Of a DNA stretch of 36,839 nucleotides, positions 1-36,839 are shown piece after piece. Under the pieces are notes generated by a model. It saw nothing but the letters and a program-made list of their open reading frames with translations, ran no database searches and had not been told where the DNA came from. The first letter of the stretch is position 1; every line of letters begins with the position of its first letter. Source of the DNA: Anaerolineae bacterium (GTDB lineage Bacteria; Chloroflexota; Anaerolineae; Anaerolineales; Villigracilaceae); the NCBI GenBank assembly GCA_018648685.1, contig JABGQT010000125.1, positions 1 to 36,839 on the forward strand, written 5' to 3'. Position numbers and translations under genes: made by a program.

Positions 1-54
1 TTTATCCACCTTAACTTTGTCAATTTGTGGTCTTGACAATGGGGTTCACTATAA

Positions 55-783
55 ATCCCAGCCGGTCCCGTTACTTATAGCAATGGTGGCGGAAGTGGAG
101 TTTTCGTCGCGACAGTCACGGTCAATAATGGCAACAGCCTTCCCTTCGGAGAGTATCGACTGCATATTTGCGGAACAACATCCATTTTGGATTTAAATCT
201 CATTGCATTAGCTGGAGATGGCGTGACTGCTGGTACCGATTTGGTCACCACCTTCAACATCGCCGAGGCAACGTCTTTGCCCACAACCGGCTTCCGGCAT
301 GGACGCATCACCTCGCTCCCCGAACAACCTGCCGCCAAAGCCTACACCGAAACAGCGATGACGCTCGAAATCCCCAAAATTGGCGTTTCTATGCCCATCG
401 TCGGTGTGCCACAATCTGAAAACGGCTGGGATGTTACTTGGCTCGGCAACAGCGCGGGTTATCTGGCTGGCTCCGCCTTCCCCACCTGGGCCGGGAACAC
501 CGTTATCACCGCCCACGTTTGGGATGCCTATAATCAGCCGGGCATTTTCTCGGAGCTGAAAACGCTGAAATACGGGGACCAAGTTCAAATCCAGGCATGG
601 GGCATGACCTACACCTACGAAGTGCGCGAGTCTAAACTTGTCACCGTCAAAAATGTAGGTGCTGCCTTCCAATCCGAAGAATATGATTGGCTGACATTAG
701 TCACTTGTGAATTCTACAATCCCTTTACTGGAGATTATCTTTTCCGTCGCAATGTACGCGCGGTGTTGGTAGATGTGAGATAA
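55..783 (+). CDS. Sortase-domain surface protein, C-terminal part (5' end broken or outside window)
   Basis: The last ~140 residues form a sortase-like transpeptidase domain. It begins near position 358 with TLEIPKIGVSMPIVGV, has the catalytic His in VITAHVWDAYN, the catalytic Cys in LVTCEFYNPF and the Arg in YLFRRNVRAVLV. Sortases cleave and transfer surface-protein sorting signals outside the membrane. The preceding residues (frame open from 55) resemble an extracellular beta-rich repeat (FGEYRLHICGTTS). A stop at 52-54 closes this frame, while the second frame upstream looks like the same kind of domain, so the gene probably continues off the window through a one-base frameshift. The first in-frame start-like codon is TTG at 187 and the first ATG is at 358; neither has a convincing ribosome site. 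The sortase assignment is good, but the substrate and full length are unknown. Confidence 0.7.
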   Translation: MPAGPVTYSNGGGSGVFVATVTVNNGNSLPFGEYRLHICGTTSILDLNLIALAGDGVTAGTDLVTTFNIAEATSLPTTGFRHGRITSLPEQPAAKAYTETAMTLEIPKIGVSMPIVGVPQSENGWDVTWLGNSAGYLAGSAFPTWAGNTVITAHVWDAYNQPGIFSELKTLKYGDQVQIQAWGMTYTYEVRESKLVTVKNVGAAFQSEEYDWLTLVTCEFYNPFTGDYLFRRNVRAVLVDVR

Positions 784-806
784 TTACCTTTATCAAGGAT
801 ATAATT

Positions 807-841
807 AAAGTGACTGTCATTTCCAAAATGACAGTCACTTT
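807..841. terminator. Perfect 16-bp hairpin after the sortase gene
   Basis: The arms 807-822 and 826-841 are perfectly complementary, with a 3-nt loop. The hairpin lies 23 nt after the sortase stop and ends just before the bcp ribosome site (846-852). It could terminate the upstream gene or be one of the short palindromes common in this window. The T tract is weak. Confidence 0.6.
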
Positions 842-858
842 CTATAAAGGAGCAAAGA

Positions 859-1350
859 ATGTTAAATATCGGCGACAAAGCCCCAGGTTTTACCCTCCCC
901 GACGAAAATGGGAAGATTGTCTCAATAAGCGATTATGCAGGCAAGTGGTTGGTGGTCTATTTTTACCCAAAAGACGACACCCCCGGTTGCACGAAAGAAG
1001 CCTGCGATTTTACAGATAACAGAAATGAATTTGCAGGACTGAACGCTGAAATTGTGGGCATCAGCCGTGATGATGCAGATGCCCATCAGAAATTTATTGC
1101 TAAATACGAGTTGAACGTGACACTTTTGAGCGACCCCAACCACGCCGTTCACGAAGCCTATGGCGCGTGGGGAACGAAGGTCAACTATGGCAAAGAGATC
1201 GTTGGCGTGATCCGCTCAACCTTTATCATCTCTCCCGATGGCGAAATTGCTGCGCTCTGGAAAAAGGTAAGTGTGCGTGTAAAACGAAAAAGCGGCGAAG
1301 TGAAACACGCCGATAAGGTCAAAGAGAAATTGGCAGAATTGCAGGCATAA
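859..1350 (+). CDS. bcp: Peroxiredoxin, BCP/PrxQ type (thiol peroxidase)
   Basis: This 163-residue thioredoxin-fold protein reduces hydrogen peroxide and organic hydroperoxides in the cytosol using thioredoxin. The motif PKDDTPGCTKEACDF places the peroxidatic Cys at residue 44 and a resolving Cys five residues later at 49, the arrangement of E. coli Bcp. The length matches the family. The start is set by AAAGGAG at 846-852. A strong terminator follows, so the gene appears monocistronic. The identification is secure; the natural peroxide substrate is not. Confidence 0.95.
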   Translation: MLNIGDKAPGFTLPDENGKIVSISDYAGKWLVVYFYPKDDTPGCTKEACDFTDNRNEFAGLNAEIVGISRDDADAHQKFIAKYELNVTLLSDPNHAVHEAYGAWGTKVNYGKEIVGVIRSTFIISPDGEIAALWKKVSVRVKRKSGEVKHADKVKEKLAELQA

Positions 1351-1352
1351 TC

Positions 1353-1388
1353 AAAAAAGTTCCCGCTTACAAAAGCGGGAACTTTTTT
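1353..1388. terminator. Bidirectional intrinsic terminator
   Basis: A 16-bp stem (1353-1368 with 1373-1388) with a 4-nt loop has A6 on one side and T6 on the other. It serves bcp on the plus strand and the convergent gene at 1409-1909 on the minus strand. Confidence 0.9.
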
Positions 1389-1408
1389 ATTTAATTAAAT
1401 TCATATCA

Positions 1409-1909
1409 TCATTTTTTTCGCTTCAAATAATGATCATAGTGTTTGGGATATTTGGTCCTAAATTGTTCATTTTCATACTGCAAATACATCTCTTGCCATT
1501 TATTCATATTTTTCTTACTTGAAAACATCAACATTATTTTCTCAGCTACAGGTTTAAACTCTCTCCGCTCTTGATATATAGAATTCATGAGTTGTTCTCT
1601 ATGTGATAAGGTTTGTTTTAACGGAGAATAGTTAAACGGTTGCTGAGTGACAAAGCTTGTTATTCTATCAAGACCATACCATCCATTTTGAGCATCTTGA
1701 AAACTGCTAGTCAGAGGACCAATCATACATCCAGCCCCTTCTCCCCAAATGAAAAGAAAGTTGCAATGCTTGGTTTTTATGCCAAGCTCATATCTTGGAT
1801 GGTAACGCCCTTTATATTTTTGAATATGCACCACTTCAGGAAAATATAATTTAAGAACAGTATCTATATACTCTTCTTGAATTAAGTTTTTAAAATCTTG
1901 AAATTCCAT
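1409..1909 (-). CDS. Hypothetical protein, AT-rich orphan
   Basis: I do not recognise this 166-residue protein. It is cytosolic-looking, with no signal peptide or membrane segment. It contains an aromatic/glycine stretch (FLFIWGEGAGCMIGPL), then a region rich in Gln, Tyr and basic residues, and ends in a Lys-rich tail. A plausible ribosome site (AGAGGT on the minus strand) precedes the ATG at 1909. The gene and its upstream 200 nt are clearly more AT-rich than the neighbours, which suggests recent acquisition. Small proteins of this look include contact-toxin immunity proteins, but no toxin gene is nearby, so that remains a guess. Confidence 0.6.
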   Translation of the reverse strand: MEFQDFKNLIQEEYIDTVLKLYFPEVVHIQKYKGRYHPRYELGIKTKHCNFLFIWGEGAGCMIGPLTSSFQDAQNGWYGLDRITSFVTQQPFNYSPLKQTLSHREQLMNSIYQERREFKPVAEKIMLMFSSKKNMNKWQEMYLQYENEQFRTKYPKHYDHYLKRKK

Positions 1910-2189
1910 TGTTACCTCTAACCTATAACTTAGGGCTTTTGCTTATTTCGTTCTCACTAGAGTTGCAAAGCAGTGATTTTATCGTAAAGAGGGGGAAATC
2001 TTTTTCATGCTTTTTATAGAATAAAACTTAAATATACCAGAAGACTTTGTTTGTATAAATAATCGAGTTTAATTTGTATGAAAACACACAGAATCTTGAA
2101 ATACCCCAAATGCTCCGTTGACTGACGGAGCATTTTCGTCTATAGTGCTTTGGAAAGAATTTAAACATTGATGCTTACGGTTCAAAAAA
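1910..2189. other. AT-rich divergent intergenic region with one hairpin
   Basis: This is the gap between the minus-strand orphan and thyX. It is AT-rich and holds a perfect 11-bp hairpin (2108-2118 with 2125-2135, 6-nt loop, followed by TTTT) about 55 nt upstream of thyX. I see no gene. A 15-codon frame at 2078 lacks a ribosome site. Confidence 0.5.
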
Positions 2190-3602
2190 ATGACAAAAGA
2201 AAAAATATATCTCCTCTCCCCGAAAAAACACTCTCCTGAAGTGATCGCAGTTACTTTTGCCAAAACTTCCCGCTCCCCGCTCTCTTTTCAAGAGATTGCC
2301 GACGAACTTAGTGACGAAAGCAGCGCAGAATTTCACGAAAAATGGGTTGTAGGCTATGGCCATGCTTCGGTTGCCGAACATGCCGTTTTGCATATCGCCA
2401 TCGAAAATGTTTCGCGGTTGGCAATAGAGAGACTCCAGTCGAATCGGCTTGCCTCCTATACCGAAAAATCCACCCGCTACCAAAAATGGGACCTGAACGC
2501 CTTCGTCACCCCGCCAGAGTTGGACGGACATCCGCTAAAGAGCGAATATAAAAATACGATCAAGTTGCTTTTCAAAACTTATGCCGATTCGCTTGCTCCC
2601 ACACGCGCCATCATTCAAAAGAAATTCCCTCGCAAAGAAGGCGAAGCAGATGAAGCATGGGATCGACGAATCCGTGCCCGCTATGTAGATGCCTGCCGCT
2701 TCTTGCTGCCAGCAGCATCTCACGCCAATGTTGGCATGACAGCCAACGCGCGTGTTCTCGAGAGCGCCATTCGTAAAATGCTCTCGCATCCGCTTGCAGA
2801 AGTACGCCAAATCGGTGAAAAAATAAAAGCCGCAGCACAAAGCGAAGTCCCCACGCTGGTTAAATATGCTGAATCTGTACCATATCTGCATGAGGTAGAA
2901 AAAGAATTTACCTCTTTAGCCAAAAAATGTTGTGCGCCTACCGCACCAAGCGGAAATGGCGTAAAAATGCTCGACCATGACCCTCTTGCAGAGAATAAAA
3001 TTCTCGCCGCAACACTCTATAGATTTGGCGAAATGTCTTTCAGCCAAGCTCTACAATATATTGAAAGCCTTAACGTAGAAGAACGCGCCGAAATCGCCGA
3101 AAAATTACTCGGCAAACTCGGCAAATTCGATATCCCCCTCCGCGAACTCGAATATAGTTATTACACCTTCGATCTCGTCATGGATCAAGGCGCCTATTAC
3201 GAATTCAAACGTCATCGCCTCATGACCCAAACGCCCCAAAATCTAAGCACAAATCTTGGCTATGCCACACCGACTTTGATAAAAGAAGCTGAGTTTGAGA
3301 CAGGCTATACTGAAGCGATGGAAGCCGCCACCGAAACCTATCAGAAACTTGCTGCCTTCGACCCTCACCTCGCGGCATATCTTGTCCCCAACGGTTTTAA
3401 TCGCCGCGTTTTGGCGACCTTCAATCTGCGCCAAGCCTATCATCTTTGCCAATTACGTGCCGCAAAAAATGCCCACTTCTCCATTCGCCGAATTGCCCGA
3501 AAAATCTACACCGAGCTGGAAGGCGTGCATCCGCTGCTCACCAAATATATGCGTTTCCCCGAAGGAGAAACATGGCAAGAACATTTAAATCTCTCCTTAT
3601 AG
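2190..3602 (+). CDS. thyX: Long two-domain ThyX-like FAD-dependent thymidylate synthase
   Basis: ThyX makes dTMP from dUMP with FAD, NADPH and methylene-tetrahydrofolate. Normal ThyX has ~220-260 residues; this 470-residue protein is an internal duplication. The first half has GHASVAEHAVLHIAIENVSRLA (residues 57-78) and a motif SNRLASYTEKSTRY (84-97) that lines up with the ThyX signature RHRxxSxNExSxRY but lacks its first Arg and His. The second half has EFKRHRLMTQTPQNL (RHR at 341-343) but not the Ser/Glu/Arg-Tyr part. Each half also keeps a ThyX-like C-terminal region (LLPAASHANVGMTANAR; CQLRAAKNAHFSIRRIA). No Shine-Dalgarno is seen before ATG 2190, and an in-frame stop at 2169 excludes a longer protein. 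The family is certain; activity is inferred. Confidence 0.88.
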   Translation: MTKEKIYLLSPKKHSPEVIAVTFAKTSRSPLSFQEIADELSDESSAEFHEKWVVGYGHASVAEHAVLHIAIENVSRLAIERLQSNRLASYTEKSTRYQKWDLNAFVTPPELDGHPLKSEYKNTIKLLFKTYADSLAPTRAIIQKKFPRKEGEADEAWDRRIRARYVDACRFLLPAASHANVGMTANARVLESAIRKMLSHPLAEVRQIGEKIKAAAQSEVPTLVKYAESVPYLHEVEKEFTSLAKKCCAPTAPSGNGVKMLDHDPLAENKILAATLYRFGEMSFSQALQYIESLNVEERAEIAEKLLGKLGKFDIPLRELEYSYYTFDLVMDQGAYYEFKRHRLMTQTPQNLSTNLGYATPTLIKEAEFETGYTEAMEAATETYQKLAAFDPHLAAYLVPNGFNRRVLATFNLRQAYHLCQLRAAKNAHFSIRRIARKIYTELEGVHPLLTKYMRFPEGETWQEHLNLSL

Positions 3603-4516
3603 TAGCGACTTCAGTCGCTTTTTTCTGGGGATTAACCGCCTGCACACCTAATGCAGATGTGGAGCCGACCCGCACGCCAAATTTGGCTGGCTCATTGCAA
3701 CCCTTTCTTTCTCCGACCCCGAGCGTCACGCCGCTCCCAGCGACCCCAGCACCTACGCAGACGCCGCTCCCCACAGCCACACCACATCTTTATCATGTTT
3801 CTGCCGGTGATACGATGGGTAGCATCGCCCTTAAATTTGGTATCACAACCAATGATTTGATCGCTGCTAATCCCGATGTGCCGCCTTCCTCCATGTCTGT
3901 TGGGCAAGAATTACTCATCCCATATGGGGATGAAAAAGTAGCCGTTGCCCCCACCTTTGCGCCCCTTGCCATAGAAATTTCTGCGCCCAATTGTTACCCG
4001 ACTCTCAGCGGCGGGATGTGGTGTTTCATTCGCGCAGAAAATAAAACAGGTGCATCGGTAGAAAGTATTTCGGCCAAGATCAAGGTTTTTGATCTTTCGG
4101 GAAACTTGCTAGCAGAAGAAGTTGCTTTTCCGTTGACAGATCGCCTTCTTGTTGATGCTGAAGTTCCCCTTTTAGCCTTTTTCCCTGATCTGTCTGCTGA
4201 TACACGTGCGGAAGCCAGATTATTAACAGCTTTGCCTATTGCAGACGAAAATGCACGTTATCTCCCCGCTTCGCTGCAAAATGTGCTCACCGAAATCGCT
4301 TGGGATGGACGTAGTGCCGAAATTAGCGGAAATGTGCTTATAGAGGAAGATGCATCCCAAATTTGGGTGGTAGCTACGGCTTATGATGCAATGGGCAATA
4401 TCGTCGGCGTGCGGAGGTGGGAATCTCTTTCGGGGGAGAAAAATGTCCGTTTAACGGTAGCAAGTTTGGGACATGCGGTCGAATCCGTTGAGGTAATTGT
4501 TGAAGCGAAAAAATGA
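3572..4516 (+). CDS. LysM-domain lipoprotein
   Basis: This is a 314-residue secreted lipoprotein. The start at ATG 3572 is chosen because GAAGGAG lies just upstream and the translation then begins with a lipoprotein signal peptide ending in the lipobox LTAC (Cys24). A Pro/Thr-rich linker (about 30-72) follows, then one LysM domain (about 74-118, YHVSAGDTMGSIALKFGI), which binds peptidoglycan glycan strands. The C-terminal ~190 residues resemble an extracellular beta-sandwich (FxLYD-like). The start lies 31 nt inside the end of thyX in another frame, so the two are probably co-transcribed. A palindrome at 3604-3619 encodes part of the signal peptide. Confidence 0.85.
   Translation: MARTFKSLLIVATSVAFFWGLTACTPNADVEPTRTPNLAGSLQPFLSPTPSVTPLPATPAPTQTPLPTATPHLYHVSAGDTMGSIALKFGITTNDLIAANPDVPPSSMSVGQELLIPYGDEKVAVAPTFAPLAIEISAPNCYPTLSGGMWCFIRAENKTGASVESISAKIKVFDLSGNLLAEEVAFPLTDRLLVDAEVPLLAFFPDLSADTRAEARLLTALPIADENARYLPASLQNVLTEIAWDGRSAEISGNVLIEEDASQIWVVATAYDAMGNIVGVRRWESLSGEKNVRLTVASLGHAVESVEVIVEAKK
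3604..3619. repeat. Short palindrome inside the lipoprotein signal-peptide codons
   Basis: AGCGACT-TC-AGTCGCT is a 7-bp perfect inverted repeat starting one base after the thyX stop codon. It encodes residues 11-16 of the lipoprotein. It resembles the short palindromic elements found in other gaps here. Confidence 0.5.
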
Positions 4517-4557
4517 GATGAATATCCACACCTTACAAGAGTGAAAAGCACCTTTGA

Positions 4558-4587
4558 TTGACGCATCCTTTTCTGGGATGTTATAAT
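4558..4587 (+). promoter_or_regulatory. Sigma-70-type promoter of the DUF4388-GTPase operon
   Basis: TTGACG at 4558-4563, an 18-nt spacer and TATAAT at 4582-4587 with an extended TG at 4579-4580. It lies 37 nt upstream of the ATG at 4624, which has AAGGAA as ribosome site. Confidence 0.7.
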
Positions 4588-4623
4588 CCTCCCGTTCTTG
4601 TCTCCACATTTTAAGGAATTTTT

Positions 4624-5436
4624 ATGGCTCTAAACGGAAATCTTAGAGATTTTACGGTAACGCAATTACTTAATCTGGTTAATTTGGCTAGTAAGACAGG
4701 TACTTTAGTTGTCGAAGGTCCAAATGAAAGAGCTGAGGTTTCTTTTCGGGGAGGAAAACTTGCTTATGCTATGATCGGGCGGGAGAATGGCAGCTTGGCT
4801 TCTATTTTGCATAAAGGGAAAAAGTTAAGCGCTAACCAGTATCGCTCTATTCAGAAGCGTGCTGGGCATGTAACAGACAAGGAACTGGGGCTTCTTTTGA
4901 TCAATGCCGGGTATCTTTCTCAGGAAGATATTTTGGGAGCTTTACAGTCTAATTTCATGGGGGTTGTTCGACAGTTATTTACCTGGGTCGAAGGTTTCTT
5001 CCGTTTTGAGAACGATAAGTTGCCAGAAGACCGGATCAATGTTCGTCTTGATCTGGAAAATTTGATTATTGAAGGTTCTCGTCAATTACGAGAATGGGAA
5101 CAATTACAAGATGAAATTCCCAGTCTGGAAATGGCGTTGAAATTTGCAGATCGTCCTGGTGCAAATTTGAAGAACGTCAATTTAAGCGTAGAAGAATGGC
5201 GTGTTGTTTCGTATATTACGCCGAAAAATAAAATGAGCCAAATTGCCAAAACAACAAAAATGGATGATTTGGAGATTCGGCGCATTGTTTATGGGTTGAT
5301 TCAGGCAGGGTTGGTTGAAATTACTCGCCCTGAAGGAGCTAAGCCAAAACTGGCCCAAGATATGTTCCCAACGCAAGATAAGCAGGAACAAAAGAATCTG
5401 GTTAATCGTCTTATCAATCGAATTAGTGGCTTTTAA
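4624..5436 (+). CDS. DUF4388 (PATAN-like) domain protein
   Basis: The N-terminal ~100 residues (MALNGNLRDFTVTQLLNLV ... KTGTLVVEG ... VSFRGGKLAYAMIG) match the DUF4388/PATAN pattern found in bacterial signalling proteins, often next to small GTPases and response regulators. A second helical region (QLLFTW-like, residues ~118-160) and a C-terminal winged-helix-like part (KMSQIAKTTKMDDLEIRRIVYGLIQ read in pieces, ~200-240) follow. It is cytosolic. It is first in a probable three-gene operon, with the GTPase gene 28 nt downstream. It probably acts as an adaptor or regulator of that GTPase; the signal and output are unknown. Confidence 0.75.
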   Translation: MALNGNLRDFTVTQLLNLVNLASKTGTLVVEGPNERAEVSFRGGKLAYAMIGRENGSLASILHKGKKLSANQYRSIQKRAGHVTDKELGLLLINAGYLSQEDILGALQSNFMGVVRQLFTWVEGFFRFENDKLPEDRINVRLDLENLIIEGSRQLREWEQLQDEIPSLEMALKFADRPGANLKNVNLSVEEWRVVSYITPKNKMSQIAKTTKMDDLEIRRIVYGLIQAGLVEITRPEGAKPKLAQDMFPTQDKQEQKNLVNRLINRISGF

Positions 5437-5464
5437 ATAAAGTTTTTCATCGAGGGTAGTGTTT

Positions 5465-6004
5465 ATGCAAACAGTCAAAATGGTCGTTACAGGCCCCTTT
5501 AGTTCAGGGAAGACACAGTTTATTGGCTCTGTTAGTGAAATTGATGTTGTCGCAACAGAGCGCAAGATCACAGCAGAAGGCGAAAAGGATGTCAAAGACG
5601 CAACTACAGTTGCCATGGACTTTGGGCGTATTACAGTAGACGAAGACCTTGTCCTTTATCTTTTTGGTACACCGGGACAAAAACGTTTTGACTTTATGTG
5701 GGAAATCCTTTCAGAAGGTATGTTGGGATTTATTGTAATGATCGATAGTGCCCGCCCAGAAACTTTCCGCGAGGCACGCAGCATTTTAGAAACTTTCCGT
5801 GCTTATGCGCCAACGCCTTATGTTGTTGCGGCAAACAAACAAGACGTAGACGATGCTTGGGAAATTGAAGATATGCGTAACGCACTTCGTTTAGACTCGA
5901 GCATTAAGTTATTGCCCTGTGTGGCAACTGATTTGAAATCGGTTAAATCAGTTCTTTTAGAATTACTCTATAGCATTTTGGCTGAGATGGAAACAGGGGG
6001 GTAG
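5465..6004 (+). CDS. Small Ras-like GTPase (MglA/Gtr-type)
   Basis: This 179-residue P-loop GTPase has the G1 motif GPFSSGKTQF near its N-terminus, a G3-like LFGTPGQKRFDFMWE (TPG in place of the usual DxxG, as in many bacterial MglA-like proteins) and G4 AANKQDVDD. The ATG at 5465 is preferred over the GTG at 5459 because GAGGG at 5452-5456 is correctly spaced only for 5465. Such GTPases act as switches in polarity, motility or surface processes in other bacteria. Their pairing with DUF4388 proteins is common. No dedicated GAP is visible in this operon. Confidence 0.88.
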   Translation: MQTVKMVVTGPFSSGKTQFIGSVSEIDVVATERKITAEGEKDVKDATTVAMDFGRITVDEDLVLYLFGTPGQKRFDFMWEILSEGMLGFIVMIDSARPETFREARSILETFRAYAPTPYVVAANKQDVDDAWEIEDMRNALRLDSSIKLLPCVATDLKSVKSVLLELLYSILAEMETGG

Positions 6005-6028
6005 TACCCTTCGCTGACAGGATTTTTT

Positions 6029-6826
6029 GTGTCTTCAATTACCACTGATCAAGGAATTGTTCATTACGAAGTCTACGGACGTGGCCGACCTGTAATTCTT
6101 TTACATGGTTGGCTAGGTTCATGGGGGCTATGGCAAGAAACAATGGCATATTTGGGACAACATTATCGTACTTATGCCCTGGATTTTTGGGGATTTGGCG
6201 AATCGGGAAAAAAACGAGAAACCTATGCTGTACAAGATTTTGTGAGTTTGGTTGATCAATTTATGGAGCATTTGGGCATTGTCAGTGCGCCTTTGGTCGG
6301 CCATAGCATGGGTGGAACTGTAAGCCTTTCTGTTGCCTTAGAGCACCCAGAGCGAGTGAGCAAGGTTGTGGTTATTGGCTCTCCTATTGTTGGCTCTTCA
6401 TTGGCCTGGCCTTTGAAGTTGTCTGGGAACCGCGCGATTGCGTTTATGCTCTTTAATGCCATGTGGGCTTTTCGTACAGGGATGCGTGTCGCTTCACCCT
6501 TTATTAGCCGTGACCCCCGTTTTCCAGATATGATGGATAAGGACCTTTCTCGGACAACGCTTGAATCTTTCTTGCTCAGCATTGCCTCTTTGCACCGTAC
6601 TGATCTAACGCCAATGCTTTCTGATCTTAGCATCCCCTCAATGGGCATGTACGGTGATTTGGACAATATTGTCAATCCAAATCAGTGGAGCCCGATGCTT
6701 GATGGCATCCCCTCTGCCAGAATTGAACGCTTCGATAATGCTGGTCATTTTATTATGTTAGACGAGCCTGATCTTTTTGCAGAAAAATTGAAGAGTTTCT
6801 TGGATGACAGCCCTTCAGAGAACTGA
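6029..6826 (+). CDS. Alpha/beta hydrolase
   Basis: A 265-residue alpha/beta-hydrolase-fold enzyme. It has the oxyanion motif LLHGWLGS (25-31), nucleophile elbow GHSMGG with Ser93, an acid at Asp210 or Asp212 (YGDLDNIV) and His240 (NAGHFIML). It starts at GTG 6029 with CAGGA upstream, 24 nt after the GTPase stop, so it is probably the third gene of the operon. It looks cytosolic and has no signal peptide. The substrate cannot be told from sequence. A terminator at 6846-6881 ends the operon. Confidence 0.88.
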   Translation: MSSITTDQGIVHYEVYGRGRPVILLHGWLGSWGLWQETMAYLGQHYRTYALDFWGFGESGKKRETYAVQDFVSLVDQFMEHLGIVSAPLVGHSMGGTVSLSVALEHPERVSKVVVIGSPIVGSSLAWPLKLSGNRAIAFMLFNAMWAFRTGMRVASPFISRDPRFPDMMDKDLSRTTLESFLLSIASLHRTDLTPMLSDLSIPSMGMYGDLDNIVNPNQWSPMLDGIPSARIERFDNAGHFIMLDEPDLFAEKLKSFLDDSPSEN

Positions 6827-6845
6827 GATCTAAGTAATAAACGAA

Positions 6846-6881
6846 TAAATCCCTTGCTTTTTCATAAATGCAGGGGATTTT
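6846..6881 (+). terminator. Intrinsic terminator of the hydrolase operon
   Basis: An 11-bp stem with one G-T pair (6846-6856 with 6869-6879), a 12-nt loop and TTTTT at the 3' side. Confidence 0.8.
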
Positions 6882-6919
6882 TGTATATATGCCCACGTTT
6901 TCATTTCTAAAGATCACTC

Positions 6920-6949
6920 TTGACAAAAATAGAACATGTGTTCTATAAT
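6920..6949 (+). promoter_or_regulatory. Promoter with SOS (LexA/DinR-type) box in the spacer
   Basis: TTGACA at 6920-6925, 18-nt spacer, TATAAT at 6944-6949. The spacer contains the perfect palindrome AGAACATGTGTTCT (6931-6944), whose core GAAC-N4-GTTC is the LexA (DinR) operator of Bacillus and related bacteria. A repressor bound there would block the promoter. The ribosome site AGGAG (6976-6980) and ATG 6987 follow. Confidence 0.75.
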
Positions 6950-6986
6950 CTCCTTGCTTATTCATTTGGCACAATAGGAGATCAAA

Positions 6987-7718
6987 ATGAAAACAAAATC
7001 TCGTAATTTAAATGCACCTACATTCCTGGGCGGTCGCACATTAGAGCGTGGCGCTGCTTGGGGAGTGATGATCATAGCAGCCTTACTCGCTTTCGAAATT
7101 TTCAACTTTAGTTCTACAGACTTTGCGTTGAGAGATGTTCTCGGAGAACTGCGCTTTATGGGCATTCGCTGGGCAACCATTCTAGCCATCGCCTTCTGTG
7201 GGATCGATTTTGCGGGTGTTGCGCGTCTTTTCACCCCCGAACAGGGGAATGACGAACCCGCAGAAGTCTGGTATCTTTTTGGAGCCTGGCTTCTTGCCGC
7301 AGTAATGAATGCCATGCTTACATGGTGGGGTGTTTCTATTGCTATCGCCCAAAATGACCATGTCGGGACAGCGGTCGTTAGTTCTGCAACGATGACAAAA
7401 GTCGTTCCAATCTTCGTGGCCGTTATGGTTTGGCTCATTCGTGTCCTCATCATTGGCACATTCTCCATTGCTGGCGAACGCCTCTTTAGCCAGGATGTAC
7501 AAAAGCGAAGAAGAATATCTACAACAAAAGCGACCAGCAATAGAAGCTATCGCCAGCAGCCAGCTACCCGCACAGCATCTGCGCGCCGTCCTAGCCCTAA
7601 ACCTCGTTCGCAGCAGCCAAGCTTTAACGCTGAGCCGACTTATCACAATCTCTCTGCATCAAGCGCAAGACAACAACAGAAATTTGATAGCAGAGATCGA
7701 CATAACCAAGAATTCTAG
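6987..7718 (+). CDS. Four-TM membrane protein with basic C-terminal tail, SOS-box promoter
   Basis: This 243-residue protein has four predicted membrane helices (about 23-41, 58-77, 94-121, 138-161), then a hydrophilic tail (170-243) rich in Arg, Gln, Ser and Pro. I do not recognise a named family. The ribosome site AGGAG is well placed before ATG 6987. It is first in a two-gene unit with a membrane-anchored lytic transglycosylase starting 17 nt after its stop. The promoter carries a consensus SOS box, so induction by DNA damage is likely. A holin-like or conjugation/secretion-related role would fit the neighbour but is only inference. Confidence 0.7.
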   Translation: MKTKSRNLNAPTFLGGRTLERGAAWGVMIIAALLAFEIFNFSSTDFALRDVLGELRFMGIRWATILAIAFCGIDFAGVARLFTPEQGNDEPAEVWYLFGAWLLAAVMNAMLTWWGVSIAIAQNDHVGTAVVSSATMTKVVPIFVAVMVWLIRVLIIGTFSIAGERLFSQDVQKRRRISTTKATSNRSYRQQPATRTASARRPSPKPRSQQPSFNAEPTYHNLSASSARQQQKFDSRDRHNQEF

Positions 7719-7735
7719 TCTAGTGAAAGCAAACT

Positions 7736-8458
7736 ATGTATGATGATGATTATTTCGAGGAGGAGGATTACTACGCCGAAGACGATGACTATTCTGATGA
7801 AAATCATTGGAATAGCGACGAAGTCCGTACCTCCTCCCCGACATTTTTATTCCCCCCTCTGATTTTTGTTGTCGTCGCAGCTTTGCTTGTATTTTTTCTA
7901 AGCGGATTAAATACATCGGCACAAGCGGGAAGTCAACCTGCTTCCCCTAGTGGGCAGTATGCCGATCATCCGGGCATTTCCCCTTTATTTACACCTGAAA
8001 TCGATTTTTGGGGCGATAAAATTATGGCTTGGGCATCCCAAACAGGATTAGACCCAAACCTGATCGCCACCATTATGCAAATCGAATCCTGTGGCGACCC
8101 TCGTGCCACATCTGGTGTTGGCGCAATGGGACTTTTTCAGGTCATGCCCTATCATTTTGAAGACGGAGAAAATCCCTACTATCCAGATACGAATGCTTTG
8201 CGTGGACTAGGCTATCTGCAAAAATCACTGGAAACAGCAAGTGGAAATGCGCGTCTTGCCTTCGCTGGCTACAACGGCGGGATTGGCGTCATCCCCAGAG
8301 CTGAATCTTCTTGGGCAAACGAAACACAACGCTATGCCTATTGGGGTAGTGGCATTTATGCAGATGCACTACAGGGAGCCTCAACAAGTGCTCGTTTAGA
8401 TGAATGGCTGGGACATGGTGGAGCGAGTCTTTGCGCACAAGCAAGAGATAGCCAATAA
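7736..8458 (+). CDS. Membrane-anchored lytic transglycosylase (SLT family)
   Basis: A 240-residue type II membrane protein. It has a very acidic cytosolic N-terminus (residues 1-29, mostly Asp/Glu/Tyr), one membrane helix (about 39-58), a short linker and a soluble lytic transglycosylase domain (about 88-210). The catalytic Glu is E117 in IATIMQIESCGDP, followed by GAMGLFQVMP and LAFAGYNGG, typical of the Slt family that cleaves peptidoglycan glycan strands with anhydro-muramic acid formation. The gene follows the SOS-box membrane-protein gene after 17 nt. Its stop is 2 nt from the convergent histidine-kinase stop, so no separate terminator fits between them. Confidence 0.85.
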   Translation: MYDDDYFEEEDYYAEDDDYSDENHWNSDEVRTSSPTFLFPPLIFVVVAALLVFFLSGLNTSAQAGSQPASPSGQYADHPGISPLFTPEIDFWGDKIMAWASQTGLDPNLIATIMQIESCGDPRATSGVGAMGLFQVMPYHFEDGENPYYPDTNALRGLGYLQKSLETASGNARLAFAGYNGGIGVIPRAESSWANETQRYAYWGSGIYADALQGASTSARLDEWLGHGGASLCAQARDSQ

Positions 8459-8460
8459 TT

Positions 8461-9822
8461 TCAAAGTAGGGGCAATAAGATTTCGAAACTTGTCCCTTGC
8501 CCCTCTGTACTCTTTACATTAATTTTCCCCTTATGCTTTTCTATTATCCAATACGCGATAGAAAGCCCCAAACCAAAGCCAGCATTTTTTGATCTCGTTC
8601 GGGATTTTTCAGTTCGGTAGAAACGTTCAAAAATATGGGGCAGGTCTTCTGCCGGGATGCCAGGCCCGGTATCTTGGATCAGGAGACAGGCCTTTTTCTT
8701 TTTCTTTGACAGGCTCAAGAAAATCTCGCCACCTTCAGGGGTATATTGAACAGCGTTCGAGATAAGATTTAGCAAAACTTGTTTGAGTCTGTCTCTATCT
8801 CCCAAAATTTGGATTTGGTCGATCTCTGTCAACTTGATCTTTATTTTCCCTTCAGCCAAAACATGCATTTCTTGTAAAACTTCAAAAAGAAGGCTATCAA
8901 GTTCCAGTTTTTCTTTCTGAAGAGGAATATTACCTGTCTCTGCCTGTGCGAGAAGAAGCAGATCGCCAACAAGACGAGTTAGACGATTTGCCTCTTCATC
9001 AATACTGGCAAGCGTTTCTTCGTCAACGGCATCCATGCGTCGCATCAGCCCAACATTCCCTTTAATAACCGTTAGGGGCGTACGCAGTTCATGGCTTACA
9101 TCTGCCAAAAAGCGTTGCTGCGAAGTGAAAATCGTTTCCAAACGTTCGAGTGTCTGATTAAAAGTTAGTACAAGTTTCCCGACTTCATCATTGGGTAAAT
9201 GTTTATGGGGGATACGGCGAGAAAGGTCGTCAGCTCTATTGATTTGTACTGCGGTTTCCACAATTGTGTCGAGTGGTGCCAAAGAACGCTCAATGGTGAG
9301 CCACGAGCCAATCCCCACTAAAATGACAGCAAAAATAGCTGACATAATCAGAATATAGAGTAAGTCTTCACGCACAGCATCAATGACTGCCAAACTTGTA
9401 GCAACCTGCATTGTTCCTGCGCCACGTCCACCTACGCTAAGGGGTACGCTCAGAACACGCAGAGAAACACCGTGATATTTTATACTGCGAAAATCAGTTT
9501 CGAGAACCGTTAGCCCACCGATATTTAAAGGCTCAGAAAACTCTGAACGATCAAGCGATGAAGAAATGAGCCGCCCCTCACGGTCCCAAACCTGTACATA
9601 AATATTGGTAGTCATATCCAACGGGGGCAAATGAAGAATGGTTAATTCCCCCACAGAATCAACACGTGCAACTTCAAGAATTTCTTGCGCTGTACTATTT
9701 AGCAGCTTGTCAACTTGTCCAATCAAAGTGACATTAACAAGGGCATAGACAGCCATGCCAAAGAGCAATAAAACACCCCCTAAAAGCGTTGAATATAGTA
9801 GTGTAAGTCTGGCGCGTAGCAT
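8461..9822 (-). CDS. Sensor histidine kinase (HAMP-HisKA-HATPase)
   Basis: A 453-residue membrane kinase. It has an N-terminal membrane helix (~8-30), an extracytoplasmic sensor region (~31-160), a second helix (~163-185) and a HAMP linker. The HisKA box is FLADVSHELRTPLTVIKGN (phospho-acceptor His). The ATPase N, G1 and G2 boxes appear as LNLISNAVQYTPEGG, DTGPGIP and GFGLGLSIAYWI. It lies downstream of its cognate regulator (gap 43 nt). A G10 run on the coding strand directly precedes its start and forms the Shine-Dalgarno. The stimulus is unknown. Confidence 0.92.
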   Translation of the reverse strand: MLRARLTLLYSTLLGGVLLLFGMAVYALVNVTLIGQVDKLLNSTAQEILEVARVDSVGELTILHLPPLDMTTNIYVQVWDREGRLISSSLDRSEFSEPLNIGGLTVLETDFRSIKYHGVSLRVLSVPLSVGGRGAGTMQVATSLAVIDAVREDLLYILIMSAIFAVILVGIGSWLTIERSLAPLDTIVETAVQINRADDLSRRIPHKHLPNDEVGKLVLTFNQTLERLETIFTSQQRFLADVSHELRTPLTVIKGNVGLMRRMDAVDEETLASIDEEANRLTRLVGDLLLLAQAETGNIPLQKEKLELDSLLFEVLQEMHVLAEGKIKIKLTEIDQIQILGDRDRLKQVLLNLISNAVQYTPEGGEIFLSLSKKKKKACLLIQDTGPGIPAEDLPHIFERFYRTEKSRTRSKNAGFGLGLSIAYWIIEKHKGKINVKSTEGQGTSFEILLPLL

Positions 9823-9865
9823 AATAAAATTCTCCCCCCCCCCGTTGCGAGGGGAGCTAGAAGAA

Positions 9866-10543
9866 CTAGGGAGTTTCGCGAATTACATAACCAACGCCGC
9901 GCACTGTTTGGAGCAAACGATCTTCTCCCCCGTCTTCCAGTTTTTGACGTAAATAGCGAATATATACTTCAAGAACATTGCTCTCTCCGCCAAAATCATA
10001 ACCCCAAACGCGGTCAAAGATCACTTCGCGGGTCAAAACCTGGCGCGGATGCCGCATAAAAAGGTCGAGCAACTCATACTCTTTGGCGGTCAAAGAGATC
10101 ATTCGTTCGCCGCGAGAAGCCTGTCGAGAGCCAGTATCCAGTTTGAGATCAGCAAATTCCAAGACCGGGATACGTTTTACCTGTGTTCTTCGAAGTAAAG
10201 CGCGAACGCGCGCTAAAAGCTCATCTAAATTAAAAGGTTTAACGAGATAATCGTCGGCTCCCGCATCCAGCCCTTGCACACGATCCTGAATGGTGTCTTT
10301 AGCGGTCAGCATCACGATCGGGACTTCACCTCCGGTTCTTAAACGGTGGCAAACCTCAAGACCGTCCATGCCCGGCAACATCCAATCGAGCACGACTAAG
10401 TCAGGATGATTATCCCGTGCCAGCAACAAGCCGCTGCGCCCATCCGTTGCTGTATCCACAAGGTAGCCTTCATAAGCCAGCCCGCGTCGCAATAATTTTA
10501 AAATAGCAGGGTCGTCTTCGATAACTAAAATTCTTTCACTCAT
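9866..10543 (-). CDS. OmpR/PhoB-family response regulator
   Basis: A 225-residue transcription factor. It has a receiver domain (1-~115, phospho-acceptor Asp53 in [12 protein letters not shown], with Lys in [15 protein letters not shown]) and a winged-helix output domain (~128-222; [38 protein letters not shown] quoted in parts). GGAG precedes ATG 10543. It is first in an operon with the histidine kinase. It is divergent from a sugar transferase gene only 48 nt away, so that gene may be a target. Confidence 0.94.
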
Positions 10544-10576
10544 GATTTTCTCCTGCTGAAACTATACCATCTTTTT

Positions 10577-10585
10577 TGGTAAAAT
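10577..10585 (+). promoter_or_regulatory. Extended -10 element (TGGTAAAAT), probably giving a leaderless mRNA
   Basis: TGG-TAAAAT ends six bases before the ATG at 10592. No Shine-Dalgarno is present. A transcript starting at the usual distance would begin at the start codon. Confidence 0.5.
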
Positions 10586-10591
10586 CAACGT

Positions 10592-11194
10592 ATGCAAAGA
10601 ATTTTGAAACGCCTTTTTGATCTGCTCGTGGCTTTCGTGGGTCTTCTTCTTTTTTCGCCTGTTTTGCTCATTGTGGCAATTCTTGTGCGTTTTTTTCATG
10701 GTACGCCGATTCTCTTTAAACAAGAGCGACCGGGATATAAAGGAAAGCCATTTTTTATTTATAAGTTCAGGACGATGACAAACCGTCTCGCGCCGGATGG
10801 AAGCTTGCTCCCGGACGCCGAACGGATGACGCGTTTTGGGCGTTTTCTCCGCGCAACCAGCATGGACGAATTGCCCGAACTCCTCAACATCTTGCGTGGC
10901 GAAATGAGCTTGGTCGGACCCCGTCCGCTGCTGATGCAATATCTGCCTCTCTACAACGATGAGCAAATGCGCCGCCACGATGCTCTGCCTGGCATCACTG
11001 GTTGGGCGCAAATTAACGGGCGCAACAACATCTCGTGGGATGAAAAGTTCAAGCTCGATTTGTGGTATATCGACAACCAGTCTTTCTGGCTAGATATGAG
11101 AATACTCTGGCAGACCTTCTCGAAGGTCTTTAAACGAGAAGATGTCAGCATGGAAGGGGAAGCAACGACGACGTTTTTCGAGGGGAATAAGTAG
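10592..11194 (+). CDS. Sugar-phosphate transferase (PglC/WcaJ-type)
   Basis: This 200-residue phosphoglycosyl transferase moves a sugar-1-phosphate from a nucleotide sugar to undecaprenyl phosphate at the cytoplasmic membrane. That is the first step of exopolysaccharide or glycan assembly. It has a short N-terminal hydrophobic re-entrant helix (~8-35), then KQERPGYKGKPF, YKFRTM, RATSMDELPELLNILRG with the catalytic Asp-Glu pair, SLVGPRPLL and PGITGWAQINGRN. The length is that of the minimal catalytic core without the extra membrane domain of WcaJ. No glycosyltransferase cluster is next to it. The sugar is unknown. Confidence 0.9.
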   Translation: MQRILKRLFDLLVAFVGLLLFSPVLLIVAILVRFFHGTPILFKQERPGYKGKPFFIYKFRTMTNRLAPDGSLLPDAERMTRFGRFLRATSMDELPELLNILRGEMSLVGPRPLLMQYLPLYNDEQMRRHDALPGITGWAQINGRNNISWDEKFKLDLWYIDNQSFWLDMRILWQTFSKVFKREDVSMEGEATTTFFEGNK

Positions 11195-11197
11195 CAA

Positions 11198-11229
11198 AAA
11201 AAACGGGCGACTGTGATACAGTTGCCCGT
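11198..11229. terminator. Terminator shared by sugar transferase and RNase J genes
   Basis: A 12-bp stem with one G-T pair (11203-11214 with 11218-11229) and a 3-nt loop. The minus-strand side ends in T8, a strong terminator for RNase J; the plus side is weaker. Confidence 0.85.
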
Positions 11230-11257
11230 CTTGATTCTAATTTCTAATATCGGTTTT

Positions 11258-12895
11258 CTAAACCTTACTCAAGGTTATGAAGACCATCGTCTTCCGCTTT
11301 GTTTCATTATATAAGAAGGAGCGGATCGCGTTCATAATCGTATTTCTATCATCCAAGCCGCCGTCAATCAGATCTACTACTTTTTTCTGCACAACAGGGA
11401 TCAAAGCCTCAGCTTCCTCGGGAGAAACAAATCCGCGCGTGATGATTTCAGGATCGTGCATCAATTTTCCTGTAAATTTATCGATATTCAGGTCAATTAA
11501 GAAGATACCGCCTTGTGCAAGACGTTCACGTTCGCGCATTACCTTATGATCTATGTCGCCGATGCTGTGGCCATCCACAAAAACGTAGCCGCCGGGGATG
11601 CGTTCTCCAAGATTTAATTTGCCATCTGCAAGTTCTATTACTTGCCCGTTTTCAACGATCTGGATATTCTCAGGGTCCACACCCATTTCTTCAGCGAGCA
11701 GAGCATGACGCTTGAGCATATGAAGCTCACCGTGCATAGGGATGAAATTCTTCGGGCGCACGAGATTCAGTAAAAGTTTCATTTCTTCTTGACTAGCATG
11801 GCCTGAAACGTGGATAGGGAGGAGGGTATCGTCAATGACTGTTGCGCCGCGGCGTAAAAGGCTATTGAGTGTCTTATTGACCGATTCTTCATTTCCGGGA
11901 ATAGGGTGAGAAGAAAGCACAATCGTATCGTCTGACTTTAAGCCGAAATGACGATTTGTGCCGGTTGCCAATCTGCCCATAATAGAAGAAGGTTCACCCT
12001 GAGAACCTGTCCCCATCAAAACGACATCTTTACCTTTCATCCCCAAAGCTTGCTCAAGGCTGACCAAAGTATTTACTGGCACATCAAGATAACCCATCTT
12101 AATAGCCAATTTTGAGTTGTCTACCATGCTCATTCCGACAAAGGCTAATTTACGCCCATGCTTTACTGCTGCATCTGCAACCTGCTGCATACGGGATATT
12201 TGCGATGCGAATGATGCTACGATGATTCGGGCAGGTGCATTCTCAAAAACGGTATCAAGCGCAGGGCCAATGACCATCTCGGAGCGTGTCCAGCCGGGGC
12301 GAGTAGCATTTGTTGAATCAGCAAGAAGCAAGTCCACACCACGTTGGGAGAACTCTGCCAACTTCGCATAGTCAGTAGGCCATCCATCCACAGGGGTATG
12401 GTCAAATTTATAGTCGCTCACATGAACCACTAATCCGGCTGGCGAAGTAATCCCCAAGCCAACACTATCGGGTATAGAATGGCAAACGTGGAACAATTCG
12501 ACCTTAAATGGACCGATATTGACAGTATCACCTGCCTGAACGGTTTGGAAATCTCCCTGCCCTGCCATTTTATTACGCTTCATCTTGACTTCTGCCAAGC
12601 CCATCGTTAGGGGAGTGCCATAAACGGGAGCCGAAACTTTTTGCAAGATATGCGAGATCGCCCCAATATGGTCTTCGTGTCCGTGTGTAATTACAATGCC
12701 GCGTACAAGGTCAGCTTTATCATTCAAATATGCTTCAAAATCGGGGATGATGTAATCAACCCCTAACATATCATTCTCTGGGAACATAATGCCCACATCT
12801 ACGATGAGAATATTCTCACCATATTCATAAGCCATCATATTCTTGCCCACTTCCCCGAGTCCCCCCAGGGGCACAATTTTCAATTTTTTACTCAT
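11258..12895 (-). CDS. rnj: Ribonuclease J
   Basis: A 545-residue metallo-beta-lactamase/beta-CASP ribonuclease with 5'-3' exo- and endonuclease activity, central to mRNA turnover and rRNA maturation in bacteria lacking RNase E-style decay. The zinc motif is THGHEDHIGA (His71-Glu74-Asp75-His76 region), with the second ligand set in LFHVCHSIPDSVG and the beta-CASP motifs in LLADSTNATRPG and PMHGELHMLKRHA. It ends with the family C-terminal domain. AGAGGA precedes ATG 12895. It is transcribed from a strong promoter at 13063-13091 through a structured leader. Confidence 0.96.
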   Translation of the reverse strand: MSKKLKIVPLGGLGEVGKNMMAYEYGENILIVDVGIMFPENDMLGVDYIIPDFEAYLNDKADLVRGIVITHGHEDHIGAISHILQKVSAPVYGTPLTMGLAEVKMKRNKMAGQGDFQTVQAGDTVNIGPFKVELFHVCHSIPDSVGLGITSPAGLVVHVSDYKFDHTPVDGWPTDYAKLAEFSQRGVDLLLADSTNATRPGWTRSEMVIGPALDTVFENAPARIIVASFASQISRMQQVADAAVKHGRKLAFVGMSMVDNSKLAIKMGYLDVPVNTLVSLEQALGMKGKDVVLMGTGSQGEPSSIMGRLATGTNRHFGLKSDDTIVLSSHPIPGNEESVNKTLNSLLRRGATVIDDTLLPIHVSGHASQEEMKLLLNLVRPKNFIPMHGELHMLKRHALLAEEMGVDPENIQIVENGQVIELADGKLNLGERIPGGYVFVDGHSIGDIDHKVMRERERLAQGGIFLIDLNIDKFTGKLMHDPEIITRGFVSPEEAEALIPVVQKKVVDLIDGGLDDRNTIMNAIRSFLYNETKRKTMVFITLSKV

Positions 12896-13062
12896 TTTTT
12901 CCTCTTAAATAGTTGAATAACCGCCAATGGCGGATAAAGTTAAATATATAAAAAAAGAACCCAGGGGAATCTTTCTACCGAGGGTTTCTTACAGACTTCT
13001 ATTTGTCTTCGCAAAAAACTGCCTTAAGGCAGTAAAAGTTAACTCCATATCTAACGAAGCGC
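12896..13062 (-). promoter_or_regulatory. Structured 5' leader of RNase J with terminator-like hairpins
   Basis: Reading the minus strand: a short ORF (ATG 13048 to stop 12989, 19 codons) spans a palindrome ACTGCC-TTAA-GGCAGT followed by T6 (13013-13034). After the ORF comes a second hairpin (12956-12989) ending in T7. A third hairpin, CCGCCATTGGCGG, lies near 12920-12932. Two terminator-like hairpins before the start codon suggest premature termination control. Confidence 0.5.
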
Positions 13063-13091
13063 AGTATAGCAGGGTGAGGGGGATTTGTCAA
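13063..13091 (-). promoter_or_regulatory. Consensus promoter for RNase J
   Basis: On the minus strand: TTGACA (13091-13086), a 17-nt spacer and TATACT (13068-13063). It is near-perfect sigma-70 consensus, about 165 nt upstream of the coding start. Confidence 0.85.
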
Positions 13092-13263
13092 AGTAAGTGG
13101 GAATGATTCTGTGAGGAGCATGCTCTCGCGACGACGCAGTCTCACTCTTTTGGGAAGATGAAAAACCGCTTCGCGATTAATTTAGGTTTGCTGAGGTCTC
13201 CCAAGCACTTTCCTGTCTCTAGCTTCTTTTTGAGAAAGTCACGCTTTCAACGCAACTTTCTCA
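13092..13263. other. Intergenic stretch with inverted repeats, no gene seen
   Basis: Between the RNase J promoter and the M23 peptidase stop. It contains a long imperfect hairpin right after the peptidase stop (TGAGAAAGT ... ACTTTCTCA, about 13231-13263) without a T tract, and the palindrome GAGCATGCTC. I see no coding region. Confidence 0.4.
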
Positions 13264-14676
13264 TTATGGAAAACTCCGCTCCAACCAAATCATCGGATTA
13301 ACCTGCACCTGATTGACCCACACCTCCCAATGCAGATGCGCGCCTGTCACACGCCCAGATGCACCGACTAAACCGATTACTTGCCCGGCTTCAACCGTAT
13401 CGCCAGTTTGGACGTAACTCTCTGACTGATGCCAATACCCTGTAAAAATGCCCCTGCCGTGATCGATAATCGTCGCATTGCCGCGCACGATCGTATTCTC
13501 CGCAAAAACGACAATGCCATTTGCCGCTGCATCAATTTGAAGCCCTGTTCCACCGCAGAAATCTAGCCCACTGTGGAAGCTGAAATAAGGGTCAACACTC
13601 CCATCATCAGCGCGATATTCACGTCTGCTACCATAACGAGAAGTAAAACAATCTTCATAGACAGAGGGGTTTGTAAATGCTCCTGCCCATAATTGTTCTG
13701 GACTGGCTACTGAGATGGTGGCTATCAAATCATCTTGTTCTTCTTGTGTAATGCTCGCATCAAGGGTTGCGGGCGGGACAATCAGAAGCGGGTCGTTCGG
13801 GTAGCCGCCAGAAGTGACCAGAACCATTTGTTCGTAAGATTCCACGCTCCCATCTGGGTAAGTTGCTTCTAGTCTGAGCGGATACGCGCCCGGCTCTGTC
13901 ATGGCATGAACACCTTGCAAGGCAACGAAACTATTCTCTCCGTCTGGGAAAAATTGCAAAGAATACTCTTTATTTGAAGTCAATGCTCCTGAAAGGACGA
14001 CATCTTGGCTAACACTGACCCTGATGACAGCCGTGCTACCTTGAACAAGGGGTAGCGTGGAGACTGTGGCGGAGGTGAAGGCAGCAGGTAAACCATTGGC
14101 GTTATTTCCTGTCCCTTCATCGGCTGGGGCATATAAAACTTCGCCGGGTAAGGCAGTGGATGTATTGCCTAAGCTGTTAATTTCTGACAACGTCCAAATA
14201 TCACTGTTTTGGCGAACAGCTTCTTCGAGCAGCGTATCACCTTCGTGTAAGGAAACTTTTGCCGCCAGCGTAGGGAGTTCAGTGTCTATGGGAACAATTA
14301 GGCTGACACCTGCATAAAGTTCTGTAGGACTAACAAGTCTATTTAATTTGCGGAGAACGCTTTGGGGAGCTTGTGTACGCCGCTGTAAAGAACGGAGATT
14401 ATCTCCATAAGGAACAGTTTCTGTACGTAGGACACCGCTCACGCCTTCTAAGCCTGGAATGACGACCTCTTGCCCGACAACCAAATTCCCATCTTCGAGG
14501 TTGTTGGCTACCATTAAATCGTCCAAATTAACGTTGAAGCGTGAGGCAATATCCCAGAGCGTGTCGCCGGCTTGGACAATATAGGTTGGCCCTTCTTCTG
14601 TTTCTTGTGCGTGTGCGGGGCTTGTGCTGAAAAGGAGAGAAATTGCTAAAAAGATTAGAAAAAAACGTTTAAACAT
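13264..14676 (-). CDS. Secreted LysM / M23-family peptidoglycan endopeptidase
   Basis: A 470-residue exported protein. ATG 14676 is chosen because translation then starts with a clean signal peptide (MFKRFFLIFLAISLLF ... AHA-Q). A TTG further upstream would add ten hydrophilic residues. Three LysM-like repeats follow (YIVQAGDTLWDIASRFNV; GDNLRSLQRRTQAP; EGDTLLEEAVRQNS), then a beta-rich middle region. The C-terminal M23 LytM domain carries zinc motifs HSGLDFCGG and GAHLHWEVW. It is expected to cut peptide cross-links in the cell wall. Its start overlaps the end of the DUF192 gene by 8 nt, indicating co-transcription. Confidence 0.9.
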   Translation of the reverse strand: MFKRFFLIFLAISLLFSTSPAHAQETEEGPTYIVQAGDTLWDIASRFNVNLDDLMVANNLEDGNLVVGQEVVIPGLEGVSGVLRTETVPYGDNLRSLQRRTQAPQSVLRKLNRLVSPTELYAGVSLIVPIDTELPTLAAKVSLHEGDTLLEEAVRQNSDIWTLSEINSLGNTSTALPGEVLYAPADEGTGNNANGLPAAFTSATVSTLPLVQGSTAVIRVSVSQDVVLSGALTSNKEYSLQFFPDGENSFVALQGVHAMTEPGAYPLRLEATYPDGSVESYEQMVLVTSGGYPNDPLLIVPPATLDASITQEEQDDLIATISVASPEQLWAGAFTNPSVYEDCFTSRYGSRREYRADDGSVDPYFSFHSGLDFCGGTGLQIDAAANGIVVFAENTIVRGNATIIDHGRGIFTGYWHQSESYVQTGDTVEAGQVIGLVGASGRVTGAHLHWEVWVNQVQVNPMIWLERSFP

Positions 14677-15046
14677 CTTCAAATTTGACCTTGTTTCCGA
14701 TTTCAAAATCCCCTAGGCGGTCGGGGTGGATTTCTAGAATATATTGTGCGGCTTCTTTTGGCGCATAAGCTAAACGCCAGCTTTTTGCCAAAACTTTATC
14801 GACAACCTGCATGGATGAATTGATCCAGATCACAGCAAGATCAAAGCTAACACCAAGCATGTGGATAGAGGTGTCGATGCGAGAATCCTGTTTTTGAACG
14901 AGTAGCAAGCCCTCGGTCTGAGAAAGTTCCGCCCGAAAGGTTAATCCACGCAAACGGCAGAGAAATGAGTCACAGTATTTGATTTGTAGAGGCGTTTGGG
15001 AGGGGATATCCAAGTTGCGGACATGAATGATACGAGACATAGGCAT
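14669..15046 (-). CDS. DUF192 family protein
   Basis: This 125-residue protein has the DUF192 pattern: CDSFLCRLRGLTFRAEL, EGLLLVQ, DTSIHMLGVSFDLAVIWIN, VLAKSWRLAYAP and ILEIHPDRL. The family is widespread in bacteria and archaea, its biochemical role is not established, and members are often exported, though no signal peptide is seen here. The ATG at 15046 comes directly after the T tract of the terminator at 15050-15077; an alternative ATG is at 15040. Neither has a Shine-Dalgarno. It overlaps the M23 peptidase gene. Confidence 0.85.
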   Translation of the reverse strand: MPMSRIIHVRNLDIPSQTPLQIKYCDSFLCRLRGLTFRAELSQTEGLLLVQKQDSRIDTSIHMLGVSFDLAVIWINSSMQVVDKVLAKSWRLAYAPKEAAQYILEIHPDRLGDFEIGNKVKFEDV

Positions 15047-15077
15047 AAAAAAGCAGGGCGACTTTTCGCCCTGCTTT
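15047..15077 (-). terminator. Intrinsic terminator of the receiver-domain gene
   Basis: A perfect 12-bp stem (15050-15061 with 15066-15077), a 4-nt loop and T6 on the minus strand. It lies between the receiver gene and the DUF192 start codon. Confidence 0.85.
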
Positions 15078-15093
15078 GTAAGTTTTGAGATCG

Positions 15094-15483
15094 CTAAGAA
15101 ATTGGTAGCCCTAAAACCTTTTGGACGCTTTCGAGAAGAGCTTGGGGGCTGAAGGGTTTGGAGATGTAGTCATCTACTTTTGCGACATGAAGCCCGAGCA
15201 CTTTGTCTATATTTTGTGCTTTTGCGGTGACGATAATCACAGGGATGTGGTTGGTCTTTTCATCAGCTTTTATTTGCTGGTATACTTCCCAACCGTCTAC
15301 GTCTGGCATCATTAAGTCTAGTAAAATCAGGCTTGGCGGATTTTTTTTGACTTTTTCAAGCCCTTCTTTTCCGCCATTAGCGCCTTGTACATTGAAGCCA
15401 TGTCGACCAAGAATCAGTCGAACCAACTCGATCATTTCTGGTTCGTCTTCAATACAAAGAATGTTTTTTACTTCATCTTTCAT
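15094..15483 (-). CDS. Stand-alone receiver domain (CheY-like response regulator)
   Basis: A 129-residue single receiver domain. It has an acidic pair in CIEDEPEMIELV, phospho-acceptor Asp in LILLDLMMPDVDGWEV, Thr in VIIVTAKAQ and Lys in YISKPFSPQALLE. There is no output domain, so it must act by protein contact or as a phospho-relay. No kinase gene is adjacent. AAGGGA precedes ATG 15483. The nearest systems in the window are the OmpR-type pair at 8461-10543, not evidently linked. A terminator follows. Confidence 0.92.
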   Translation of the reverse strand: MKDEVKNILCIEDEPEMIELVRLILGRHGFNVQGANGGKEGLEKVKKNPPSLILLDLMMPDVDGWEVYQQIKADEKTNHIPVIIVTAKAQNIDKVLGLHVAKVDDYISKPFSPQALLESVQKVLGLPIS

Positions 15484-15540
15484 AAAAATAGTCCCTTATA
15501 AAAATATAAAGCAAGTTTACCATAGAAGAGAGTAGCAAAA

Positions 15541-16302
15541 ATGAAAATAATTACCTGGAATGTGAATGGTTTAAGAGCTGCGCTAAAAAAAGGCGTGCTT
15601 GAGTGGATCGTTGAACAGTCGCCCGATGCGATGTGTTTGCAGGAAACGCGTGTTTTACCAGAGCAATTGACAGAAGAACAACGAGAAATTTCTGGCTATG
15701 AGATTGTCTGGAATCCTGCTGAGAAAAAAGGCTACAGTGGCGTTGCAACATGGACAAAGGAAAACGCCCTTGAAGTGAGCTTGGGATTGGGAGAAGAGCG
15801 TTTCGATGTAGAGGGGCGCGTGATCCGTACCCGTTTCCCTGATTTTTATCTCTATAATATCTACTTCCCGAATGGACAGCGTGGTCACGACCGCGTGGAA
15901 TATAAACTTGAATTCTACGAGAATTTATTGGAGCAGTGTAATGCCCTCCATGCAGCAGGGGAATCGGTCATCATTACCGGCGATTTCAACACCGCTCATA
16001 ACGAAATCGATTTGAAGAATCATAAATCTAATCACAAAACTTCCGGCTTTTTGCCTGAAGAGCGTGCGATGATAGATAAATATCTCACGCATGGCTTTGT
16101 AGACCCTTTTAGAGAGTTATACCCGGAAAAAGAACAGTATTCGTGGTGGTCTTATCGTGCTGGAGCGCGTGCCCGCAATGTAGGCTGGCGGATTGATTAT
16201 TTCTTGATCTCCGAAAACTTGCTCCCCCGTGTGCAAGATGTCATCATCCACGACGACGCGATGGGATCTGATCATTGCCCGGTAGAGTTAGAAATCAAGT
16301 AA
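15541..16302 (+). CDS. xth: Exodeoxyribonuclease III / AP endonuclease
   Basis: A 253-residue ExoIII-type enzyme that incises DNA at abasic sites and degrades duplex ends 3' to 5' in base excision repair. Motifs are MKIITWNVNGLRAAL, CLQETRV (metal-binding Glu), YNIYFPNG, ITGDFNTAHNEIDLKN (catalytic Asp/Asn), WWSYR with NVGWRIDYFL, and GSDHCPVELEI (catalytic His). The length matches E. coli XthA. The ribosome site is poor (GAGAG). It is divergent from the receiver-domain gene 57 nt away. Confidence 0.96.
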   Translation: MKIITWNVNGLRAALKKGVLEWIVEQSPDAMCLQETRVLPEQLTEEQREISGYEIVWNPAEKKGYSGVATWTKENALEVSLGLGEERFDVEGRVIRTRFPDFYLYNIYFPNGQRGHDRVEYKLEFYENLLEQCNALHAAGESVIITGDFNTAHNEIDLKNHKSNHKTSGFLPEERAMIDKYLTHGFVDPFRELYPEKEQYSWWSYRAGARARNVGWRIDYFLISENLLPRVQDVIIHDDAMGSDHCPVELEIK

Positions 16303-16394
16303 TTTTTTGTATCAAGAAAGCATCTATTAATAGTTAAATATTATCTTAGAAAAGTATATGAATATTAAGATAATGAGTTTTTTACGGTATAGAT

Positions 16395-16403
16395 TGGTAT
16401 AAT
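16395..16403 (+). promoter_or_regulatory. Extended -10 promoter element for ftsH
   Basis: TGG-TATAAT at 16395-16403, with no clear -35. It is followed by AGGAGG (16415-16420) and the GTG start at 16426. Confidence 0.6.
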
Positions 16404-16425
16404 TTTCAATCTATAGGAGGATTCT

Positions 16426-18297
16426 GTGGAATCAAAACGAAATCAATCATATTTTGTCTACGTTTTACTTTTCATTGCGATTATTGCAATGGTCTTTATG
16501 AACGTAAGGCAAGGCACTGGAACGGATGATGCTACTCTCACGATTAACGAACTTGCACGTGCTGTGCAAGACGGAGATGTTAACCGTATTATTGTTCAGG
16601 AAGATAATAAAGTTATTGCTGTTTATGGAACGGGCGAAGATGAAATAGAGCGTCTTTCTCATAAGGAGCCATCAAGCTCTTTTGTTGAACAGTTGCTTAA
16701 TTTAGGTGTTTCTCCTGATGCTCTATCTTCTGAAAAAGTTAAGATAGAAGCGCAAGCTCCTAGCGCATGGTCTGGATTTTTAGCCAGCGCGCTTTATATT
16801 CTGCCTGTTATTTTTATGGCGGGGATTCTTTTCTTCATCTTCCGTCAGGCGCAGGGCAGCAATAATCAGGCGATGTCTTTTGGTAAATCTCGCGCTCGCA
16901 TGTTTACAGGCGAGAATCCCACTGTCACCTTTGAAGATGTCGCTGGTGCTGACGAAGCAAAAGAAGAATTGGGCGAAATTGTCGAGTTCCTGAAAGAGCC
17001 GGAGAAATTTATCCAACTGGGAGCACGTATCCCCAAGGGCGTTCTCTTGGTCGGTGCGCCGGGAACAGGCAAAACTTTAATGGCAAAAGCTGTTTCAGGC
17101 GAAGCCGGCGTCCCTTTCTTCTCTATTTCTGGCTCAGAATTTGTTGAGATGTTCGTGGGTGTTGGCGCAAGCCGTGTACGCGATCTTTTCGAGCAGGCCA
17201 AGCGTCATGCTCCTACCATTATTTTTGTAGATGAAATTGATGCGGTGGGTAGACAGCGTGGTGCCGGATTAGGTGGCTCGCATGATGAACGTGAGCAAAC
17301 CCTTAACCAAATGCTTGTTGAAATGGATGGTTTTGATACGGATACCAACGTGATTATGATCGCGGCAACCAATCGCCCGGACATCCTTGACCCCGCCTTG
17401 ATGCGTCCTGGACGCTTTGATCGACGCGTAATGATGGATCGCCCCGATATGAAAGGCCGCGAAGCCATTCTTCAGGTACATTCCAAAGGTAAACCCCTCG
17501 ACCCCGATGTCGATCTGGGCTCCCTCGCTCGTGGCACTCCCGGATTTGTAGGTGCAGACCTTGAAAATCTGATCAACGAAGGTGCGCTTTTAGCTGCGCG
17601 ACGTGATAAGAAATCAATTAGCCAAGCCGAATTAGAAGAGGCAATTGAACGCGTAGTAATGGGACCTGAGCGAAAATCTCGTTTGATCTCGGAAGAAGAA
17701 AAACGAATTATCGCCTATCACGAAGCTGGGCATGCTGTTGTGGGCAATGCTCTCGCAGAAGCTGATCCTGTCCAGAAAGTGACAATTATTGGACGTGGAC
17801 AAGCTGGTGGCGTAACCTGGTTCCGTCCGGACGAAGAGCGGATGCTTCAATCTCGCAAAAAAATGAAAGCTACTCTGGCATATGCTCTTGGTGGGCGTGT
17901 GGCCGAAGAAGAAGCTTTTGATGATATTACTTCGGGCGCATCCAGCGATCTTGAGCAGGTGACTCGAATGGCGCGTACAATGGTCACTCGTCTTGGTATG
18001 AGCGATGAGATGGGTTTGATGACTTACGGGCAAAAAGAAGAATTAGTTTTCTTGGGCCGTGAGATTTCAGAACAACGTGATTACTCCGATGCAATTGCTG
18101 AGAAAATTGATGCCGAAGTCCGTAAGATGGTGGACGAAGCCTATAAAACAGCAAAGAAAATTTTGAAGAAATATCGCAAAGAATTAAACGCCGTTGCTGA
18201 AGCACTCATGGAAAACGAGAATATCAGCCGCGAAGAATTTGAAGCTATCTTCCCACCTCCTTTCGAGAAGAAAAGCGGTACGCCGCAGGTTGCGTAA
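16426..18297 (+). CDS. ftsH: ATP-dependent zinc metalloprotease FtsH
   Basis: A 623-residue membrane-bound AAA+ protease that degrades damaged membrane proteins and short-lived regulators as a hexamer. It has two membrane helices (about 10-26 and 118-139) around an extracytoplasmic region, and a Walker A GAPGTGKT (210-217). Walker B is [11 protein letters not shown], the second region of homology is [22 protein letters not shown] (read in parts), and the zinc protease motif HEAGH is at 432-436. It starts at GTG 16426 with a full AGGAGG ribosome site. It appears monocistronic and is followed by a strong terminator. Confidence 0.97.
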
Positions 18298-18323
18298 ACA
18301 GTAGTCAGTATTCAGTAGAATCA

Positions 18324-18358
18324 AAAAAGGAGACTTTCATTGCGAAAGTCTCCTTTTT
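18324..18358 (+). terminator. Terminator of ftsH
   Basis: A perfect 15-bp stem (18324-18338 with 18344-18358), a 5-nt loop and T5. Confidence 0.9.
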
Positions 18359-18385
18359 ATTTCTGATTGCTAAGCTATATATTAA

Positions 18386-18426
18386 AAGACTTCCGAAGTT
18401 TTAAAATTTAAAACTTCGGAAGTCTT
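18386..18426. repeat. Perfect 20-bp hairpin between ftsH and fadD
   Basis: The arms 18386-18405 and 18407-18426 are fully complementary with a one-base loop. It sits between convergent genes and could terminate the fadD operon on the minus strand or be a mobile short palindrome. A 12-bp inverted repeat (18306-18317 with 18433-18444) encloses this hairpin and the preceding terminator. A C9 run follows at 18444-18452. Confidence 0.65.
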
Positions 18427-18462
18427 GTTTTTACTGAATACTGCCCCCCCCCTGAATATCAA

Positions 18463-20160
18463 TTACTCTCCCGCTTCTTTATGCTGCCGCACCAACTCTC
18501 GGCGCAAGATCTTGCCAACAGTTGTTTTGGGCAACTCATCACGGAATTCAACATGCGAGGGGACTTTGTATTTCGCAAGTTTTTCTTTTGCAAAATCTCT
18601 AACTTCATCTACAGTTAGTGTTTCGCCTTCCTTTACGACAACCCAAGCCTTTACAGTCTCGCCGCGATATGGGTCAGGGATGCCTGCTACGCCAACTTCC
18701 AGCACTTTTGGGTGATCAGAAATCGTTTCTTCTACTTCGCGAGGCCAAACCTGGAAACCGCCGGGCTTGATCAATTCTTTTTTGCGATCAACGATATAGA
18801 AATAGCCTTCATCGTCCATGCGAGCAATATCGCCAGTGTATAGCCATGTTTCACCATTCCACTCACGCAAGGAATTTGCGGTCTCTGTAGGCATATTATG
18901 ATAGCCATGCATCACTTGCGGGCCTTGTAGCACAATTTCTCCGATCTCACCAATCGCCATTTCGGTCTCACCGTCATCCAGGCTGACAATACGACAATCA
19001 ACATCGGGGAGCGGCATACCAATGGAGCCGGTCTTATTTGCGCCATCAAAGGGATTGCAGTGGGTGGCTGTTGGCGCTTCTGAAAGACCATAGCCCTCGA
19101 AAACTTTTCCACCAGTTAGTTCTTCAAATTTATCTTTTGTTTCGCGCATGAGCGCAGCGGAGCCAGAGATGCAAGCTTTGATGGAGGAAAGGTCATATTT
19201 ACCCGCCAACACATCAGGGTGATTATTGATCGCGTTATAAAGCGTTGGCACACCGGGGAAAATTGATGCGCGGTATTTGCTGATATTCTCTAAAACATCC
19301 TTCAAATCGCGTGGGTTGGGAACCATCACTAAAGTAGCGCCATTTGCAAAGCCAAAGTTCATCCCTGCGACCATGCCATAAACATGGAAAAGGGGAATGC
19401 CCATCAAGACGACTTCTTTTCCTTCTTCAAGATCGGTCATCCAACTGGAAATTTGCAAAGAGTTGGCAACGATATTGCGATGCAATGCAACCGCGCCTTT
19501 GGGCACACCAGTTGTTCCGCCGCTATACTGGAACAAACATGGATCATCGGGACCAATATCCAGTTTCGGGCGATCCGAAGGGTTATATTTGGCAAGCAGG
19601 TCCTGCATCCAGATATCGCCTTCAGCCAAACCGCCTTCAATTCGGTGTCCGCCTTTCTTCTCTACAGCCAAAGTGAAAAGAACGCGCGTTAAAGCCGGGA
19701 GTGTTTCCTTGAGATTGGTAACAATGACTGTTTTTAATTTTGTTTTATCTCGTGCAGACTGGATCGTTTCATAAAAATTACTCATCACGAGCATCACTTC
19801 GATGCCCGCATCATTTGCCTGATGCGCAATTTCAGTTGCTGTATAGAGGGGGTTCGATGCTACTACAACGCCGCCAGCTTTCAAGACAGCATAATAAGCC
19901 ATCACAAATTGGGGTGTATTTGGCATAAAAACGCCCACGCGGTCGCCTTTCTTTACTCCCAAATCTACCAGAGCACCAGCGAGAGCATCAGTGATCTCAT
20001 TCATCTCTTTATAAGAAACTTTCGCGCCCTTAAAAATAGTACATGCTTTGTCGGGGTACTTTTCGGCAGCTTCTTCTAAAAAGTGGAATAAAGGTTTCTG
20101 TGGGTACTCAACACTGTGCGGAACACCTTTATCGTAATTCTTTAACCAGACTTGCTCCAT
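18463..20160 (-). CDS. fadD: Long-chain fatty-acid--CoA ligase (AMP-binding)
   Basis: A 565-residue adenylate-forming ligase that activates fatty acids to acyl-CoA via an acyl-adenylate. It has the P-loop-like motif YSGGTTGVPKGA (212-223), EGYGLSEAPTATHCNP, the TGD motif in WLYTGDIARMDDEGYF and the C-terminal lysine in LPKTTVGKILRRELV. The length and the N-terminal arrangement match FadD rather than acetyl-CoA synthetase. It is the last gene after yraN and miaA on the minus strand (73 nt gap). Chain-length preference cannot be told. Confidence 0.92.
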   Translation of the reverse strand: MEQVWLKNYDKGVPHSVEYPQKPLFHFLEEAAEKYPDKACTIFKGAKVSYKEMNEITDALAGALVDLGVKKGDRVGVFMPNTPQFVMAYYAVLKAGGVVVASNPLYTATEIAHQANDAGIEVMLVMSNFYETIQSARDKTKLKTVIVTNLKETLPALTRVLFTLAVEKKGGHRIEGGLAEGDIWMQDLLAKYNPSDRPKLDIGPDDPCLFQYSGGTTGVPKGAVALHRNIVANSLQISSWMTDLEEGKEVVLMGIPLFHVYGMVAGMNFGFANGATLVMVPNPRDLKDVLENISKYRASIFPGVPTLYNAINNHPDVLAGKYDLSSIKACISGSAALMRETKDKFEELTGGKVFEGYGLSEAPTATHCNPFDGANKTGSIGMPLPDVDCRIVSLDDGETEMAIGEIGEIVLQGPQVMHGYHNMPTETANSLREWNGETWLYTGDIARMDDEGYFYIVDRKKELIKPGGFQVWPREVEETISDHPKVLEVGVAGIPDPYRGETVKAWVVVKEGETLTVDEVRDFAKEKLAKYKVPSHVEFRDELPKTTVGKILRRELVRQHKEAGE

Positions 20161-20233
20161 TGGGGAACCTCCTCCATATTCAATTGATTTTGACTATTGG
20201 CTTTGTCTATTATACAGGATAAAATCCCAAAAA

Positions 20234-21178
20234 TTACATTTTAGCTAACCATTTGAAAATTTCTTTTTCTGTTTGGATGAAAAGCTCGGCATCGCCCGCG
20301 TCAAACCACTTGATGCGTTCGTCATCATCTTTGAACCAATTGGCTTGCCTCCGTACGAAAACCCGCGTTACCCGTTTCATCTGCACAATTGCTTCATCCT
20401 GAGACATCTTACCGTTTAATACCGCCACACATTGACGGTATCCCAAAGCAGACATACTCGGCAGCTCTGACGCATGCCCCGCATCAAGCAGATTTTGCAC
20501 CTCATCCAATAACCCCGCTGCAAACATCTGCTCGATCCGCAAATCTACGCGTTCATACAACTCCGGGCGCGGACGTTTCAGCCCAATTGTTAGCAAATTA
20601 TAAGGAGATTTCCCACTCTGCTTTCGTTGCGATGAAAATCTCTTCCCTGTTGTCAAGATCACTTCCAATGCCCTTATCGTCCGCCGCACATTACGATAAT
20701 CAATTTTTTCAGCCGCAACAGAATCAAGCGTAGCAAGTTTAGCGTGTAGCCACTCAGCCCCTCTTTCCTCTTTCATTCTTTCTAGTTCACCCCGCAACCT
20801 TTTGTCTGCCTTAACTTCTGGTGGCAGCCAACCCTCCGTCACCGCTCGAAAGTATTGCCCCGTCCCGCCAACGAGAAAAGGTAGCTTGCCCCGCGCAACA
20901 ATATCTTCAATAATTTTCGATGCCGTTTTCTGAAATTGTCCCAACGACCACGTTTCATCAGGGTTCGACACATCAATTAAATGATGGGACACTCGCGCCA
21001 TCTCCTTCGCGGAGGGTTTTGCCGTACCTATATTCATCCCACGATAAAAAAGTCGCGAATCGGATGAGATGATCTCGCCGTTAAAGTGTTCAGCAAGTTG
21101 GAGAGATAATTCTGTTTTCCCAACGGCTGTGGGACCAATAATTGCAATAAGGGGGGGCTTTAAACCTTCAACTTTCAA
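20234..21178 (-). CDS. miaA: tRNA dimethylallyltransferase MiaA
   Basis: A 314-residue enzyme that adds the isopentenyl group to A37 of tRNAs reading UNN codons. It has the P-loop GPTAVGKT (15-22), DSRLFYRGMNIGTAKPS, HHLIDVSNPDE, LVGGTGQYFRAVTEGW, DYRNVRRTIRALEV and ALGYRQ, all MiaA signatures. It lies 17 nt downstream of yraN, in the same operon. Confidence 0.97.
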   Translation of the reverse strand: MKVEGLKPPLIAIIGPTAVGKTELSLQLAEHFNGEIISSDSRLFYRGMNIGTAKPSAKEMARVSHHLIDVSNPDETWSLGQFQKTASKIIEDIVARGKLPFLVGGTGQYFRAVTEGWLPPEVKADKRLRGELERMKEERGAEWLHAKLATLDSVAAEKIDYRNVRRTIRALEVILTTGKRFSSQRKQSGKSPYNLLTIGLKRPRPELYERVDLRIEQMFAAGLLDEVQNLLDAGHASELPSMSALGYRQCVAVLNGKMSQDEAIVQMKRVTRVFVRRQANWFKDDDERIKWFDAGDAELFIQTEKEIFKWLAKM

Positions 21179-21195
21179 CTTTTCAACCTTCTAAC

Positions 21196-21549
21196 CTATA
21201 AAATATCTTCAAAATGCGTGATCTTCGGTTTCTTTCCCGAAGGTTTCCCTTCTACAGAAATTGCATCAATGCGCCAATGTTCTAAATTCTTCTCTTGAGC
21301 GTAATGCTCTGCGCAATCGAAGATATGCTGTTGTTTTCGGGGTGTAATAGAATCTTCAGGATATCCGAAGCCAGCCGAAGTCCGCGTTTTGACTTCGACG
21401 AAGACGATGATCTCATCACGCTTAAGGATGAGATCGACCTCCCCATATGGAGTGCGGACATTCTTATCCACAAGTGCATAGCCTTCCTTTTGCAAATATT
21501 CAGCGGCGATTCCCTCGCCCCAGCGTCCGACTTTCTGATTATGAGACAT
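21196..21549 (-). CDS. YraN/UPF0102 family nuclease-like protein
   Basis: A 117-residue restriction-endonuclease-fold protein. It has GRWGEGIAAEYLQKEGY, then the PD-(D/E)xK-like core YGEVDLILKRDEIIVFVEVKTR and the Arg/Lys region TPRKQQHIFDCAEHY. The family is often found near rnhB or DNA repair genes; its cellular role is unclear. It is first in the yraN-miaA-fadD operon, divergent from ttuB, with a hairpin in between. Confidence 0.9.
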   Translation of the reverse strand: MSHNQKVGRWGEGIAAEYLQKEGYALVDKNVRTPYGEVDLILKRDEIIVFVEVKTRTSAGFGYPEDSITPRKQQHIFDCAEHYAQEKNLEHWRIDAISVEGKPSGKKPKITHFEDIL

Positions 21550-21568
21550 AGCAGAATCCTACCATAAA

Positions 21569-21601
21569 AGGTACTGAGCATTTCAAAAATGCTCAGTACC
21601 T
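21569..21601. repeat. Perfect 15-bp hairpin in a divergent promoter region
   Basis: The arms 21569-21583 and 21587-21601 are fully complementary with a 3-nt loop. The flanking genes (yraN and ttuB) are transcribed away from it, so it is not a normal terminator for either. It resembles the hairpin at 807-841 in size and loop. Confidence 0.6.
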
Positions 21602-21610
21602 GCTCAACAA

Positions 21611-21619
21611 TGGTAAAAT
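21611..21619 (+). promoter_or_regulatory. Extended -10 element for ttuB, probably leaderless
   Basis: TGG-TAAAAT ends seven bases before ATG 21627. There is no Shine-Dalgarno, so transcription would start at the initiation codon. It is the same arrangement as at 10577-10592. Confidence 0.5.
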
Positions 21620-21626
21620 CCCGCCC

Positions 21627-21827
21627 ATGAAATATAAAACCACAATTGTTCTGCGTGACAAAAAATATGAAGTAAAAGCTGGCAGCACTTTGCTTTCTGC
21701 ACTCAAAAAACTTGAGATATTGCCCGAATCTGTCATCTGCGTACGTGGTGGAGAACTCATCACTGAAGATAGCATTTTAAAAGATGGCGAAACCATCAAA
21801 CTCGTCTCCGTCATCTCCGGTGGATAA
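21627..21827 (+). CDS. ttuB: Ubiquitin-like sulfur carrier (TtuB/MoaD/ThiS family)
   Basis: A 66-residue beta-grasp protein ending in the diagnostic Gly-Gly (VSVISGG). In this family the C-terminal glycine is activated as a thiocarboxylate to donate sulfur. The next gene is a TtuA-type tRNA thiouridylase, so the likely role is delivery of sulfur for 2-thiolation of tRNA position 54, as in Thermus. MoaD or ThiS function is the alternative, but no molybdopterin or thiamine genes are near. The activating E1-like enzyme (TtuC) is not in the window. Confidence 0.8.
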   Translation: MKYKTTIVLRDKKYEVKAGSTLLSALKKLEILPESVICVRGGELITEDSILKDGETIKLVSVISGG

Positions 21828-21829
21828 CC

Positions 21830-21930
21830 TTGTAAGGGCGACCCTTCGTGCTAATAATGTGATTTTTATATTGATAAGCACTCTAGTAATAATGACATTC
21901 CTTTTTATCAAAACGGGTCGCCCCTACGAA
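21830..21930. repeat. MITE-like element between ttuB and ttuA
   Basis: An element of about 100 bp bounded by inverted ends GTAAGGGCGACCC (about 21832-21844) and GGGTCGCCCCTAC (about 21915-21927, one mismatch), with an AT-rich interior including TTGATAA ... TTATCAA. It contains no ORF. Confidence 0.55.
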
Positions 21931-21953
21931 ATTATCAAACTACCCAACTAACT

Positions 21954-22880
21954 ATGAAATGTAAAAAATGCCGCGGCAAAGCCGTTATCAATATGCGTCA
22001 CCACAATATGGGTTTATGCAAGGATGATTTCCTGCAATGGATCCCGGAGCAGACGCAGAAGCATATTGAAAAACAGAAGATGTTCACAACAGATGAGAAG
22101 ATTCTGGTCGCCGTTTCGGGAGGAAAGGATTCTCTCGCGCTTTGGGATATTCTACAAATTCTCGGCTACCAAGCGGATGGACTCTACATCGCCCTCGGCA
22201 TTGATGAGGGAATTAGTTACTCAGCTGAATCGCAGCGATTAACTTCAGCGTTCGCCAACGCCCGTGACCTGAAATTGCATGTCGTTAATATCGCATCCGA
22301 TTATGGGACAGACCTCCCAACGCTCGCGAAAGGGACCAAGCGTGGACGCGATAAGCCCTGTTCCTCCTGTGGCCTCGTTAAACGTCATGAGATGAATCGC
22401 ATTGCTCGCGATTATGGTTATGACGTTCTCGCCACAGGGCATAATCTCGACGATGAAGCCGCGACCCTCTTCTCAAATACTCTGCAATGGAATGGCGACT
22501 ATCTCATTCGTCAGCATCCCGTTCTCCCTTCAAGGGATGGCTTGGCGCGTAAGGTAAAGCCCCTCTTCCGCTTTTACGAGAAAGAGATGGCAGCCTATGC
22601 CCTCCTGAGGGGTATCGAATATATTTACGATGAATGCCCCTTTGCGGAGGGTTCAACATCCACGCAGTATAAAGAATTGCTCAATGAATTGGAGAATAAA
22701 CATCCCGGTGCAAAGCAGCATTTCTTTGTCAAATTTCTTTCTGCAAAAAAGAAAGGGCTTTTTGCAGAACCGACCGAAAAGATCGTGCCAGCGTTGCATA
22801 TTTGCCCCGTTTGTGGGCAACCAACGTCAATGGAAGGTGAATGTACTTTTTGCAGGATGATGGGCGTTAGTAAAAGTTGA
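21954..22880 (+). CDS. ttuA: tRNA 2-thiolation enzyme, TtuA/TtcA superfamily
   Basis: A 308-residue PP-loop ATPase. The N-terminal zinc site is formed by Cys3, Cys6 and Cys22 with nearby His. The PP-loop is SGGKDS (55-60). Cys136 and Cys139 (KPCSSCG) plus Cys228 (YDECPF) fit the three [4Fe-4S] ligands of TtuA. A C-terminal zinc finger uses Cys284/287/297/300 (CPVCG ... CTFC). Two zinc fingers and the adjacent GG-ending sulfur carrier favour TtuA (2-thio-ribothymidine 54) over TtcA (2-thiocytidine 32). A MITE-like element separates it from ttuB. Confidence 0.88.
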   Translation: MKCKKCRGKAVINMRHHNMGLCKDDFLQWIPEQTQKHIEKQKMFTTDEKILVAVSGGKDSLALWDILQILGYQADGLYIALGIDEGISYSAESQRLTSAFANARDLKLHVVNIASDYGTDLPTLAKGTKRGRDKPCSSCGLVKRHEMNRIARDYGYDVLATGHNLDDEAATLFSNTLQWNGDYLIRQHPVLPSRDGLARKVKPLFRFYEKEMAAYALLRGIEYIYDECPFAEGSTSTQYKELLNELENKHPGAKQHFFVKFLSAKKKGLFAEPTEKIVPALHICPVCGQPTSMEGECTFCRMMGVSKS

Positions 22881-22889
22881 AGCCGCACC

Positions 22890-22960
22890 CCTTGTAGTAA
22901 TCGCTTTAGCGATTTCTTCTCTCGCAAGGTTAAGGGCTGAAACCCTTACTGTAAAGGGAG
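22890..22960. repeat. Short palindromic repeats after ttuA
   Basis: A run of small hairpins: AATCGC-TTT-AGCGATT-like (about 22900-22915) and AAGGGCTGAAACCCTT (about 22932-22947). The style is that of short interspersed palindromes, with no long ORF. Confidence 0.4.
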
Positions 22961-22967
22961 AATTATC

Positions 22968-23045
22968 ATGCTTTTTGCTGAATCTCTACTCATTAAATGG
23001 GAGCAAGCCACGGGTCACGTGCGCTCCGGTTTCTTATCTCCCTAA
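22968..23045 (+). CDS. Possible small ORF (25 codons) with strong ribosome site
   Basis: ATG 22968 is preceded at ideal distance by AAAGGGAG (22953-22960). The 25-residue product starts MLFAESLLIKWEQ and ends LSP. No homologue is recognised and there is no downstream gene on this strand before the glnA terminator. It may be part of a repeat element rather than a real gene. Confidence 0.25.
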   Translation: MLFAESLLIKWEQATGHVRSGFLSP

Positions 23046-23057
23046 AAGAGTAAATAA

Positions 23058-23091
23058 AAATCCCTCCAAGATTTTCATCTCGGAGGGATTT
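23058..23091 (-). terminator. Terminator of glnA
   Basis: A 10-bp stem plus a 4-bp inner stem (23058-23072 with 23077-23091), followed on the minus strand by TTTTT. Confidence 0.85.
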
Positions 23092-23121
23092 CGTGTTTGT
23101 ACTGAAAACTGTTTACTGGTA

Positions 23122-24459
23122 TTACGCTGATTCCAGATAGCGTTCAACTTCCCAGTCAGAAACGTTCAGGCGATGTTCTTCGATCTCTGCCCATTTTGCG
23201 CGGGAGAATGCTGAATAAGCGGCTTCGCCCAATGCCTCTTTGAGCACATCATTATCTTCCAACTCACGCATGGCTTCTGCGAGTGAGCCGGGCAGCGAAT
23301 CGATGCCTTTCTCTGCGCGCTCTTCGGCGGTGAGATGGTAGATATTGATATTATTCATCGGGGCAGGAACGGTCATTTCGTTGTCAATTCCGTCAAGTGC
23401 CGCACCAAGCATGGCTGCAAATGCCAAATATGGATTCGAAGCGGGATCAGGGAAGCGCAATTCGGCGCGGACGGCTTTGTCGCGCCCTTCGATGTGACGG
23501 GGGATGCGGATAAGCGCCGAGCGGTTGGTTTGTGCCCAGCCGATATAGACAGGTGCTTCGTAGCCGGGAACCAAGCGTTTGTAGGAGTTAATGGTCGGAG
23601 AGACCACAGCTGTTAATGCACGAGCGTGTTTCAACTGCCCAGCCATGAAGCTGTATGCGAGCTTGGAAAGTTTGAACTCATCGCTATCATCGAAGAAGAG
23701 ATTTTCTCCATCTGCATCAAAGAGCGATTGGTGGCAGTGCATGCCGGAGCCATTTTCGCCGTAAATTGGTTTTGGCATGAAAGAAGCGATCAAACCGTTT
23801 TGTGCTGCAATCGCCTTGACCGTATATTTTAGGGTCAAGATATTGTCGGCAATACGCAGCGCGTCTCCATAGCGGAAATCAATTTCGTGCTGCCCAAGAG
23901 CAACTTCGTGGTGACCGACTTCAATATCCAAGCCCATTTCGTCGAGGGCTTCCATTAGCTCGGTGCGGACGCGTACAGCTTCATCGTTGGCTGAAAAATC
24001 GAAATATCCGCCAATATCATGCGGTACGGGGTGAACGCCTTCACCGTTGCTGCGTTTGAAAAGGAAGAACTCAGGCTCTGCACCGATATTCAGTGTCCAG
24101 CCGCGATCGGCAATTTTCTTCAACATTCTTTTCAATGTGCCGCGAGGGTCACCTTCAAAAGGCTCTCCATCGGGGGTATAAACATCACAGAAAACACGTG
24201 CGCGGCGACGTTCTTCGGGTGACCAAGGCAAGACAGCGTATGTGTCTTTGTCTACGATCAGGCGCATATCGCTTTCCTGAATGCGTCCAAATCCTGCTAC
24301 TGAAGAGCCGTCAAACCAAACGCCATCTTCAGCGGCATCGGGGAAATTGCGTACAGGCATATCTACTGATTTGACCGTACCGCTGACATCGGTAAATTGC
24401 AATGAAATAAATTTAACGTTGTCTTTTTCAATTTGTGCGAGTAATTCTTTGGTATCCAT
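23122..24459 (-). CDS. glnA: Glutamine synthetase, type I-alpha
   Basis: A 445-residue GSI that makes glutamine from glutamate, ammonia and ATP as a dodecamer. Motifs are VWFDGSSVAGFGR, IGAEPEFFLF, VGHHEVALGQHEIDF, GSGMHCHQSLF, NSYKRLVPGYEAP and NRSALIRIP. The length near 445 and the absence of the ~25-residue insert and adenylylation Tyr segment point to the GSI-alpha class of Bacillus and archaea, regulated by feedback or protein partners rather than AMP addition. It is monocistronic with its own terminator. Confidence 0.96.
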   Translation of the reverse strand: MDTKELLAQIEKDNVKFISLQFTDVSGTVKSVDMPVRNFPDAAEDGVWFDGSSVAGFGRIQESDMRLIVDKDTYAVLPWSPEERRRARVFCDVYTPDGEPFEGDPRGTLKRMLKKIADRGWTLNIGAEPEFFLFKRSNGEGVHPVPHDIGGYFDFSANDEAVRVRTELMEALDEMGLDIEVGHHEVALGQHEIDFRYGDALRIADNILTLKYTVKAIAAQNGLIASFMPKPIYGENGSGMHCHQSLFDADGENLFFDDSDEFKLSKLAYSFMAGQLKHARALTAVVSPTINSYKRLVPGYEAPVYIGWAQTNRSALIRIPRHIEGRDKAVRAELRFPDPASNPYLAFAAMLGAALDGIDNEMTVPAPMNNINIYHLTAEERAEKGIDSLPGSLAEAMRELEDNDVLKEALGEAAYSAFSRAKWAEIEEHRLNVSDWEVERYLESA

Positions 24460-24537
24460 TTTTTTCTCCTATAAAATTAGTTGGATAGATTGACTTTCCA
24501 AACTGCGCGAGTTGGTAACACGCAGATAGTGGATAAA

Positions 24538-25497
24538 TTAGGTGGACGGGAGGACTTCCTCCGCGTCAGGTGTGGATTTTGGCTGGGCAGGCTTCGAGCG
24601 GCTTTTTCCGGTCGTGATCAGGATGACTGCCCCAAGAATAACTACTGCGGCGAGAATAGTTCTACCGTTTAATGACTCTTGGGCGATCCACGTGCCGAGC
24701 AAAATCGCAATGACGGGGTTCACATAGGCATAAGTTGAAACGAGTGAAATAGGCGCGTTTTTCAGCAAATAAGCATAAGCCACAAAGCCGCCCAGCGAAC
24801 CGACAATAGAGAGATAAACCAGCCCGATCCATGATTCGCTGTGTACAGCCGCAAAGCTAAATCCGCTCCATTCGCTGCGTAAAACGCTCACAAGGAATAA
24901 ACCTGCGCTGCCGACTAACATCTCCACGCTCGTAGTCATCAGCGTAGACTCGGGCAGATCGGAACTTTTGCTATGAACCGAGCCAAAAGACCAGAGCAAA
25001 GCGGCGGCGGGAAGCGCTATCAGCCCAAGCGGATGTAATGCACCAATTTCTTGGCTCAGTTCGCCGGGTCCGATCATTAAGGCAACACCACCAAAGCCAA
25101 GTACCAAGCCAATGATCGCTCTCACGGTCGGTTTCTCGCCGCCCGGGCGCAATGATTCTATGACCACCATCCATATAGGGACGGTGCTGATAAGCAATGC
25201 CGCGATCCCCGATGGAACAAATTGCTCTGCCCATGCGACTAAACCATTCCCGCCGACGAGTAGCAGTAAACCGATGATGCCCGCATCCCGCCATTGATTG
25301 CGTGTGGGGACAGAGTCGCCTTTGGCAATGCGCCACGCATATAATGCTACGCCTGCAACGATAAAACGCATTCCCATGCTCATAAAGGGCGGCATACTCT
25401 CGACCACATAGCGAATGGCAAGATAAGTTGATCCCCAAATGAGATAGATGGCGATCAGCGCGATCCAGATGAGTGTTTTTTTGTTGAGTGTTGTCAT
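24538..25497 (-). CDS. EamA/DMT-family transporter
   Basis: A 319-residue inner-membrane protein with ten predicted helices made of two EamA repeats (YLIWGSTYLAIRYVVESMPP in the first; IGLVYLSIVGSLGGFVAYAYL read in part in the second). Members export amino acids or metabolites by proton exchange. ATG 25497 is preferred because AAGGAA lies correctly upstream; an upstream start at 25524 would add nine residues. It follows the ada-like gene on the same strand after a cruciform-like repeat. The substrate is unknown. Confidence 0.88.
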   Translation of the reverse strand: MTTLNKKTLIWIALIAIYLIWGSTYLAIRYVVESMPPFMSMGMRFIVAGVALYAWRIAKGDSVPTRNQWRDAGIIGLLLLVGGNGLVAWAEQFVPSGIAALLISTVPIWMVVIESLRPGGEKPTVRAIIGLVLGFGGVALMIGPGELSQEIGALHPLGLIALPAAALLWSFGSVHSKSSDLPESTLMTTSVEMLVGSAGLFLVSVLRSEWSGFSFAAVHSESWIGLVYLSIVGSLGGFVAYAYLLKNAPISLVSTYAYVNPVIAILLGTWIAQESLNGRTILAAVVILGAVILITTGKSRSKPAQPKSTPDAEEVLPST

Positions 25498-25515
25498 GTT
25501 TTTCCTTGTAATAAT

Positions 25516-25575
25516 GGAGTCCAAAATCTCCAGATTTTGGCTTTAGTATCCCAACGTCAGGAGACGTTGGACTCC
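25516..25575. repeat. Three-way palindromic element between ada-like and EamA genes
   Basis: An outer stem GGAGT/ACTCC (25516-25520 with 25571-25575) encloses two perfect hairpins: CCAAAATCT with AGATTTTGG (25521-25540) and CCAACGTC with GACGTTGG (25551-25570). It is intercistronic on the minus strand. Confidence 0.65.
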
Positions 25576-25583
25576 GTTACTAT

Positions 25584-26414
25584 TTACGCTTGTGCCATCT
25601 CCCAACCGAGAATGGCTTTTTTGCGCGTGCTGCCAAAGGCATATTGCCCAAATTCGCCCGTCGCGCGGATGACGCGGTGGCAGGGAATTAGCAGAGGGAC
25701 AGGGTTTTTGCCAACCGCACTACCAACGGCGCGCGATGCTTTTGGCGAGCCAATCGCGGCGGCAATGCTTTGGTAGGTGGTCACTTCTCCGGTGGGGATA
25801 CGGAGGAGCGCTTCCCAGACTTGTATCTGAAAATTGGTGCCTCGCAAGTCTAGAGTTAAGGGCGTTCCATCGTTGCTCGAAGAAAATATCTTTTCGATGA
25901 GATTCTGCGTATGGGCAGCATCCAGGATGAGAGTCGCATTTCCAAAATCTGCTTTTAGGGTGGCGAGCGCATTTTCTACATCGAAGGCGAGACGGCAAAT
26001 GCCGCGCTCGGTTGTGGCGATGAGTGCTTGCCCAAAGGGGGTGGGGTGGCTGCCATAACGGATTTTTAGCCCTGCTCCTTTGCCTTTAATCTCACCGGGG
26101 GTGAGCGCTTCGGTCTGGACAAAAAGATCGTGCAGACGACCGGCACTTGAAAGCCCGCTTTCGTAGGCGGCATCAAGCAGGCTGCTTTCTGCAAGCAGAC
26201 GTTTGGCGTTTTCTTTGGTGAGAAACTGCAAAAAACGTTTGGGGCTGATGCCAACCCAGCGTGTGAAGAGACGCTGAAAGTGATATTCGCTGAGATTGAC
26301 GCTTGCAGCGACCTCGGCGAGGGTGGGTTGGTTGCGTTGATGGCTTTCAATGAAACGGATGGCTTCTGCGACGATTTTATAATCGTTGCCTGCCTGGGTG
26401 AAATTCAGGGTCAT
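25584..26414 (-). CDS. Ada-like AraC regulator fused to O6-methylguanine-DNA methyltransferase
   Basis: A 276-residue two-domain protein. An AraC-type DNA-binding domain (~10-115; LAEVAASVNLSEYHFQRLF, YESGLSSAGRLHDLF) is followed by a methyltransferase domain (~118-276). The alkyl-acceptor Cys245 lies in LLIPCHRVI, with GEVTTYQSIA and SRAVGSAVGKNP upstream. It repairs O6-methylguanine by irreversible transfer to Cys245. The N-terminal zinc/methyl-phosphotriester sensor of E. coli Ada is missing, so activation by phosphotriester methylation is not expected. AAGGAGG precedes ATG 26414. A palindrome ATACT-N3-AGTAT overlaps its likely -10 region. Confidence 0.92.
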   Translation of the reverse strand: MTLNFTQAGNDYKIVAEAIRFIESHQRNQPTLAEVAASVNLSEYHFQRLFTRWVGISPKRFLQFLTKENAKRLLAESSLLDAAYESGLSSAGRLHDLFVQTEALTPGEIKGKGAGLKIRYGSHPTPFGQALIATTERGICRLAFDVENALATLKADFGNATLILDAAHTQNLIEKIFSSSNDGTPLTLDLRGTNFQIQVWEALLRIPTGEVTTYQSIAAAIGSPKASRAVGSAVGKNPVPLLIPCHRVIRATGEFGQYAFGSTRKKAILGWEMAQA

Positions 26415-26533
26415 GAAGACCTCCTTGGAGAAAAAATGGATACTCCAAGTATAGGTTTTGCCCCGTAAAAAGCGACCCGTTTCTTGCGGACTTGATTTTT
26501 TGCTTTCATTTTCTTTCCTTTCAATAGTTAAAG

Positions 26534-26563
26534 AAAAAAGGTATGCCTATACAGGCATACCTT
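26534..26563 (-). terminator. Intrinsic terminator of the candidate ncRNA
   Basis: A perfect 11-bp stem (26563-26553 with 26548-26538), a 4-nt loop and a T6 tract on the minus strand. Confidence 0.9.
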
Positions 26564-27082
26564 AAGCAAACGAAGTCCGTTTAAATAAAGATGCCCTTCC
26601 AATAAATACAAACAGGAGTTTTCACCTGTACCACTGTATTTTCCTTGTGGCGCACGTTACCGCACGCTTTTCAGAGCATACTTTCTTTGGAAGGGAGAAG
26701 GGAGTTTGTGATCAAACTCCAAAGGCATCCGCTGATCTATCCGATTTTTTCCTGCATTTGCAGGATTAGCGCGTCCCTCGCGGGACGGAACCTTCACCTC
26801 GTAATCCCATGGTTTCGCGTTTGTCGAAACACGGGACCCAGCCGCTGGTTCTCCGTTATTCAGTTGTTAAACCCGATAAAGGGTAACCCCGCCGAAGCCG
26901 TGTGCCGCTATGTTTTGAACCTGCTTTCACAGGTGGGTCCTTACCGCAGAACTTTCGCCTTGGCTCAGGCCTATCGCGTAATCTCTGAGAGATCAGAACC
27001 CTTCATACAATTGTTGGTACAAAACTTTGAGTGCGACATCACCTGCATAGCAGGGTTAAGCACTTTATACCATAAAGTTTTG
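26534..27082 (-). ncRNA. Candidate large structured non-coding RNA (about 550 nt), family unknown
   Basis: There is no minus-strand ORF here, but there is a dense series of helices. On the minus strand: CAAAACTTT/AAAGTTTTG (27082-27074 with 27028-27020) enclosing AGTGC/GCACT and CCTGC/GCAGG. Next come ATCTC/GAGAT (26993-26981) and ACCTG/CAGGT with a GAAA loop (26934-26919). A C-UUCG-G loop lies near 26895. A 12-bp stem with one bulge spans 26836-26805, and CGTCCC/GGGACG with a GCGA loop spans 26787-26772. GGAGTTTG/CAAACTCC (26720-26701) and AAATACA/TGTATTT (26641-26604) follow. A long-range 9-bp helix joins 26729-26721 to 26598-26590. The GNRA and UUCG loops exist only on this strand. It ends in an intrinsic terminator. 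It does not show RNase P, tmRNA, SRP or rRNA signatures. No promoter is recognised. Confidence 0.6.
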
Positions 27083-27216
27083 GGGCTGGGTAGGGAATTC
27101 TGAGAATCCAGTTGATAATTTTGTTTGGATGAAAATACAGAGGCTACAAAAGTCTCCTGGATGTGGTCTGTACCGAAAATCCACGCTAGAGTGCGCTGAG
27201 TGGAAAGGGATATTTT

Positions 27217-27558
27217 CTACACAAGCTTTTTTGCATAGCTTTCTTTGTCTATTTCACAGATTTCAACCGTTAATGAAGTCGAAGATAAACTGAGTTTTTC
27301 GAGTTCTGACAAAACAGCATTTGACAAAATGGCTCGTTGCTCTTCACTACGCCCAGCTAAAATTCTAACCGTGACGTGGATAAAATTAAGTTTTGTACTC
27401 CCCACTTGATAATCTTTAAAGGAAAGGATTCTGGTCTTTATATCTTTTTCTCGAAAAAGCCCAGCTTCGAAAGCTCCCTGATGCACAGCTATAATTAATT
27501 TCGCGGGAGAAATTGAATTTCCCAATTCTTTTGAGTGTTCGATAATACAATGGGGCAT
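27217..27558 (-). CDS. Tautomerase-superfamily protein (5-carboxymethyl-2-hydroxymuconate isomerase-like)
   Basis: A 113-residue protein. ATG 27558 is chosen because AGGAG lies just upstream and translation then begins Met-Pro (MPHCIIEHSKEL), the catalytic N-terminal proline of the tautomerase fold. The pattern resembles HpaF/CHMI, which isomerises 5-carboxymethyl-2-hydroxymuconate in homoprotocatechuate degradation. No other genes of that pathway are in the window, so the true substrate may differ. It follows asnS on the same strand, with a palindromic repeat between. Confidence 0.75.
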   Translation of the reverse strand: MPHCIIEHSKELGNSISPAKLIIAVHQGAFEAGLFREKDIKTRILSFKDYQVGSTKLNFIHVTVRILAGRSEEQRAILSNAVLSELEKLSLSSTSLTVEICEIDKESYAKKLV

Positions 27559-27577
27559 GAATTTTCTCCTAAAATAA

Positions 27578-27606
27578 GTAGGGGCGGGTCTGAGACCCAC
27601 CCCTAC
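27578..27606. repeat. Palindromic element at the asnS stop codon
   Basis: GTAGGGGCGGGTCT-G-AGACCCACCCCTAC, 14-bp arms with one mismatch. On the minus strand it begins within ten bases of the asnS stop and shares the sequence TAATTTATCGTA (stop codon included) with the copy at 28969-28997. Confidence 0.8.
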
Positions 27607-27615
27607 TACGATAAA

Positions 27616-28956
27616 TTAAGGATAAACCCTCTTTATCGTCCTCGGGAAGGGTATCGTCTCCCGAATATGATCTGTGCCACAGATCCAGGCGACGGTGCGT
27701 TCGATGCCCATCCCGAAGCCTGAGTGCGGAACGGAGCCGTATTTGCGCAGCTCGAGATACCATTTGAAGGATTCTTCGGGCAGCCCGTGTTCGTGGAGGC
27801 GTTGGAGGAGCAGGTCAGGGTCAGACATACGTTCGGAACCGCCGGTGATCTCGCCGTAGCCTTCGGGAGCGAGCAAGTCTACACTTTTGCAGGCTTCAGG
27901 GCGACCGGGCATCGGTTCCATGTAGAAGGCTTTGACTTGGGTGGGGTAGCCATAAACGAAGAGGGGTTTGTCGAATTGTTGGGTCAGGACTGTTTCGTGG
28001 CGTGCGCCAAAGTCCATGCCCCATTCGATCTCGAGGAAGGCTTTTTCTTCGGGATCTTCTGTTTGAGCCTGAATTTCTTTAATCATCTCGACGGCTTTAT
28101 CGTAAGTGATGCGGGGGAATTCTCCATTCACTTTTTCGAGGGCAGAGATGTCTCGTCCCAGTGATTCGAGTTCGGGGCGATTCTTTTCAAGCACTTTTTT
28201 GACGATATGACTGACAAATTGCTCTTCGACATTCATCAACTCGTCGAGGTCGCAGAAAGCCATTTCGGGTTCGACCATCCAGAACTCGGTCAGGTGACGG
28301 CGGGTTTTGGATTTCTCGGCACGGAAGGTAGGACCAAAACAGTAGACCTTGCCAAAGGCGAAGATATTGGCTTCGTTATATAGCTGTCCGGTTTGCGCGA
28401 GATAAGCTTTGCCTTCGTCGAAATATTCGGTTTCAAAAAGCGTTGTGGTTCCTTCGGCTGCAGCGGGGGTCAGGATGGGGGTGTCTACCAGGGTGAAACC
28501 GTTATCATCGAGCCATTCACGGATGGCGGAGATTACCGTCGCACGGATGCGCAAAATTGCCCATTGGCTGGGCATTCGCAGCCAGAAGTGGCGGTTATCC
28601 AGCGCAAAGTCGGCACCATGTTCTTTTAACGCCATCGGATAATCGTCGGCGGCTGATTGGATGATGCTGAGGGCGCTGATCCCCAGTTCGTAGCCGCCGG
28701 GCAAGCCCGGGGCACGGTCGTCTTTCCGTACGGTTCCTGTGATGACGACCGATGATTCTTGCGGAATCCGCTTGATGGTTTCGAAGACTTCCTCGTCCAA
28801 ATCCCCTTTAAAAGCAACACATTGTGCAAAACCCGAGCCATCACGGAGGAGCAAAAATGAGAGTTTGCCCTTGCCCGTGCGCTTATAAACCCATCCCTGG
28901 ATGGTGACTTCCTCGCCCTCGTGGGCGTGAAGGTCTTTGATTCTGGTAATTGTCAT
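27616..28956 (-). CDS. asnS: Asparagine--tRNA ligase
   Basis: A 446-residue class IIb synthetase that charges tRNA-Asn. It has an N-terminal OB-fold anticodon-binding domain (~1-110), then the catalytic core with motif 2 FGPTFRAEKSKTRRHLTEF and motif 3 GFGMGIERTVAWICG. The ATP and asparagine pocket lies around QTGQLYNE and FWMVEPEMAF. It is downstream of aspS (47 nt gap with a palindromic repeat), so both probably share the Asn-rich leader and promoter at 30980-31091. Confidence 0.96.
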   Translation of the reverse strand: MTITRIKDLHAHEGEEVTIQGWVYKRTGKGKLSFLLLRDGSGFAQCVAFKGDLDEEVFETIKRIPQESSVVITGTVRKDDRAPGLPGGYELGISALSIIQSAADDYPMALKEHGADFALDNRHFWLRMPSQWAILRIRATVISAIREWLDDNGFTLVDTPILTPAAAEGTTTLFETEYFDEGKAYLAQTGQLYNEANIFAFGKVYCFGPTFRAEKSKTRRHLTEFWMVEPEMAFCDLDELMNVEEQFVSHIVKKVLEKNRPELESLGRDISALEKVNGEFPRITYDKAVEMIKEIQAQTEDPEEKAFLEIEWGMDFGARHETVLTQQFDKPLFVYGYPTQVKAFYMEPMPGRPEACKSVDLLAPEGYGEITGGSERMSDPDLLLQRLHEHGLPEESFKWYLELRKYGSVPHSGFGMGIERTVAWICGTDHIRETIPFPRTIKRVYP

Positions 28957-28968
28957 AATTTCCTCGCT

Positions 28969-28997
28969 GTAGGGGTGGGTCTAAGACCCACCCCTAC
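28969..28997. repeat. Palindromic element at the aspS stop codon
   Basis: A perfect 14-bp inverted repeat with a one-base loop, the same element as at 27578-27606. It lies between aspS and asnS, directly against the aspS stop codon. Confidence 0.8.
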
Positions 28998-29003
28998 GAT
29001 AAA

Positions 29004-30770
29004 TTATTCTTTGATGTCAATATGTAATTCTACCAGTTGCTGATCTTCCACTGGCGAGGGGGCATCCCCCATTACGTCGCGGGCGTTTTGGTTTTTCGGG
29101 AAGGCAATTACTTCACGAATATTGGGGGCGTCGGCGAGGAGCATCACGAGGCGATCCATGCCGATGGCGATGCCGCCGTGCGGGGGCGCGCCATAAGTGA
29201 AGGCTTCGAGCATGTGTCCGAAACGCTCTTTTGCCACATCGGGGTCGAGACCGATCAGCTTGAAAACCTGCTCCTGCAACTCACCGTTATGAATACGGAT
29301 AGAGCCGCCGCCGATCTCGTAATTATTCAGCACAAGGTCATATTGCTGCCCACGCACCTTCGCCGTGTCACTCTCGAGCATGGGAATATCTTCGACCATC
29401 GGGGAGGTGAAAAGGTGATGGGATGGGTCCCAGCGCTCTTCGTTTTTGTTCCAGAAAACAAAGGGGAATTCGGTCACCCAGCAGAAGCCGAGGACCTTGG
29501 GATCACGCAGATTTAGGAGGTCGGCGACATGCACACGCAATTTCCCGAGCGCATCGAACGTGGTTTCGGCTTGGTCGGCGACAAAGAGCAGAAGATCGCC
29601 ACTTTGGGCATCTAGCCGTTTAATGAGCGCATCCTGAACATCTTCCGTTAAGAATTTTGCAAAAGATGAACGCATCTGTCCATCGCTGGTGAGCGCAATA
29701 TAAGCAAGACCTTTCGCCTTGCTATTTTCTTTAACATAAGCCGTGAGCGCATCAATCTTCTTGCGGGAGTAATCGCCCAAACCTTTGGCGTTGATAGCAC
29801 GGACTTCACCGCCAGAAGCAATTGCGCCTTCAAAAACGCCAAAGCCACATTCAGCAACAATATCGCCAACGTTGACAAGCTCCAGCCCAAAGCGGATGTC
29901 GGGATTGTCTTTACCGAAGCGTTCCATTGATTCTTGATAAGTAATGCGAGGCCAGGGCGTTTGGAAAACTTTCTTTTCGGGAGTCACTTTCTCAACCAAA
30001 GCCGTGAACATGCCCTCGGCGAGAGAGATCACATCGTCACGCTCGACGAAAGACATCTCAAGGTCAAGCTGCGTGAACTCAGGCTGACGGTCGCCACGCT
30101 GATCTTCATCACGGAAACAGCGAGCGATCTGGAAATAACGCTCCACGCTGGCGACCATGAGCATCTGCTTCAACTGCTGCGGCGATTGCGGCAACGCATA
30201 AAACTGCCCGGGATGCACACGGGAGGGGACGAGATAATCTCGTGCGCCTTCGGGCGTGGTCTTGAAGAGAATGGGGGTCTCCACTTCAAGAAAGCGGTCT
30301 TCATCGAGATAGTCTCGGATGAACTTCGTCGTTTTGTGACGCAATTCGATATTGTGGCGCATGGTCTCACGGCGCAGATCAAGATAACGGTATTTCAGAC
30401 GGAGGTGCTCATCTACTTCTTCATCTTTGTTGATGAGGATAGGCAGCATTTTGGCTTTATTCAAAACCTTGACTTCTTTCACATCCACTTCGATCTCGCC
30501 TGTGCAAAGGTTGGGATTTTCAGCGCCTTCGACGCGCTTGCGGACTTCACCCGTCACCTGCAAGACCCACTCAGAACGAGCGGCCTTCAGCGGAGCGAGA
30601 TCGGCATTCACTTCGACGTTCCCAACGATCTGGGTCATCCCGAAACGGTCGCGCAAGTCAATAAAGGTCACACCGCCGTGATTACGAAAATTATGTACCC
30701 AGCCAGCGAGCGTGATCGTCTCGCCGATATGAGATGGGCGTAATTCGCCGCAAGAATGAGTTTTGTACAT
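29004..30770 (-). CDS. aspS: Aspartate--tRNA ligase, bacterial type
   Basis: A 588-residue class IIb synthetase. It has an OB-fold anticodon-binding domain (~1-105), motif 1 around [18 protein letters not shown], motif 2 [20 protein letters not shown], the bacterial GAD insertion (~285-410) and motif 3 [13 protein letters not shown]. The length is that of bacterial AspRS. Because asnS lies next to it, Asn-tRNA can be made directly and a transamidation route is not required, though tRNA specificity cannot be read from sequence. GGAGG precedes ATG 30770. The leader (30771-31076) holds a leader ORF and hairpins. Confidence 0.97.
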
Positions 30771-30790
30771 GAGTTCCTCCGATATTTAGC

Positions 30791-30891
30791 TCACCACAGA
30801 GACACAAAGGGCACAAAGTTTTTTCTTTGTGGACACAGAGAAAACCTTTGTGAACTCTGTGACGCCTGTGCCCTTCAGGGCATTGTGGTGA
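30791..30891. repeat. Branched palindromic element in the aspS leader
   Basis: The ends TCACCACA (30791-30798) and TGTGGTGA (30884-30891) pair. Inside are CACAAAG/CTTTGTG, CTCTGTG/CACAGAG and GCCC-TGAA-GGGC. The sequence style is that of dispersed CACAGAGACACA-type intergenic repeats. It lies between the attenuator hairpin and aspS. Confidence 0.6.
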
Positions 30892-30907
30892 AAATAGTCC
30901 TTATAAT

Positions 30908-30941
30908 GAAAATCGCCCTTAGCTTTCTCAGCTTTGGGCGA
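30908..30941 (-). terminator. Attenuator-like terminator hairpin upstream of aspS
   Basis: On the minus strand TCGCCC (30941-30936) pairs with GGGCGA (30918-30913), and an inner AGCT/AGCT stem follows a 2x2 mismatch. TTTT comes after. The 5' arm can instead pair with an identical GGGCGA at 30988-30983, the last sense codons of the leader ORF. The U tract is short. Confidence 0.6.
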
Positions 30942-30979
30942 AGGGTGTCTCGAAAATGAATTCGTTACTCAGGCAAGTT

Positions 30980-31063
30980 TTATCGCCCGTCCCATCGCCA
31001 GATGGTCGAATTATCATTATCGTTATTATTATTGTTGTTGTAGACGTTGTTTTTGAAGGTCAT
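30980..31063 (-). CDS. Asn-rich leader peptide of the aspS-asnS operon
   Basis: A 27-codon ORF with ATG at 31063, a Shine-Dalgarno TTGGAGC five bases upstream and stop at 30980-30982. Ten of 27 residues are Asn and three are Asp. The core is NNNNNNDNDN (codons 9-18) and it ends WRWDGR. It starts about 13 nt after the predicted transcription start and is followed by a terminator-like hairpin. A peptide this rich in the amino acids of the two downstream synthetases is the hallmark of ribosome-mediated attenuation, as in pheM-pheST of E. coli. Translation is inferred, not shown. Confidence 0.75.
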   Translation of the reverse strand: MTFKNNVYNNNNNNDNDNSTIWRWDGR

Positions 31064-31082
31064 TTTTGCTCCAATGGGCGGT

Positions 31083-31091
31083 ATTATAGCA
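31083..31091 (-). promoter_or_regulatory. Extended -10 promoter for the aspS-asnS leader
   Basis: On the minus strand TGC-TATAAT (31091-31083), a consensus extended -10. The -35 is weak (TTCTCT near 31111-31106). The predicted start near 31076 gives a ~13-nt untranslated stretch before the leader ORF. Confidence 0.7.
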
Positions 31092-31125
31092 CAAGGTTAG
31101 GGAGAAGAGAACACAGATTGATCAT

Positions 31126-31896
31126 TTAATCCAGTTCTACGCAATTTCGCCCCTTGGCTTTCGCCCTGTACAATGCAAGATCGGCGCGATTATAGATTGC
31201 ATCAACATCTTCACCCGGTAAAATTTCAGCAACACCGATACTGATCGTAATTTGGATCTCTATTTCTTGAGACCCCATTTCGCTTTTGCTCACAGTTTCT
31301 CGAATACGCTCAGCCATAACTTTTGCCTCTTCTTTTTTTGCTTCGGGCAGCAATATACTAAACTCCTCACCACCTGTGCGAGCGACAATATCTTGTTCTC
31401 TGGCAGTTTCTTGCAAAATCTTTGCAAGCTTTTGCAAGACTACATCCCCTCTAGAGTGGCCAAAGGAGTCGTTAACTTTTTTGAAGTGGTCAATATCCAT
31501 TAAAAGCAATGAAAATGGCCTTTGCTGACGCTCATACCGCGATATTTCTTTTTTCATGCTTAGGAAATAGCTGCGCCTATTGAAAAGCCCTGTCAAACTA
31601 TCGGTGTTTGCCTGTTTTCTTAATTTTTTCTGCGCATTTAGTAGCCTTCGATTTACGTTTTCCATATCTGCTTTTGTTTTAGAAACGAGAAAGTTTTGAT
31701 AAAAAATGATCGAAGACGCTAATAGAGAAGCAATCCCAGAGATGAGCGTAGTACCGATAATATCTGATGACGCAAGGGGTGGAGAATAGAGCGTCTCAAA
31801 AATATAGACAAGGATATTTGAGAAGATGATGCTGACAAGGGTGGTGATGAAGATTGCTTTGATGAGCTCCCACTTGGTGTTGATCTCAATTTTCAT
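31126..31896 (-). CDS. Membrane-bound diguanylate cyclase (GGDEF)
   Basis: A 256-residue protein that makes cyclic di-GMP from two GTP. It has two N-terminal membrane helices (about 11-33 and 46-67), a short coiled-coil linker (~75-96) and a GGDEF domain (~97-254). The active-site motif is GGEEF (175-179). The product-inhibition site RxxD (R166-D169) sits five residues before it, so feedback inhibition is expected. There is no recognisable sensor domain, so any signal would be sensed within or near the membrane. No effector or phosphodiesterase is adjacent. Confidence 0.93.
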   Translation of the reverse strand: MKIEINTKWELIKAIFITTLVSIIFSNILVYIFETLYSPPLASSDIIGTTLISGIASLLASSIIFYQNFLVSKTKADMENVNRRLLNAQKKLRKQANTDSLTGLFNRRSYFLSMKKEISRYERQQRPFSLLLMDIDHFKKVNDSFGHSRGDVVLQKLAKILQETAREQDIVARTGGEEFSILLPEAKKEEAKVMAERIRETVSKSEMGSQEIEIQITISIGVAEILPGEDVDAIYNRADLALYRAKAKGRNCVELD

Positions 31897-32112
31897 AATC
31901 CAATTGTACTTTGATTTGTAAATAAAGGTCTATTCCGCACGGAATTTGAAATGCTTTCCGTTATTTTTGCCTCCGCTTGACCTCCCAGGGTAGCTTTTCC
32001 CATTGCCTTTTCTCGATCTGAAAATATACAAGAAAAAATATAGTAAAGGGTATAACAAAATGGTAAGATAGTTATATCTTCTTTGTCCCCCTGTTTTTCA
32101 TAAGGAGCGCAA
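31897..32112. other. Divergent intergenic region, no gene seen
   Basis: The gap between the cyclase and the 713-residue protein gene. It is AT-rich near its right end, with a small hairpin AAGATA-N4-TATCTT (about 32066-32081). No convincing promoter pair is seen, but AAGGAG at 32102-32107 is a good ribosome site for ATG 32113. Confidence 0.4.
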
Positions 32113-34254
32113 ATGGCTAAACCAGTTTATTTCAATTGGCAAAATGAATTTTTATGCAAAACGATCTATCCCATGCGGGAAGTGAAGTTGCGAGACTTTT
32201 TACGCTTCTTTGCCGAGATCGATAAATGGGTGCAATATAAAGATAAGACGGATATTGAAGAAGAGAGTAAGAAATATCTGAAAGCCCAGGAGAAATTAGC
32301 GCGCGCGGCTTATGATACCTATGCGGTACGAAAAGAATATTTCATGCAGCCGGATGCGCGTGTCAATTACAATGAATTTGACCCGATTGATGAAGAAGAG
32401 CTGGCAGAGATCAATAAAATGCACGCAGTTTTTATTCAGTCCTGGCCCAAGGATATTCGCGGAGAGAAAAATTTCGTAGAGCTGATCATCCGAAATTGGC
32501 GCAACCACCGTAAACGCGTTGCGGCGAAGATCAAATCCCGTAAACGTCGTCAGGCAGCGATGGACCCGAATCACGCCAAATTTGAGCCAGAGAAAAAGGA
32601 ACTCGAATTTTGGGAAGGCACCACGCTCCCCATGCTGGATAAAGAATTCGATCTTTTGAAAGCCTTTCTCAAAACTTATGACAGTATCGAGAAGCCAAAG
32701 CTGGATTGGTATTGGATGGCAAAACGCGGTGAAACCCCCAAAGGCATGACCGAAGAAGATTTCCTGACCCAATTCGAGCCGGAAGGCGAGCCAGATGTCC
32801 GTGATATTGCTCTTTGGAAAGTTGCCGAATACGAAGAATCGCTAAAAGGAAAAGACCAATACGAACTCCTTGCCTTGATAAAAGAGCGTTTCGACAAAGA
32901 ACCCAAGCGTTACCCTTACTGGCTTCAATATATGGTCGTTCACTTTTCAGGGATGCGTTACGCCAGCGCGCACGGCTCCTGGGCAGATGCACGCGACTTA
33001 TTAATTCGTCTCCGCGAACCCGAACTGGAAAAAGAACTCAAAGCCCTCGATAGCGATGCGGTTGCTAAACTTTGTGAAGAAAAGATTGCCACCTACGATC
33101 ACAAAAAAGGCAAGAATATTCCCGCTCTTGCTACGGCAACTGAGAAAAAATGGACACAGCAAGTTGAGTGGTATCTTCCCAATCTAAAAACAAGGGGCAC
33201 GGGCTCACGTCGTTTGGGGCTTGAGCAATTGGGAAAGGGAGAAGTTGCCTGTGAATATATGAGAAAAACTACGCAGGAAGCGCTCGATATTTTAATGACG
33301 AGAAAAGATGAATTTCCTGACTGGGCATGGAAGGAAATTGTCAAACTCACCCCGCTACGTTTGACCGAAGTGAAATCTGATGGTTGGGAGAAGCTCACAT
33401 CTGATGAAGAGCAGGAAAGCTATGCGTATGAAAATTACGCTTTGCGTAAGATTATCTCAGATTGGAAAAACCACAATACCGTTCTGTGGCGTGATGAACA
33501 TGGGCGTTCGCATCAACTCATCGTTACGCGCGCCGTCTGCAATGAAACCGCAGAGCATTGCCAGCATATGCGCGGACACCTGCCTCCCGGTGGTTTGACG
33601 CCTAAGCCTAATTGGTATTTGTCTCACGAAAAATCCCAAACGATCAAAGGCGATCCTGCCCCTTATTTCACCAAAGCAAAAACAGCCGAAGAATATACGA
33701 CCGGGGCGAGTGTGCTTTGGCTGCGCTTTGTTAATAAAAAGCCAAATGCTTGGCAAATTGCCAAATCCATTGTCACCAAAAACGGGGATGGTCTTTTGTC
33801 TGGAAATATTTCGGGTAATAGAAAACAAAAGATTAAAAAGAAAGGCAAAGATAAAGGGAAGAAAAGGAAAGGCGGCACCACCCCCTGGAAATATCATATA
33901 GGCGAAACTGTTATGCGTGAGCGGAGAGTGGCCTATAACGACCCAAAGAATCCTCGGAAACGGATCATGTCTAACCAAAGACAGTGGTTGCGCTGGATCC
34001 ACGAAGCGACTGTGATCCAAGCCACCGAAACCGCAGAAGGAAAGATGATGTACACCTTCGAAACCGCCCTCCCCGACGACGATAAAGGCACATCATCCAT
34101 TGGCATGTTTAAATCAACACAGAATTACTTCCTTTCTGATGGAAAAGAAGATACCTACAATCGCTCATTTGTCGGCTATATCCCGGAAGGAGAATTGCCG
34201 ATGGAGCATATCAAGGAAATGTTGGATTGGAATAAATTGCTTCCAAAAGGATAA
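32113..34254 (+). CDS. Large uncharacterised protein (713 residues)
   Basis: I do not recognise a family. The protein is highly charged, Trp- and Tyr-rich, without signal peptide or membrane segments. The N-terminal ~150 residues are helical and basic (NWRNHRKRVAAKIKSRKRR). A more hydrophobic middle segment (~270-300, YPYWLQYMVVHFSGMRYASA) is followed by a helical region. A His/Cys cluster CNETAEHCQHMRGH (~475-488) could bind metal. A Lys/Gly-rich linker (569-588) precedes a C-terminal segment with RERRVAYNDPKNPRKR. AAGGAG precedes ATG 32113. It stands alone, with its own terminator. Basic patches suggest nucleic acid binding, but this is inference. Confidence 0.75.
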   Translation: MAKPVYFNWQNEFLCKTIYPMREVKLRDFLRFFAEIDKWVQYKDKTDIEEESKKYLKAQEKLARAAYDTYAVRKEYFMQPDARVNYNEFDPIDEEELAEINKMHAVFIQSWPKDIRGEKNFVELIIRNWRNHRKRVAAKIKSRKRRQAAMDPNHAKFEPEKKELEFWEGTTLPMLDKEFDLLKAFLKTYDSIEKPKLDWYWMAKRGETPKGMTEEDFLTQFEPEGEPDVRDIALWKVAEYEESLKGKDQYELLALIKERFDKEPKRYPYWLQYMVVHFSGMRYASAHGSWADARDLLIRLREPELEKELKALDSDAVAKLCEEKIATYDHKKGKNIPALATATEKKWTQQVEWYLPNLKTRGTGSRRLGLEQLGKGEVACEYMRKTTQEALDILMTRKDEFPDWAWKEIVKLTPLRLTEVKSDGWEKLTSDEEQESYAYENYALRKIISDWKNHNTVLWRDEHGRSHQLIVTRAVCNETAEHCQHMRGHLPPGGLTPKPNWYLSHEKSQTIKGDPAPYFTKAKTAEEYTTGASVLWLRFVNKKPNAWQIAKSIVTKNGDGLLSGNISGNRKQKIKKKGKDKGKKRKGGTTPWKYHIGETVMRERRVAYNDPKNPRKRIMSNQRQWLRWIHEATVIQATETAEGKMMYTFETALPDDDKGTSSIGMFKSTQNYFLSDGKEDTYNRSFVGYIPEGELPMEHIKEMLDWNKLLPKG

Positions 34255-34274
34255 GGAAGATTCGCTCGTGATTT

Positions 34275-34313
34275 AGGCTGGCTCCTGTTAATAAGCGGGA
34301 TGCCGGCCTTTTT
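34275..34313 (+). terminator. Terminator of the 713-residue protein gene
   Basis: An 8-bp stem with one G-T pair (34275-34282 with 34302-34309), an inner TCC/GGA extension and T5. Confidence 0.8.
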
Positions 34314-34360
34314 CTTTTACCGTTCCCCCTATTTGCAGATGAAGCTAGGTTGGGAATAAA

Positions 34361-35095
34361 TTAAAAAAGCCACCCTTTGATCTTTTTCTCCCAATCGGGG
34401 ATCCATTTTACAAAATCTTCTCGCTGGGGCGGATTTGACATCCAGGATACATCTGGTTCACGAAGGTCGAAGCATTCTCGCACGGCCATCAATTTTGGCA
34501 CAGAAACAGATTGTGGCTTACCGCTCCCACTTGTCCAGCGGATTTCTTGCGTTTCTTGAATATTTTGGGCTAATGCTAAAGTTTGCTCCACATCACCGCG
34601 TAAATAAGTCAGAACAGCCTCATATTCACTATCTGCCCATAATTTTGGTGCATGCCCACCATGCATATCATGTAAAATTTCCCCATTCTTAAGTTCCACA
34701 TCATGAACTTTCCCCGCAATCTCGGCGCCTTTTAGCGCTTTGTCCAAACCCAGGAACCAGCCCTTTTTGAAAGTGACCAAGAGCATTAAGTCAACATGGT
34801 TTAACGCCAACTGACCGCATTCTTCAACCATCCCGCTCTCTTCTGCCAAAAGCCGAAAATCAAATCCGCACCCGTTCCAGGTCATGAAAGTATAGCCATC
34901 TTTGGCATAAGCCATCAACTCACGCACCATTTCCTGATTTTCTTCCCTGGACAATTGCGGCACAGCCTGCCAGAATTTGACTTCGTCATGGGCAACTGCG
35001 GCACAAGAAATGCCCAAGGGTGCATGATCAAATAAATTACCTGAGAATTCTAGCAGTATCTTTGATATTTCAATATCGAATGAGATCAGTTTCAT
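34361..35095 (-). CDS. Predicted DEDDy 3'-5' exonuclease (RNase H-like fold)
   Basis: A 244-residue protein with the four acidic residues and tyrosine of DEDDy nucleases: Asp7 and Glu9 in ISFDIEI, Asp79 in WNGCGFDFRLL, and Tyr164/Asp168 in TYLRGDVEQTL. It resembles the stand-alone exonuclease domain related to family B DNA polymerases or RNase_H_2-type proteins. It is soluble and has no polymerase domain. AAGGAG precedes ATG 35095. A role in DNA or RNA 3'-end trimming is expected. It is 68 nt downstream of ridA on the same strand. Confidence 0.82.
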   Translation of the reverse strand: MKLISFDIEISKILLEFSGNLFDHAPLGISCAAVAHDEVKFWQAVPQLSREENQEMVRELMAYAKDGYTFMTWNGCGFDFRLLAEESGMVEECGQLALNHVDLMLLVTFKKGWFLGLDKALKGAEIAGKVHDVELKNGEILHDMHGGHAPKLWADSEYEAVLTYLRGDVEQTLALAQNIQETQEIRWTSGSGKPQSVSVPKLMAVRECFDLREPDVSWMSNPPQREDFVKWIPDWEKKIKGWLF

Positions 35096-35163
35096 GGCAA
35101 CTCCTTTTTAGGAATAGTCGGATCGCACACTTTTTAGGCTTGATATCGTTACATTTACATTAT

Positions 35164-35544
35164 CTACGCTGGGATTTCTGCAATGCACTCGATCTCAATC
35201 AGCGCATCGAGCGGATTTTGTCGTATCGCGATCGTGGAGCGGGCGGGTGTATGCCCTTCAAATACCTTCGCATAAGCGCCGTTCATGCCCTGAAAATCAT
35301 CCATGCTTTTTAAAAATACCGTTGTTTTAACGATGCTTTGGAGCGTAAGCCCTAAGCCACCTAATACGATGCCAAGATTTTGCAAAACACGCTCTGTCTG
35401 TTCTTCAATGGTTGTGCCGACTAATTTCATTGTGGCAGGGTCAATGGGAGTTTGTCCGGAGCAGAAGACCAAATTCCCACTCTGAATGGCGTGGGCATAA
35501 GGGCCGATCGCTTCAGGTGCGCCGTTGATATTGTGGATTTTCAT
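35164..35544 (-). CDS. ridA: RidA family imine deaminase
   Basis: This 126-residue trimeric enzyme hydrolyses reactive enamine/imine intermediates made by PLP enzymes. The conserved Arg102 (TPARSTIAI) and Glu119 (IEIECIAEI) of active RidA are present, with GPYAHAIQSGNLVFCSGQ near the N-terminus. AAGGAA precedes ATG 35544. It lies between the aldo/keto reductase and exonuclease genes on the same strand. Confidence 0.93.
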   Translation of the reverse strand: MKIHNINGAPEAIGPYAHAIQSGNLVFCSGQTPIDPATMKLVGTTIEEQTERVLQNLGIVLGGLGLTLQSIVKTTVFLKSMDDFQGMNGAYAKVFEGHTPARSTIAIRQNPLDALIEIECIAEIPA

Positions 35545-35564
35545 TGTAAATTTCCTTTTAACTC

Positions 35565-35598
35565 CTCCCCTAAATTCCGTTTTCAGAATTTGGGGGAG
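35565..35598. repeat. 13-bp palindrome between aldo/keto reductase and ridA
   Basis: The arms 35565-35577 and 35586-35598 pair over 13 bp with one G-T pair and an 8-nt loop. There is no T tract, so it is more likely a short interspersed palindrome than a terminator. Confidence 0.65.
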
Positions 35599-35610
35599 GT
35601 TGGGTGGGGG

Positions 35611-36537
35611 CTATTCCTTTGTAAATTCTTCGCTAGTTTCGTCTAATGCAGCAACTTGATCTTCTGTCAGTTGCCAACCGAGTGCGCCTGCATTTGCCTC
35701 GGCTTGTTTAGCATTTTTTGCGCCGGGGATTGGCATTGTCCCTTTGCAAATAAGCCAGTTGAGCGCGATCTGGGCATTCGATTTTCCACCATGATCTTGT
35801 CCGATCTGTGTCATTAGTTTGAGCAGCGGCGGGAGTTTAGGCAAAATACGTGAGAAGCGTCGTCCGCGCATCCCGGGTGGGGGCGAATCAACTGTATATT
35901 TACCCGTGAGCAAGCCCATGCCCAGGGGCGAATACGCGATCAGCCGGATGTCGAGTTCCTTGCATCGGGCAAGTAATCCATTTTTTTCTACGCGACGATC
36001 CAGAAGATGATATTCCAATTGATTGGATGCAAGAGGGATATCGTGCCGAGCTAATGCAGAGTAGGCTTGGAGCATCTGACTTTGGTCATAATTGGATACG
36101 CCAACGGTGCGGGTAAGCCCCTCTTGAACGGCGATGGCGAGTTCGTTCATCCAGGTTTCTATGGAAATGGGTGGGATAGGCCAGTGGATTTGATATAGGT
36201 CCACGGATTCTACATCCAGGCGTTCGAGGCTGCGACGCAAGGAGCGTAGGAGTGCTTTTTTGCGAAAACGCCAAGGGAAGGGCATAAATTTGGTGGCGAG
36301 AAGTACAGGGACTTCGGTTTCTTTAAGGAATTCGCCGATGAGGCGTTCTGAGCGTCCGCGCCCGTAGACTTCGGCGGTGTCAACAAGACGGACACCTTTT
36401 TCGAGTGAGATGTCGAATGCGCCGCGCACATCGTCGTTGCTGTAGCTGCCCCCATAGTTCCAGATGATCTTATCTCCCCAAGCCCAAGCCCCTACCCCCA
36501 TTTCTGTTGCATGCAAGAAACGTGTAGATGTTTCCAT
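35611..36537 (-). CDS. Aldo/keto reductase
   Basis: A 308-residue NAD(P)H-dependent oxidoreductase with a TIM-barrel fold. The catalytic tetrad is visible: Asp53 and Tyr58 (LVDTAEVYGRG), Lys83 (LATKFMPFP) and His118 (LYQIHWPIP). The cofactor-binding C-terminal part includes PIPGAKNAKQAEANAGAL. GGAGGG precedes ATG 36537. Substrates of this branch are poorly predictable. It may be first in a run with ridA and the exonuclease gene. Confidence 0.93.
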   Translation of the reverse strand: METSTRFLHATEMGVGAWAWGDKIIWNYGGSYSNDDVRGAFDISLEKGVRLVDTAEVYGRGRSERLIGEFLKETEVPVLLATKFMPFPWRFRKKALLRSLRRSLERLDVESVDLYQIHWPIPPISIETWMNELAIAVQEGLTRTVGVSNYDQSQMLQAYSALARHDIPLASNQLEYHLLDRRVEKNGLLARCKELDIRLIAYSPLGMGLLTGKYTVDSPPPGMRGRRFSRILPKLPPLLKLMTQIGQDHGGKSNAQIALNWLICKGTMPIPGAKNAKQAEANAGALGWQLTEDQVAALDETSEEFTKE

Positions 36538-36729
36538 GTGCCCTCCGAGTTTAGATTTGCCCCATTTTACTGTCTTTTTTCTTTTTGTGGAAATTTGCGC
36601 TCTCTGTCATTCACCTTGTCGAGTACAGGCAGACATCTCCCCTTGCGCAGTATCCTTTAGGGCAAATTTTAAGTGCGGAATTTAGGGGGGAGTAATACCG
36701 TGGATTTGCTGGGCAGAGAAAGCGAATGC

Positions 36730-36758
36730 TTGACCCGATAGCGGCATCACGGTAAAAT
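36730..36758 (+). promoter_or_regulatory. Promoter of tRNA-Gly
   Basis: TTGACC (36730-36735), a 17-nt spacer and TAAAAT (36753-36758), 28 nt upstream of the tRNA. Confidence 0.75.
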
Positions 36759-36786
36759 CCTTTTCGCAATCTGATAGGGGTTGTTT

Positions 36787-36839
36787 GCGGGAGTCGCCAA
36801 GTGGTAAGGCATCAGCCTTCCAAGCTGACATTCGCGGGT
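36787..36839 (+). tRNA. tRNA-Gly(TCC), 3' end cut by the window
   Basis: The acceptor strand GCGGGAG, a D-arm with GCC-AAGTGGTAA-GGC and anticodon stem TCAGC/GCTGA with loop CTTCCAA give anticodon TCC at 36819-36821, reading GGA/GGG. The variable region and the start of the T-arm follow, and then the window ends. Confidence 0.92.

Follow-up and report, generated by a model that had tools for sequence, protein, structure and literature searches.

A probable leader-peptide attenuator reading Asn and Asp codons upstream of aspS-asnS in Anaerolineae

The region upstream of aspS

The window analysed here is a stretch of 36,839 nucleotides from an Anaerolineae bacterium (contig JABGQT010000125.1). 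On its reverse strand lies aspS, followed by asnS, which begins 47 nt past the aspS stop codon (Table 1). Upstream of aspS are an extended -10 sequence, a Shine-Dalgarno sequence and an ORF of 27 codons, 10 of them for Asn and 3 for Asp. All of these had been reported in a first-pass annotation and have been confirmed, with their coordinates, on the - strand; the same holds for the GGGCGA at the end of the leader (30988-30983) and for the terminator (TCGCCC, 30941-30936; GGGCGA, 30918-30913; then TTTT).

Table 1. Features of the aspS leader region and the genes downstream, in positions of the window
Feature	Position	Strand	Basis or remark
Extended -10 TGC.TATAAT, leader promoter	31083..31091	-	sequence; TG.TATAAT pattern in relatives
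Shine-Dalgarno GGAG for leader ORF	31069..31072	-	predicted transcription start ~31076, 5' UTR ~13 nt
Leader ORF MTFKNNVYNNNNNNDNDNSTIWRWDGR, 27 codons, ATG at 31063	30980..31063	-	10 Asn + 3 Asp
Putative regulatory Asn/Asp codon block, codons 9-18	31010..31039	-	sequence; block codons of relatives
AAUUCG, closes attenuated fold in window genus	31007..31012	-	pairs with CGAAUU 30964-30959
Segment 1, CCAUC, 5' arm of 1:2 hairpin	31001..31005	-	compensatory changes in genus
Segment 2, GGCGAUGGG, predicted antiterminator 5' strand	30991..30999	-	minimum-energy fold of RNA before segment 4
GAUGG, 3' arm of 1:2 hairpin, within segment 2	30992..30996	-	
CGGGCGA, 5' arm of stop-codon hairpin, contains the antiterminator strand first proposed	30983..30989	-	
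Leader ORF stop codon	30982-30980	-	
UUGCCUG, 3' arm of stop-codon hairpin	30970..30976	-	
CGAAUU	30959..30964	-	partner of 31012-31007
Segment 3, predicted antiterminator 3' strand, CCCUUCGCC	30937..30945	-	
Terminator hairpin 3:4, UCGCCC...GGGCGA	30913..30941	-	folding; relatives
Short U tract of terminator	30909..30912	-	sequence
aspS, aspartate--tRNA ligase	29004..30770	-	TIGR00459, 725 bits, cut-off 374
asnS, asparagine--tRNA ligase	27616..28956	-	TIGR00457, 467 bits, cut-off 343

None of 100 dinucleotide shuffles of the surrounding 400 nt reaches the Asn density of the leader ORF (p 0.01). It is also exceptional within its own genome, where TGNTATAAT with an ATG 4-22 nt downstream occurs at 36 places, 30 of which were retrieved and 28 of which have a readable ORF. 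Among these 28, the aspS leader stands out with 10 Asn among 27 codons; the runner-up among the short ORFs has 3 among 25. At several of the other places, an ATG 6-8 nt downstream of the extended -10 starts a long ORF, so that leaderless mRNAs look common in this genome.

Competing RNA structures in the window and its genus

Folding of the window RNA yields two different structures, depending on how much of it has been made. When the RNA past the Asn block is folded before segment 4, it contains the antiterminator GGCGA.GGG/CCC.UCGCC (-28.7), which joins segments 2 and 3; the full RNA forms the 1:2 hairpin plus the terminator (-35.4). The terminator hairpin has an energy of -16.5 kcal/mol (z -3.3). 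A simple terminator scan of the window did not list it; the stem contains an internal loop and the U tract is short, a feature that had been flagged as a weak point of the element.

It had originally been postulated that the GGGCGA at the leader end pairs directly with the 5' arm of the terminator, making a three-segment device that lacks a protecting 1:2 hairpin. GGGCGA is indeed able to pair with UCGCCC, and in other genera the GGGCGA core belongs to segment 2. However, the window fold before segment 4 favours GGCGAUGGG instead, and in both window folds GGGCGA is held by UUGCCUG of the stop-codon hairpin. Furthermore, compensatory changes back a 1:2 hairpin in the window genus, where sisters have CCGAC/GUCGG and CCAAC/GUUGG in place of the CCAUC/GAUGG of the window. 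Rival hairpins are predicted, as first proposed, but the protecting 1:2 hairpin had been missed, and a device built of three segments is unlikely.

In the eight sequences of the window genus, the 1:2, AAUUCG/CGAAUU and stop-codon helices together have 95.1% of their cells paired and 7 both-side changes. None of 500 shuffles is as high on paired cells, both-side cells or covariation score; 96/500 are as high on pairs with changes and 468/500 on pair types. The 2:3 duplex is weak in this genus. Taken alone, that of the window is not significant, with 9% of mononucleotide shuffles as good, and across the eight members 5-65% of shuffles do as well.

Conservation of the structures across the family

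For most family members, the 5' part of the coding sequence, up to TTCGCC ("FAN" codons), forms segment 1; segment 2 is GTTGGGCGAAG at the ORF end, segment 3 is TCGCCC[A/G]ACG and segment 4 is GGGCGATTT. The helices were evaluated on 51 of 55 distinct fragments (set A2), which leaves out L019, L026, L031, L119 and every locus scored as having no segment 2, because the segment-2 regular expression missed divergent loci. A terminator search over 330 nt took unrelated hairpins at several loci and was replaced by one restricted to 150 nt from the leader stop.

The 3:4 helix has 98.8% of cells paired in the 51 sequences and 9 cells changed on both sides; on four measures none of 500 shuffles reaches it, and for a fifth, pair types, 233/500 do. 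For the 2:3 helix, 92.3% of cells are paired (18/500 shuffles as high), compared with 22-45% for slid versions, and there are 7 both-side-changed cells (17/500), a modest covariation; it is no better than shuffles for pairs with both-side changes or for pair types. Locus by locus, the 2:3 duplex falls among the best 5% of shuffles at 56/84. Outside the window genus the 1:2 helix is kept, with 96.6% pairing, and a search for covariation there found no both-side change. In addition, four leaders (L149, L182, L187, L188) read the nucleotides of segment 2 in another frame, giving RWAKPC or RWAQPC where others have VGRSLAG. The RNA and the Asn codons are thus kept and the end of the peptide is free to change, a result that speaks against a nascent-peptide sensor.

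A crude ribosome-block folding was carried out on 77 leaders, seven of the 84 having been dropped when the terminator or ORF call was judged wrong. Before segment 4, at least five expected 2:3 pairs are obtained in 75/77 leaders with a ribosome in the middle of the block and in 50/77 without a ribosome; with the ribosome at the stop codon, none of the 77 reaches this number, which is true by construction. For full-length RNA at equilibrium, 3:4 is favoured in most leaders whatever the state of the ribosome, the median number of 3:4 pairs being 9.6 mid-block and 10.7 at the stop (9.6 and 9.7 for the window). If so, the choice between the structures must be kinetic and would be made during transcription. 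Such a co-transcriptional choice is the accepted view for attenuators of this kind.

Occurrence among relatives

Loci of aspS were drawn from genomes of the same genus, family, order, class and phylum and from named records. Those read are a part of the matches, since AspS was found in 131/150 family, 129/150 class and 81/91 phylum genomes; some genomes contribute two aspS loci, and L033-L035, whose rank is not known, were counted in the order list. A leader qualified when an ORF after a -10 had two or more Asn codons and a total of four or more for Asn plus Asp. The first-pass annotation had proposed that related genomes be searched for an Asn-rich ORF or hairpin at this position, and its idea survived the comparison: an Asn/Asp leader qualifies at 68/74 aspS loci of the family, 15/25 of the order and 1/56 of the rest of the class. 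By shuffles, p is at or below 0.05 in 52/74 family loci versus 3/73 outgroup loci (L039-L111). The leader is also present in Chloroflexota bacterium M_MetaBat.120, Anaerolineae bacterium G519 and Anaerolineaceae bacterium X2_MetaBAT.10.

Of 23 additional phylum-level loci (L262-L284), two (L266, L268) duplicate family loci and carry the leader, two more lie in the class, and at the remaining 19, all outside the class, it is not evident. Six family loci do not qualify (L031, L115, L118, L162, L164, L194); L194 encodes a partial AspS and L115 has one Asn pair. Ten of the 25 order loci fail the rule as well. Below the cut-off in one class family are four loci (L134, L136, L137, L139) whose leaders contain a single Asn pair behind an extended -10, as well as L131, which has DDNDN and lacks a consensus -10.

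Several individual loci deserve mention. At L031 (G019), the leader (-185 to -95 relative to aspS) has retained its position and RNA motifs, and Lys-Lys-Thr stands where the congener L117 has Asn-Asn-Asp; this is possibly a case of sensor loss. At L118 (G024), about -190 from aspS, NDDDN occurs at the leader start and the ORF has no stop before the terminator. Two genomes carry two AspS genes each (L172/L173 in G022; L178/L179 in G065), and every one of these genes has its own, differing Asn/Asp leader. Leaders of several families (L227 of G229, L030, L196, L026, L137) have in common an (I/L/V)VD stretch ahead of their Asn codons, hinting at shared descent across orders.

Codon content and start of the leaders

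To what extent Asn and Asp are enriched can be judged from a rule that ignores codon content and takes the first ATG 4-25 nt past a TG.TATAAT if it opens an ORF of 10-60 codons. It gave 78 ORFs from the 155 loci examined. In these ORFs Asn accounts for 20.1% and Asp for 10.0% of residues, with Lys at 1.8% and Glu at 0.7%; 76/78 have at least 2 Asn and 66/78 at least 3. A small control of 13 reverse-strand ORFs behind a looser -10 gave Asn 5.1% and Asp 4.0%. In 81 distinct aspS leaders there are 444 AAY versus 38 AAR codons and 225 GAY versus 15 GAR; these leaders were chosen for Asn/Asp, a choice that favours N and D and not a low number of AAR or GAR. The Asn codons of the blocks are of both kinds (AAT 268, AAC 133), and the length and order of the block vary among relatives.

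The distance from the -10 to the start codon is bimodal: 12 nt or less in 66/84 leaders, 16-23 nt in 13/84 and greater in 5/84. Of the 13 leaders spaced at 16-23 nt, 12 have a GGAG, GAGG or AGGA in the 16 nt preceding the start, the sole exception being L193, whose start was probably misassigned by the rule; no such sequence lies between the -10 and the start in any of the 66 leaders with short spacing. Given a predicted start site about 7 nt past the -10, these 66 would be leaderless or nearly so, and thus most of the leader ORFs look leaderless. The window leader, with its Shine-Dalgarno sequence, is a member of the small 16-23-nt group.

The two routes to Asn-tRNA

The gene asnS stands behind aspS in many relatives and in all eight genus members with an aspS found (none was found in the genus member G004). 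The genome of the window, G010 and G014 have asnS and no gatB match. In 18/34 genomes asnS falls below its cut-off, one of these (G057) carrying asnS in two pieces, and all 18 have gatB above its cut-off. In several genomes without asnS, the Asn/Asp leader nevertheless persists on aspS (L017, L020, L023, L026, L113, L116, L117, L119, L156). AspRS can also supply Asn-tRNA by the GatCAB route, and a leader on aspS in the absence of asnS would fit such a role. Downstream of aspS in G016 come gatC and gatA, and gatB and asnS both lie no more than 8 kb away.

Nine asnS genes on contigs other than that of aspS have no such leader, indicating that the device goes with aspS and not with asnS as such. 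The first reading, which centred on Asn, is refined accordingly: the aspS leaders have retained Asp codons as well as Asn codons, and aspS is the gene with which the device travels. Upstream of gatB (10 loci from nine genomes without asnS), neither TG.TATAAT nor a convincing leader was found, the densest ORF lying at -2521 in L253.

A covariance model and the association with asnA

A covariance model, R1, was made from 29 of 34 prepared leader sequences, none of them from the window genus. It matches 97/120 family genomes at E <=0.01, a count that is a lower bound because the unmatched genomes include the eleven listed genomes of genus g12 and two of five of g17, whose leaders are divergent. 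In the genome of the window it has a single match, 30907-31063 (E 8.5e-6). Over 199 class genomes, R1 found ten family members plus one weak match (E 0.007) and is thus a family-level model. Weak off-target matches in G011, G015 and G022 resemble, on reading, plain terminators and were rejected.

At E <=1e-4, R1 matches lie directly before aspS, save for two that are unplaced at contig ends (G116, G073) and seven that precede asnA, the gene for aspartate--ammonia ligase. G060, which is absent from the AspS list, has on reading an aspS after its match. The seven asnA matches (G082, G115, G107, G097, G068, G118, G088) have E values of 8e-20 to 6e-5, and asnA was detected in 7/150 family genomes, precisely these seven. 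In genus g7 (L337, L338, L339), asnA and aspS stand in tandem, each with its own attenuator.

The codons of the leaders differ with the gene downstream, being Asn plus Asp at aspS/asnS and mainly Asn at asnA. Asp contributes 6 of the 56 Asn plus Asp codons of the asnA leaders, the other 50 being Asn, versus 225/669 over the 81 leaders of aspS (Fisher p 2.6e-4; Mann-Whitney by leader, p 2.3e-4, the related leaders not being independent in either test). Asp is absent from 4/7 asnA leaders and from 0/81 aspS leaders, and two asnA leaders have an aspS-like share (0.25, 0.30). The first-pass reading of the element as a tRNA-charging attenuator is thus supported both by the conserved leader in relatives and by the recurrence of the attenuator upstream of asnA in each of the seven family genomes where that gene was found; the asnA association is the strongest independent support for it.

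Other explanations

Some leader peptides, such as TnaC and those of the Erm type, themselves arrest the ribosome, and the Asn run might be an arrest sequence responding to a small molecule rather than a tRNA sensor. The recurrence of a C-terminal VGRS.AG in many leaders would suit this idea. However, no conserved arrest peptide sequence of the TnaC/Erm type was found: the block varies in length and order as well as in its synonymous codons, the C-terminus is in another frame in the four leaders named above, and the codon content follows the controlled gene. Given all of these findings, an arrest peptide is very unlikely.

T-boxes have been reported at some Firmicutes aspS and asnS genes and, in Dehalococcoides, a member of the Chloroflexi, at ileS and trp genes (passages of PMC2494555), which would allow a T-box or another known riboswitch to sense tRNA or a metabolite directly, the ORF being incidental. 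Rfam, however, has no match at gathering score in the leader region, a lax search there gave two chance-like matches only (E 1 and 2.8), and the attenuators of five relatives gave no match up to E 0.1. A T-box fold was thus rejected by the covariance model searches, and a riboswitch of this sort is highly improbable. The same low probability attaches to a small functional protein gene with an ordinary terminator, unrelated to aspS control; the ORF does have a promoter, a start site and a terminator downstream, but the element is tied to aspS and asnA across genera, the 3' end of the ORF pairs with the terminator arm in a pairing that is kept, and the C-terminus shifts frame in four leaders.

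Proposed mechanism

Taken together, these results make it very probable that the element belongs to the classical ribosome-mediated transcription attenuators, that translation of its leader peptide gauges how well tRNA-Asn and tRNA-Asp are charged, and that it most likely turns aspS-asnS on when either charged tRNA is scarce. The sequences show the ORF with its codons, the competing pairings and how they are conserved, and the tie to aspS and asnA, whereas the start site, the stalling, the kinetic choice between 2:3 and 3:4 and the direction of the response are inferred. Transcription would begin just upstream of the leader ORF. When both charged tRNAs are plentiful, the leading ribosome would reach the leader stop codon and cover segment 2; the 3:4 terminator would then form, keeping aspS-asnS low. 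When either is short, the ribosome would stall in the Asn/Asp block and mask segment 1, so that segment 2 could pair with segment 3 ahead of the synthesis of segment 4. Once 2:3 has formed, RNA polymerase would read through to aspS and asnS. With no ribosome, the 1:2 hairpin would tend to hold the terminator on.

A broader hypothesis, held with less assurance and yet judged probable, is that this attenuator family constitutes a small regulon in the Anaerolineae. In this model, the aspS members read tRNA-Asn and tRNA-Asp jointly, also where AsnRS is lacking and the leader would report the output of AspRS plus GatCAB; the asnA members read mainly tRNA-Asn; and in most members the ribosome loads on a leaderless 5' end. 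If this is true, the sensing ribosome would in most members start once the RNA leaves the polymerase, and such leaderless leader ORFs raise the question of how the first ribosome loads on these attenuators. Should the attenuator act as proposed, it would also provide a translation-sensed switch for a large, mostly uncultured group, the Chloroflexota, would show leader codons fitted to the controlled gene, and would make testable how cells monitor the AsnRS and transamidation routes to Asn-tRNA.

Relation to known systems

The trp, his and pheST systems of E. coli are the classical ribosome-mediated amino-acid attenuators. Like them, the present element has a short leader ORF in which cognate codons form runs and whose predicted start looks usable, an intrinsic terminator between the leader and the first gene (with a short U tract in the window), mutually exclusive 2:3 pairing (weak in the window genus, of modest covariation and disfavoured against 3:4 at equilibrium), a protecting 1:2 hairpin that includes leader coding sequence, and a synthetase or biosynthetic gene downstream. 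Unlike them, it has Asn and Asp codons, its host belongs to the Chloroflexota and most leader ORFs start within 12 nt of the -10, as leaderless mRNAs do. The leader of the thr operon is bivalent, having Thr and Ile codons; the present leaders likewise have codons for two related amino acids, here Asn and Asp, the ratio moving to Asn at asnA.

Outside the Proteobacteria, leader-peptide attenuation of synthetase and biosynthetic genes has been described for trp, trpS, leuS, ilvB and cys in Actinobacteria (passages of PMC1262725) and for hisS/hisZ in Bacillus (passages of PMC2965389), cases that resemble the present one. As of 2010, according to passages of the latter source, none was known outside Proteobacteria and Actinobacteria save the Firmicutes case described there and the atypical ermC. 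The main texts of both papers contain no term starting with "asparag". An aspS of Shewanella has been entered with a "tRNA synthetase leader", its specificity not being given in the passages concerned (PMC2659441). The transamidation operon of Clostridium acetobutylicum has a two-codon T-box (Saad 2013, as cited in part of PMC4052509). There, too, one upstream element serves two tRNAs, including tRNA-Asn, and controls a route of Asn charging; however, it is a riboswitch that binds tRNA directly, its tRNAs are tRNA-Asn and tRNA-Glu, and it has no leader peptide. Among the papers listed from the literature searched, as judged by titles and the beginnings of abstracts, there was neither an Asn- or Asp-reading leader peptide nor a ribosome-mediated attenuator in Chloroflexota, and the attenuator survey of Lopatovskaya 2010 could hold a precedent. 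What would be new, relative to that literature, is the Asn/Asp specificity of a predicted attenuator and its occurrence in Chloroflexota.

Neighbourhood of the element

Between the terminator and aspS, the window has an insert with a CTTTGTG/CACAAAG inverted repeat (30780-30900, -), and some relatives have other repeat-like inserts in the same spot, as if it were an insertion hot spot. A tRNA gene at 36787-36839 (+) is cut by the end of the window and contig. Downstream of asnS lies a 6S RNA (Rfam RF00013, 76.9 bits; 26882-27059, -). In the relative G016, a 6S RNA likewise lies right behind asnS (L236, 10316-10491), so that this part of the neighbourhood may be conserved.
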